This document shows positions 1 through 37,725 of a stretch of DNA of 37,725 nucleotides, in pieces. The position numbers and the translations under genes are program-made. This DNA is from an uncultured Oscillospiraceae bacterium (GTDB taxonomy: Bacteria > Bacillota > Clostridia > Oscillospirales > Ruminococcaceae). The stretch covers positions 1 through 37,725 of the forward strand of contig CASDQY010000032.1 in assembly GCA_949282975.1 (NCBI GenBank). The letters are read 5' to 3'. Each line of letters starts with the position of its first letter. Position 1 is the stretch's first letter. The notes beneath the pieces are model-generated. The model saw nothing but the letters and a program-made list of their open reading frames with translations. It was not told the origin of the DNA and did not search any database.

Positions 1-378
1 TCCCGCCAATTCGGCAGCGGCAATGCAGCTGCTGACGCCGGGAACGGCATAGCCCGCAATCCCGGCTTGCTGCAGAGCCAGTAGTTCCTCTCCGCCACGG
101 CCAAACACGAAGGGATCTCCCCCTTTTAAGCGAACCGTCAAGGGATGCTCCTTGCCACAGGAAATGAGGATTTCATTGATCTCCTGCTGGGAAGCGCTGT
201 GGCGGCCGGAGCGTTTTCCTACAAAAATCTTCCGGCAATCTTGGCGGCACAGCTTTAAAAGGCTGTCGTCCAGCAAGCTGTCATATACCACACAGTCGCA
301 GGCACAAAGCAGCCGGAGCGCTTGCAGTGTAATCGTTTCTTTGCCGCAGCCGGCTCCTACCAATACCACCTGATTCAT
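1..378 (-). CDS. cobA: Uroporphyrinogen-III C-methyltransferase, N-terminal part (cut by window edge)
   Basis: This enzyme makes precorrin-2 from uroporphyrinogen III using two S-adenosylmethionines, the branch point to siroheme and cobalamin. Only the first 126 codons are present and the frame is open at base 1. Reading the minus strand gives MNQVVLVGAGCGKETITLQA (glycine-rich start of the SAM-dependent tetrapyrrole methylase fold), then RLKGGDPFVFGRGGEE near residues 87-102 and PGVSSCIAA, both family hallmarks. The ATG at 378-376 overlaps the hemC stop as ATGA, so it is translationally coupled as the fourth visible operon gene. In many Clostridia cobA is fused to hemD; the missing part would show whether that is so here. 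The family is certain; the full domain layout is unknown. Confidence 0.95.
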   Translation of the reverse strand, partial: MNQVVLVGAGCGKETITLQALRLLCACDCVVYDSLLDDSLLKLCRQDCRKIFVGKRSGRHSASQQEINEILISCGKEHPLTVRLKGGDPFVFGRGGEELLALQQAGIAGYAVPGVSSCIAAAELAG

Positions 379-1166
379 CCGGTCACCTTCTTTACTAACG
401 CCATGATGCTTTCCCGGCCCTTGTATTCTGCCTTTGCCATCCGCCCTTCTTTTTGCACATATAGGGTGGCGCCGTCAAAATAACATCCCACTCCGCCGGT
501 GCAGCCCCCTTCCAAAAGGCGTTGGCAGCTTCGCTCCAGCTTGGCGGCCACGGCTGTGGCGGGATGGTTGACGGCTTCCCCCCATTTCCCTTCCACGGCA
601 ATGATTCCCTGACAGGCTGCCGGAACGCAGTCCTGCACCGGCAAGGGATGGAGCAAAACTTCTTCATCCGAAAAATGTAAGCGAATCAGCCCGGCCATGG
701 CCAGCACCAATGCGTCGCACTCCCCCTGCTTCATTTTCCGAATCCGGGTGTCCACATTGCCACGGATTGGCAGAACCTGAGCGTTGGGATACATTCGGCG
801 GATCGCCGCTTCCCGGCGTGGGGAGCCGGTGCCGATGAGGTTTATTTTTTTGTTTTTCAGAGACAGCAGCACATCCCTTGCATCGGCTCTGGGCAGGCAG
901 AAAAAGTGATCCCGGTCTTCGGTCGTGGGAAGATCTTTGGCGGAATGAACCGCCACATCAATGCTCCCTTCTTTGAGCATTGATGAAAACACATCCGTAA
1001 ATGCGCCCCGGCCAATCTCTGAAAGGGAAGCGGTTTGGTTTTGATCTCCCCGGGTATGCACCACCACCAACTCGGTATCATAGCCCTGCCTCTGGAAAGC
1101 CTGCGCCGCCAGATTTGCCTGGGCCAACGCCAATTTTGAACCTCGTGTCCCGATTTTAATTTTCAT
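375..1166 (-). CDS. hemC: Hydroxymethylbilane synthase (porphobilinogen deaminase)
   Basis: Condenses four porphobilinogens into hydroxymethylbilane. The start MKIKIGTRGSKLALAQ is chosen because AGGAG lies just upstream and the ATG overlaps the previous stop (ATGA); a longer in-frame start 12 codons upstream lacks these. Motifs seen are GTRGSKLALAQ, VHSAKDLPT with the catalytic Asp, GTGSPRRE and IRGNVDTRI. LEGGCTGGVG near residue 222 carries the cysteine that should hold the dipyrromethane cofactor. At 263 residues it is shorter than the roughly 300 typical of the family, mainly in the C-terminal domain. The region around GDQNQTASLSEIGRGAFTD is more divergent than usual. It lies in the hemA-sirC-hemC-cobA operon. 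Confidence 0.96.
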   Translation of the reverse strand: MKIKIGTRGSKLALAQANLAAQAFQRQGYDTELVVVHTRGDQNQTASLSEIGRGAFTDVFSSMLKEGSIDVAVHSAKDLPTTEDRDHFFCLPRADARDVLLSLKNKKINLIGTGSPRREAAIRRMYPNAQVLPIRGNVDTRIRKMKQGECDALVLAMAGLIRLHFSDEEVLLHPLPVQDCVPAACQGIIAVEGKWGEAVNHPATAVAAKLERSCQRLLEGGCTGGVGCYFDGATLYVQKEGRMAKAEYKGRESIMALVKKVTG

Positions 1167-1717
1167 GCTTTCTCCTCTTCCACCAGAGATTCCTTCAACC
1201 ACTGCTTTACCTGCCGGGCATAATCGGCGGAGGGGATCGTTCCTCGGAGTTCTGCCGCTTTTCGGGTGAGTTCTTCCAGGTTTTTCGGCAGCAAAGCATC
1301 CAGATATTCCCGCAGCGCCCCCGCCAAAGCCGGGGAGGCGCCGCCGGTGGTGATGCCGATGGTCACCGGACCCCGGTGAATCAAAGCGGGAAAATAAAAA
1401 TCGCAGTTTTCCTTGTCGTCCACACTGTTTACCGGGATGTTCCGCCTGCGGCAGTCGGAGGCCACCTGTCCGTTGAGGGCAGCGTCGTCGGTGGCCGCAA
1501 TGGCAAAATCCATCCCTTCCAGCAGAAAATCCCCATATTCCGATGCCGCCGCCTTTACTCCCAAAGCGGTCAGCTCACTGCAAACCTCTCGAGCGCAGAG
1601 AACCAGGTTGACCCCAAACGGCAGCAGTTTTTCTGCCTTGCGGGCGGCCACTTTTCCGCCGCCCACCAGCAGGCACCGTCTGCCTTCCACCGGGATCATA
1701 AAGGGAAAACAATTCAT
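1163..1717 (-). CDS. Precorrin-2 dehydrogenase / siroheme synthase N-domain (SirC/CysG-N/Met8 family)
   Basis: An NAD-dependent enzyme that oxidises precorrin-2 to sirohydrochlorin; some relatives also insert iron. The 184-residue protein opens with MIPVEGRRCLLVGGGKVAAR, the Rossmann glycine motif GGGKVAARKAEKL of this family. It continues with AATDDAALNGQV, the VNSVDD segment, DFYFPALIHRGPVTIGI and TTGGASPALAG. It stops after the C-terminal helical part, so there is no fused methyltransferase as in enteric CysG; that activity is encoded separately by cobA two genes on. Start and stop are both four-base overlaps with neighbours. The pairing with siroheme-type reductases upstream favours siroheme as product. 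Whether it also acts as ferrochelatase cannot be told from the sequence. Confidence 0.93.
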   Translation of the reverse strand: MNCFPFMIPVEGRRCLLVGGGKVAARKAEKLLPFGVNLVLCAREVCSELTALGVKAAASEYGDFLLEGMDFAIAATDDAALNGQVASDCRRRNIPVNSVDDKENCDFYFPALIHRGPVTIGITTGGASPALAGALREYLDALLPKNLEELTRKAAELRGTIPSADYARQVKQWLKESLVEEEKA

Positions 1718-2781
1718 GGCGCTTCCTCCCCAAAACGACGAGCCATTGCCTGTAAAAATTCTGCCGGATCTTCTTTGTGCAGGCGGTAAAGCGCCTGCCG
1801 CTGGGATGGCTCCAGTGTATCCAGCCGGGCGGCATATTGCCGGGCGGTTTCATCCCCACGGTATTCCAGCAGGCAGATTTCGGTCAATTCCTTTACCGCC
1901 TGGATTTCCCGTTGTTTTAAGCGGTTGTTTTCCTCCGCCGCCGTGCGCAGATCGTCGATTCCAATTCGCCGGCACCGGGGAAGCTGTTCCACCCCGGGAT
2001 CAATATCAGGGGGCACTGACAGGTCTAAGAACAATCGTTCTTTTGGCGTAAAGAGATTTTGACGCACTCCCTCCAAGGTCAAAACCGTGTGGGGGGACGC
2101 TGTACAGCAAAGTACCACATCCGCCTGATCCAAGGACTGATAGCGTTGCTCATAAGGAAGGGTGCGCTCCTCTTCCCTTTTGTGGCTGCGGGAAGTTAAC
2201 AGTAAGGTCAAATCCTTGCGGCACTGTAAATTTTTATATACGGCCGTTCCGATTTGTCCGGATGCGCCGATCAGCAGCACCGTTTTTTCCGGCGGGCCGA
2301 AATGAAACACTTCATTGGCCGCCAGCGTGGCCACGGAACAGGCCAGAGAAGATATTTTTGTTTCACTGCGCACCCGCTTGCCGCAGGCAATGGCCGCTTG
2401 AAATACGGTGTCCATTCCTTGGGTCAAACCGGCCTGCCTTGCCAGTTCGTAGCTGTTTTTCAGCTGGCCCAGAATTTCGTCCTCTCCAATGAGCATACTT
2501 TCCAACCCTGCCGCCAGAGAGAACAGATGTTCCACGGCTCCCCAGCCGGTAAAAAAGGCAAATCCTTCGGGCGGTTGCCCGGCGGCTTGGGCCAGCAGCT
2601 GCTCCGCTTGCCCCTGGGAGCAAAGAAAATACAGCTCCGTTCGATTGCAGGTACACAGCAGCACACAGCCCCCAAAAGGCCGAAAGGATTCCATCAGAGC
2701 AATCCGTTTTCCTTCCGGGAAAGCAAATATTTTTCGATAGGAAACTTTGGCAAGTTTATAATGGATAGTCAGACAATTCAT
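1714..2781 (-). CDS. hemA: Glutamyl-tRNA reductase
   Basis: First step of C5 tetrapyrrole synthesis, reducing Glu-tRNA to glutamate-1-semialdehyde. The catalytic cysteine is in LLCTCNRTELYFL (Cys45). AAGLESMLIGEDEILGQLK is the glutamate/tRNA binding signature. LIGASGQIGTAVYKNL starts the NADPH domain and LFLDLSVPPDIDP follows. At 355 residues it is short for the family, which is usually above 400, with a reduced C-terminal dimerisation region. An AAAGG ribosome site precedes the ATG. It is the first gene of the siroheme operon. The 220-base leader upstream has no riboswitch I recognise. Confidence 0.96.
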   Translation of the reverse strand: MNCLTIHYKLAKVSYRKIFAFPEGKRIALMESFRPFGGCVLLCTCNRTELYFLCSQGQAEQLLAQAAGQPPEGFAFFTGWGAVEHLFSLAAGLESMLIGEDEILGQLKNSYELARQAGLTQGMDTVFQAAIACGKRVRSETKISSLACSVATLAANEVFHFGPPEKTVLLIGASGQIGTAVYKNLQCRKDLTLLLTSRSHKREEERTLPYEQRYQSLDQADVVLCCTASPHTVLTLEGVRQNLFTPKERLFLDLSVPPDIDPGVEQLPRCRRIGIDDLRTAAEENNRLKQREIQAVKELTEICLLEYRGDETARQYAARLDTLEPSQRQALYRLHKEDPAEFLQAMARRFGEEAP

Positions 2782-2964
2782 GTAGGATAACCTTTATCAA
2801 AACGATGACATTACGCCGGTAAAGCGGGCCAAACGTCCCGGATCGCCGAGGAACCTCCGCACCGCAAAAACAGCTTGACACATCTGTATACGCCTGCCGC
2901 TGTTTTTTGGTTGCGGCGCTTTTTGATCTCTGCCGGTTTGCAGAAAAGCATGTTCCCACAAACT

Positions 2965-2986
2965 GGGCGGGGCAAACGCCCCGCCC
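2965..2986. repeat. Perfect 9-bp GC-rich inverted repeat (possible terminator)
   Basis: GGGCGGGGC and GCCCCGCCC flank the four-base loop AAAC. It lies just after the stop of the AsrC-like gene and before hemA on the minus strand. No run of T follows on either strand, so it is at best a weak intrinsic terminator. It may also act as an mRNA-stabilising hairpin or be a copy of a dispersed repeat. The rest of the 2782-3002 gap shows no gene. Confidence 0.6.
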
Positions 2987-3002
2987 TACCGGTTTTGATG
3001 GA

Positions 3003-3980
3003 TCAGCAGCTTGCGCCGCCAACCACAGTTTTGTTTAAAATGCCGGCTTTATCTACGCTGCCGCTCAGCAGCTTTTCTTCCACATACGCAAAGCCCAGGC
3101 GCTCCACCGTATCCGAAAGCCGTTCCCCGGTGATGCCTTCATCCCGGAAAAACAGAATGGTTCGTTCCACCAGATCAATTACCTCTTCTTCCGACAGGAA
3201 GATCTTGTTCAGCGGTTTGCCGAAGGCCACCTTCTTGCCCCACCGCCCGGCGATGTACACCTTATAACCGGTAGTATAGGTTTCCGTGACCCCAAAGGGA
3301 CATCTATTTTTGCACCGGCCGCAGTTGTTGCACTGATTGGCATCTACATTCAGTTTTCCGTCAACCAGCTTTGCCACCTGAATGGGACAATTCTGTTCCA
3401 CCTGGCAGACTTTGCAGCCTCTGCATTTGGAATAATCAAAGTTCGGCACCCGCTGGCCCACGATGCCCAAATCGTTGAGATTGGGTTTTACGCAGTTGTT
3501 GGGACATCCTCCCACTGCAATTTTAAATTTGTGAGGCAGAACCACGTTGCGATAGCCTTCATAGAAAGTTTTGTGGAGCTTCTGGGACAGATCAAAGGTG
3601 TCGATCAGGCCGTACTGGCAGGTGGTTCCCTTGCAGGACACCACCGGGCGCACCTTGCTGCCGGTGCCGCCGATGTCCATCCCCGCCTGCTGAAGTTTGG
3701 CACGCAGGGGTTCAATGTTGGCCAAGGGCACCTGCTGGATCTCCAGGGTAAGGCGGGTGGTCATAGCCGTGACGCCGTTGCCGTATTCTTTGGCCAGGTT
3801 GGCAATCAGGGCCATTTCCTTGGCGGTAATTTTGCCGTTGCGGGTAATGACCCGCAGGTTAAAGCAGTCCGGCGTGGTTTTATCCCAAAGCGCTCCCAGG
3901 CCTTTGACCCGCTTTACTTCCTCCGGAGAAACGGAGGGCTTATTCTTTTGAAACTCCCGATTGGTATTTAATTCCAACAT
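3003..3980 (-). CDS. AsrC-like siroheme [4Fe-4S] sulfite/nitrite reductase family protein with two ferredoxin clusters
   Basis: A 325-residue protein of the siroheme-Fe/S reductase family. The N-terminal part has MTTRLTLEIQ, the siroheme-contact region. Cluster cysteines sit in VSCKGTTCQYG (Cys116, Cys121) and GGCPNNCVKP (Cys159, Cys163). A two-cluster ferredoxin insert follows: CRGCKVC plus CP (186, 189, 192, 198) and CNNCGRCKNRCP (217-227). The C-terminus closes the sulfite reductase fold and ends GGASC. The size and inserted ferredoxin resemble anaerobic sulfite reductase subunit C, but no asrA or asrB is present. Its neighbour carries a close copy as its C-terminal domain; I count 67 identical residues of 76 from GGTGSKVRPV to VGQRVP. 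AAGGAGGA precedes the ATG, 14 bases after the fusion gene's stop. Its substrate (sulfite, nitrite or another sulfur species) is unknown. Confidence 0.9.
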   Translation of the reverse strand: MLELNTNREFQKNKPSVSPEEVKRVKGLGALWDKTTPDCFNLRVITRNGKITAKEMALIANLAKEYGNGVTAMTTRLTLEIQQVPLANIEPLRAKLQQAGMDIGGTGSKVRPVVSCKGTTCQYGLIDTFDLSQKLHKTFYEGYRNVVLPHKFKIAVGGCPNNCVKPNLNDLGIVGQRVPNFDYSKCRGCKVCQVEQNCPIQVAKLVDGKLNVDANQCNNCGRCKNRCPFGVTETYTTGYKVYIAGRWGKKVAFGKPLNKIFLSEEEVIDLVERTILFFRDEGITGERLSDTVERLGFAYVEEKLLSGSVDKAGILNKTVVGGASC

Positions 3981-3994
3981 AATTTCGTCCTCCT

Positions 3995-6571
3995 TCAGCA
4001 GTTTGCTCCGCCGGTCACGGTTTGTTTTAAGTTCTCATCCTTTTCCGTCAAAAGGCTGTCGCTTAGCAGCATTTCCTCCACATAGGGCAGACCCAGGCGG
4101 GCCACCGTATCGGCAAACCGTTCGCCGGTGATGCCTTCTTTGCGGAACAGCAAGATGGCTTTTTCCACCACATTCAGGACTTCCTCTTCGGAGGTGACGA
4201 TTTTGCTCAGCGGCTGACCCTGCTGCACCTTTTTGCCCCAGCGTCCGCCAACATAAACCTGATACCCGGCGGTGAATTCTTTCATTACGCCAAAGGGGCA
4301 GGTATCCAGACAGCGACCGCAATGGTTGCAGGAATCGGGATTGATGTCAACCTTGCCGTTGACCAGCTTAGCAGTATGGATGGGGCAGTTTTTCTCCACC
4401 TGGCAGACTTTGCAGCCCCGGCAAAGATCCAAATTGGGATGGGGCACCCGCTGGCCCACAATGCCGATGTCGTTGAGGCTGGGTTTCACGCAATTGTTGG
4501 GACATCCTCCCACGGCGATCTTAAATTTATGGGGCAGCACCACCTGATGATATCCTTCGTAGAACCGTTCATGGATGATTTGGGAGAGATGGAAGGTGTC
4601 GATCAGACCGTACTGACAGGTGGTTCCCTTGCAGGACACCACCGGGCGCACCTTGCTGCCGGTTCCGCCGGTGGACAGGCCGTAACCGGCCAAAAATTCC
4701 ATCATTTCTTCCAGCTTATCATAGGGGACGCTTTGAATTTCCAGGGTCAAACGGGTGGTCATAGTCACTTCCCCGTTGCCGTATTTTTCGGCAGCCTGAG
4801 CCACAGCAAGCTGTTCTTCGGCGGTCAGACGGCCGTTGCGGGTAATCACACGGACATTGAACCGATCCTCTGTGCGCTTGTCCCAAAGGCATCCCAGCGC
4901 CTTGACCCGTTTCATATCGTCGGGGGATAATTTTCCCTTCTTTTTCACTTCCACCCGATTGACGGTAATGCCGCCTTCCAGCACCCGGGTGTTGGTGTAT
5001 CCCGCCGCTTTCATCCGGTTTTGCAGGAAATACCCCCGCTTGCCCCGGGCGCAGACTAAGAGCAGCTTGGCATCCTGATCGGGACATTCCGGAATGATAC
5101 CGTTCACTTTGGTCAGGTCCACCCATTGAGCATTGGGAATGGTGGGGGCAGGCATGGCGTCGATGACCTGGTAGCCTTTGGCCTTTCCGTCCAGGTATTC
5201 CCGGGGAGAGATGGTTTCAAATTCTCCGGAAAGCTTGTTTTCCAGAATGTACACCGCCTGGACGAAGGGATGAATGGCGGTGGAAAAGGGCGGGGCATAC
5301 GCAAAATCCAGGGTATCGAATTGCTCCAGCACAGCGTTCATGGCAATGCCGGTTACGGCAATGTCCACCATTTTATCCACTTCCCCACTGCCCAGCACCT
5401 GAATGCCTAAAAGGCGGTGGGTGGAACGATCTGCAATGAGTTTGGTAACAAAGAAGGCAGAATCCGGATAGTAATGCGCCTTGTCGTCGGTAACGCAGAC
5501 CACCGAAACGGCATCCAGCCCAGCCTGTTTGGCCTGTGCTTCAGTCAGCCCGGTGCGGCCGCCCTTTAAGGATTCAGAGAGCTTTACCACAGCGGTGCCG
5601 AGACACCCGCCGTAAACCTTGCCGCCGCCGACCAGCTGTTCCGCCAGAACACGAGCGGAGATATTTGCCGTAGAGCCCATAGGGGACCATTGTGCTGCGC
5701 CGGTCAGCTGGTTCTTTACCATGGCGCAGTCCCCGGCGGCATATACGTCGGGCAGATTGGTTTCCATCCGGTCATTGACGACCACCGTGCCCTTGAACAA
5801 TTCCAGGCCGGTATCGGCTAAAAAGCCGGTGTTGGGGCGCACGCCGATGCAGAGCACCACCAGGTCCGCCTTTAAATGGCCGTTGGTGGTGGTGACGGAA
5901 AAACCATCTTCTGTCTTTTCCAGCTTGCTTAAAGCGGTGCCCAGCAGGATTTTACTGCCGGTTTCCGTGAGTCGGCGTTTGGCATACTCCGCCATTTCGC
6001 TGTCAAAAATGCCGGGCAGAATTTGGTCGGCCAGATCAATCATGGTGACGTTCAAGCCCAGTTTCTGCAAGTTTTCTCCCACTTCCAGGCCGATGAAACC
6101 GCAGCCCACCACCAAGGCGGTGCGGCAGGAATGTTCTTGGATGTAATCTTTTGCGCCCTGGGCATCGTCAGGCGTCCGCATGGTAAAAACGCCGGGCAGA
6201 TCGCAGCCTTCCAGATTGGGGACAATGGGAGAAGCGCCGGTGGCGATGACAAGCTTATCATATCCTTCCTGGAATACAGTTCCGTCCTCCCCACGGACAG
6301 AAACCATTTTCTGCGCTGCATCCAGGCCGATGGCTTCGGCACCGGTGATCACTTCGGCGCCGGTGAGGGCGGAAAACTTTTCCGGGGTGTTGACAATCAG
6401 TTCATCCCGTGTGGGAATCATGCCGCTGATGTAATACGGCAGGCCGCACCCTGCATAGGATACATCTTTGCTTTTGGTAATGATCTTTACTTCCAGATCC
6501 CGGTCTATGCGCTTCAATTTGGCAGCTGCTTTGGTGCCTGCGGCTACCCCGCCGATCACAAGAACTTTCAT
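3995..6571 (-). CDS. CoA-disulfide-reductase-like flavoprotein / rhodanese / AsrC-like siroheme reductase fusion
   Basis: An 858-residue, three-part protein. Residues 1-445 are a class III pyridine nucleotide-disulfide reductase: GGVAAGTKAAAKLKR for FAD, Cys42 in SYAGCGLPYY as in CoA-disulfide reductase and NADH oxidase, GCGFIGLEVGENL for NAD(P)H, and DVYAAGDCA. Residues about 452-540 are rhodanese-like with Cys507 in VCARGKRGYF. Residues about 545-858 repeat the AsrC-like domain: Cys647, 652, 690, 694, then ferredoxin clusters at 717-729 and 748-758. The tail ends GGANC. CoADR-rhodanese fusions are known for persulfide handling. The added siroheme domain suggests NAD(P)H electrons passing to sulfur species within one chain; that is inference. 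AGGAGGT precedes the ATG. It is first in a two-gene unit divergent from a LysR-type gene. Confidence 0.93.
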   Translation of the reverse strand: MKVLVIGGVAAGTKAAAKLKRIDRDLEVKIITKSKDVSYAGCGLPYYISGMIPTRDELIVNTPEKFSALTGAEVITGAEAIGLDAAQKMVSVRGEDGTVFQEGYDKLVIATGASPIVPNLEGCDLPGVFTMRTPDDAQGAKDYIQEHSCRTALVVGCGFIGLEVGENLQKLGLNVTMIDLADQILPGIFDSEMAEYAKRRLTETGSKILLGTALSKLEKTEDGFSVTTTNGHLKADLVVLCIGVRPNTGFLADTGLELFKGTVVVNDRMETNLPDVYAAGDCAMVKNQLTGAAQWSPMGSTANISARVLAEQLVGGGKVYGGCLGTAVVKLSESLKGGRTGLTEAQAKQAGLDAVSVVCVTDDKAHYYPDSAFFVTKLIADRSTHRLLGIQVLGSGEVDKMVDIAVTGIAMNAVLEQFDTLDFAYAPPFSTAIHPFVQAVYILENKLSGEFETISPREYLDGKAKGYQVIDAMPAPTIPNAQWVDLTKVNGIIPECPDQDAKLLLVCARGKRGYFLQNRMKAAGYTNTRVLEGGITVNRVEVKKKGKLSPDDMKRVKALGCLWDKRTEDRFNVRVITRNGRLTAEEQLAVAQAAEKYGNGEVTMTTRLTLEIQSVPYDKLEEMMEFLAGYGLSTGGTGSKVRPVVSCKGTTCQYGLIDTFHLSQIIHERFYEGYHQVVLPHKFKIAVGGCPNNCVKPSLNDIGIVGQRVPHPNLDLCRGCKVCQVEKNCPIHTAKLVNGKVDINPDSCNHCGRCLDTCPFGVMKEFTAGYQVYVGGRWGKKVQQGQPLSKIVTSEEEVLNVVEKAILLFRKEGITGERFADTVARLGLPYVEEMLLSDSLLTEKDENLKQTVTGGANC

Positions 6572-6610
6572 TTTTTTACCTCCTGCTTTTTCCGGGTGAA
6601 TTCCGATACC

Positions 6611-6639
6611 TTGATTTTACCACAGAATCATGATAAAAT
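6611..6639 (+). promoter_or_regulatory. Sigma-A promoter of the LysR-type gene, in the divergent control region
   Basis: TTGATT at 6611-6616, a 17-base spacer and TAAAAT at 6634-6639, giving a leader of about 45 bases before the ATG at 6692. The 120-base divergent gap must also hold the promoter for the fusion gene. I see no good sigma-A match on the minus strand, as expected if that promoter needs activation. Confidence 0.65.
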
Positions 6640-6691
6640 TTCACTTAATGTTGTTATGCTTTGATTTGATTTTCTTATGGATGGTGGCAAT

Positions 6692-7567
6692 ATGATTGAT
6701 TACAGAATTTACACATTTTTAAGCCTTTGTGAAACGATGAATTACCGCAAAACTTCGGAAAAGCTCAATATTTCCCAGCCTGCCGTAACTCAGCACATTC
6801 ATGCCCTGGAACAGGAATACGGAGAAAAGCTGTTTTTTTATTCCGGGCGGGTGCTGCATAAAACAGAAGCGGCGGAGCAGTTGGAGGAGTACTCCAAAAC
6901 CATGCTGTTTTATGAAAACGAGCTCCGCACCAGCCTGAAGGGAAAAAGCGAGATTATGCTGCGCATCGGCGCCACCAAAACCATAGGGGAATTTGTATTG
7001 GAGCAGCAGCTGATCCAATTTCTGTCCGAGCCAAACCACAATCTGCAATTCGTCATTGACAACACCCAGGTGCTGCTGACTATGTTGGAACGAAACCAAC
7101 TGGACTTTGCCATTGTAGAGGGTTTTTTTGAGAAGAAAAAATACGGCTACGCCGCCTATTCCCTCTATCGGGAGGAGCCGTTTTTGGGGGTTTGCTCGGT
7201 AAACCACCCCTTTGCCGGCAAAGATATTCCGTTTCAGGATATTTTGGACGAAACCCTGGTGCTACGGGAAAACGGTTCCGGAACCCGTGCCATTTTCGAA
7301 CAGATCCTTGCCGTGAACAACAGCAGTGTGGATGACATCAAAAAGGTGATCTGCGTCAACTCCTTTGCCGTAATCAAACAGCTTGTGGCAGCGGACATGG
7401 GCATTACCTTTGCCTATGAAGCGGTGGCCAACAGCGACAGCCGCCTGACTACCTTCACTGTGCAAAACAACCATCGGAAAAAAGAGTTTAATTATGTATA
7501 CCTGAAAAACACCGATGCGGACAAAAAAATCCGGCTGTTCGAGGGCAATTGTAAAAGCCGCAATTGA
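6692..7567 (+). CDS. LysR-type transcriptional regulator
   Basis: A 291-residue LysR-family regulator. The N-terminal winged helix-turn-helix is clear: IYTFLSLCETMNYRKTSEKL, then NISQPAVTQHIHALEQEYGEKLF over residues about 5-55. A coiled linker and a periplasmic-binding-protein-like effector domain follow to the end. The start MIDYRIYTF is preferred over one five codons upstream because family members begin a few residues before the first helix and GGTGG lies at a suitable distance. It is divergent from the siroheme reductase unit, the standard arrangement for a LysR regulator and its target. By analogy with CysB and its kin it may respond to a sulfur or nitrogen metabolite. The effector is unknown. 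Confidence 0.92.
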   Translation: MIDYRIYTFLSLCETMNYRKTSEKLNISQPAVTQHIHALEQEYGEKLFFYSGRVLHKTEAAEQLEEYSKTMLFYENELRTSLKGKSEIMLRIGATKTIGEFVLEQQLIQFLSEPNHNLQFVIDNTQVLLTMLERNQLDFAIVEGFFEKKKYGYAAYSLYREEPFLGVCSVNHPFAGKDIPFQDILDETLVLRENGSGTRAIFEQILAVNNSSVDDIKKVICVNSFAVIKQLVAADMGITFAYEAVANSDSRLTTFTVQNNHRKKEFNYVYLKNTDADKKIRLFEGNCKSRN

Positions 7568-7600
7568 TTACATTTGAGGTTGCTTCCCCCAAACATTAAC

Positions 7601-7684
7601 GCCCTGAGGTTTTCTCAGGGCGCAGAATCATCACTATAAACGGAGCGCTGTGTCCCATGGGGACAAAACGGCGCTCCGTTTTTG
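7601..7684 (+). terminator. Tandem hairpins ending the LysR-type gene
   Basis: The first hairpin pairs GCCCTGAG with CTCAGGGC (7601-7621). The second pairs AAACGGAGCGC (7638-7648) with GCGCTCCGTTT (7671-7681), encloses an inner TGTCCC/GGGACA hairpin, and runs into TTTTT. The second is a good intrinsic terminator; the first lacks a T run. Confidence 0.8.
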
Positions 7685-7745
7685 CTGTTTTCTATTTGAA
7701 CCATGAAAAAATGGAACGGGTGACTGATTTTTAATGCAATAAAAA

Positions 7746-7772
7746 ATCGGAACGAGCGTAACTCGTTCCGAT
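7746..7772 (-). terminator. Terminator of tRNA-Val
   Basis: On the minus strand an 11-bp stem, ATCGGAACGAG with CTCGTTCCGAT around a five-base loop, starts one base after the CCA end. It is followed at once by a run of T. Confidence 0.88.
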
Positions 7773-7773
7773 G

Positions 7774-7850
7774 TGGTACAGACAGGGGGACTCGAACCCT
7801 CGACCTCTGCGATGTGAACGCAGCGCTCTAACCAGCTGAGCTATGTCTGC
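7774..7850 (-). tRNA. tRNA-Val (anticodon CAC)
   Basis: The minus strand folds as a full cloverleaf: acceptor GCAGACA/TGTCTGT, D stem GCTC/GAGC, anticodon stem CTGCG/CGCAG with loop TTCACAT (anticodon CAC, reading GTG), and T loop TTCGAGT. CCA is encoded. Two weak points are a G1-U72 wobble and an A-C mismatch in the T stem. It has its own promoter and terminator, so it is a single-gene unit. Confidence 0.95.
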
Positions 7851-7870
7851 ATCTCAACTCAACGAATGCT

Positions 7871-7899
7871 ATTATAGCATCTGAAAAGATTGTTGTCAA
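7871..7899 (-). promoter_or_regulatory. Promoter of tRNA-Val
   Basis: Fully consensus sigma-A site on the minus strand: TTGACA (7899-7894), 17-base spacer, TATAAT (7876-7871) with an upstream TGC. It ends 20 bases before the tRNA. Confidence 0.9.
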
Positions 7900-8039
7900 G
7901 CCACTTTTTTATTTCTGTCAAAAAAAGCAAAAATCTTTCCAAAACATTGGCCCAGCTCAGAAAAAGTTATCTGCAAAAAGGAAAGTGAGGATTAGAATAA
8001 ACCAAATCGGAAGCGGAACACTGTTTTTGAGGTGATTTG

Positions 8040-8273
8040 ATGCGATATTCCAACCTGCAACAGCTTTTACAGGGAAGCAGCAGCGCCAGGCAGTACTTCT
8101 GCTCGCTGCCGGTTTCTTTACAGGTACAGCTTCATCGCCAAGGGGAGTGGATTCAAACGGCCGAACAGCTTCATCGAAACGCATTTATGGTTCAGCGCAT
8201 TCAACAACTTTCCCGCCCACCGCAAAACAGCACCAATGCCGGCCGATCACGCCGGCGCAGAAAATGGTTTTAA
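8040..8273 (+). CDS. Small hypothetical protein, 77 residues
   Basis: A short plus-strand gene with a good ribosome site (GAGGTGA, six bases before the ATG). The product begins MRYSNLQQLLQGSSSARQYF, followed by SLPVSLQVQLHRQGEWIQTAEQLHRNA and a basic tail RSRRRRKWF. I see no membrane segment, signal or known catalytic motif. The pattern of a short helix, a serine stretch, then YFxSLP and an amphipathic region looks like a small helical domain that I recall from unnamed clostridial proteins, but I cannot name a family. Its stop overlaps the stop of the convergent metal-binding membrane gene by four bases. Confidence 0.65.
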   Translation: MRYSNLQQLLQGSSSARQYFCSLPVSLQVQLHRQGEWIQTAEQLHRNAFMVQRIQQLSRPPQNSTNAGRSRRRRKWF

Positions 8274-8665
8274 GAATGGGGTTCTTGCTCAATCTTCGAA
8301 AACCCAGTGACAGTATATCCTAAGCCGGTAACAATTTTGCGCAATGATTCTTCCTGTTGTTCCTGCTTGGCGGAAATGACCGCTTCTTTCTTATGCCGGT
8401 TCACCCGGGCATAGAGGCCGTCCTGCTTATGAAAAGCGTTCTGGATGCGATAAACACAGTTTTGGCAGGTCATTCCCTGAATGTCCAAGTGGTACCGATA
8501 CGGATAATGGGACAAATCACGATCCTGAGGATAGATGGGTTTTATCTCGTCCCCTGCTCCACAGCAGCCGGTGGTAGCCCGGCGGATCATAGAGCGAATG
8601 CCAATGAGGAGAATCACGAAGATAATCAGTGAAATAATGACAGTGGATACAATGCCCGTGTCCAT
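8270..8665 (-). CDS. Membrane-anchored heavy-metal-associated (HMA) domain protein
   Basis: A 131-residue protein. Residues about 5-24 form one membrane helix (VSTVIISLIIFVILLIGI). Next come a basic stop-transfer segment and GCCGAGDE, a cysteine pair like that in FeoB-associated cysteine-rich membrane proteins. Residues about 58-122 are an HMA ferredoxin-like fold with the metal site in IQGMTCQNCVYRI, and GLGYTV near the end. This suggests a tethered copper- or other soft-metal carrier or sensor. No P-type ATPase or feoAB lies beside it, so the partner is unknown. GGGAG precedes the ATG. Metal-responsive control is likely from the inverted repeats in its promoter. Confidence 0.85.
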   Translation of the reverse strand: MDTGIVSTVIISLIIFVILLIGIRSMIRRATTGCCGAGDEIKPIYPQDRDLSHYPYRYHLDIQGMTCQNCVYRIQNAFHKQDGLYARVNRHKKEAVISAKQEQQEESLRKIVTGLGYTVTGFSKIEQEPHS

Positions 8666-8679
8666 TTTAACACTCCCTT

Positions 8680-8715
8680 ATTATAGATGCAGCTAATCTG
8701 ATTAGTATTCACTAA
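8680..8715 (-). promoter_or_regulatory. Promoter and candidate metal-repressor operator
   Basis: On the minus strand TATAAT lies at 8685-8680. Directly upstream two inverted repeats overlap: CTAATC-T-GATTAG (8693-8705) and TTAGT-ATTC-ACTAA (8702-8715). They cover the -35 region, which has no consensus hexamer. TTAG/CTAA half-sites are the style of DtxR/MntR-type repressors. Assignment to any one family is inference. Confidence 0.6.
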
Positions 8716-8774
8716 CATCATTGTATTCCTTTTTCCGACTCCTGTCAAGAGGCATCCCATCTATTTAACAAAAC

Positions 8775-8800
8775 AACCCCCGGGCATAAGGCCGGGGGTT
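8775..8800 (-). terminator. Terminator of tRNA-Gly
   Basis: Minus-strand 9-bp stem AACCCCCGG/CCGGGGGTT with an eight-base loop, followed by TTGTTTTGTT, starting just past the CCA end. Confidence 0.85.
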
Positions 8801-8803
8801 TCC

Positions 8804-8877
8804 TGGAGCGAACGACGGGAATCGAACCCGCAAATCCAGCTTGGGAAGCTAGTGTTTTGCCATTGAACTACGTTCGC
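8804..8877 (-). tRNA. tRNA-Gly (anticodon CCC)
   Basis: Cloverleaf on the minus strand: acceptor GCGAACG/CGTTCGC, anticodon stem CTAGC/GCTGG with loop TTCCCAA (anticodon CCC, reading GGG), T stem GCGGG/CCCGT with loop TTCGATT. Encoded CCA. A single-gene unit with its own promoter and terminator. Confidence 0.96.
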
Positions 8878-8886
8878 AACGACGTT

Positions 8887-8915
8887 ATTATACTACAACG
8901 CCGGGAAAATTGCAA
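8887..8915 (-). promoter_or_regulatory. Promoter of tRNA-Gly
   Basis: Minus-strand TTGCAA (8915-8910), 17-base spacer and TATAAT (8892-8887), nine bases before the tRNA 5' end. Confidence 0.87.
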
Positions 8916-8941
8916 GCTTTTTTTGCAGGGGTTCATACTGC

Positions 8942-9487
8942 TTAAACCGGTAAGGCGTTCGGGACGCAGAAAGAGAATACCGCATCAATGCAAAACAGCG
9001 TTCCCAATCCCCCGTCAATCAGAATTTTGTACCGTTTTGGGATCTGGGCAAATAGCTTTTTCAGCCGTGGATACAAAAAGTATGCTAAAAATAACCCCGC
9101 TATGCCGAAAATCAGAAGATTTGTGGCACAGATCCGACCATTCAAATTCAGCGGTTCATTGTTGTAATCCCACCACCTGGTGTGATACACCGATTCCAGT
9201 ACCCAGGAAGTTACATATTCCAGCACGCCGGAAATTGCAACGCAGGCCAAGAAATAAATCCATCGCTTCTCCGGCAGATGTTCTTTCATCCAGATCATCA
9301 ACACGCTTCCGCAGCCGTAAATAGGAAGCCAGGGGCCGTGCAAAAAGCCCCGGTCTCCTAAGGTGCCGCTGAGAAACCACACAACAATGACTTCCCAAAT
9401 CCATCCAATGGCGCTGACAACAAAAAATACTAAGATTAAGTCCAGCCAATATTCGCTGTCGGATTTACGGTTTATTTTTGTTCTCAT
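8942..9487 (-). CDS. CmpB-like integral membrane protein (putative ABC-transporter type IV family)
   Basis: A 181-residue membrane protein with about five hydrophobic segments. Landmarks are LILVFFVVSAIGWIWEVI, RGFLHGPWLPIYGCGSVLMI, ACVAISGVLEYVTSWVLE, RWWDYNN and the later LLIFGIAGLFLAYFLYPRLK. The order WxWE, FLxGPWLPIYG, LEYVTSWxLE, WWDYNN is the signature of the CmpB/DUF1113 family. Despite the Pfam name, its transport role is unproven. GGGAG precedes the ATG. It is not clearly linked to its neighbours, a tRNA downstream and the suf pair upstream with its own terminator. Confidence 0.85.
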   Translation of the reverse strand: MRTKINRKSDSEYWLDLILVFFVVSAIGWIWEVIVVWFLSGTLGDRGFLHGPWLPIYGCGSVLMIWMKEHLPEKRWIYFLACVAISGVLEYVTSWVLESVYHTRWWDYNNEPLNLNGRICATNLLIFGIAGLFLAYFLYPRLKKLFAQIPKRYKILIDGGLGTLFCIDAVFSFCVPNALPV

Positions 9488-9789
9488 GCCTTAATCTCCC
9501 TTCTCCAAAAACAATTCGGTTCAAGGAATTTTTCCAAATTCTTCGACATTTTTTCGGATAAATTTCCTTTTTTCTTAGGATAACGGATATTTTAGCAAAA
9601 GAATTTTAAAAGATTAACCGTAAATTATATCTAAATTGAAAACAGATTCCTTCCTGCTCCTTCCAACAGTGTATGTAGCCGGAAAAATTTTGACAACTTC
9701 TCCGTCCGACCGAATTTCAGCAAAAAAACAACCCCCGTCTGCGTGGACGAGAGCTGCAATCATGAAATTTTTTATTTTCTACTGACTTA
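9488..9789. other. AT-rich intergenic region between sufB and the CmpB-like gene
   Basis: About 300 bases without a gene. The right end holds the suf terminator. The middle is AT-rich and should hold the minus-strand promoter of the CmpB-like gene. Candidates are TTAATC-17-TAAAAT with an extended TGC, and a TATAAT near 9625 without a matching -35. No RNA fold or repeat of note was seen. Confidence 0.5.
9722..9753 (-). terminator. Terminator of the sufC-sufB unit
   Basis: Minus-strand stem CTCTCGTC/GACGGGGG (8 bp with wobbles, six-base loop), followed by TTGTTTTTTTG. Confidence 0.75.
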
Positions 9790-10707
9790 TTACTTTAAGA
9801 AACCGGCAATGATTTTAGCTTCCGCCTCTTCCTCCGTAAGACCCAATGTGCGGAGCTTGAGGATCTGTTCACCGGCGATTTTGCCGATAGCGGCTTCGTG
9901 AATCAAAGCGGCTTCCTGATGATTGGCGGTAAGCTCTGGCGCAGCGTCAACCCGCCCTTCTTCCGCCAGAATGGCATCGCATTCCGAATGGCCGGCGCAG
10001 GGGGCGTTGCCCACGATGCGGGAACGGTAAGCCTGATAGGAATGGCCCCGGGCCACGGAACGGGAAATCAGGTTGACGCTGGAATCTTCCCCGTTCATTT
10101 CCACTTCAAATTCCGTTTTGGCCTGTTGTTCGCCATCGGTCAGGATTCGCTCCCGGATAATCAAGGTGGCGCCTTTTCCCACCACGCCGGAGGTTTTCCG
10201 AATCGTGTGATCCACGCCGCCAAGCTGAAGGGAATCCATCTCCAGTTCAGAGCCTTCTTCCAAATAGATCTCGGTCACCGGATCAATGGAACGCTGGCCC
10301 AAACCGTTGCCGGTTCCCACATGCTTTTCCTGATAGATCACATGGGAGTTCTTGGACAGGAAAAAGCGGTGAATGCCGTTGTGCCGGGCAGGTTCTCCTG
10401 TTTCCAGATGCACGCCGCAGCCGGCGACAATCAGTACGTCCGCCCCTTCCCCGACGAAAAAGTCGTTGTAAACGATATCGTCCACGCCGCCATGTGTGAC
10501 GCAGGCGGGAATGGACACCGTTTCCCCCTTGGTTCCGGGCAGGATGTGAATTTCCAGACCGGGGGCATCGGTCTTACTTTCAATCCGGATATGTTCCGTG
10601 GATTTCCGACCGGCGCAGCCGCCGTTTTCCCGGATGTTATAAGCGCCTTCGTAGCCGTCTTTATAGTCGGAAACCTGTCTTAATAGTTCCTTGGTGATTT
10701 CATTCAT
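9790..10707 (-). CDS. SufB/SufD-family Fe-S cluster scaffold protein
   Basis: A 305-residue SufBD-fold protein, the beta-helix scaffold that works with SufC in Fe-S cluster assembly. The C-terminal core is typical: GHSYQAYRSRIVGNAPCAGH, SECDAIL, the conserved histidine in LIHEAAIGKIAG, and LGLTEEEAEAKIIAGFL. It is much shorter than SufB of full SUF operons (over 450 residues) and resembles the SufB of two-gene systems. The start MNEITKELLRQ has GGAGGG upstream; the frame stays open another 47 codons upstream inside sufC, which is not credible as coding. It overlaps sufC by eight bases. No sufS, sufU or second SufBD gene is present, so a homomeric SufB with SufC is likely. Confidence 0.93.
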   Translation of the reverse strand: MNEITKELLRQVSDYKDGYEGAYNIRENGGCAGRKSTEHIRIESKTDAPGLEIHILPGTKGETVSIPACVTHGGVDDIVYNDFFVGEGADVLIVAGCGVHLETGEPARHNGIHRFFLSKNSHVIYQEKHVGTGNGLGQRSIDPVTEIYLEEGSELEMDSLQLGGVDHTIRKTSGVVGKGATLIIRERILTDGEQQAKTEFEVEMNGEDSSVNLISRSVARGHSYQAYRSRIVGNAPCAGHSECDAILAEEGRVDAAPELTANHQEAALIHEAAIGKIAGEQILKLRTLGLTEEEAEAKIIAGFLK

Positions 10708-11443
10708 GAGGCCGCCCTCCAAAATTGATTTCTTTCTTTGCGCATTGCGGGCATCCGGTCTCTTCTGCCAAAAGATGTGGCAGCATTTTCGAAGCGGGAC
10801 CCTGATCGGTGATTTGGCCGTCGGCAATGACGACGATTTCATCCGCAATGGCCAAAATCCGCTCCTGGTGGGAGATGATGATGGAAGTGCCGGACTGGGA
10901 TTCTTTCATGGACTGGAATACGCCGATAAGATTGTGGAAGCTCCACAAGTCAATTCCGGCTTCCGGCTCGTCAAACACCGAAAGCTTGCTGTGCCGGGCA
11001 AGCACGGTTGCCAGTTCGATCCGCTTGATTTCCCCGCCGGACAAAGTAGCGTTTACTTCCCGATCGACGTAATCTCGGGCGCACAGGCCCACCTGCACCA
11101 AATAACTGCAGGCTTCGTCCTTGGAAAGGGTTTTGCCGGCAGCCAGCTCCAGAAGATTGGCCACCGTTAAGCCCTTAAACCGCACCGGCTGCTGAAACGC
11201 ATAGCTGATGCCCAATTTGGCTCGCTGGGTGACATCCAGATCGGTGATGTCCTGGTCATCCAGATAGATGCGGCCGGAATCCGGTTTCTCCAAACCGGAA
11301 ATCAGCTTGGCCAGGGTTGTTTTACCCCCGCCGTTAGGGCCGGTGATAACCACCAGCTTATGATCGGGAACCACCAGATCGATTCCCTTTAAAACCGAAC
11401 TGCCGCCCGGAGCAGTCCAGGTAATTTGTTTTAATGTGAGCAA
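10700..11443 (-). CDS. sufC: SufC-like Fe-S assembly ATPase
   Basis: An ABC ATPase with SufC features: Walker A GPNGGGKTT, Q-loop AFQQPVRFKGLTV, signature LSGGEIKRIE, Walker B SVFDEPEAGIDL and the switch histidine in IISHQ. EPEAGIDLWSF and ELAAGKTL are typical of SufC rather than transporter ATPases. The start is probably TTG at 11443-11441, six bases after AGAGGTG; a GTG three codons further upstream lies inside that ribosome site. The C-terminal tail TGCPQCAKKE contains a CPxC pair, unusual for SufC and possibly metal-binding. It is the first gene of the two-gene suf unit. Confidence 0.93.
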   Translation of the reverse strand: MLTLKQITWTAPGGSSVLKGIDLVVPDHKLVVITGPNGGGKTTLAKLISGLEKPDSGRIYLDDQDITDLDVTQRAKLGISYAFQQPVRFKGLTVANLLELAAGKTLSKDEACSYLVQVGLCARDYVDREVNATLSGGEIKRIELATVLARHSKLSVFDEPEAGIDLWSFHNLIGVFQSMKESQSGTSIIISHQERILAIADEIVVIADGQITDQGPASKMLPHLLAEETGCPQCAKKEINFGGRPHE

Positions 11444-11498
11444 ATAAAACACCTCTTTGCTGTTTGATGGGAAATGGAAGCTTTTTGGCTTCTTAGTA

Positions 11499-11527
11499 AG
11501 TATACCACAAAAGGGTGTATTTGAAAA
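11499..11527 (-). promoter_or_regulatory. Promoter of the suf unit
   Basis: Minus-strand TTTTCA (11527-11522), 17-base spacer, TATACT (11504-11499) with an extended -10 TGG. A small GAAGC/GCTTC hairpin lies in the leader. No IscR-like site was recognised. Confidence 0.65.
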
Positions 11528-11598
11528 CCCCCTGGAAGAAATTTTGGAAAAAAACAGAAGGAGGAAGGGTTTCGGCGAAAAACACGCTTTCTTTGGAC

Positions 11599-13032
11599 TT
11601 ACCTATCAGGGGGTGTTCCGGCTTCATCCCGCCGCAAAGGAAGCTGGAGCTTCGCTTCCAAGCCGCCCTGAGGGCTGTGCCCCAGCGTCAGCTTGCCGTT
11701 ATGTGCTTTGGCAATCTGTCGTACCAGCAGCAGCCCCAATCCATGGCGCTGTTCCCCCATGCTGCTGTCGCACATCATATAGTGGGGGGTGTTTTTCAGC
11801 GCTTCCAGTTTTGAATCGCTGATTCCCACGCCATCGTCCTGCACCAAAAGAAAACAGTCATTGCCTTTCTGCTGTACCGAAAGAAAGATGGAACAACCAT
11901 GTGGATTGTGAATCTTGGCGTTAATAATCAAATTGGATACTGCACGCTTAAGTAAATTTTCATCCCCCTGGATCAAGCAGACAGAAAGGCTCGGCGATGT
12001 TTCCCAGCAGATTGGATAACGATCGTCGGCATCCAGATTCAGAAAATCAACTGCTGCCTGCCTTAACAGCGCCACTACATTCACGGTCTTAATTTGCAGG
12101 GGATGGACGTTATATTCCAGCTTTGAAGCCAAATTCAAATCATTCACTAACTGCTGAATCCGCTGGCTTTGACGGCGGATGATACCGGCTTTGGCGCAGG
12201 CAGCAGCAGGAAGTGTTTTGTCTTCCTCCAACTGTCCCGCCGTACCCATTACTACGGTCAGAGGTGTGCGAATATCGTGGGATACTCCGGCGATCCAGTT
12301 GGCACGGGCGGTTTCCTTTTTGCGCAGGGCATAATCTTGTGTGTGGATTTTTTCGGACGCCCGGTTGATGGAAGCGGCCAGTTGAGCAAAAAGCCCCTTT
12401 TCCCTGACATAAGGTGAATTGCCCTTGGGCAAATCCTCAATGGCTCCCACAATTGGCTTCACCGCCCGAATCACTCCCGAAGTAGTCACCAGATAGATCC
12501 CCAGGATCAGGAGGACATTGATTCCAATCCATCCCAGCAAAATCCAGGGCGAATTGGCGATGAAGGAGTAGTCGAACGTATTGTATAGCAATTTCCAGTA
12601 AGAAGATTTGGGGAATCCTAAAATCAGCAGGTCTTCCCCATATGCGGAAAAGGTGGTAGGATAGTCCTGAAGATATCCCTGCACAGCGGTGGAAAGATCC
12701 GCAATGGTATAGGATAAGGGGATTTCATCGGGCAGGCGGTCGCTGTTCCATAAAACCTTGCCGGTACCATTATCCACCAAAATAGCCCAGGCATTTGCCG
12801 ACGCAAGCAACTGTGCCCCTTCCTGTGAGAGTTGATAGCTTCCGTTCTCCTGGACGGAGAGAGATTGACTTACCGTGTCTGCCGCCGACCAAGGGCCGCT
12901 TCCCCCCTCCACGGCGCCGCTGTAGTTAACGCTTAAAACAAATACCAGCACACCGTTTAAAAACAGCAGCAAGAACATCGACAAAATCAGCACCATAAAA
13001 AACCGTTGAATCAGCTTTACCGTACTTTTCAT
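11599..13032 (-). CDS. Sensor histidine kinase (CprK/PsdS-like, peptide-sensing type)
   Basis: A 477-residue membrane kinase. The first membrane helix covers residues about 8-34, an extracellular loop about 35-162, and the second helix about 163-182. A short linker leads to the H-box ANWIAGVSHDIRTPLTVVMG, with the phospho-acceptor His252. The catalytic domain shows NLIINAKIHNPHG (N box), VQDDGVGI (G1) and RHGLGLLLVRQIAKAHNGKL (G2). A roughly 130-residue extracellular domain suits direct ligand sensing. It lies three bases after the response regulator, and the pair faces an ABC operon of the CprABC/LanFEG kind. By family it would sense cationic peptides or lantibiotics; the ligand is inference. 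Confidence 0.93.
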   Translation of the reverse strand: MKSTVKLIQRFFMVLILSMFLLLFLNGVLVFVLSVNYSGAVEGGSGPWSAADTVSQSLSVQENGSYQLSQEGAQLLASANAWAILVDNGTGKVLWNSDRLPDEIPLSYTIADLSTAVQGYLQDYPTTFSAYGEDLLILGFPKSSYWKLLYNTFDYSFIANSPWILLGWIGINVLLILGIYLVTTSGVIRAVKPIVGAIEDLPKGNSPYVREKGLFAQLAASINRASEKIHTQDYALRKKETARANWIAGVSHDIRTPLTVVMGTAGQLEEDKTLPAAACAKAGIIRRQSQRIQQLVNDLNLASKLEYNVHPLQIKTVNVVALLRQAAVDFLNLDADDRYPICWETSPSLSVCLIQGDENLLKRAVSNLIINAKIHNPHGCSIFLSVQQKGNDCFLLVQDDGVGISDSKLEALKNTPHYMMCDSSMGEQRHGLGLLLVRQIAKAHNGKLTLGHSPQGGLEAKLQLPLRRDEAGTPPDR

Positions 13033-13035
13033 GGG

Positions 13036-13737
13036 TTATTCCTCCGTATTCAGACGATAGCCCAGGCCTTTGACGGTGATCAAAGACACCGGTTTGGAGG
13101 GGTTATCTTCTATTTTTTCCCGAATCCGGCGGATATGCGCCATGAGGGAATTCTCATAGCCAAAGGGGTTGTCCCCCCAAGCCGCTTCACAAAGTTGATC
13201 AATGGTAACGATCTTTCCCGCATTTCGGCAAAGAGCCTGCAAAATCTCAAATTCTTTTGCAGTAAGGGGAATACGCTGATTCCCTTTGATGACCTCCGCC
13301 CGCTGGAAATCCAGATCACAGGCAGAAAGATGCACCAAAGTAAGCTGATCTTTATAACAGCGGCGCAGCAGTCCGCCGATACGCAATGTCAGCTCTTTTG
13401 GAAGAAAGGGCTTTACTATATAATCGTCCGCACCCAGCCCAAGGCCACGGCAGCGATCTTCATCCTCCCCACGTGCCGTAAGGAACAGCACCGGAATATC
13501 TGAAAAACTGCGGGCCTGGGAAAGAAGCGAAAAGCCGTCTCCATCCGGCAGCATTACATCAAGTACCGCCAGTTCCGGCTTCCAGTTCTTCCAAACCGTC
13601 AGCCCCTCCTGCACATTGCAGGCAGTTTGAATTTTGCGATACCCATCTTCCTCCAAAATACCTCGAACCAGGCGCAGCAGCTCCGGTTCGTCGTCCACCA
13701 AAAGGATTTTTCGGGATTTCATTTCCTGTTCTTTCAT
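13036..13737 (-). CDS. OmpR-family response regulator
   Basis: A 233-residue two-domain regulator. The receiver has acidic residues Asp15-Asp16 in LLVDDEP, the phosphorylation site Asp60 in LAVLDVMLPDGDGF, Thr87 in FLTARG and Lys109 in DYIVKPF. The C-terminal winged helix has PLTAKEFEILQALCRNAGKI and SLMAHIRRIREKIE with GLGYRL. The start MKEQEMKSRK follows GAGGTGAAGGAA. It is co-transcribed with the kinase. The likely target is the divergent ABC operon, whose promoter has in-phase GTAAGG repeats. Confidence 0.95.
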   Translation of the reverse strand: MKEQEMKSRKILLVDDEPELLRLVRGILEEDGYRKIQTACNVQEGLTVWKNWKPELAVLDVMLPDGDGFSLLSQARSFSDIPVLFLTARGEDEDRCRGLGLGADDYIVKPFLPKELTLRIGGLLRRCYKDQLTLVHLSACDLDFQRAEVIKGNQRIPLTAKEFEILQALCRNAGKIVTIDQLCEAAWGDNPFGYENSLMAHIRRIREKIEDNPSKPVSLITVKGLGYRLNTEE

Positions 13738-13786
13738 TTTCCTTCACCTCATGGCCTTTGCCGGAAAATTTGACTTCTCGATTGTT

Positions 13787-13818
13787 ATTATAACACATTC
13801 CGGGCATTTTCCGGAAAA
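13787..13818 (-). promoter_or_regulatory. Response regulator promoter with overlapping palindrome
   Basis: Minus-strand extended -10 TGTTATAAT with TATAAT at 13792-13787. The -35 position has no consensus and instead falls in the perfect 12-bp palindrome TTTTCCGGAAAA (13807-13818), a candidate autoregulatory site. Confidence 0.55.
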
Positions 13819-13828
13819 CTGCAGAAAA

Positions 13829-13883
13829 TGTAAGGTAAATGTAAGGTAGGGAATATTCTACCGTAAGGAAAACGGATTATACT
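13829..13883 (+). promoter_or_regulatory. ABC operon promoter with in-phase GTAAGG repeats
   Basis: TGTAAGGTA occurs at 13829-13837 and again at 13840-13848, and GTAAGG recurs at 13863. The GTAAGG starts (13830, 13841, 13863) are spaced 11 and 22 bases, one and two helix turns. The -10 TATACT is at 13878-13883 with no -35 consensus. This is the layout of an OmpR-type activated promoter. AAAGGAG follows before the ATG at 13916. Confidence 0.7.
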
Positions 13884-13915
13884 AAAGCCATCCCAAGAAA
13901 AGGAGTAATATTTCA

Positions 13916-14674
13916 ATGGACTACATGATTGAAACCCAAGATCTCAGCAAAACTTACGGAGATTTTACTGCGGTATCGCATTTAAATCTGCATATTGCAA
14001 GGGGCCGGATTTACGGCTTTTTAGGCCCCAACGGAGCCGGGAAATCTACCACCATGAAGATGCTGCTGGGTCTTACCCGCCCCACCGGCGGCCGTTTTCA
14101 GATTGATGGATTGGAATACCCCAAAGACCGAAAAGAGATTTTAAAAAAGATCGGTTCATTTATTGAAGCGCCTGCTTTTTATGGAAATCTCACCGGGGAG
14201 GAAAACCTGCGCATCTTACAGCAGATTTTAAAACTACCGCTTTCCAGCGTGGAATGGGCGCTAAAAACGGTGGGGCTTTATGAGTTTCGCCGTCGCCAGG
14301 CGAAAAAGTATTCGTTGGGAATGAAGCAGCGTTTGGGGTTGGCCGGCGCCCTTCTGGGCCAGCCGCCGGTGCTGATTTTGGATGAACCCACCAACGGCTT
14401 AGATCCTTCCGGCATTCACGAAATCCGCACCCTCATCCGTTCCCTGCCGCAACAGTATCATTGCACGGTGTTGGTATCTTCACATTTGCTTTCGGAAATC
14501 CAGCTGATGGCGGATGATGTGGGAATTCTAAATCACGGACATCTGCTCTACGAAGGCACATTGGAAGGATTAAACCGGTACGCCCGGGAAGAAGGGCTTC
14601 CCACCGAAAATCTGGAGGACACCTTTTTGGCCATGATTGCCGAAGACAATCTCAAGAGGGGTGAGCGGCTATGA
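13916..14674 (+). CDS. Lantibiotic/cationic-peptide protection ABC transporter, ATPase (CprA/LanF-like)
   Basis: A 252-residue ABC ATPase: Walker A GPNGAGKST (37-45), Q-loop region IEAPAFYGNLTGEENL, signature YSLGMKQRLGLA, Walker B LILDEPTNGLDPSGIHEIR and the switch histidine in VSSHLLSEI. GSFIEAPAFYGNLTG is characteristic of the LanF/BcrA group. The stop overlaps the next start as ATGA. With two small permeases and a divergent two-component system, the arrangement matches lanFEG or C. difficile cprABC. The expected role is export of antimicrobial peptide from the membrane. Confidence 0.93.
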   Translation: MDYMIETQDLSKTYGDFTAVSHLNLHIARGRIYGFLGPNGAGKSTTMKMLLGLTRPTGGRFQIDGLEYPKDRKEILKKIGSFIEAPAFYGNLTGEENLRILQQILKLPLSSVEWALKTVGLYEFRRRQAKKYSLGMKQRLGLAGALLGQPPVLILDEPTNGLDPSGIHEIRTLIRSLPQQYHCTVLVSSHLLSEIQLMADDVGILNHGHLLYEGTLEGLNRYAREEGLPTENLEDTFLAMIAEDNLKRGERL

Positions 14675-15393
14675 TCCTCTCGCTGGAATGGAAAAAGCTT
14701 CACCGCACCGGCCTGTTTCCCGGTATGCTGGCCGGCGGATTGGCAGCGGCTGCGGTACCGATCCTTAACATTGCCGCACGGCCGGAAACCTTTCTTGCCC
14801 AGACAGGAACGCCTTTGTCCATTCTCTTTTCTCAAAACTGGTCCATGCTGGGGATGCTGAATCTGTTTTATCTTATCATCGGGGCTTGCATTCTCTATCA
14901 TATCGAATATGCCGGCGGTGCGATGGAAAAAATGAAAGCCCTTCCCATCTCCCAGGGCGGAATATTTGCTGCAAAAACCCTGCTGCTCTTTGGAATGACG
15001 ATGGCAGCAGTCGTGATGGAACTGTTGGCGCTTTGGTTTTGCGCCTGGCATTGGTTTTCCGTCGGCAGTGAGGCTCTAATCCCCTTGCTTTGCGAATTGG
15101 GGTATCAGTTGGCCATGCTGCTGCCGGTATGTATTCTAATGAACCTGATTTCTTCCTTCTGCCGGAATTTATGGATCGCCCTGGGGATCGGCGTGATCTG
15201 CCTGTTTACCGCTACTGTTACGATCACGCTGAATCATCCTTTTGTGGATTTCTTTCCCTTTTCCCTTCCCATGCAGAGCTTGACCGAAACAGGTGCGAAC
15301 GGCCTGCGTTTTCTTCCGGCGGCAATGATAGAAAGCATTTTATTTGCAACAGCGGCAGGAATTTCAATTCCATTGAGGAGGCGTTTGGCATGA
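14671..15393 (+). CDS. Lantibiotic immunity ABC transporter permease 1 (LanE/CprB-like)
   Basis: A 240-residue membrane protein with about six hydrophobic helices, starting MILSLEWKKLHRTGLFPG. The short basic N-terminus ahead of the first helix (LEWKKLxRT) is typical of LanE/LanG and ABC-2-type permeases. It is translationally coupled at both ends by ATGA overlaps with the ATPase and the second permease. Assignment as E rather than G rests on position and is less certain than the family. Confidence 0.88.
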   Translation: MILSLEWKKLHRTGLFPGMLAGGLAAAAVPILNIAARPETFLAQTGTPLSILFSQNWSMLGMLNLFYLIIGACILYHIEYAGGAMEKMKALPISQGGIFAAKTLLLFGMTMAAVVMELLALWFCAWHWFSVGSEALIPLLCELGYQLAMLLPVCILMNLISSFCRNLWIALGIGVICLFTATVTITLNHPFVDFFPFSLPMQSLTETGANGLRFLPAAMIESILFATAAGISIPLRRRLA

Positions 15394-16160
15394 ATTTTCT
15401 GATCTTATTAAAAGTGGAACTGAAAAAACTGCGCCGTTCCCACATAATTTGGATTTTATTAGTCCCGTTAATCATTCTTTGGATCCCCAACATTCTTAAC
15501 TCCGGTATGGTGATGGATGGTAACGCCATGGGAATTGCGCCGGAAAATGACTTTTTCATTCAAGCTTTCCTAGGATTGGCGTGGTTTATGTATCCTGCCA
15601 CTTTAGTCATCGGAACCGTACTGCTCTGCCAAACCGAGCGAAACAATCACGGCTTATTGAAAATGTTGTCGCTGCCGGTTTCTTCTGTGCAACTCTGTCT
15701 TGCAAAATTCGTGGTCCTTCTGCTTTTGGCGGCAGTTCAGCTTGTGCTCATGGATTTGATGTATTTTCCCTGCGCCATAATTGCCTCGGAAATGAACCAT
15801 TACCAGTTGCTTCTTTCCCCCTCGCTGGTATTTCAGCAAACCGGGTTGCTGTTTTTGTCCTCTCTGCCTATGGCAGCATTGTACTGGATGGTGGCAGTTC
15901 TCTTTACTACCCCGGTATTCTCCATCGGCATCGGGCTGGCATCAATCGTCCCGTCAGTGTTAATTATGAATACCGACCTGTGGTACTGCTATCCCCCCTG
16001 TTATCCTTTCTTTCTGCTGACAGTGCTGCAAGGGGAAATGTCCCGGTCTTCGGACACCTTCCTTTGGGAATGGGTGCCGTTTTTGCCGGTGGCTGCAGCG
16101 CTTTTTGCGGTGTTTCTTACCCTGTCCTGCATTTGTTTCGGCCGGGCCGAAAGGAGATAG
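15390..16160 (+). CDS. Lantibiotic immunity ABC transporter permease 2 (LanG/CprC-like)
   Basis: A 256-residue permease with about six membrane helices, starting MNFLILLKVELKKLRRSHII. GAGGCG lies before the ATG, and the start overlaps the previous stop. The frame remains open upstream, but those codons lie inside permease 1. It shares the basic N-terminal motif (VELKKLRRS) with its partner. FLGLAWFMYPATLVIGTVLL and LLKMLSLPVSSVQLCLAK are typical of LanG-type proteins. It would form a heterodimeric channel with permease 1. Confidence 0.88.
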   Translation: MNFLILLKVELKKLRRSHIIWILLVPLIILWIPNILNSGMVMDGNAMGIAPENDFFIQAFLGLAWFMYPATLVIGTVLLCQTERNNHGLLKMLSLPVSSVQLCLAKFVVLLLLAAVQLVLMDLMYFPCAIIASEMNHYQLLLSPSLVFQQTGLLFLSSLPMAALYWMVAVLFTTPVFSIGIGLASIVPSVLIMNTDLWYCYPPCYPFFLLTVLQGEMSRSSDTFLWEWVPFLPVAAALFAVFLTLSCICFGRAERR

Positions 16161-16165
16161 CGAAA

Positions 16166-16273
16166 ATGCCTTGGAAATCCGTTTTTGGCATCATCACATT
16201 GGCGGCGGCACTGCTGCCGGCCGTTACCATTTTCCATCAAAAGAAATCGAAGGGAGTTCATTATGAGAAATAA
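16166..16273 (+). CDS. 35-residue single-pass membrane peptide
   Basis: A very short gene directly after permease 2, with a strong ribosome site (AAAGGAG, seven bases before the ATG). The product is MPWKSVFGIITLAAALLPAV followed by TIFHQKKSKGVHYEK. It has one hydrophobic helix at residues about 6-23 and a basic cytoplasmic-type tail. The stop overlaps the next gene's start region by 11 bases, so it looks translationally coupled. I know no family for it. Likely roles are a transporter accessory subunit or a small regulatory membrane peptide; both are inference. Confidence 0.65.
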   Translation: MPWKSVFGIITLAAALLPAVTIFHQKKSKGVHYEK

Positions 16274-16547
16274 AGTATTGACATCCGTGAATCTGCTATT
16301 GGTGTTTTTGCCGTGGACAATCCTTATTTTACGGATGAATGCCTGGGCGCTGCAATCCCCTGCTGCGGAGATTATCATCGGTTGTTATTGCGCTGAAATG
16401 CTGTTGGGCGGTGTGTTTTCTATAATCAGTTACTTAAAATTCCGGGCGCAGAATAAGCTGATGCAGATCTGCCTGGTGATCAACGTGCTGTATGCTGCCG
16501 CCGCTCTGTTTTTGGGCGCTTGGATCGGCATAACGGCCTGGATGTAA
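16263..16547 (+). CDS. Small integral membrane protein, 94 residues
   Basis: Begins MRNKVLTSVNLLLVFLPWTI, with AAGGGAG upstream of the ATG. Three hydrophobic stretches are visible: residues about 8-24, 34-56 and 68-92, the last ending LFLGAWIGITAWM. The middle one contains GCYCAEMLLGGVFSI. No known family was recognised. Its position as the fifth gene of the peptide-protection operon suggests an accessory immunity role, but nothing in the sequence proves it. Confidence 0.75.
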   Translation: MRNKVLTSVNLLLVFLPWTILILRMNAWALQSPAAEIIIGCYCAEMLLGGVFSIISYLKFRAQNKLMQICLVINVLYAAAALFLGAWIGITAWM

Positions 16548-16560
16548 AGGCGGTGTTTTT

Positions 16561-17031
16561 ATGAAACGCCTGCTTATGGGAGTTTGTCTGCTGCTGACGG
16601 TGGGAATGCTGTTGAGCGGATGCAGCGGCGATGGATGCAAAAACGAAGTCCTTTCTGCTTACAACAATACCCTGGAATATTTGAGCAGTTTTTCCCTAAC
16701 GCCGGACAGTGACCTAAAGGGCATCCGGCAGCAGGGAGAAGATCAATACACCGGCCACTATCAGGCAGAGTATCGGGAATTTACCGGAAAAGAAATCCTT
16801 TTTGGGGGAACGGCATTGGAACGAACTGCCGGCAGCCAGCTTACCGTTACCTGCAAGTTACAGGTAAGCTCCGGTCAGGGTGTATTGTATCTGGCGGACA
16901 AAGAGGGAATCCACCCGATTTTAGAAGGCGGCGGAGAAGAAGAAGTTCAAATTCAGCTCACATCCGGAGACAATTATTTCATCAGCGAAGGAAAGGCGTG
17001 GACCGGCTCCATTTCCATTACAATATCCTGA
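16561..17031 (+). CDS. Lipoprotein, possible LanI-like immunity protein
   Basis: A 156-residue secreted lipoprotein. The signal peptide MKRLLMGVCLLLTVGMLLSG is followed by the lipobox cysteine Cys21 (LLSGC). The mature part is mostly predicted beta, with segments such as LTVTCKLQVSSGQGVLYLAD and a C-terminal WTGSISITIS. It is the last gene of the operon and is followed by a terminator. Lantibiotic clusters often pair LanFEG with an immunity lipoprotein (NisI, SpaI), and this one fits by position and lipidation. Those proteins share little sequence, so the call is contextual. Confidence 0.82.
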   Translation: MKRLLMGVCLLLTVGMLLSGCSGDGCKNEVLSAYNNTLEYLSSFSLTPDSDLKGIRQQGEDQYTGHYQAEYREFTGKEILFGGTALERTAGSQLTVTCKLQVSSGQGVLYLADKEGIHPILEGGGEEEVQIQLTSGDNYFISEGKAWTGSISITIS

Positions 17032-17037
17032 TACAAC

Positions 17038-17075
17038 AAATGCAGACAAGGATTTTCTCCTTGCCTGCATTTTTA
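17038..17075. terminator. Bidirectional terminator between the lipoprotein and ArsC-family genes
   Basis: AAATGCAG-A-CAAGGA and TCCTTG-C-CTGCATTT form a 14-bp stem with one mismatch and a five-base loop. TTTTT follows on the plus strand and a shorter T-rich stretch on the minus strand. It serves the two convergent operons. Confidence 0.87.
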
Positions 17076-17092
17076 ACGAAACAATAAAAAAC

Positions 17093-17449
17093 TCAGTCTT
17101 TTTTCCGGAACCCTTCCCATTCCCCTTGACGGAACCCTACGCAAACCAGTTCATCCGACACGCCGATGGGCCGTTTGACCAGCATTCCATTTTGGGAAAG
17201 AAGTTTTCTCTGCTCTTCTTCGCTCATGGCGGGAAGCTTTTCTTTTAATTCCAGCTGGCGGTACAGCATCCCGCTGGTGTTGAAAAACCGTTTTAAGGGC
17301 AATCCGCTTTTCTGCTGCCACAATGCCAATTCTTCCTCGGTGGGAGGCTGCTCCGTAATGGAACGTTTCGTATAAGAAATTCCTTGGGCCTTCAGCCACT
17401 GTTCCGCCTTTTTGCAGGTGGAACATTTGTCATAACATAAAAACAGCAT
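17093..17449 (-). CDS. ArsC/Spx-family thioredoxin-fold protein
   Basis: A 118-residue protein starting MLFLCYDKCSTCKKAEQWL, chosen because GAGAGGA precedes that ATG and homologues begin here. CSTC near the N-terminus is the CXXC of the arsenate reductase/YffB/Spx family. ITEQPPTEEEL, LPLKRFFNTSG and MLVKRPIGVSDE are the conserved later segments. Family members of this type are usually unproven as arsenate reductases, and no ars genes are nearby. It is the last gene of the minus-strand run from the HAD gene, 11 bases after the LUD gene's stop. Confidence 0.9.
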   Translation of the reverse strand: MLFLCYDKCSTCKKAEQWLKAQGISYTKRSITEQPPTEEELALWQQKSGLPLKRFFNTSGMLYRQLELKEKLPAMSEEEQRKLLSQNGMLVKRPIGVSDELVCVGFRQGEWEGFRKKD

Positions 17450-17460
17450 TTGTTTTCCTC

Positions 17461-18090
17461 TCAATATCCTAAAGATTCTCCCACCAGCAGCACCTTGATC
17501 CGATCCGGGACCATCTGCGGGCCCAGGGCCACGAAACTGGCGCAGATCCTGTCTTTGGAGAGACAATGCATACATTCGCCGGTTTTCACACAGGGCGTAT
17601 TTTTGTTTAAGCGCTTTGCATTTTGCGGGGCGCTGACGGTTTGGTTGCGGCGAATGGCAGCTTCCAAATCTTTGCAGATTTTATTGATTCCCGCTACCAC
17701 AATCACCGATTCCGGGCCGTAGATCATAGCGGCCACCCGGTTGCCCCGGCCGTCCACGTTATACAGATAGCCGTCCTGGGTAATGGCATTGGAGGACGTT
17801 AAAAACACATCGCTGGTAAAGGCCCGCCGGAACAGATCCTTCAGCTCATCCGGCGTCAAGCCGGGGGCAAAGCGATCCAGCACCTCCAAATCCCCCTGCG
17901 CACCCATCTGCCGCAGGCCATTGATCACACCGGTTTGTTCCAATGTCACCGAGCCGCCGAAGGCGACGGCGGCACCCTGGGGAATCCACTCCAAAATCTT
18001 CGGCAGCACATCCCAGCGGCTTTGGACGTATTCCGCCGTCATGCGATGACGGCGCAGGGCTTCTAATGTTTGGCTGATATATTCTTCCAT
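17461..18090 (-). CDS. LUD-domain protein (LutC/DUF162 family)
   Basis: A 209-residue LUD-superfamily protein. Landmarks are VAFGGSVTLEQTGV, DVFLTSSNAITQDGYLYNVD, GNRVAAMIYGPESVIVVAGI and a C-terminal cysteine cluster (CVKTGECMHCLSKDRIC) near residues 166-182. LutC relatives act in L-lactate oxidation, but the stand-alone type with this cysteine tail is common in anaerobes and has no settled role. The neighbouring malic enzyme hints at organic-acid metabolism. GGGAGG precedes the ATG; the malic enzyme stop is four bases upstream. Confidence 0.9.
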   Translation of the reverse strand: MEEYISQTLEALRRHRMTAEYVQSRWDVLPKILEWIPQGAAVAFGGSVTLEQTGVINGLRQMGAQGDLEVLDRFAPGLTPDELKDLFRRAFTSDVFLTSSNAITQDGYLYNVDGRGNRVAAMIYGPESVIVVAGINKICKDLEAAIRRNQTVSAPQNAKRLNKNTPCVKTGECMHCLSKDRICASFVALGPQMVPDRIKVLLVGESLGY

Positions 18091-18094
18091 GCTC

Positions 18095-19255
18095 TTACGC
18101 CTCCCGTTTTACCGCATTTTCCACGGCTCTGGCCACGTTTTCGGCCACAGCAGGATGGAAGGGATCCGGCAGGATATAGTCCGGGCGGAGTTCTTCTTCC
18201 GGAATGATTCCGGCAATGCCGTAGGCAGCTCCCACCTTCATTTCATCGGTGATATCCCTGGCCCTGGCCCGCAGGGCGCCCTTGAAGATGCCGGGAAACG
18301 CCAGCACGTTGTTGATCTGATTGGGGAAATCGCTTCGGCCGGTGCCCACGATATAGGCTCCTGCGGCCAAAGCTTCATCCGGCATAATTTCCGGCACCGG
18401 GTTTGCCATGGCGAAAATAACCGGTTTATCATTCATGCTTTGGATCATTGCGGGGGTGACCATATTGGGTTTGGAGACGCCGATAAACACGTCCGCCCCG
18501 ACCATGGCATCCGCCAAGCTGCCGGTGCGGCGGTCACGGTTTGTAATCTGGGCCATATGCTCCTGGGCAGGGTTCATGCCTTCGGCGCCGGGAGCCAGAA
18601 TGCCGTGAATGTCGCAGAGGATCAAATTCCCTACGCCCAGCAGCATTAAAAATTTGGCAATGGCAATTCCGGCGGCGCCGGCCCCATTGATGACGATCTC
18701 CAATTCCTGCAGCGGCTTTCCGATCAGCTTAGCGGAATTGATCACAGCCGCTCCCACGATAATGGCAGTGCCATGCTGGTCGTCGTGGAAAACCGGGATG
18801 GGAAGCCGTTCTTTGAGTTTCTGTTCGATCTCAAAACACCGGGGAGCAGAGATATCCTCCAAATTGATGCCGCCAAAACTCAAGCCGATGAGTTCGATGG
18901 TGCGGACAATTTCATCCGGATCTTTGGAATTGACGCAAAGGGGAATGGCGTCCACATCGGCGAATTCTTTAAACAGGGCGCACTTCCCTTCCATCACCGG
19001 CATGGCGGCTTCCGGGCCGATATCCCCCAAGCCCAGCACCGCCGTTCCGTCGGTGATCACCGCCACCAGGTTGCCCCGCCTTGTAAAGTCATACACCTTG
19101 CCGGGATCTTTGGCGATCTCCAGGCAGGGGGCGGCTACGCCGGGGGTATAGGCAATGGAAAGCTGTTCTTTGGTTTGAATGGGAGTACGGGAAATTACCT
19201 CGATCTTCCCTTTCCACTCCCGATGTTTTTCAATAGCAAGTTCCTTAACGTCCAT
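18095..19255 (-). CDS. Malic enzyme (NAD(P)-dependent, decarboxylating, short bacterial form)
   Basis: Converts malate to pyruvate and CO2. At 386 residues it matches the short bacterial form. Motifs are SIAYTPGVAAPCLEIAKDP, TDGTAVLGLGDIGPEAAMPV, DDQHGTAI at the catalytic site, the nucleotide-binding GAGAAGIAIAKF, SKPNMV, FAMANPVPEIMPDEA and TGRSDFPNQINNVLAFPGIF. The start MDVKELAIEKHREWKGKIEV is preceded by AGGAG; the frame stays open far upstream but overlaps the PHP gene. Cofactor preference cannot be fixed from sequence alone. Confidence 0.96.
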   Translation of the reverse strand: MDVKELAIEKHREWKGKIEVISRTPIQTKEQLSIAYTPGVAAPCLEIAKDPGKVYDFTRRGNLVAVITDGTAVLGLGDIGPEAAMPVMEGKCALFKEFADVDAIPLCVNSKDPDEIVRTIELIGLSFGGINLEDISAPRCFEIEQKLKERLPIPVFHDDQHGTAIIVGAAVINSAKLIGKPLQELEIVINGAGAAGIAIAKFLMLLGVGNLILCDIHGILAPGAEGMNPAQEHMAQITNRDRRTGSLADAMVGADVFIGVSKPNMVTPAMIQSMNDKPVIFAMANPVPEIMPDEALAAGAYIVGTGRSDFPNQINNVLAFPGIFKGALRARARDITDEMKVGAAYGIAGIIPEEELRPDYILPDPFHPAVAENVARAVENAVKREA

Positions 19256-19281
19256 CTTCTTTTCCTGCTCCTTTTTATTGC

Positions 19282-20142
19282 TTAGTTTGTGCCGTAACGG
19301 CGGGACTGTATTTGTTTGAGTTTCATCCAGTTTTCCAAAGGGGTGCAGCGATTTCCCAAAGGACTGATGCGGCTGGCGTTGAAACCATGATAATCCGAAC
19401 CGCCGGTTGCTGCCAGGCCGAAATGTTCTGCCCGGCCCAGCAGATATGCTTCCCCTTCTTTGGTGCAGCGGGAATGGAAGCATTCCACCCCATCCAGCAG
19501 CTTCTGGCTGCCCAGTTCCTCCAATAAATCCAAAGAATCGTATTCATAAGGATGGGCCAGCACGGCAATGCCCTGGGCCCGGCGCACCAAAGGAAGAATC
19601 TGACGGACATCCGGATAGGCGATTTTAATATATGCTTTGCCGCCTTTGCTGGAAAACAGCTCCCGAAACAGATCGCCGAACATTTCATTGGTAATGCCGT
19701 AGCTCATCAGCGCCGCCATGATGTGCTGTTTAAAAATAGCTTTGCTTTTGCCGGCATACTCCATCACATCTTCCCGGGCGATCGGGTAATACTGCTGCAC
19801 GATCTTCAGCATTTTTTCCCCGGTTTCGGTGCGCTTTCGGCAGATTTCCTCGCACTGAGCCTCAATGGGCTGAGGATTTTTGGGCTCATAGCAAAGCAGA
19901 TGCACCCTTCGCCCCCGCTGATGGTCGTAGCAGGAAAGCTCTACCCCTTGAATCAGGGGGATTTTGTACTGCTTTTCCAACCGATCCAATTCGGCACGAG
20001 GGGTGAGGTAATCATGGTCGGTCACCGCCAAAAAGTCCATCCCGATCTGTTTTGCAATATGCACTACTTTTTCCAAAGGCTCGCTGCCGTCGCTTTTTTC
20101 GGTGTGACAGTGCATGTCCCCGATTTTTCCCAGTTGTTTCAC
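19282..20142 (-). CDS. PHP-domain phosphoesterase (TrpH / nucleoside bisphosphate phosphatase-like)
   Basis: A 286-residue PHP protein. Metal-binding motifs are DMHCHTEKSDG, AVTDHDYLT, the glutamate in QGVELSCYD, AVLAHPYEYD and TGGSDYHG. The insert after residue 90 (EEICRKRTETGEKML) is usual for the TrpH/RNase AM group, which trims RNA 5' ends or hydrolyses nucleoside 3',5'-bisphosphates. The most likely start is the GTG at 20142-20140, six bases after AGGTG; an earlier in-frame GTG lies inside that site. It falls between the HAD phosphatase and malic enzyme genes with short gaps, so it is probably co-transcribed. Confidence 0.9.
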   Translation of the reverse strand: MKQLGKIGDMHCHTEKSDGSEPLEKVVHIAKQIGMDFLAVTDHDYLTPRAELDRLEKQYKIPLIQGVELSCYDHQRGRRVHLLCYEPKNPQPIEAQCEEICRKRTETGEKMLKIVQQYYPIAREDVMEYAGKSKAIFKQHIMAALMSYGITNEMFGDLFRELFSSKGGKAYIKIAYPDVRQILPLVRRAQGIAVLAHPYEYDSLDLLEELGSQKLLDGVECFHSRCTKEGEAYLLGRAEHFGLAATGGSDYHGFNASRISPLGNRCTPLENWMKLKQIQSRRYGTN

Positions 20143-20190
20143 AAAAATCACCTGAAAACAGTATACAACAACCGCCCTGAAAATGCAATC

Positions 20191-20976
20191 TTACAGAACC
20201 CCCAGTTTTTTCAGGGCGTACTCCACCCCATCCTCTTCCAGCGGTTTTGTAACCATATCGGCGGCTTGCCGAACTTCCACGGCGCTTCCCCCCATGGCCA
20301 CTCCGACGCCTGCCGCCTGCAGCATTTCAATGTCGTTTCCGCCGTCGCCAAAAGCGGCGCACTGGGAAAAATCCAGCCCCAAATGCTCCAGCATGGCCTG
20401 AATGCCCACGGCCTTTCCCCCGGTGCGGGGAATGATGTCGGTAAAGACCGGGGTCCAACGCACCGAACGGCAGTTGGGGATACAGGCCATGGCGGCCCCT
20501 TCCTCTTCCGGCGAGGTGTACAGGCTGAGTTGGTATGTAGTATGGGTAAAGAGCCGCTTGGCGGGATCGTCCTCCGGGCGGGGGGTGGTGCTTTTCAGAT
20601 TCTTTTCCCGGTGAAGCTGAAATTCCGGCACCAGATTAAAATAAACGTAGTCCAGTTCCACAAAGGCACAGGAAAGGGAATGCTCCTTTAAATACGGAAG
20701 AATCCCCACAATATCCTCCGGGGGAATGGGGTGGCTGTGAATGACCTGGTTTTGATACAGGCAGTATTGCCCGTTGACCATGACGAAGCCGTCAAACGCT
20801 ACCGGCAGCTTTTGGTGAACCAAATCAATCTGAAAGGGCGCCCGGCCCGTGGCGATAAAGATGCGAACCCCCTTCTCTTTCAGTTTCCGCAAAGCCCGAA
20901 TGGTGGAATCCGGGGCGGTGTGATCCTTAAAATTCAGTAAGGTACCGTCAATGTCAAAGAAAACAGCTTGGATCAT
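20191..20976 (-). CDS. Cof-type HAD phosphatase
   Basis: A 261-residue haloacid-dehalogenase hydrolase of the Cof/YidA kind. Motif I is FFDIDGTLLNF (nucleophile Asp8), motif II sits in FIATGRAPF, and motif IV is AFGDGGNDIEMLQAAGVGVAM. A C2-type cap lies between them. Such enzymes dephosphorylate sugar phosphates or flavin precursors; the substrate is not readable. AAAGGAG precedes the ATG. First gene of the run HAD-PHP-malic enzyme-LUD-ArsC. Confidence 0.93.
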   Translation of the reverse strand: MIQAVFFDIDGTLLNFKDHTAPDSTIRALRKLKEKGVRIFIATGRAPFQIDLVHQKLPVAFDGFVMVNGQYCLYQNQVIHSHPIPPEDIVGILPYLKEHSLSCAFVELDYVYFNLVPEFQLHREKNLKSTTPRPEDDPAKRLFTHTTYQLSLYTSPEEEGAAMACIPNCRSVRWTPVFTDIIPRTGGKAVGIQAMLEHLGLDFSQCAAFGDGGNDIEMLQAAGVGVAMGGSAVEVRQAADMVTKPLEEDGVEYALKKLGVL

Positions 20977-21101
20977 GGTAACTTCTCCTTTGTGATTTCA
21001 ATTTACGGCCAATCCGGTACAAATCGTTTTGATGTCATGTTCTGCTTCTCTTCCACAAACAAAACAACCGGCGGGAGAAGCAAACGAAACATGTCAGCTA
21101 T

Positions 21102-21107
21102 ATTATA
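21102..21107 (-). promoter_or_regulatory. Extended -10 promoter of the HAD gene run
   Basis: Minus-strand ATGCTATAAT: TATAAT at 21107-21102 with TGC before it. No -35 consensus at the usual distance. The leader is about 120 bases. Confidence 0.55.
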
Positions 21108-21152
21108 GCATAAACGGACTGGCTCTGCGTCTATTTCAGCTTTTTGGCGCCG

Positions 21153-21911
21153 TTATTCCTTTATCGCTTTCATCCGCAGCCGCACATAATCGGCATACCA
21201 TTTGCCGTTTCGGAACAGATCCTTTTCAAGCTGCCGAACCGCTTGATCCATAATCGCTTCTTTTTCCTCTTCCTTTTTCACCACCGAAAAGGGGGTTTTA
21301 TCAAACATTTTGATCCATTCTTTTAATCCTTCCGGCCCCTTCAAGTCCGTCATGCGGTCGAAGTAGGCGGCGAAAACCACCCGGAATCCGGCTTTTTCCA
21401 ACAGCACGGCATATTCGCCCACTGTGGGGAAATAAAAAGGCATCTGATAGGAGTATCCGTATGCCCCAAAAACACGGCGTAATGTTTCATGAATCAATCT
21501 GTTATTGCCATAGCCGCCCATTTCAAAGACAAATTGGCCGTTTTTCTTCAGGGCACGGTACACACACCCCAGCATATCCGGTTGGCGATTTTCATCGATC
21601 CAGTGAAATACAGCATTGGAAAACACCACATCAACCGGTTCTTTCAAGGAAAAATCGGTTGTGTCGCCCTTTAGAAAGGTGAGATCCGGATAATTTTTCT
21701 TGGCAATGGCAAGCAGTTCTGTTGAGGCATCCAGCCCGGTAACGGAAAAGCCCCGCTCCTGCAAAAGATGGGACAAAGCTCCGTTTCCGCAGCCTAAATC
21801 CAAAACAGAGCTGCCCTTAGGCGCATCAATCAGTTCGGCGACGCCTTTTCCATATTGATGGACAAAGGCGAAATCTGAAGTATATGTGTCGGCATCCCAT
21901 TGGATATTCAT
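21153..21911 (-). CDS. Class I SAM-dependent methyltransferase (trans-aconitate methyltransferase-like)
   Basis: A 252-residue methyltransferase with SAM motif I SSVLDLGCGNGALSHLLQ, motif II VTGLDAS and motif IV VDVVFSNAVFHWIDE. The HWIDE segment and overall layout recall Tam/UbiE-like small-molecule methyltransferases; the substrate is unknown. The start MNIQWDADTY is preferred because AAGGGG lies upstream. A terminator ends clpE before it, so it is either read through at low level or has a promoter in the short gap that I cannot place. Confidence 0.88.
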   Translation of the reverse strand: MNIQWDADTYTSDFAFVHQYGKGVAELIDAPKGSSVLDLGCGNGALSHLLQERGFSVTGLDASTELLAIAKKNYPDLTFLKGDTTDFSLKEPVDVVFSNAVFHWIDENRQPDMLGCVYRALKKNGQFVFEMGGYGNNRLIHETLRRVFGAYGYSYQMPFYFPTVGEYAVLLEKAGFRVVFAAYFDRMTDLKGPEGLKEWIKMFDKTPFSVVKKEEEKEAIMDQAVRQLEKDLFRNGKWYADYVRLRMKAIKE

Positions 21912-21930
21912 TGTATAACCCCTTTTCAAA

Positions 21931-21958
21931 CAAAAAAGGCAGACCGCACGGCCTGCCT
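21931..21958 (-). terminator. Terminator of clpE
   Basis: Minus-strand 9-bp stem AGGCAGGCC/GGTCTGCCT with four-base loop GTGC, followed by TTTTTT. Confidence 0.9.
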
Positions 21959-21972
21959 CTTTCTCACAAATT

Positions 21973-24261
21973 TTAATCTGTTACCAGTTGAATCTGATCG
22001 TCCATGCAGGTCAGCGCCAACAGCTTGGGCGGGTTTTCAAACCGGTTCATCAGCAAGGAAGCAATGGAATCTTCCACTTCCCTGCGGATCACCTTTTGCA
22101 GATCCCGGGCGGAGTAAGCCCCGTCGTCGCTGAGGGCGGCCAGTTTTTCCAAAGCGGCATCGTCGTACCGGAAGGTAATGCCACGATCCAGCAGAGAGGG
22201 CTTCATTTCGTCCAGCTTTAAAGCTGCAATCTGTTTGAGCTGTTCGTGGCCCAGATTGTGGAACACCACAACCTCGTCCACACGGCCTAAAAATTCCGGC
22301 CGCAAAAATTCTTTCAAGCCACGCATGGCTTTTTCTTTGGAAATTTCATTTTCCGTCCTGCCAAAGCCCACCACGCCGGTTTTATCGGAAGAACCGGCAT
22401 TGCTGGTCATGCAGATTACCGTATTGGAAAAATCCACGGTGCGGCCCTGGGAATCGGTGATCCGGCCTTCATCCAGCATTTGCAGCAAAATGTTCATGAC
22501 ATCCGGATGGGCCTTTTCAATTTCATCGAACAGGATAACGGAATAGGGTTTCCGGCGCACCTTTTCGGTCAGCTGGCCCGCTTCGTCATAACCCACATAC
22601 CCCGGAGGAGAACCGATCAGCTTGCTGACGGTGTGCTTTTCCATGTATTCCGTCATGTCCAGACGAATCAACGGGTCCACGGAATCAAACAGCTCGCTGG
22701 CAAGAGACTTGACCAGCTCCGTTTTTCCCACACCGGTGGGGCCCACAAAGATAAAGGAGGCGGGGCGTTTGACCGAGGTAAGCTGGATGCGGCTGCGCTT
22801 AATGGCGTTGACCACTTCGTGGATCGCCTCATCCTGGCCCACCACCCTCTTTTTCAGCCGTTCTTCCAGGCCGATAATCTTTTCAAATTCATTCTGCTTG
22901 ATTTTGGCAGCGGGAACGCCGGTCCAAAGTTCGATCACTCGGGCCACATCGTCCACTTCCACCGGGATATTTGCCACCTTGGGTTCCAGCGCTTTCAGCT
23001 TTTCCCGGCAGGAAAGGATTTCCGATTTGGTCTGGGCAATCTTTTCATAGTCCAGCACCTCTTCCCCTTCCAGCTCCGATTCCTGCTCAGTCAGTTCCTT
23101 CAAAGACTGATTGAGCTTTTCATACTCTGTGAGTTCCGGCGCTCGCAAGCTGCGGCAGGAACAGGCTTCGTCCAACAGGTCAATGGCTTTATCCGGCAGA
23201 AAACGATCGTTGATATACCGTTCACTGAGCTTTACCGTCAGGTCAATGATATAATCGCTGACCTTGACCCGGTGAAACTGTTCGTAATAACGGCGAATCC
23301 CTTTGAGCACCTGCACCGTTTCGCTGAGGGTAGGCTCATTGACGGTAACCGGCTGGAACCGGCGCTCCAGAGCGGAATCCTTTTCAATGTGTTTGCGGTA
23401 CTCGTTGAAGGTAGTGGCGCCGATTACCTGCACTTCCCCACGGCTGAGGGCGGGTTTGAGGATATTGGCGGCGCTCATGCTGCCTTCGCTGTCCCCAGTG
23501 CCCACAATGGTATGGATCTCGTCGATAAACAGGATTACATTTCCCGCCTTTTTGATATCGTCCAGCAAGCCCTTTACCCGGCTTTCAAACTGCCCGCGAA
23601 ATTGTGTGCCGGCCACCAGGCTGGTCATATCCAGCAGATAAAGCTGTTTGTCCTGCAGGCGGAACGGAACATTCCCCCCGGCAATCCGCTGGGCGATGCC
23701 TTCGGCAATGGCCGTTTTGCCCACGCCGGGTTCGCCGATCAGGCAGGGATTGTTCTTGCTGCGGCGGGACAGGATCTGGACAACCCGATAAATTTCCCGG
23801 TCACGGCCCACAATGCTGTCCAGCAGGCCCTTTTTCGCACGTTCGGTGAGGTTGGTGCAGAAGCTGTCCAAAAATTTATACTTTTTCGGCGCTTCCCGCC
23901 GCTCCCGTTTGCCGGGATTGGAGGTTTTGGGGGCAGGCGGATTGGCGGGGAGATTTTCTCCCTGCTGCTTCATGGACTGCATCATTTCCCCTACACCGTT
24001 CATCATATTCTGCAAAAAAGCGGGCATGGTCTGGTTGCCGCCGGGTTCAAAGGAATCTCCGTTGGCCAATTCCGTCATCTGATCACTGATGGCATCAATA
24101 TCGTCATCGCTGATTCCCATCTGTTCCATCATGGCGGTGACCTGAGGAAGATTCAATTCCTTGGCACATTTCAGGCAGAGCCCTTCGTTGACCGGCTTGC
24201 CGTTTTCCATTTTGGACAGAAAAATCATCGCAACACGTTTTTTACATCTGGAACAAAGCAT
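21973..24261 (-). CDS. clpE: ATP-dependent Clp protease ATP-binding subunit ClpE
   Basis: A 762-residue Hsp100 unfoldase that would feed ClpP. The N-terminus is a four-cysteine zinc finger (Cys3, Cys6, Cys29, Cys32: LCSRC and LCLKC), the mark of ClpE; the double Clp-N repeat of ClpC is absent. A flexible linker to about residue 125 is followed by AAA domain 1 (Walker A GEPGVGKT at 176-183, Walker [10 protein letters not shown]), a coiled middle domain at about 380-430, and AAA domain 2 (GPTGVGKT at 507-514, [14 protein letters not shown], sensor motif [10 protein letters not shown]). GAAGGAGAGAG precedes the ATG. ClpE genes are usually under CtsR, but no CtsR heptad repeat was found upstream. 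Confidence 0.93.
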
Positions 24262-24323
24262 ATACTCTCTCCTTCTTATGCGCCGTCTGCATCTTTAAAA
24301 ATGTCCAGACGGATACTAGCTTG

Positions 24324-24352
24324 ATTATATCAGAAAATACTCCCGCTGTCAC
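24324..24352 (-). promoter_or_regulatory. Promoter of clpE
   Basis: Minus-strand GTGACA (24352-24347), 17-base spacer, TATAAT (24329-24324). Leader of about 55 bases. No CtsR-type operator overlaps it. Confidence 0.8.
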
Positions 24353-24428
24353 GGCTTGGGAGAAATATTGAAAAAAAGTTCTCGGTTTATTCAAAAACAA
24401 GGAAAAAACAGGGCGGGAATATTCGAAA

Positions 24429-24482
24429 TTACCCCTCATTTCCTAAACAGCATTTCAATACTGCCTAGCAAATGAGGGGTAA
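24429..24482. repeat. 13-bp perfect inverted repeat after pgsA
   Basis: TTACCCCTCATTT (24429-24441) and AAATGAGGGGTAA (24470-24482) flank 28 bases that hold a partial inner pairing (CTA..CAG with CTG..TAG). On the minus strand it lies 33 bases past the pgsA stop, so it may end the long ruvC-pgsA operon, though only TTTCG follows rather than a T run. It could also be a small insertion-like repeat. Confidence 0.65.
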
Positions 24483-24514
24483 CGAAGGTAGAACAGCGGC
24501 CGGTTTTACAAATA

Positions 24515-25093
24515 TCAGGATTTTTCCTGAAGAGAATCTTCCAAAGGCTTGTTTTGCTGCAGCAGGCGCCAAAACATGGGCAGATAAGAGAAAAAGGCCA
24601 GCAGCATCAGCACCAGAATCAAAACAACCATAATCCAGAGTATCCAGACCGCAGGCGCAACCCGGAAAATAGGAAGAGCCAGCAAAATGATATAACAGCA
24701 GTAGGTCACGGCCGTGCAGGCCTTGCCAAACCAGCGGGAAGACGGAATTTTGATCTTCTTTTTCATCAGATATCCGCCGCCCAGGATCTGAAGGATCTCC
24801 TTGACGATCACCACAATGGCAATCACCCAGAAAGGGGAATATTTAATGGCAATGCAGATGCTCAGCGCCAAAAGGGAAAGTTTATCCGCCAGAGGGTCCA
24901 AAATCTTGCCCAGTTGTGTAATTTGATTGAAGCGGCGGGCAATATAGCCATCCGCAACATCCGTAATCCCGCTGAGCACAATGATGGCCAAAGGAAGCCA
25001 GCGCCATTCCATCGGCATGGGGACAAACATGGTGATGACAAAAATCGGAACAAGAATCAGTCGAATGACAGTCAATGTATTCGGAACATTCAT
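24515..25093 (-). CDS. pgsA: CDP-diacylglycerol--glycerol-3-phosphate 3-phosphatidyltransferase
   Basis: Makes phosphatidylglycerol phosphate in the membrane. The 192-residue protein has the complete CDP-alcohol phosphotransferase motif: Asp45, Asp48-Gly49, Ala52-Arg53, Gly62, Asp66 and Asp70, in DVADGYIARR and LGKILDPLADK, with several membrane helices. The start MNVPNTLTVIRL is chosen because an ATG three codons earlier directly abuts GGAGG. It is the last gene of the ruvC-pgsA run, 25 bases after cvpA. Confidence 0.94.
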   Translation of the reverse strand: MNVPNTLTVIRLILVPIFVITMFVPMPMEWRWLPLAIIVLSGITDVADGYIARRFNQITQLGKILDPLADKLSLLALSICIAIKYSPFWVIAIVVIVKEILQILGGGYLMKKKIKIPSSRWFGKACTAVTYCCYIILLALPIFRVAPAVWILWIMVVLILVLMLLAFFSYLPMFWRLLQQNKPLEDSLQEKS

Positions 25094-25118
25094 TTGAAAC
25101 ATCCTCCAAAGGGTGTAA

Positions 25119-25754
25119 TTACCACTGGGTCCAATGAATTATATTACCACACAAAATGCTTTCCTGCAAGCCAATTTGTGCATCGTTTCCAATGGCAGAT
25201 ACCACCAATCGCAGCAGCAAAACAAATAGCCATACCCAAATAAAGCCCACCAGGACCCCTACCAGGCCGCCTAAAAATCCGTTGGCGGCGCCAATCACCG
25301 GTATGCGGTTGATCAGCCGCAGCTTTCCGGAGATGCAGCGAACCAGGATCATCAACAGGCTGAACAGCAATAGCCAGAGAATGGCAGAGATCAACAGGGT
25401 CAGCCCGATTTCTACAATGGCATCGGTAACCGCCTGGGAAGTGGCGTCGGTACTCACTTCCATGCCGGTAAGCTGCGCAAGCCAGCGCAAAAAGCCGCTG
25501 ATTTCCTGTTCCGCTGCGCCTGCCTGCCACTGAGCCAGGGATTGGGCAACCCGTTCCCCAATGGCCGGGCGGAACCATTCTGCAATGATGGGCGAAAGCC
25601 AGTCGGAGAGCATCCAGGCGCCGATGGATGCAATAAAGTATCCCAGAAAGCTGACTATGGCGGCGGCAAAGCCCTTTTTGGCATATCCGATGATCACGGC
25701 GATGAAGATCAACAACGCCACAGCATCGAAAACCAAAGCATATATCCAACTCAT
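25119..25754 (-). CDS. CvpA-family membrane protein
   Basis: A 211-residue membrane protein with four hydrophobic segments. The N-terminal part WIYALVFDAVALLIFIAVII then GYAKKGFAAAIVSFLGYFIA matches CvpA proteins. The C-terminal RIPVIGAANGFLGGLVGVLV is the usual G-rich final segment. CvpA proteins were named for colicin V production but act more widely in envelope maintenance. GAGGAG precedes the ATG, seven bases after the DUF5711 stop. Confidence 0.86.
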   Translation of the reverse strand: MSWIYALVFDAVALLIFIAVIIGYAKKGFAAAIVSFLGYFIASIGAWMLSDWLSPIIAEWFRPAIGERVAQSLAQWQAGAAEQEISGFLRWLAQLTGMEVSTDATSQAVTDAIVEIGLTLLISAILWLLLFSLLMILVRCISGKLRLINRIPVIGAANGFLGGLVGVLVGFIWVWLFVLLLRLVVSAIGNDAQIGLQESILCGNIIHWTQW

Positions 25755-25761
25755 ACTACGT

Positions 25762-27009
25762 TCACTCCTCCGGGCTCAACCGCTGGAAGGTATCGGTGCC
25801 GATGGCATAACAGAGATTGCCCAGGCGCACCGCTTGGGTATAACTGCGGTCATTGTCATACTGATACTGAACCGACAAAGCCTGATCGGTTAAAACAATA
25901 TTTTCCGGCGTCAGGTACACCAAACCATCGGAACTGCTGTACACATCCAGAATCGCCTGATCTACATCCGCCTGCGCTGTCACGGCGCCGGACCCATCCA
26001 ATACGGCCAGATGGGAGGCATTGGGGTCGGTGGCGTCCTGGGTGGCGACGGCCAGATTTCCATCCTCCAATCCACCCAAAGCGCAAATAGAGCCGGGAAA
26101 GGTATAGGTATTTAACAGCGTTCCCTCGCTGTTCATGGTATATACGCCCTGCTGAGCCACCAGCTGGATATTCCCGCTTTTCACCGTCAGGGACAGGGGC
26201 AGCACGCCGCTGAGGGTCGCAATCTGCTCCTCCTGATCCCGGTCAGTGCGCAAACGGTAGATCTGGGTGACATAATCGGCGTTTTCGGCGTTCACCGTCG
26301 CCACAATGACCTCTCCGCTGTTGACAAAAGCGGCGGCCATAATATAGTTTTCCGCCGAGGACCACTTATAAATCTCGCTGCCGTTTCGATTGTAGATGGA
26401 AATGCTCCCCCGATACCGGCTTTCCGTTGTAGAAACCGCAAAAGCGCCGCTGTCGTCCAAGGCGCAAAACAGAATCGAATTTTCCGTGGTGACAGACCGG
26501 ATATTTCCCCCGGAGTCATCCAGCTTCACCCCGGTGCCGCCCTGATCGTAGGTCAGAAGCATATCGCCTGCACTCACCGAAATGGGGCGGGAACAGCCGT
26601 GCTGCAACACAGTATAGCGGGAAGCATCCTGCGAATAAAAAGTAGCGTCACCGGAATCGGTGAGGACAATCCAGTTTCCGCAAACATGGATATCCAAAGG
26701 GGCATCATCCTGGGTGCTGATGGGAAAGCTCAAAGGCCGCTGACCGGAGGCGGAATTCTGAATAATGGCACGCACCAAAAAGAACACCGCCATCAGAATC
26801 AGCAGGATCAGGATTACGATGGCAAAACGGACAATCAGCGTCCGGCGGCGCAGTTCTTTTTTAATCTTCAGCACGGCAAGAGAATCTTTTTGATCCGGCA
26901 GATCCAACTGCTTCTGCAACGCCACGGAGGTGGATTTTTTCAGCTTTTTCCGCTGAGAAGCCGGGGCAGCATGCTGATAATCCTTTTGTTTTTTCTTAAA
27001 CAGTTTCAC
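25762..27009 (-). CDS. DUF5711-like membrane-anchored beta-propeller protein
   Basis: A 415-residue protein with a basic N-terminus (KLFKKKQKDY), one membrane helix at about residues 57-80 (LIVRFAIVILILLILMAVFF) and a long extracellular part made of repeated short beta units, such as DIHVCGNWIVLTDSGDATFY. These suggest a beta-propeller. I place it in DUF5711 from this layout and its common position near truA/cvpA in Clostridia; the function is unknown. The probable start is GTG at 27009-27007, nine bases after GGGAG, overlapping the truA stop by 14 bases. Confidence 0.8.
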   Translation of the reverse strand: MKLFKKKQKDYQHAAPASQRKKLKKSTSVALQKQLDLPDQKDSLAVLKIKKELRRRTLIVRFAIVILILLILMAVFFLVRAIIQNSASGQRPLSFPISTQDDAPLDIHVCGNWIVLTDSGDATFYSQDASRYTVLQHGCSRPISVSAGDMLLTYDQGGTGVKLDDSGGNIRSVTTENSILFCALDDSGAFAVSTTESRYRGSISIYNRNGSEIYKWSSAENYIMAAAFVNSGEVIVATVNAENADYVTQIYRLRTDRDQEEQIATLSGVLPLSLTVKSGNIQLVAQQGVYTMNSEGTLLNTYTFPGSICALGGLEDGNLAVATQDATDPNASHLAVLDGSGAVTAQADVDQAILDVYSSSDGLVYLTPENIVLTDQALSVQYQYDNDRSYTQAVRLGNLCYAIGTDTFQRLSPEE

Positions 27010-27760
27010 CCGGCAGTCTCCCTTCATATTCCACATGATCCAAATAAAGCCCCTGAGCCGGCGCCGTGCGCCCGGCCCGGCTGCGATCCCGCCCCGCCAG
27101 GATTTCCGGGATAGCGTAAGGCGGTATGGTCTTTTCGCTGATCTCCAACAAGGTTCCCACCATAATGCGCACCATGTGGTACAAAAATCCGTTCCCCTCT
27201 ACGGAAAAAAACACCTGATCCCCCCGGCGCATGACGGAAGCAGAGTAAATCGTGCGGACATTGGACTCCATTTCCTTGCCCCCTGCGGCGCAGAAGGCGG
27301 AAAAATCGTGGGTGCCCACAAAGTCCTGAGCGGCCCGATGGAGCAGCTTTTCATCCAGCCGCCGGGGATAGCGCAGACACAGCCCCTGAGAAAAAGGGTC
27401 CTTCACAGGGTGATTGTGGATACGGTAAAGATACCGTTTCCATTGCACCGAATACCGGGCGTGAAAGGATTCCTCCACCTCCCGGCAGCTTTTGGCCGCA
27501 ATGCTGTCCGGCAAAACGGCATTTAGGGCATATACCAATTTATCGCAGGGAATGGCCGCCTGGGTGACGGTGTGAAAGTAAAACTGGTTGGCGTGCACCC
27601 CTGCGTCGGTGCGGGAACATCCGGTCACCGGGGCCCGCTGCTTCAGCACTGCCTCCAACCCGTCCTGCACCGTTTGTGCCACCGAACAGGCATTTTTTTG
27701 AAACTGCCAGCCATGAAAGCCGGCGCCGTTATAAGAAAGTTCCACCAGGAGTTTTCGCAT
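26996..27760 (-). CDS. truA: tRNA pseudouridine synthase A
   Basis: Modifies uridines 38-40 of the tRNA anticodon arm. The 254-residue protein shows LLVELSYNGAGFHGWQFQ, the catalytic aspartate in CSRTDAGVHANQF, RYLYRIHN and FLYHMVRIMVGTLLEI. The start MRKLLVELSY is fixed by family alignment; the open frame upstream overlaps ecfT. Its position directly after ecfT is the classic ecfA1-ecfA2-ecfT-truA order of Bacillota. Confidence 0.96.
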   Translation of the reverse strand: MRKLLVELSYNGAGFHGWQFQKNACSVAQTVQDGLEAVLKQRAPVTGCSRTDAGVHANQFYFHTVTQAAIPCDKLVYALNAVLPDSIAAKSCREVEESFHARYSVQWKRYLYRIHNHPVKDPFSQGLCLRYPRRLDEKLLHRAAQDFVGTHDFSAFCAAGGKEMESNVRTIYSASVMRRGDQVFFSVEGNGFLYHMVRIMVGTLLEISEKTIPPYAIPEILAGRDRSRAGRTAPAQGLYLDHVEYEGRLPGETV

Positions 27761-27786
27761 CGCTTTCTCCTTTGAACAAAAATAGA

Positions 27787-28596
27787 TCAAATATTGGGAA
27801 GAAGGAAATTCAGCGCCACGCCCACAGCAAACAGCAGCACCATGGAAAGATAGGCAATTCCGTCCTGCCAGTGGTAGCTTAGCTGCCGCAGCCGGGTGCG
27901 GCCTTCCCCGCCCCGGTAGCACCGGCATTCCATGGCCAGCGCCAGCTCTTCCGCCCGGCGGAAAGCGGAAATGAACAGCGGGATCAATATCGGGACCAGT
28001 GCTTTGGCCCGCCGGATCAATCCGCCGGATTCGAAATCCGCCCCCCTGGCCTTTTGGGCCGACATGATCTTGTTGGTTTCTTCCACCAATGTGGGAATAA
28101 ACCGCAGGGCAATGGACATCATCATGGTCACTTCATGCACCGGAAGATGGATTTTCTGCAGCGGCCGCAGCCCCTTTTCCATGCCGTCGGTCAGGGCAAT
28201 GGGCGAAGTGGTATAGGTGAGCATAGAGGTGCCCACAATCAAAATGGACAGGCGGATGATCATCTTAATGGCAAAGACGATCCCTTCCCAGGAAATATGA
28301 AAGAATCCCCATTCCACCACCCGGGTGCCGTCGATGAAAAACAAATTCAACAGCGCCGTAATGGCCATAATGGGCAGTATGGGCTTGACGCCCCGGAGCA
28401 CATTGGATACCGGGATTTTGGAAACGGCAATCACCACCGCCATATATACGGCGCAGAGGGCAAAGCCGATCCAGGTATTTACCACAAACAGCAAAACCAA
28501 ATATAAAATGGTGCAAACCAGTTTGCTTCTGGGATCCAGCCGGTGAATCACAGACTGGCCGGGAAAGAATTGGCCGAAGGTAAAGTTATTCAGCAT
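27787..28596 (-). CDS. ecfT: Energy-coupling factor transporter transmembrane protein EcfT
   Basis: The membrane scaffold linking ECF ATPases to vitamin-binding S components. It has 269 residues with several helices. LDPRSKLVCTILYLVLLFVV is the typical N-terminus. The two coupling motifs are AQKARGADF (intact Ala-Arg-Gly) and MECRCYRGGEGRT; the second departs from the usual AMEARGYRGG, with Cys flanking the Arg. The start MLNNFTFGQ overlaps the ecfA2 stop by 11 bases. No S component lies in the window, so this is a shared (group II) module. Confidence 0.95.
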   Translation of the reverse strand: MLNNFTFGQFFPGQSVIHRLDPRSKLVCTILYLVLLFVVNTWIGFALCAVYMAVVIAVSKIPVSNVLRGVKPILPIMAITALLNLFFIDGTRVVEWGFFHISWEGIVFAIKMIIRLSILIVGTSMLTYTTSPIALTDGMEKGLRPLQKIHLPVHEVTMMMSIALRFIPTLVEETNKIMSAQKARGADFESGGLIRRAKALVPILIPLFISAFRRAEELALAMECRCYRGGEGRTRLRQLSYHWQDGIAYLSMVLLFAVGVALNFLLPNI

Positions 28597-29464
28597 CGGT
28601 ATCCCCCTTCCCACCGGGCCGGTTGAGATATTCCAGCAGCTTCTGGGCCCCGTATGGGACGGTATAGATCTTGTGGGAACTGATGTGATACCCTCGCTGT
28701 TCCAGATGCTGAAACAGCAATGTAATCTGCGGCACATCCAATCCCATCTGCTCCAGCTCCTGCCAACGGGAAAACACCTGCTCCACTGGATCAAAGGCAA
28801 ATACTTTGGCCTGATTCATCACCAAGACTTTTTCACAGTACCGGGCCACGTCCTCCATGCTGTGGCTCACCAGCAGCACGGTAGAACCGGTGGCCTTGCG
28901 GTAATGGGCGATCATCTGCAAAATCAGATCCCGGCCCCGAGGGTCCAACCCCGCAGTGGGTTCGTCCAGGATCAAAACCCTGGGTTCCATGGCGATCACC
29001 CCGGCAATGGCCACCCGCCGCTTCTGTCCGCCGGACAGATCAAAGGGGCTGTGCTCCAGGTAAGAAGCAGGCAGTTCCACCATTTCCATCGCCCGTTGCA
29101 CCCGGTGTTTAATTTCATCCGGAGAAAGGCCCATGTTGGTGGGGCCGAAAGCGATGTCTTTTTCCACCGTCTCTTCAAAAAGCTGATATTCCGGATATTG
29201 AAACACCAATCCCACCTGAAAACGCACCTGGCGAAGATTTTTCTTCTCCTCCCAAATATCCTTGCCGTCCAGCAGCACCTGGCCCTGGGTGGGGCGCAAA
29301 AGCCCGTTGAGATGCTGAATCAGGGTGGATTTTCCGGAACCGGTATGGCCGATCACGCCGATAAACTCCCCATCCCCAATGGTAAGGTTGATGTGGTCCA
29401 ATGCTGTCTTTTCAAACGGGGTTTTGGGAGAATAAACGTAACTGACATCCTTTAGCTGGATCAC
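28586..29464 (-). CDS. ecfA2: Energy-coupling factor ATPase EcfA2
   Basis: A 292-residue ABC ATPase: Walker A GHTGSGKST, VFQYPEYQLFEETVEKDIAF (the EcfA2-type Q-loop), signature DLSGGQKRRVAIAGVIAMEP, Walker B LILDEPTAGLDP and LLVSHSMEDV. The likely start is GTG at 29464-29462, seven bases after GGGAGGTG and overlapping the ecfA1 stop (GTGA). It forms the ATPase heterodimer with EcfA1 to drive vitamin uptake. Confidence 0.95.
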   Translation of the reverse strand: MIQLKDVSYVYSPKTPFEKTALDHINLTIGDGEFIGVIGHTGSGKSTLIQHLNGLLRPTQGQVLLDGKDIWEEKKNLRQVRFQVGLVFQYPEYQLFEETVEKDIAFGPTNMGLSPDEIKHRVQRAMEMVELPASYLEHSPFDLSGGQKRRVAIAGVIAMEPRVLILDEPTAGLDPRGRDLILQMIAHYRKATGSTVLLVSHSMEDVARYCEKVLVMNQAKVFAFDPVEQVFSRWQELEQMGLDVPQITLLFQHLEQRGYHISSHKIYTVPYGAQKLLEYLNRPGGKGDTDAE

Positions 29465-30315
29465 TTTGCCGCACCTCCCAACAAGCTGCAGATTGCATCC
29501 AGACACTCAGGCTCGGTGAGGATGCCTTCCGGCAGGGGGATGCCTGCCTGACGCAGCCGCCAGCAAAGTTCCGTTACCTGAGGCAGATCCAGCCCCAGGC
29601 TGCGGATGGTATTGACCTGGCTGAACACCTCTTTGGGGGTGCCGCTGATGGCGATCTGTCCATGGTCCATGACGACCACCCGGTCGGCCTGACAGGCTTC
29701 GTCCATATAGTGGGTAATCAGCACCACCGTGGTGCCTTTGGTTTGATTGAGCTGACGGACGGTGGCAAGCACCTCCCGCCGTCCTCTGGGATCCAGCATG
29801 GCAGTGGGTTCATCCAGCACGATGCACTCCGGCTGCATAGCCAGCACCCCGGCAATGGCGATCCGCTGCTTCTGGCCGCCGGAAAGCTGATGGGGGGCGT
29901 GCATCCGAAACTCATACATCTCCACCTGTTTTAAGGCCTGATCCACCCGCCGGCGGATTTCGCCGGGCTCAATCCCCATGTTTTCCAGCGCAAAGGCCAC
30001 ATCCTCTTCCACTACGTTGGCCACCAACTGGTTGTCCGGGTTTTGGAACACCATCCCCACCCGGCTTCGGATCTCATACAGGTTTTCTTCCTGTGCCGTA
30101 TCAAACCCGCAGACGGTACAGTTCCCCCCGGTGGGGATCAGGATGGCGTTGAGCAGTTTGGCCAGGGTGGATTTTCCGGAACCGTTTTGGCCCAAAACCG
30201 CCAGAAATTCCCTCGGCTCCACCGTCAGGTCCAGGTGATTGAGCACCCGAAGGGGTGCGGCTTCTTCTCGAGGGTATTCAAAAACCACATCAGAAAGGGA
30301 AATCAAATGATTCAA
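29461..30315 (-). CDS. ecfA1: Energy-coupling factor ATPase EcfA1
   Basis: A 284-residue ABC ATPase: Walker A GQNGSGKST, Q-loop GMVFQNPDNQLVANVVEEDV, signature QLSGGQKQRIAIAGVLAMQP, Walker B IVLDEPTAMLDP and VLITHYMDEA. It starts with TTG (30315-30313), seven bases after AGAGG. FQNPDNQ distinguishes it from EcfA2. It follows the methyltransferase stop by 26 bases, within the long operon. Confidence 0.95.
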   Translation of the reverse strand: MNHLISLSDVVFEYPREEAAPLRVLNHLDLTVEPREFLAVLGQNGSGKSTLAKLLNAILIPTGGNCTVCGFDTAQEENLYEIRSRVGMVFQNPDNQLVANVVEEDVAFALENMGIEPGEIRRRVDQALKQVEMYEFRMHAPHQLSGGQKQRIAIAGVLAMQPECIVLDEPTAMLDPRGRREVLATVRQLNQTKGTTVVLITHYMDEACQADRVVVMDHGQIAISGTPKEVFSQVNTIRSLGLDLPQVTELCWRLRQAGIPLPEGILTEPECLDAICSLLGGAAK

Positions 30316-30341
30316 AGCAAAACCTCTGTTTCCAAAAAAAC

Positions 30342-31208
30342 TTAATCATTCTGCCAAATGGCGGTAGAACCGCAGGGCAAAACCAGTCCGCTCTGTTCTA
30401 CCGGCAGGCCGATTTCATCGGCAGAGACACTGCCGCCGAATCTGGGTTGTATCACACAGCCCAACAGATAGGCCATCACCGAAGGGGACAAGCCGGTGGT
30501 GTAAGAATTCAGCAGGAAAAACAACGGATTTTCGCCTAACAGCATGGAACAGCGCTCCACCAGATGGTAAATCTTTTCTTCCAGCTTCCACACTTCCCCG
30601 CCGGGCCCCCGGCCATAGCTTGGGGGATCCATCACAATGCCGTCGTATTGACTGCCCCGGCGGATCTCCCGCTCCACAAACTTTTCACAGTCATCGATCA
30701 ACCAGCGGATGGGTTTGTCATCCAGGCTGGAAAGCTTGGCATTTTCTCTTGCCCAGTGGACCATCCCTTTGCTGGCGTCCACATGGGTCACCGCTGCGCC
30801 GGCCTGAGCGCAGGCCAAGGTAGCTCCCCCGGTGTAGGCAAAGAGATTCAGCACCTTCACCGGGCGTTGGGCGCCAGCAATGCGCTGGGCCATCCAGTCC
30901 CAGTTTACCGCCTGCTCCGGGAACAGGCCGGTGTGCTTAAATCCGGTGGGTTGAATGCGAAAGGTCAGTTCCCCATAGCGGATGGTCCAGCTCTGAGGAA
31001 GGCCGGAAAAATATTCCCAGCTTCCCCCGCCTTTCTGGCTTCGATGATAATGGGCGTCGGGATGCTGCCATGCCGGGTGGCGCTTGGGTGTGTTCCAAAG
31101 GATTTGAGGATCCGGCCGAACCAGAACGGTGTCGCCCCATGCCTCCAGCCGTTCCCCGCCGGAGCAGTCCAGCAGGCGGTAATCCTTCCAGTTTGATGAA
31201 ATTCGCAT
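30342..31208 (-). CDS. RlmI-like class I SAM-dependent methyltransferase
   Basis: A 288-residue protein starting MRISSNWKDYRLLDCSGGER. The C-terminal methyltransferase domain has VLNLFAYTGGATLACAQAGA (SAM motif I), VTHVDASKGMVHWARENA, IDDCEKFVERE and the catalytic-loop VMDPPSYGRGPGGEVW. DPPxYG and FAYTGG are typical of the RlmI/RlmK rRNA cytosine methyltransferase group, but the N-terminal PUA domain of RlmI is absent. The target is therefore uncertain. AAAGGA precedes the ATG. Fourth in the ruvC-pgsA run. Confidence 0.88.
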   Translation of the reverse strand: MRISSNWKDYRLLDCSGGERLEAWGDTVLVRPDPQILWNTPKRHPAWQHPDAHYHRSQKGGGSWEYFSGLPQSWTIRYGELTFRIQPTGFKHTGLFPEQAVNWDWMAQRIAGAQRPVKVLNLFAYTGGATLACAQAGAAVTHVDASKGMVHWARENAKLSSLDDKPIRWLIDDCEKFVEREIRRGSQYDGIVMDPPSYGRGPGGEVWKLEEKIYHLVERCSMLLGENPLFFLLNSYTTGLSPSVMAYLLGCVIQPRFGGSVSADEIGLPVEQSGLVLPCGSTAIWQND

Positions 31209-31248
31209 AACGAAGAAAATCCTTTCTTGCTTTTGCAGGGGGGCTCGG

Positions 31249-32292
31249 TCAAAACGTCTGCTGGCCCGGCTGGCGCAGATGCAGATGATCATAGGCAGCT
31301 TTGGTGGCGCAGCGTCCCCGGGGGGTACGGTTTAAAAATCCAAGCTGCATCAGATAAGGCTCGCAGACATCCTCCAAAGTCACCGCTTCCTCCCCCATGG
31401 CAGAAGCCAGGGTGTCCAGCCCAACCGGGCCGCCGCCGTAAAAGCGGATGATGGTGGTGAGCATTCTCCGGTCCATGCTGTCCAATCCAAGCTGGTCAAT
31501 CTCCATCCGGTTCAGGGCAACATCCACCAGCTCCGGGGTGAGGGTTCCGTCCCCCAGAACCTGGGCAAAATCCCGCACCCGCTTTAACAGCCGGTTGGCG
31601 ATCCGGGGGGTGCCCCGGCTTCGCTTGGCCAAGGCCAAAGCTCCTTCTTTGGTGCAGGCGATATTTAAAATCTGAGCGCTGCGAAGAATGATTTCACAAA
31701 GCTGCTCCGGCGTATACAGTTCCAGCCGAAGCACCACCCCAAACCGGTCCCGAAGGGGGGCGGAAAGCTGGCCCGCACGGGTGGTGGCGCCCACTAAGGT
31801 AAAATGCTTCAAGTCCATGCGGATGGAACGGGCGGCGGGACCTTTGCCGATGATGATATCAATGGCAAAATCCTCCATGGCCGGATAAAGCACCTCTTCC
31901 ACGGTGCGGGGCAGGCGGTGAATCTCGTCAATAAACAGCACATCCCCATCATCCAGATTGGTGAGCAGCGCCGCCAGATCCCCCGGTTTTTCAATGGCGG
32001 GGCCGCTGGTGATGCGCAGGGCTCCCCCCATTTCATTGGCAATGATGCCGGAAAGGGTGGTTTTCCCCAGCCCCGGGGGGCCGTGAAGCAGCACATGGTC
32101 CAGGGCTTCCCCCCGTTCCTTGGCCGCCTGGATAAAGACGCTGAGATTTTCTTTGGCCTTGTCCTGACCGATGTATTCCGAAAGGGTGCGGGGACGCAGG
32201 GAGTATTCCACATCGCTGTCCGCCAGTTCATCGTAAACCGGGTCAACGATTCTGGCCTGTTCCTCGTCCCATTGTGTACTGGAATCAAACAT
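31249..32292 (-). CDS. ruvB: Holliday junction branch migration helicase RuvB
   Basis: Hexameric AAA+ motor of the RuvABC complex. The 347-residue protein has [13 protein letters not shown], Walker [10 protein letters not shown], Walker [12 protein letters not shown], sensor 1 [20 protein letters not shown], and the C-terminal winged helix with [23 protein letters not shown] precedes the ATG, 15 bases after ruvA. Confidence 0.98.
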
Positions 32293-32307
32293 AATTTGCT
32301 CCTTACC

Positions 32308-32913
32308 TTACAGCTTGGAAAGTTGCTTTAATCCAATGCGGATCATCTCTTCCACCGCCAAACCGGGATCCAGCTTTCGGATTACCCCGGCCGCTTCGGA
32401 TTGAGAAAAGCCCAGCACCACCAGTGCGCTGACCGCTTCCGCAGCATTTTTGCTTTCGCTTTGGATGGTAAGAGATTCTCCCCCCTTCGAAGCCTGAACC
32501 GCCGCCTGGGTGGCGCTGATTTTATCTTTCAGCTCCAACACGATCCGCTGGGCGGTTTTAGGGCCGATGCCGCTGCTTTTGCTCAAAGCCTTCACATCCC
32601 CGGACGCCACCAAAAGGGCAAATTCTTCCGGCGAGCGGTCGCTCAAAATCGTCAGCGCCGCTTTGGGCCCAACGCCGCTGATGGAAATCAGCATCAAAAA
32701 ACATTCCAGCTCGCTTTGCTGCGCAAAGCCGTAAAGCTCCAATGCGTCTTCCCGGACGTTTAAATGGGTGTAGAGAAACCCCTGTTCCCCTTCCCTGCCC
32801 AGCTTGGTGGTGGTGGTGAGGGTGGTTTTCACGCCGAACCCCACACCGGACACGTCCAGCACCACAAAATTAGGCTGCTTGGTGCGGATGGTGCCATTTA
32901 AAGAATAAATCAT
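32308..32913 (-). CDS. ruvA: Holliday junction DNA helicase subunit RuvA
   Basis: A 201-residue junction-binding protein. MIYSLNGTIRTKQPNFVVLD begins the OB fold. ISISGVGPKAALTIL and SGIGPKTAQRIVLELKDK are the two helix-hairpin-helix motifs. The C-terminal domain (AVSALVVLGFSQSEA) contacts RuvB. The start is fixed by the family and AAAGGAC upstream; the longer open frame reaches into ruvC and is not used. Confidence 0.97.
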   Translation of the reverse strand: MIYSLNGTIRTKQPNFVVLDVSGVGFGVKTTLTTTTKLGREGEQGFLYTHLNVREDALELYGFAQQSELECFLMLISISGVGPKAALTILSDRSPEEFALLVASGDVKALSKSSGIGPKTAQRIVLELKDKISATQAAVQASKGGESLTIQSESKNAAEAVSALVVLGFSQSEAAGVIRKLDPGLAVEEMIRIGLKQLSKL

Positions 32914-32947
32914 ACCGATGTCCTTTCTGCCAACAAACAAAGACCAT

Positions 32948-33427
32948 TTAATGAACAATTCCGCAGCAATGGGCGTGAGTAATGGCGACGGCCAATGCAT
33001 CCGCCACATCGTCGGGCTTTGGCGTGGAGCGCAGGTTCAAAAGTTTGGTGGTCATGTAAATAACCTGATGTTTTTCTGCATTGCCGTATCCCACCACCGC
33101 CTGCTTGATTTGCACCGGGGAATACTCAAAGACAGGAATATTCCGCTGGGCCGCTCCCAGTAAAATCAGGCCTCTGGCCTGGGCCACGTCGATGCCGGTG
33201 GTAACGTTATTGCCGAAATACAGCTTTTCGATGGAGACGGCTTCCGGGTGAAACCGGTCCAGAAGCGCTGTGTAATCCTCATAAATCGTTTGCAGGCGTT
33301 TGGGAAAGAGCTGATCCGGCGTGGTGGTGATGGCGCCGTATTCCAAAGTGGAAAAGCGGTTTCGGTTATAGTCCAGGATCCCGACCCCAACAATGGCATA
33401 GCCGGGGTCAATTCCCATAATGCGCAC
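32948..33427 (-). CDS. ruvC: Holliday junction resolvase RuvC
   Basis: A 159-residue endonuclease that resolves four-way junctions. Catalytic acidic residues are in MGIDPGYAIVG, VSIEKLYFGNN and the terminal KPDDVADALAVAITHAH. The start is GTG (33427-33425) a few bases after AGGAGAGGGAG; an ATG three codons later is possible. First gene of the long operon, with a strong promoter upstream. Confidence 0.97.
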   Translation of the reverse strand: MRIMGIDPGYAIVGVGILDYNRNRFSTLEYGAITTTPDQLFPKRLQTIYEDYTALLDRFHPEAVSIEKLYFGNNVTTGIDVAQARGLILLGAAQRNIPVFEYSPVQIKQAVVGYGNAEKHQVIYMTTKLLNLRSTPKPDDVADALAVAITHAHCCGIVH

Positions 33428-33468
33428 AGATCTCCCTCTCCTTTACCATAAGAACCCAGAATAACATG

Positions 33469-33497
33469 ATTATAGCACAGAACTGCTTTCAGGGCAA
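33469..33497 (-). promoter_or_regulatory. Promoter of the ruvC-pgsA operon
   Basis: Minus-strand TTGCCC (33497-33492), 17-base spacer, TATAAT (33474-33469) with extended TGC. Leader of about 35 bases. No LexA (GAAC-N4-GTTC type) box was seen near it. Confidence 0.85.
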
Positions 33498-33530
33498 ATT
33501 CTTTTCTCGATTTTTCCCGAAAGAAGGAAT

Positions 33531-33561
33531 TTCCCTTCCCCACACCGGGTGAGGAAGGGAA
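33531..33561 (-). terminator. Possible terminator of the dockerin-protein gene
   Basis: TTCCCTTCC and GGAAGGGAA form a 9-bp perfect stem with a 13-base loop, just after the stop on the minus strand. The following sequence is T-rich but broken (AAATTCCTTCTTTC), so strength is uncertain. Confidence 0.6.
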
Positions 33562-33565
33562 TGTA

Positions 33566-34684
33566 TCATTGGATTGGGAAAACGATTTTTTGTGCCAGCG
33601 CCATGACATCCATAACATTCAGCCGGCCGTCCGATGAAAAATCCCAGCTTTGCTGAAACGGTGCATCCGCCGCCACGTGCTGCGCCAAGGCCATCACATC
33701 CAACACATTGGCTGTTCCATCGCCGTTGATGTCCAGGTTCAGGGAAGCATCCGGAAGCTGGCTGTCATCCTCGGGAAGAGTTCGTTCCACATTTACCCCC
33801 ACCACGCTGTAATTTCCGGCAGCGTCGTAGGCATAAATGTGGGTGTAGTAGGCGCCGTAAACCGGATTCCCGCTTTCATCCTTTTGATAGGGGATGAAAA
33901 GGGAGTATTGCTGATCTTCCGATTCCACCGGATACCAAACAGCGGACTCCCCCGGGCTCTGCCCGGCATACCAGGAGGGGAAATAAACCCTTGCCACTCC
34001 AACGTCGTCTGTGATGGTGCAGGTTACGGTATAGCCGTCCTCCTGCAAAACGGTCTGGACCTGAGAAATCACCGGTGCAGTAACATCGGCTTGTTCGGTG
34101 GAGTAATTTTCCGCTGTGTACAGGGATAAACCACGGAAATAGGACGCCAGCCGTTCCCAGCTCATGGTGCGGACCGCCACGCCGCAATGATTGTCCCAGT
34201 TGCAGTCAAACACAGTAATGCCGGTTTCATCCTGGGAAAGATAGATCATGGTGTGGCCGTAACTGCCGCTGCGGCCCTGGATAAAGTCGCCGGGCCGGGC
34301 CTGGGCAAAAATCTGCTGCATCAGCTGAGTATCGTCGGAGGCAAAATCCCATTCACGGGCCAATTCCACAGCGCCGGATGGATTGGGCAGATAGTAATAG
34401 TCCTCATCATACCGGCCGATGAAAGTCACTCCAAACAGCCGGTAAAAAAAATAATTGGCAAAGCCCTTGCACTGGATTCCGTAATAATACTGCGACGTGG
34501 TGCCGCTGCTGTCGCTGGGGCTGCCGTCGGTGGTCCAATACGTTCCTTCATATTCTTCGATCAGCTGCTCCAGCGCCGATTCGGTAACTGTTTTTGAGGA
34601 AACCGCCGTTACAGCAGCAGAAAACAGCAGGACCACTCCGCAAAGCAGAGCGGTCAGTTGTGTTAAGGTCTTTTTCAAGCACAT
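33566..34684 (-). CDS. Secreted cysteine-peptidase/amidase-like protein with Bsp-like and dockerin domains
   Basis: A 372-residue secreted protein. Residues 1-29 are a signal peptide ending near TAVSS. Residues about 60-190 look like an NlpC/CHAP-type papain-fold amidase: Cys72 in GIQCKGFANYFFY, His144 in GSYGHTMIYLS, and FDCNWDNHCG about 15 residues later. Residues about 200-300 resemble a GBS Bsp-like/Ig-like repeat. Residues about 316-370 form a type I dockerin with two calcium loops, LDINGDGTANVLDVMAL and DFSSDGRLNVMDVMAL. It would be attached to a cohesin-bearing surface protein and act on peptidoglycan or another peptide. The start overlaps plsC by 10 bases; a TTG two codons on is also possible. 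Catalytic assignment is by motif only. Confidence 0.85.
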   Translation of the reverse strand: MCLKKTLTQLTALLCGVVLLFSAAVTAVSSKTVTESALEQLIEEYEGTYWTTDGSPSDSSGTTSQYYYGIQCKGFANYFFYRLFGVTFIGRYDEDYYYLPNPSGAVELAREWDFASDDTQLMQQIFAQARPGDFIQGRSGSYGHTMIYLSQDETGITVFDCNWDNHCGVAVRTMSWERLASYFRGLSLYTAENYSTEQADVTAPVISQVQTVLQEDGYTVTCTITDDVGVARVYFPSWYAGQSPGESAVWYPVESEDQQYSLFIPYQKDESGNPVYGAYYTHIYAYDAAGNYSVVGVNVERTLPEDDSQLPDASLNLDINGDGTANVLDVMALAQHVAADAPFQQSWDFSSDGRLNVMDVMALAQKIVFPIQ

Positions 34685-35484
34685 TCACCCTTCATCTGCT
34701 TTTCAAAGGAGTATGGGTGTTTTTGTAATTCTTCATTCATTGCTTTTTCCACCTGACGCTGCAGCAGACGGACAGATTCCTGGGGCGTTTTCCCCAGGGG
34801 AGGATAGATGGGATCTAAAATCCAAAGATCCATGCAGGGTTTTTTCTTAAATAAGCGGTACAAACCCTTTGGTTCACGGTAGGTGATCACCATGGGCAGA
34901 ACCGGGACCTGGGCGTCCACCGCCATTTTAAAGGCGCCCCGCTGCATTTTGCGGATGCCTAAGTTATAATAAGGCCGCAGCACCCGCTCCGGATAGATTT
35001 GGACGGCGGCGCCTTTTTTCAGCGCCTGTTCCAGTTGGGAAAACAACTCTTTGGTGCGGTGTGGGTGGTTGGACTGGGGCACTGCACCCAAAATGCGAAT
35101 GAGCTGTTTTACCACCGGGATGCGGAAGTTTTCTTCCAGGGTCATAAAGTACATCCGCTTTCGAAACAGCGCCAGGGCAATCATGGTGCAGTCCATATAA
35201 TGGACGTGATTGCACACCCCCACCACGCCGGTATGCTTCAATGCTTTATAGCGCTTTATGCCGTGGATATGCAGTCCAAAGGCCAAGGTATTCAGAATGC
35301 GGAGGATGCCCAAAACCGGATACAGGGCAAGATAGTGGAAAAAGGTTTTCCAAAAGCTGTTTTGAAGGTAATCATAGCCAAGTTCTGTGTTAAATTCCAA
35401 CGGACGCCACATTTCCACTGCTTCTGTTCCGGCCTCCGCTTGTGGAAACTCTGAGGCGTCCATGGAAAGCTGCTCATCTTCCAT
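34675..35484 (-). CDS. PlsC-like 1-acylglycerol-3-phosphate acyltransferase family protein
   Basis: A 269-residue LPLAT-family acyltransferase. The catalytic HX4D motif is in CNHVHYMDCT. The glycerophosphate-binding motif, usually FPEGTRS, reads YPERVLRPYY here, so the glycine is lost. PVLPMVITYREPKG is the fourth block. A hydrophobic stretch around residues 50-70 suits membrane association. The preceding glycosyltransferase overlaps it by 11 bases and the dockerin gene follows, suggesting a glycolipid or envelope-lipid role rather than core phospholipid synthesis. The altered motif makes the acceptor uncertain. Confidence 0.88.
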   Translation of the reverse strand: MEDEQLSMDASEFPQAEAGTEAVEMWRPLEFNTELGYDYLQNSFWKTFFHYLALYPVLGILRILNTLAFGLHIHGIKRYKALKHTGVVGVCNHVHYMDCTMIALALFRKRMYFMTLEENFRIPVVKQLIRILGAVPQSNHPHRTKELFSQLEQALKKGAAVQIYPERVLRPYYNLGIRKMQRGAFKMAVDAQVPVLPMVITYREPKGLYRLFKKKPCMDLWILDPIYPPLGKTPQESVRLLQRQVEKAMNEELQKHPYSFEKQMKGECA

Positions 35485-36622
35485 TGTTCTCTCTCACCGC
35501 CTGTTCAAACATTGCTTCAGCCTGCCGGACACAGTCTTCCAAAGCGTATTTTTTGCCCAGCTCGGCATAACGGAATTCCATTTGCTCCCGCTCTTCGGGA
35601 TGATCAATCCACCAATCAATTTTTGCCGCCAAATCTTTGCTGTTGCCCACCTCAAACAGGCTGCGTTCATCCAAAGCAAACTGCGGCGTGGCAGAATTGG
35701 GGCTGTTTGCGATGACCGGCACCAAACCGCTGGCAAAGGCCTCCATACAGGACATGGCTTCAATTTCCACATCCGCCGCATGGACATAGAGGTCGCAATA
35801 GCCCAGCAGCTGAATCAGGTCGGGTTTGGAATAAAATTGAATGATGGGGGGATGGCGCAGCAATTTTCCGGCCAGTTTTTCCAGTTTCTTTTTTCTCGGC
35901 CCCTTTCCCGCCAGGATCAGTTGAATCCGGTCGGCATAACGGCTCATAGCCACAGCACGGATCAGCACATCCGGCCGTTTTTCAATGGACAGCCGCCCGG
36001 TTTGCAGGATGACAAATTTATCCCGCAGCTGTTTGGGCTTATGGCGTTTGAAATAGTGAAAATCCGGGTCAATGCCGTTGGAGATGACATGAAGCTGCTC
36101 CGTATATCCGGTACGCACCAGCTGCTGCGCAATGAATTTGCTGGGGCAATGAATATGCGTGCAGTAGCGGTAAATATACCGGTGAAAGAAATGGTACAGC
36201 AGATCGTTGATCCAGTTGACCTTGCCCAGGTACACCGAAGAGGTAATGTTTTGGGGCTGTACATGAAACGCAGCGGTAAAGGGTTTATGCTTTTTTTGTG
36301 CCACCCGAATGGTTTTATGAGACAGGAAAAAGGGGGATAAAATGTGGATCAGATCCGCCCAGTCCACCGCTTTTTCAATTACTTTTCGCTGACGTTTTGC
36401 AAACACCATCCCCTGAGATGTAATCAAGCGATTAAAAATCGGCACGTAATACTTTCCCACCAGATAGGCGGAGTCCGTATCCTCCACCATGTCCGGCGTA
36501 CCATAGCTCATTACACGCACTTCATGGCCATGCTGTTTCAGTACCCCGGCAAACCGCCGTGCAGAAATGGTCATCCCATTGTTGGCGGCATAATATTGAT
36601 CGGATACCAATAAAATTTTCAT
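35474..36622 (-). CDS. Glycosyltransferase family 4 protein
   Basis: A 382-residue GT-B glycosyltransferase. MKILLVSDQYYAANNGMTIS is the N-terminal GT4 loop. Later segments are HVISNGIDPDFHYF, ILQTGRLSIEKRPDVLIRA (nucleotide-sugar binding), ILAGKGPRKKKLEKL and DVEIEAMSCMEAFASGLVPV with the EX7E pair. The layout recalls diacylglycerol glucosyltransferases and other UDP-sugar GT4 enzymes. Coupling to a PlsC-like gene points to a membrane glycolipid. The start follows AAAGGAAG; the upstream extension of the frame covers the promoter and is excluded. Confidence 0.92.
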   Translation of the reverse strand: MKILLVSDQYYAANNGMTISARRFAGVLKQHGHEVRVMSYGTPDMVEDTDSAYLVGKYYVPIFNRLITSQGMVFAKRQRKVIEKAVDWADLIHILSPFFLSHKTIRVAQKKHKPFTAAFHVQPQNITSSVYLGKVNWINDLLYHFFHRYIYRYCTHIHCPSKFIAQQLVRTGYTEQLHVISNGIDPDFHYFKRHKPKQLRDKFVILQTGRLSIEKRPDVLIRAVAMSRYADRIQLILAGKGPRKKKLEKLAGKLLRHPPIIQFYSKPDLIQLLGYCDLYVHAADVEIEAMSCMEAFASGLVPVIANSPNSATPQFALDERSLFEVGNSKDLAAKIDWWIDHPEEREQMEFRYAELGKKYALEDCVRQAEAMFEQAVRENNGR

Positions 36623-36704
36623 AATTGCTTCCTTTATTTTGCGGCAAAGCCGCTTTTCTCTTTTCTTCAATAGTAATGGATAGGTGTCAAAAAAGCATAA
36701 GAGG

Positions 36705-36733
36705 ATTATAGCACAAGTATTTACATATTTCAA
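36705..36733 (-). promoter_or_regulatory. Promoter of the glycosyltransferase operon
   Basis: Minus-strand TTGAAA (36733-36728), 17-base spacer, TATAAT (36710-36705) with extended TGC. It begins directly after the GNAT gene's stop. Confidence 0.85.
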
Positions 36734-37339
36734 TCAATTCAAGTCTGATTCCGAAGAATTTTGGGGGTCCGGAGAGAAAACGGTAATATGCCGCCGGAAA
36801 AAATCCGCCCCCGCCATATCAAAATAGAGTTTGGTCATTTCCCGGTACACCATTTCCCCCTGGGGCCGGCCGGCGGCAATGATGCAGTAATGGTCCTGCA
36901 GTACCTGGCTCTTTACGCCGGTGAGGGTGAAGCCGTTTCTCTGATAGAAGCCGATGCGCCGGTTACGGATGGAAAGGTCGTCTTGGTCTGCGGCAAAATC
37001 CGGATCTTCCACTTCGGCCAAAAACAGGGGGGCCCGCTGCTGCGCCCATTGCCGCAGCAATCCCAGAAGCTCCCCGCCGATCCCGCCGCCCCGCAGTGCG
37101 GGGGACACAGCGAAATAATCCAGCAGCACCGCCTGGGGACCGGTTTGAATCAAAAAGGCATAGCCGCAGAGATTTTTTGGCTCTTCTTCACGAAAAAAGC
37201 CAAGGCAGGTGTACCAGCCCCGCTCCTCCAGCTGTTGAATCATGGAAACGGATTTTAATTCACTGGCGGGAAAATCCCGCACCATGGCTTCCTGGTAAAG
37301 CCGCTGCCACTGGGAGCGATTCAAAGGGGTGACAAGCAT
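36734..37339 (-). CDS. GNAT-family N-acetyltransferase
   Basis: A 201-residue GNAT protein. The acetyl-CoA binding loop is PALRGGGIGGELLGLLRQWA (Q/RxxGxG/A motif) after LLDYFAVS, and RNRRIGFYQRNGFTLTGV is motif B. The C-terminal 40 residues (from about 160) extend past the GNAT core. Acceptor unknown. AGAGGAG precedes the ATG. Confidence 0.9.
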   Translation of the reverse strand: MLVTPLNRSQWQRLYQEAMVRDFPASELKSVSMIQQLEERGWYTCLGFFREEEPKNLCGYAFLIQTGPQAVLLDYFAVSPALRGGGIGGELLGLLRQWAQQRAPLFLAEVEDPDFAADQDDLSIRNRRIGFYQRNGFTLTGVKSQVLQDHYCIIAAGRPQGEMVYREMTKLYFDMAGADFFRRHITVFSPDPQNSSESDLN

Positions 37340-37384
37340 TTCATTTCTCCTCTTTTCGAAGGGATTAAAATCTGTTATACTGTT

Positions 37385-37413
37385 ATTATACGAAAGGATC
37401 GGCGCAAAGGCAA
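37385..37413 (-). promoter_or_regulatory. Promoter of the GNAT gene
   Basis: Minus-strand TTGCCT (37413-37408), 17-base spacer, TATAAT (37390-37385). A plus-strand TATACT at 37376-37381 in the same gap may serve the divergent acylphosphatase. Confidence 0.75.
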
Positions 37414-37446
37414 ATCACACGGGCCGGAAAGGGAGGAAACATCGCC

Positions 37447-37725
37447 ATGAGCATCCATCGGTTACGCAGACACTATTTCTTTTTTGGGGATGTACAGGGC
37501 GTGGGCTTTCGTTATCACGCCAAATACGGCGCCCTGGACCTGGGCCTTACCGGCTGGGTGAAAAACTGCTGGGACGGCTCGGTAGAAATGGAGGTGCAGG
37601 GAACGGAAGAAGCCATTGACAGGCTGATTCAACTGCTGAATCAGGACCGGTACATCCGCATTCACCGCATGGAATCCAAATCCCTTCCCCTTCAGCCGGA
37701 AGAACATGGCTTTCACATCCGGGGA
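37447..37725 (+). CDS. acyP: Acylphosphatase (C-terminus cut by window edge)
   Basis: Hydrolyses acyl phosphates. Ninety-three codons are present with no stop before the window ends. FFFGDVQGVGFRYHAKYGAL contains the phosphate-binding loop and catalytic arginine. LGLTGWVKNCWDGSVEMEVQ carries the catalytic asparagine (WVKN). The family is about 90-95 residues long, so only a few residues are likely missing. GGGAGGAAA lies before the ATG. Confidence 0.93.
   Translation, partial: MSIHRLRRHYFFFGDVQGVGFRYHAKYGALDLGLTGWVKNCWDGSVEMEVQGTEEAIDRLIQLLNQDRYIRIHRMESKSLPLQPEEHGFHIRG

Follow-up and report, generated by a model that had tools for sequence, protein, structure and literature searches.

Gene content of the locus

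We analysed a window of 37,725 nucleotides, which is the whole of one contig of an uncultured Oscillospiraceae bacterium. The assembly is 85% complete, and genes missing from this genome are therefore weak evidence. The window encodes a protein of 858 residues, read from position 6571 to 3995 from an ATG start and in a frame without interruption (ORF analysis); the plus strand over the same interval has nine stops (Table 1). An initial annotation, made from the letters alone, had described a three-part fusion of a CoA-disulfide-reductase-like flavoprotein, a rhodanese and a siroheme/Fe-S reductase. The single open reading frame, the Pfam domains and the relatives of the protein bear this out, and place it on the minus strand. 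The domain search that the annotation had suggested matched the Pyr_redox_2, Rhodanese, NIR_SIR and Fer4 models.

Table 1. Features of the fusion gene and its surroundings (positions in the window; residues are those of the fusion protein).
Feature	Position	Strand	Basis
Fusion gene, CoADR/NPSR-type flavoprotein + rhodanese + siroheme/2x[4Fe-4S] reductase	3995..6571	minus	single ORF, 858 aa
FAD/NAD(P)H CoA-(per)sulfide reductase module, residues 1-445, redox Cys42, Tyr367/Tyr425	5237..6571	minus	Pfam, PDB matches, Foldseek, invariant residues
Rhodanese module, residues 446-537, persulfide Cys507, dibasic loop CA[KR]GKR	4961..5236	minus	Pfam Rhodanese, loop comparison
Siroheme-[4Fe-4S] sulfite reductase module, residues 560-835	4067..4894	minus	Pfam NIR_SIR, alignment to Fsr 7npa, PMC10229431, invariance
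Ferredoxin insert, Cys 717/720/723/729 and 748/751/754/758, two [4Fe-4S]	4298..4423	minus	Pfam Fer4, invariance
Codon of C-terminal Cys858, GGA[NST]C tail	3998..4000	minus	alignment of relatives
Stand-alone siroheme reductase paralogue, 325 aa	3003..3980	minus	64% identical to fusion residues 535-858
hemA, glutamyl-tRNA reductase	1714..2781	minus	Pfam/NCBIfam
sirC, precorrin-2 dehydrogenase (siroheme synthase N-terminal domain)	1163..1717	minus	PF13241, TIGR01470 over cut-off
hemC, porphobilinogen deaminase	375..1202	minus	PF01379, TIGR00212 over cut-off
cobA, uroporphyrinogen-III C-methyltransferase, cut by contig end	1..378	minus	TIGR01469 at 4-372 (151 bits), reading frame
Divergent promoter region between fusion and LysR gene	6572..6676	.	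position only
Divergent LysR-type regulator	6677..7567	plus	Pfam

The gene order seen directly in the window is fusion, siroheme paralogue, hemA, sirC, hemC and cobA, all on the same strand. The paralogue, the siroheme-synthesis genes, the divergent LysR gene and the C-terminal Cys858 come on top of what the initial annotation had described. The paralogue starts 14 bases past the fusion and keeps all the cofactor- and sulfite-binding residues as well as the C-terminal cysteine. Judged by their families and arrangement, hemA-sirC-hemC-cobA are siroheme-synthesis genes in an operon with the fusion. The sulfur cluster of Ruminococcus bromii contains a similar hemA-cysG-hemC-cobA/hemD group (PMC6378601).

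The divergent LysR gene is the probable regulator of the fusion; other genera also have a LysR gene, 46-52% identical to it, that points away from the fusion. Its best model was one for selenium metabolism (136 bits), followed by others including YeiE (86 bits), all of them under their cut-offs. In the genus g25, and in that genus only, a LysR gene (46% identical to ours) and the fusion are followed, 17 bases past the latter, by a gene of the YeiH family (PF03601). In Salmonella, these families form a pair in which YeiE senses sulfite and YeiH confers resistance to it (PMC12880088).

Distribution of the fusion

We surveyed other genomes for the same architecture, as the initial annotation had proposed. 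The full-length fusion, in one frame, recurred in 18 of the 295 genomes of an even sample of the order and in three of the 249 genomes of a phylum sample, one of which is a closed single contig (G537); our own genome is included in both counts. Carriers belong to Lachnospiraceae and Oscillospiraceae, and are mostly from chicken-gut records. The same fusion is present at 88% identity in Ca. Egerieicola pullicola, and at 61-64% in the cultured isolates Ructibacterium gallinarum, Lachnoclostridium An76 and An169, and Mediterraneibacter catenae. Relatives in the plasmid search were ordinary CoADR-rhodanese proteins, none with 80% coverage of the query. When compared with the Egerieicola copy, dN/dS was 0.05 for the whole chain, 0.02 for the siroheme half and 0.02 for the linker between rhodanese and siroheme domains. 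Hence, the joint itself is under purifying selection. A sequencing or assembly join between two genes is ruled out by the isolates, the closed genome and the low dN/dS.

A persulfide reductase and a rhodanese in the N-terminal half

Pfam placed Pyr_redox_2 at residues 1-294 (199 bits), Pyr_redox_dim at 337-433, and Rhodanese at 465-536, the last with a weak score that was nonetheless over the gathering threshold (23.9 vs 22.2 bits). Residues 1-540 matched NPSR and CoAPR sequences of the PDB with E values of 1e-91 to 1e-88. With Foldseek, an AlphaFold model of the fusion aligned to CoAPR 8a56 over 542 columns (TM 0.92 of the target). This model, computed from 35 aligned sequences and with no cofactors (mean pLDDT 80.9, pTM 0.63), confirms at the level of predicted structure the persulfide-reductase half; its siroheme region is low-confidence because the cofactors are absent, and we left inter-domain distances uninterpreted.

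The fusion has the features of the NPSR/CoADR-RHD enzymes: a Pyr_redox_2 and a dimerisation domain with a single redox cysteine near residue 42-43, followed by a rhodanese domain whose Pfam score is weak and whose active cysteine is invariant. The initial annotation had correctly named both cysteines: Cys42 sits in SYAGCGLPYY and Cys507 in the rhodanese loop CARGKR. Together with Tyr367 and Tyr425, they are invariant in the alignment of 42 fused relatives. In NPSRs, sulfane sulfur passes from the rhodanese cysteine to CoA and then to the cysteine at the flavin, where sulfide is released (PMC7969121). In its fold over residues 1-540, in Cys42 and Cys507, and in the tyrosine pair, the fusion resembles the solved NPSR, CoAPR and CoADR-RHD (PDB 6pfz, 8a56, 3nta, 3icr), but it adds around 300 C-terminal residues, the siroheme/Fe-S reductase, and differs in its rhodanese loop. 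The loop is dibasic, CA[KR]GKR, in almost every fused form, and the split forms have one like it, whereas most ordinary NPSRs nearby have CxxGLR. A dibasic loop would suit an anionic sulfur donor, e.g., thiosulfate. The fusion scored 376 bits with the CoADR equivalog of NCBIfam (TIGR03385), which has a cut-off of 578.8.

An Fsr-type sulfite reductase in the C-terminal half

The C-terminal half matched NIR_SIR_ferr at residues 565-628, NIR_SIR at 638-829 (108 bits) and Fer4 models at about 713-763. The siroheme cysteines 647, 652, 690 and 694 are invariant in the 42 fused relatives, and so are all eight ferredoxin cysteines, which agrees, like the Fer4 models, with the two ferredoxin clusters of the initial annotation. 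A PDB search identified group I Fsr, the F420-dependent sulfite reductases, as the closest solved relatives of residues 564-833; among the matches listed, there was no chain spanning both the persulfide-reductase and siroheme halves. Aligned column by column with 7npa, Arg574, Arg607, Arg642, Lys682 and Lys684 correspond to Arg355, Arg388, Arg423, Lys460 and Lys462 of Fsr, and all five are invariant in the fused relatives. Of these Fsr residues, all but Arg388 bind sulfite; Arg388 has been described as characteristic of the assimilatory sulfite reductases, and the siroheme cysteine spacing of Fsr as CX5C (PMC10229431). In the fusion, the first siroheme cysteine pair is spaced CX4C, with one gap in the alignment to Fsr at this point. 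Nitrite may be a substrate too, because relatives of the Fsr type are also able to reduce it (PMC9295563).

Around 40 of the sampled genomes encode a siroheme protein that is 43-67% identical and has no CoADR-rhodanese nearby. Hence, electrons can evidently reach this domain from other sources. We infer that ferredoxin is its likely electron donor, which is the option we favour; the FAD module could be a second one. The initial annotation had drawn a linear path in which electrons go from NAD(P)H to flavin and then over a persulfide carrier and Fe-S to siroheme. Our analysis does not support this path, which mixes the route of sulfur with that of electrons: a rhodanese persulfide carries sulfur, not electrons. 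The genomes with a related siroheme protein and no such module nearby also speak against it.

A predicted two-site reductase

Rhodaneses convert thiosulfate into sulfite and sulfane sulfur. With an Fsr-type sulfite reductase on an NPSR chain, both products of the cleavage could therefore become sulfide. We propose that the fusion is a cytoplasmic reductase with two sites, one turning sulfite and the other sulfane sulfur into sulfide. Most likely, it would use thiosulfate in this way, and both of its halves; we give this reading about an even chance of being right. Cys507 would take the outer sulfur of thiosulfate, releasing sulfite, or the sulfur of a persulfide or polysulfide. Bound CoA would ferry this sulfur to Cys42, from which NAD(P)H would free it as sulfide via FAD (the NPSR reaction). 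At the siroheme-[4Fe-4S] centre, the sulfite would take up six electrons, which would come from reduced ferredoxin, the FAD module or both by way of the two ferredoxin clusters. The architecture, the conserved cofactor and substrate residues, the operon and the missing alternatives (in an 85% complete genome) are seen directly; the substrates, with thiosulfate as the donor, the electron donor of the siroheme site and the hand-over of sulfite inside one chain are inferred.

The NPSR-like half, the Fsr residues, the siroheme operon and the dibasic loop support the two-site proposal as sequence evidence. The LysR-fusion-YeiH order of g25 points the same way, and so does the genome content: there was no match to the PAPS-reductase family in our genome (85% complete), where sulfate assimilation was thus rejected as the source of sulfite. 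Support by analogy comes from Halanaerobium, which reduces thiosulfate with a rhodanese and Asr (PMC5497025). There, as proposed for the fusion, a rhodanese splits thiosulfate and a siroheme enzyme reduces the sulfite, but the two are separate proteins and the chain has no NAD(P)H persulfide reductase. Weighing against the proposal are the marginal Pfam score of the rhodanese, the nitrite reduction by Fsr-type relatives, the higher score of the LysR gene with the selenium-metabolism model than with YeiE, and the restriction of the YeiH neighbour to one genus. The coupling of the two modules is also not obligatory, since many relatives encode the siroheme protein but no CoADR module.

The initial annotation had suggested a reductase of sulfite, thiosulfate, polysulfide or CoA-bound persulfide doing the work of AsrA, AsrB and AsrC together. 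Our analysis supports its three-domain layout, its catalytic cysteines and a role in reducing sulfite or persulfide/thiosulfate. As to AsrABC, no AsrA was matched in our genome (85% complete), AsrB was far below its cut-off (57 vs 289 bits), and the fusion and its neighbour were the only siroheme reductases. Hence, nothing else that we found does the work of AsrABC.

If the two-site proposal is true, gut Clostridia would have a single-gene route that turns thiosulfate and sulfite into hydrogen sulfide. The fusion would escape searches for dsrAB or asrABC, since it scores under every curated NCBIfam equivalog cut-off tested. It offers a marker gene, with cultured carriers that include M. catenae and R. 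gallinarum, and it poses a clean question on the coupling of flavin and siroheme.

Comparison with other siroheme enzymes

Group I Fsr (PDB 7npa, 7np8) is likewise a flavoprotein-siroheme fusion, with a ferredoxin insert in the siroheme domain and the five matched residues. The flavoprotein partner is an F420H2 oxidase in Fsr and an NAD(P)H persulfide reductase with rhodanese here, and no C-terminal cysteine arm was seen in the aligned Fsr. With a Pyr_redox_2 N-terminus and no F420H2 oxidase module, our protein was not classed as group I Fsr. The siroheme half shares with AsrC the ferredoxin clusters, but the “AsrC-like” label of the initial annotation was loose: the half scored 98 bits against a TIGR02912 cut-off of 324, which excludes membership, and its best solved relative is Fsr. 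AsrABC membership was also rejected, on the unmatched AsrA and the low-scoring AsrB. The scores for DsrA and DsrB (TIGR02064 and TIGR02066) were 86 and 93 bits against cut-offs of 393 and 342, and these families were discarded as well.

NirB, the large subunit of nitrite reductase, is another protein in which a Pyr_redox_2 flavoprotein is fused with a siroheme domain. In a rival reading, our fusion is a NirB-like, self-contained NAD(P)H:sulfite (or nitrite) reductase, with electrons running from NAD(P)H through FAD and [4Fe-4S] to siroheme, and the rhodanese and Cys42 being secondary. This electron path is close to that of the initial annotation. The NirB model (TIGR02374) matches the chain in three stretches (219.6 bits), and the genome has neither AsrA nor an AsrB over the cut-off. 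However, the score is far under the NirB cut-off of 578, which together with the missing Fer2_BFD match led us to reject NirB membership; the fusion lacks the BFD/[2Fe-2S] relay domain and adds a rhodanese and a redox cysteine. The invariance of Cys42, both tyrosines and the rhodanese cysteine would be needless in a pure electron donor, and related siroheme proteins exist without such a module nearby. We regard a NirB-like function as rather unlikely.

We found no published enzyme with this architecture in the open-access literature (subscription journals were outside the search), in which no paper brings CoA-disulfide reductase, rhodanese and siroheme together. The fusion is probably a variant combining two known kinds of enzymes, NPSR and Fsr-type sulfite reductase, in an architecture that is apparently undescribed in that literature.

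The C-terminal cysteine

The fusion ends with Cys858, preceded by a GG hinge, and 41 of the 42 fused relatives end in the same way. In the genome set, a GGA[NST]C or GAKC end was found in 18 of 19 fused proteins and in all three split ones; the tandem paralogue has the terminal cysteine too. The cysteine is missing from 41 of the 44 stand-alone siroheme proteins, and for each of the other three a CoADR-rhodanese gene lies no more than about 3 kb away. The association of the cysteine with the CoADR-rhodanese module is suggestive, and not significant after correction for the tree (3.7 of 5 independent pairs agree, none oppose, p = 0.125).

This distribution would fit a relay of the DsrC kind, in which the siroheme site reduces sulfite in part and passes it to the Cys858 arm, then to Cys507, CoA and Cys42 for release with NAD(P)H. 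The near-constant terminal cysteine of fused proteins, of the three sampled split pairs and of the paralogue speaks for such an arm, as does its restriction otherwise to stand-alone proteins close to a CoADR-rhodanese gene. Yet the independent events are few, one fused protein (G112) lacks the cysteine, and Arg607 (Arg388 of Fsr) marks assimilatory sulfite reductases, enzymes whose sulfide leaves directly. In the AlphaFold model, which has no cofactors, confidence is low near the siroheme site. A relay through Cys858 thus seems quite improbable to us; if true, one polypeptide would carry out alone the whole relay from sulfite to sulfide, for which sulfate reducers need several proteins.

Evolution of the fusion

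In a tree of the siroheme domain (81 rows), split adjacent pairs of CoADR-rhodanese and siroheme genes (e.g., L027, L036-L038 and L129) branch outside the main fused groups; gene adjacency therefore probably preceded fusion. The fused proteins do not form a clade of their own: stand-alone proteins branch from within, which makes later losses of one half likely. The paralogue of our window also groups among fused proteins and is hence probably a duplicate of the C-terminal half of a fusion. Five Mediterraneibacter loci encode the CoADR-rhodanese half only.

These variants bear on whether the halves cooperate at all. The chain might hold two separate enzymes that are simply co-expressed, a polysulfide-detoxifying NPSR and a sulfite reductase that depends on ferredoxin, each with its own substrate. 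In favour of this, split adjacent genes occur (L027, L036-L038, L129 and L127), as do loci missing the siroheme half (L031, L032, L034, L035 and L039) and versions without the CoADR half. Against it, the fusion is kept in several families, its linker is under purifying selection, and the C-terminal cysteine follows the CoADR-rhodanese module. We consider such independence of the halves unlikely, and retain the two-site reductase as our preferred reading.

An ABC importer beside the siroheme reductase

In genomes other than ours, the siroheme reductase gene often adjoins an ABC importer with Peripla_BP_2, FecCD and ABC_tran components, resembling BtuFCD and IsdE. Our genome synthesizes tetrapyrroles and has no such importer beside the gene. 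We split the 64 usable genomes with this siroheme reductase by the presence of hemC: the importer adjoins the reductase gene in 31 of the 36 genomes lacking hemC and in none of the 28 encoding it (Fisher p = 2e-13). The association held in tree-independent pairs (7.7 of 10 agree, none oppose, median p = 0.008). In the simplest reading, the importer is predicted to take up siroheme, or precorrin-2/sirohydrochlorin where sirC remains; alternatively, it could be a general importer of cobamides or haem. We found no paper on siroheme import in the open-access literature. If siroheme is indeed imported, it would be a cofactor shared among gut bacteria. A clear sirC (>70 bits) was present in all four hemC-encoding genomes checked and in one of the 29 hemC-lacking genomes checked (G170). 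A weaker candidate was found in another hemC-lacking genome (G090), and both of these adjoin the importer.

Genomic context of the fusion and its relatives

The siroheme reductase adjoins a BtuFCD/IsdE-like ABC importer in 31 of the 36 genomes lacking hemC, a marker of tetrapyrrole synthesis, and in none of the 28 hemC-bearing ones. Besides L007, L071 and L074, about 28 loci show these neighbours. The importer is predicted to take up siroheme or a siroheme precursor.

In genus g25, a divergent LysR gene accompanies the fusion and a YeiH-family gene (L072). This LysR/fusion/YeiH order is a sulfite-response arrangement.

Five Mediterraneibacter loci (L031, L032, L034, L035, L039) encode the CoADR-rhodanese half only (~59% identity), with no siroheme domain nearby.

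In the window, the fusion stands in tandem with a stand-alone siroheme reductase that is 64% identical to its C-terminal half, retains all the catalytic residues and is possibly a partner subunit. The window's hemA is short (355 aa) and scores slightly below the equivalog cut-off (187.5 against 209.6 bits). Fe-S cluster assembly genes, coding for a SufB/D-core protein and a SufC-like ABC ATPase, lie near the Fe-S enzyme operon.

Features in the window and at related loci of other genomes (L, locus coordinates)
Feature	Position	Remark
BtuFCD/IsdE-like ABC importer	L007:8590-11319	adjoins siroheme reductase
BtuFCD/IsdE-like ABC importer	L071:5950-9345	adjoins siroheme reductase
BtuFCD/IsdE-like ABC importer	L074:9456-12321	adjoins siroheme reductase
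YeiH-family gene (PF03601)	L072:9327-10385	17 bases downstream of fusion
CoADR-rhodanese half alone	L031:1976-3616	Mediterraneibacter
Stand-alone siroheme reductase	window 3003-3980	
hemA	window 1714-2781	minus strand
SufB/D-core protein and SufC-like ABC ATPase	window 9790-11452	both genes on one strand

What the first reader, a model, noticed from the sequence alone, without database searches (positions are those of the whole stretch)
33566..36622. Dockerin-bearing cysteine-peptidase/amidase-like protein co-transcribed with a glycolipid-type glycosyltransferase and acyltransferase
Dockerins normally carry plant-polysaccharide enzymes into cellulosomes. Here one is fused to a papain-fold domain (Cys72, His144) and a Bsp-like repeat. 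The gene overlaps plsC, which overlaps a GT4 gene. It suggests cohesin-dockerin attachment used for cell-wall remodelling or competitor lysis, linked to membrane glycolipid synthesis.
Basis: partly seen in the sequence, partly recalled or inferred. Interest (0 to 1): 0.5.

Follow-up and report, generated by a model that had tools for sequence, protein, structure and literature searches.

The report
Surface-docked peptidoglycan hydrolase beside glycolipid genes
A Clostridia-type bacterium appears to hang a cell-wall-cutting enzyme on its surface with the plug-and-socket parts usually used for plant-fibre enzymes; this kind was partly known, but some related gut bacteria carry it as a compact three-gene kit of enzyme, adaptor and anchor.

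Summary
On the minus strand, 36622-33566, a GT4 glycosyltransferase, a PlsC-type acyltransferase and an export-type 372-aa dockerin protein overlap by 11 and 10 nt, between a promoter-like site and a terminator-like hairpin. The catalytic domain keeps Cys72, His144 and Asn162 in 32 of 32 aligned domains; its model best resembles NlpC/P60 and CHAP wall hydrolases (MepS Z 11.2, PlyC 10.8). The genome has cohesins, sortases and 13 dockerins; 11 of these, the window's included, share one motif, and one belongs to a GH25 lysozyme. Best reading: a peptidoglycan hydrolase held on the surface by cohesin-dockerin pairing. Of 22 named relatives 19 carry SH3_3 and 14 a dockerin. In five of five readable loci of one related family the gene starts a three-gene row: hydrolase-dockerin, cohesin-like/dockerin adaptor, cohesin-like/membrane anchor. 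The tie to glycolipid synthesis is not supported: GT4-PlsC is its own pair (13 of 16 loci, three in one frame), and none of the 16 has this hydrolase beside it. Dockerin-borne NlpC/P60 proteins and lysozyme in cellulosomes are published, and a review coined 'lyticome'. So: a new variant of a known kind. Activity and cohesin partner are untested.

The parts
36705..36733 (-). promoter-like site TTGAAA-17-TATAAT, 82 nt before the GT4 start
   Evidence: 11 of 12 consensus bases, TG before the second hexamer
35474..36622 (-). GT4 glycosyltransferase, 382 aa, EX7E motif (motif meaning recalled)
   Evidence: Pfam Glycos_transf_1 E 2.2e-25, Glyco_transf_4 E 1.2e-21; best NCBIfam resemblance to alpha-monoglucosyldiacylglycerol synthase, 54.5 bits against a cut-off of 400
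34675..35484 (-). PlsC-type acyltransferase, 269 aa, HX4D motif (motif meaning recalled); a second PlsC-like gene lies on contig C136
   Evidence: Pfam Acyltransferase E 5.5e-18
33566..34684 (-). export-type dockerin-bearing peptidoglycan-hydrolase-like protein, 372 aa
34595..34684 (-). signal-peptide-like N terminus, residues 1-30
   Evidence: read from the sequence; no signal-peptide program was available
34094..34588 (-). catalytic domain, residues 33-197, NlpC/P60-CHAP type
34469..34471 (-). codon of Cys72, predicted nucleophile
   Evidence: 32/32 in A3, 22/23 in A5
34253..34255 (-). codon of His144
   Evidence: 32/32 and 23/23
34199..34201 (-). codon of Asn162, predicted third catalytic residue
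   Evidence: 32/32 and 23/23
33776..34084 (-). Ig/FnIII-like domain, residues 201-303, weak GBS_Bsp-like resemblance
33584..33733 (-). dockerin, two repeats with DVMALAQ
33531..33561 (-). terminator-like hairpin, before the promoter-like site of the next gene (ruvC by reading)
   Evidence: 13 pairs

Best explanation
The 372-aa protein is an exported Cys-His-Asn hydrolase of the NlpC/P60-CHAP fold that cuts peptidoglycan cross-bridges or stems. A beta-sandwich spacer joins it to a C-terminal dockerin, which plugs into a cohesin of this genome's own sortase- or membrane-anchored scaffold proteins. The enzyme thus works from the cell surface beside other dockerin-borne proteins, among them a GH25 lysozyme. 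Shown by computation: export-like N terminus (by eye), conserved triad, predicted fold, dockerin, presence of cohesin proteins and sortases. Inferred: catalysis, the exact bond, which cohesin binds, and whether the target is the cell's own wall or that of neighbours. The gene was probably appended to an independent GT4-PlsC operon (inference from the neighbours of homologues).
For: Triad C 32/32, H 32/32, N 32/32. Of the best 17 structural matches, 15 are titled as wall endopeptidases, autolysins, endolysins or members of the NlpC family and two only as 'bacterial peptidase' (MepS Z 11.2 over 127 residues at 2.8 A, PlyC 10.8, PlyGRCS 10.6, LysGH15 CHAP 9.0, CwlO 8.3). PHROG endolysin family 7887 matches residues 65-203 at E 1.7e-8. 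Profile A3's best PDB sequence hits are a CHAP domain of lysin L2 (E 0.0045) and two LytN wall-hydrolase chains (0.0075, 0.033). 19 of 22 named relatives match SH3_3 and 14 of 22 Dockerin_1 at E 0.01 or better. Own genome: 7 cohesin matches, 6 over cut-off, 11 dockerin matches, 4 sortases, a GH25-dockerin lysozyme; the window's dockerin shares D(V/T)MxLAQ with 10 of the 12 others aligned. All 13 genomes whose copy carries a dockerin have a cohesin match (one below cut-off); of 15 whose copy shows none to its C terminus, 5 do, and of the 10 among them read in full, 2. Five of five readable family-f10 loci encode hydrolase-dockerin, adaptor and anchor in a row.
Against: No activity is shown, and the R. 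flavefaciens dockerin-borne NlpC/P60 module showed no detectable protease activity (PMC3573020, section 8). No Pfam peptidase family was listed. Foldseek alone gave no E below 0.001, and its first hit was a GH85 enzyme. Mean pLDDT is only 63. The catalytic family as a whole is not clearly enriched in cohesin-bearing genomes: 45/81 against 136/313, p 0.06. The dockerin-cohesin co-occurrence is confounded by kinship; one search gave no cohesin for G433 where one search gave one, and I took. Of the own cohesins, whole-protein Pfam scans pass the cut-off for C86, C13 and C18 only; C12 falls just below and C61 was not listed. The window's gene is not next to a cohesin gene. No copy of the catalytic domain was found in the two same-genus genomes; these MAGs are incomplete and gave no match to the window's ruvA-like protein either, but nor did the 94%-complete G043, so that check is weak.
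Confidence: 0.68

Rival explanations
1. It is a dockerin-borne cysteine peptidase or amidase for non-wall substrates (mucin, dietary or host protein), one more protein-degrading arm of a mucinolysome- or cellulosome-like complex.
For: The same genome has dockerin-linked M26-type metallopeptidase, GH43, GH127 and CAP proteins; Limousia mucinolysomes include dockerin-bearing peptidases (PMC12997984, passages); papain-like folds also cut proteins, and ComA and PCAT1 peptidase domains appear lower in the match list.
Against: The best structural matches are mostly wall hydrolases, PHROG relatives are called endolysins, and 19 of 22 named relatives carry SH3_3.
Confidence: 0.17
2. The hydrolase works together with the glycolipid made by GT4-PlsC, for example in building or releasing envelope polymers.
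For: The three genes overlap and lie between one promoter-like and one terminator-like site; in 3 of 11 family-f20 loci the related gene lies just before sugar transferase and glycosyltransferase genes (L108, L109, L111, names read from the sequence).
Against: GT4-PlsC occurs as a pair or in one frame in 13 of 16 loci, and none of the 16 stretches holds this gene; in the 17 relatives' neighbourhoods I saw no GT4-PlsC pair, by eye only.
Confidence: 0.12
3. The enzyme is inactive and serves as a wall- or peptide-binding module.
For: Copies without the catalytic Cys exist: one relative has Ser for Cys, and one repeat of the R. flavefaciens strain 17 protein too (PMC3573020, section 8).
Against: The window protein keeps all three residues.
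Confidence: 0.06

Closest known systems
Ruminococcus flavefaciens RflaF_05439 (two NlpC/P60 modules plus X-dockerin; second module solved)
   Same: NlpC/P60-type fold with Cys-His-polar triad on a dockerin protein; its dockerin is said to bind the surface cohesin ScaE (PMC3573020, sections 8 and 13, there as unpublished results; PMC5301203, passages, names a putative cysteine peptidase among ScaE partners)
   Different: Two tandem domains, an X module, Gln as third residue; not among the PDB sequence hits of the window protein or of profile A3
GH25 lysozyme in the Ruminococcus champanellensis cellulosome (ScaK), dockerin-containing cell-wall hydrolases, and the 'lyticome' proposal
   Same: Cell-wall hydrolases joined to a cohesin-dockerin complex (PMC6403190, one passage; PMC6780208, passages; the original reports were not read)
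   Different: Another enzyme class; here a CHAP-like cysteine enzyme and, in relatives, a three-gene unit
Phage endolysins (PlyC, PlyGRCS, LysGH15) and NlpC/P60 endopeptidases (MepS, CwlO)
   Same: Predicted fold and Cys-His pair (the pair in these enzymes is recalled)
   Different: Not known to carry dockerins (recalled); identity 12-21% in the structural alignments
Limousia mucinolysome
   Same: Gut bacterium with cohesins, a sortase-anchored scaffoldin and dockerin-borne peptidases (PMC12997984, abstract and passages)
   Different: Specialised in mucin; lysozyme, GH25, NlpC and amidase do not occur in that paper's main text

Membership tests
NlpC/P60-CHAP superfamily of peptidoglycan hydrolases | Cys at the start of a helix, His in the following sheet, third polar residue | tested here: met
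   Cys72 in helix 65-84, His144 in strand 142-151, Asn162 after strand 155-161; conserved 32/32
NlpC/P60-CHAP superfamily of peptidoglycan hydrolases | overall fold | tested here: met
   VIA-align: of the best 17 rows (Z 8.3-11.2) 15 carry titles of this kind, two only 'bacterial peptidase'; predicted model only, Foldseek E not significant
NlpC/P60-CHAP superfamily of peptidoglycan hydrolases | match to Pfam CHAP or NLPC_P60 | tested here: not met
   no such family listed at E 1; so at most a divergent relative, not a Pfam member
NlpC/P60-CHAP superfamily of peptidoglycan hydrolases | hydrolysis of peptidoglycan | not testable with these tools
   needs an assay
Type I dockerin proteins | two calcium-binding repeats matching PF00404 | tested here: met
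   E 2.2e-6, over cut-off
Type I dockerin proteins | cohesin partner in the same genome | tested here: inconclusive
   cohesins are present: 7 matches, 6 over cut-off, 5 contigs; which one binds was not testable
Cellulosome | plant-polysaccharide enzymes on the same scaffold | tested here: inconclusive
   GH43 and GH127 with dockerins are present, but GH25, M26 peptidase, CAP and LRR proteins too
Three-gene hydrolase-adaptor-anchor row (described here from relatives) | cohesin-like genes directly downstream | tested here: not met
   ruvC (by reading) follows in the window; the layout is met in 5 of 5 readable f10 loci

The most novel reading that the evidence does not exclude
Cohesin-dockerin pairing is used in several gut Clostridia lineages as a system in its own right for displaying peptidoglycan hydrolases. 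Its simplest form is a self-contained three-gene operon (CHAP-SH3-dockerin enzyme, cohesin-dockerin adaptor, cohesin-membrane anchor), and the window's protein is a cargo of a larger version that also carries a GH25 lysozyme. The display would serve controlled wall remodelling or contact-dependent lysis of neighbours.
Probability: 0.4. Interest if true: 0.7.

Novelty: new variant of a known kind. Interest (0 to 1): 0.5.

Why it matters
Cohesin-dockerin pairing is mostly studied for plant-fibre breakdown. A small, repeated gene set that hangs a wall hydrolase on the cell surface would show the same toolkit used on bacterial walls. It would make the 'lyticome' idea testable with three small proteins instead of a giant cellulosome.

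Tried and rejected
Glycolipid link: rejected as a conserved association. Contig contamination: rejected, since the window's 762-aa ClpC-like protein is 96% identical to that of same-genus G001. Lineage-specific insertion of the operon: undecided; the same-genus MAGs gave no match to the ruvA-like protein, but nor did the 94%-complete G043. A general link of the catalytic family with cohesins: not significant, 45/81 against 136/313, p 0.06. The search for related loci with the window protein found no relative. Foldseek without realignment gave nothing below E 0.001. The PDB sequence search with the window protein listed eight dockerin chains and one antibody chain. The R. flavefaciens NlpC/P60 entry (4EZY in the paper's legend; I recall 4EYZ) was not among the rows shown, which is no evidence of difference.

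Cohesin half of the f10 adaptor and anchor: support is weak to moderate. The adaptor model has pLDDT under 50 over most of that half, so there was no fold test. hhalign against the seven own cohesins: adaptor E 5.1e-5, probability 67; anchor E 7.6e-6, probability 84; single comparisons without a negative control. Of 392 frames in L118-L140 the six best hits of an own-cohesin profile were adaptors or anchors, E 0.0012-0.2. Pfam cohesin: listed below cut-off for 2 of 4 adaptors (L103, L104) and for none of 3 anchors; the genome search had matches in 4 of the 5 operons (G224, G314, G296, G277; not G236), one over the cut-off (G224 anchor). The anchor profile's two best PDB hits are cellulosome-anchoring cohesins, but at E 0.26 and 0.61.

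Rows dropped and biases: the dockerin profile was built from 13 own-genome dockerins and 5 segments of the relatives, so those five are not independent; Pfam gives 14 of 22 independently. Before '5 of 15' I dropped four frames cut off at the C-terminal side (L020, L060, L076, L085) and one duplicate (L059 of L028). Five of the 15 (L028, L069, L071, L079, L082) were not read to their N terminus; of the other 10, two have cohesins (G228, G318). In the script I set G433 to 'cohesin' by hand. The 16 PlsC loci are 16 of the first 17 places after the window's own; G012 was not taken. From, L140 and two short frames of L138 were left out of the 22.
Full report
What is there. The window is one whole contig (C32) of a 2.0-Mb draft genome, 84.7% complete. 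Three overlapping genes run on the minus strand: GT4 (36622-35474), PlsC-type (35484-34675) and a 372-aa export-type protein (34684-33566). A promoter-like site lies 82 nt before the first start, and a 13-pair hairpin follows the last stop; the next gene (ruvC by reading) has its own promoter-like site. So the three genes look like one transcript that ends before ruvC; no RNA data were available. The contig belongs to this genus: its 762-aa ClpC-like protein (name read from the sequence) is 96% identical to that of a same-genus genome.

The protein. It has a signal-like N terminus (by eye), a catalytic domain (33-197), a beta-sandwich (201-303) and a C-terminal type I dockerin (Pfam E 2.2e-6). 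The catalytic domain had no Pfam match listed at E 1, but a PHROG endolysin family matches it (E 1.7e-8). A profile of four rows, the window's and three relatives', finds the domain in 81 of 394 genomes of the order. In 32 distinct domains read from the 30 best loci of that search and three earlier ones, Cys72, His144 and Asn162 (window numbering) are unchanged in all; in a second set of 23 one member has Ser for Cys. AlphaFold2 with 23 sequences gave mean pLDDT 63, with block means of 71-95 from residue 111 to 190 and 84 around Cys72. Realignment to solved structures put MepS (Z 11.2), PlyC (10.8) and PlyGRCS (10.6) near the top; of the first 17 rows 15 are titled as wall endopeptidases, autolysins, endolysins or NlpC-family members and two only as 'bacterial peptidase'. 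Foldseek's own E-values were not significant (best 3e-3). The profile's best PDB sequence hits were a lysin CHAP domain (E 0.0045) and two LytN wall-hydrolase chains. Together these place it as a divergent cysteine enzyme of the peptidoglycan-hydrolase type. The bond cut is unknown.

Its docking system. The own genome holds seven cohesin matches on five contigs, six over the cut-off; a later, wider search listed six. Whole-protein Pfam scans pass the cut-off for C86 (three stretches), C13 and C18, fall just below for C12 and list none for C61. There are eleven dockerin matches and four sortases. Two more dockerins came (C100) and from reading the C13 protein. Of these 13 dockerins, 11, the window's included, share D(V/T)MxLAQ in the first repeat; that this motif takes part in cohesin recognition is inferred. 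Dockerin partners include a GH25 lysozyme, GH43, GH127, a CAP protein, LRR proteins and an M26-type metallopeptidase. The cohesin proteins on C86 and C12 end in LPXTG-like tails, by reading.

Relatives. Twenty-three named loci were found; 14 of the 23 titles name ruminant caecum or rectum. Of 22 proteins from them (L140, split over two frames, and two short frames of L138 left out; L119 is cut by its contig end), 19 match SH3_3 and 14 Dockerin_1 at E 0.01 or better. Of the order genomes whose copy I could read, 13 carry a dockerin and all 13 have a cohesin match, one below the cut-off and one (G433) but not. Of 15 whose copy shows no dockerin up to its C terminus, 5 have a cohesin match; of the 10 of these read in full, 2. 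This is confounded by kinship, and the catalytic family as a whole is not enriched (45/81 against 136/313, p 0.06).

A compact gene row in one family. Twenty genomes of family f10 are held; six, in two genera, have the gene. In five of five whose contig continues (L118, L120-L123; L119 ends inside the gene) the hydrolase-dockerin gene is followed, after a 4-nt overlap or a 1-nt gap, by a 247-253-aa protein with a cohesin-like N half and a C-terminal dockerin, and then by a 333-342-aa protein with a cohesin-like N half, a Ser/Thr-rich linker and a C-terminal membrane helix (the last two by reading). The other adaptors are 36-72% identical to the L123 one, so the order has lasted. The dockerin half is firm: an own-genome-based profile finds it in 5 of 5, and the adaptor profile hits a solved scaffoldin-adaptor dockerin at E 4.3e-11. 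The cohesin half rests on weaker evidence, listed under Tried and rejected.

The neighbours. Relatives of the window's PlsC were read at 16 loci, 16 of the first 17 places after the window's own. A related GT4 gene is adjacent in 10 and in the same reading frame in 3 (L167, whose GT part is broken, L169, L170); 3 have none in the stretch held (L157, L158, L161). None of the 16 stretches has a match to the dockerin protein. The GT4-PlsC pair is therefore an independent unit, probably for an acylated glycolipid (inference), to which the hydrolase gene was added here. A second PlsC-like gene exists in the genome (C136).

Comparison with the literature. R. flavefaciens RflaF_05439 carries two NlpC/P60 modules and an X-dockerin; its dockerin is said to bind the anchoring cohesin ScaE, and no protease activity was detected (PMC3573020, abstract and sections 8 part 1 and 13; PMC5301203, passages). 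A review notes lysozyme activity in the R. champanellensis cellulosome and dockerin-containing wall hydrolases and suggests a 'lyticome' (PMC6403190, one passage); the reports it cites were not read. PMC2930009, PMC5814915, PMC6780208 and PMC12997984 were read in passages only (the last also its abstract). The listings of ten searches (three of them cut short: 15 of 32, 12 of 13 and 10 of 13 shown) gave no title or start of abstract on a three-gene hydrolase-adaptor-anchor operon; subscription papers are mostly not held.

Verdict. Surface docking of a wall hydrolase is the best reading (0.68); the glycolipid link fails the conservation test. The kind is known; the divergent family, its SH3-dockerin architecture in relatives and the compact gene row are a new variant.

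Noticed in passing
L118 3803-6916, L120 803-3998, L121 3462-7020, L122 3686-6962, L123 3692-6970: Three-gene row: CHAP-SH3-dockerin enzyme, cohesin-like/dockerin adaptor, cohesin-like/linker/membrane anchor.
   Followed up: yes
L098 3946-5427 (own genome, contig C78): GH25 lysozyme with Big_2 domain and a dockerin of the same motif type as the window protein.
   Followed up: partly
L088 7321-14832 (own genome, contig C61): A single 2503-aa frame with a dockerin and an M26-type metallopeptidase, an N-terminal cohesin match (24.8 bits, not listed) and a membrane helix by reading; an unusual scaffold-plus-enzyme protein.
   Followed up: partly
L169 1378-3321 and L170 761-2743: GT4 and PlsC-type acyltransferase in one 648- or 661-aa frame, which supports a shared pathway for the window's GT4-PlsC pair.
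   Followed up: yes
L108, L109, L111: In one f20 genus the hydrolase-dockerin gene lies just before sugar transferase, glycosyltransferase and nucleotide-sugar dehydrogenase genes (names read from the sequence).
   Followed up: no
L110 2947-4779 and L109 8723-11500: Further dockerin proteins with a true Pfam CHAP domain near the hydrolase-dockerin gene.
   Followed up: partly
L113 and L117: SpoIID-like genes near the hydrolase-dockerin gene, and an M23-like gene in L113 (read from the sequence); a possible sporulation context.
   Followed up: no
L021 (G073): Another protein with a CHAP-like N-terminal domain, followed by two stretches that resemble the window's Bsp-like domain (by reading).
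   Followed up: no
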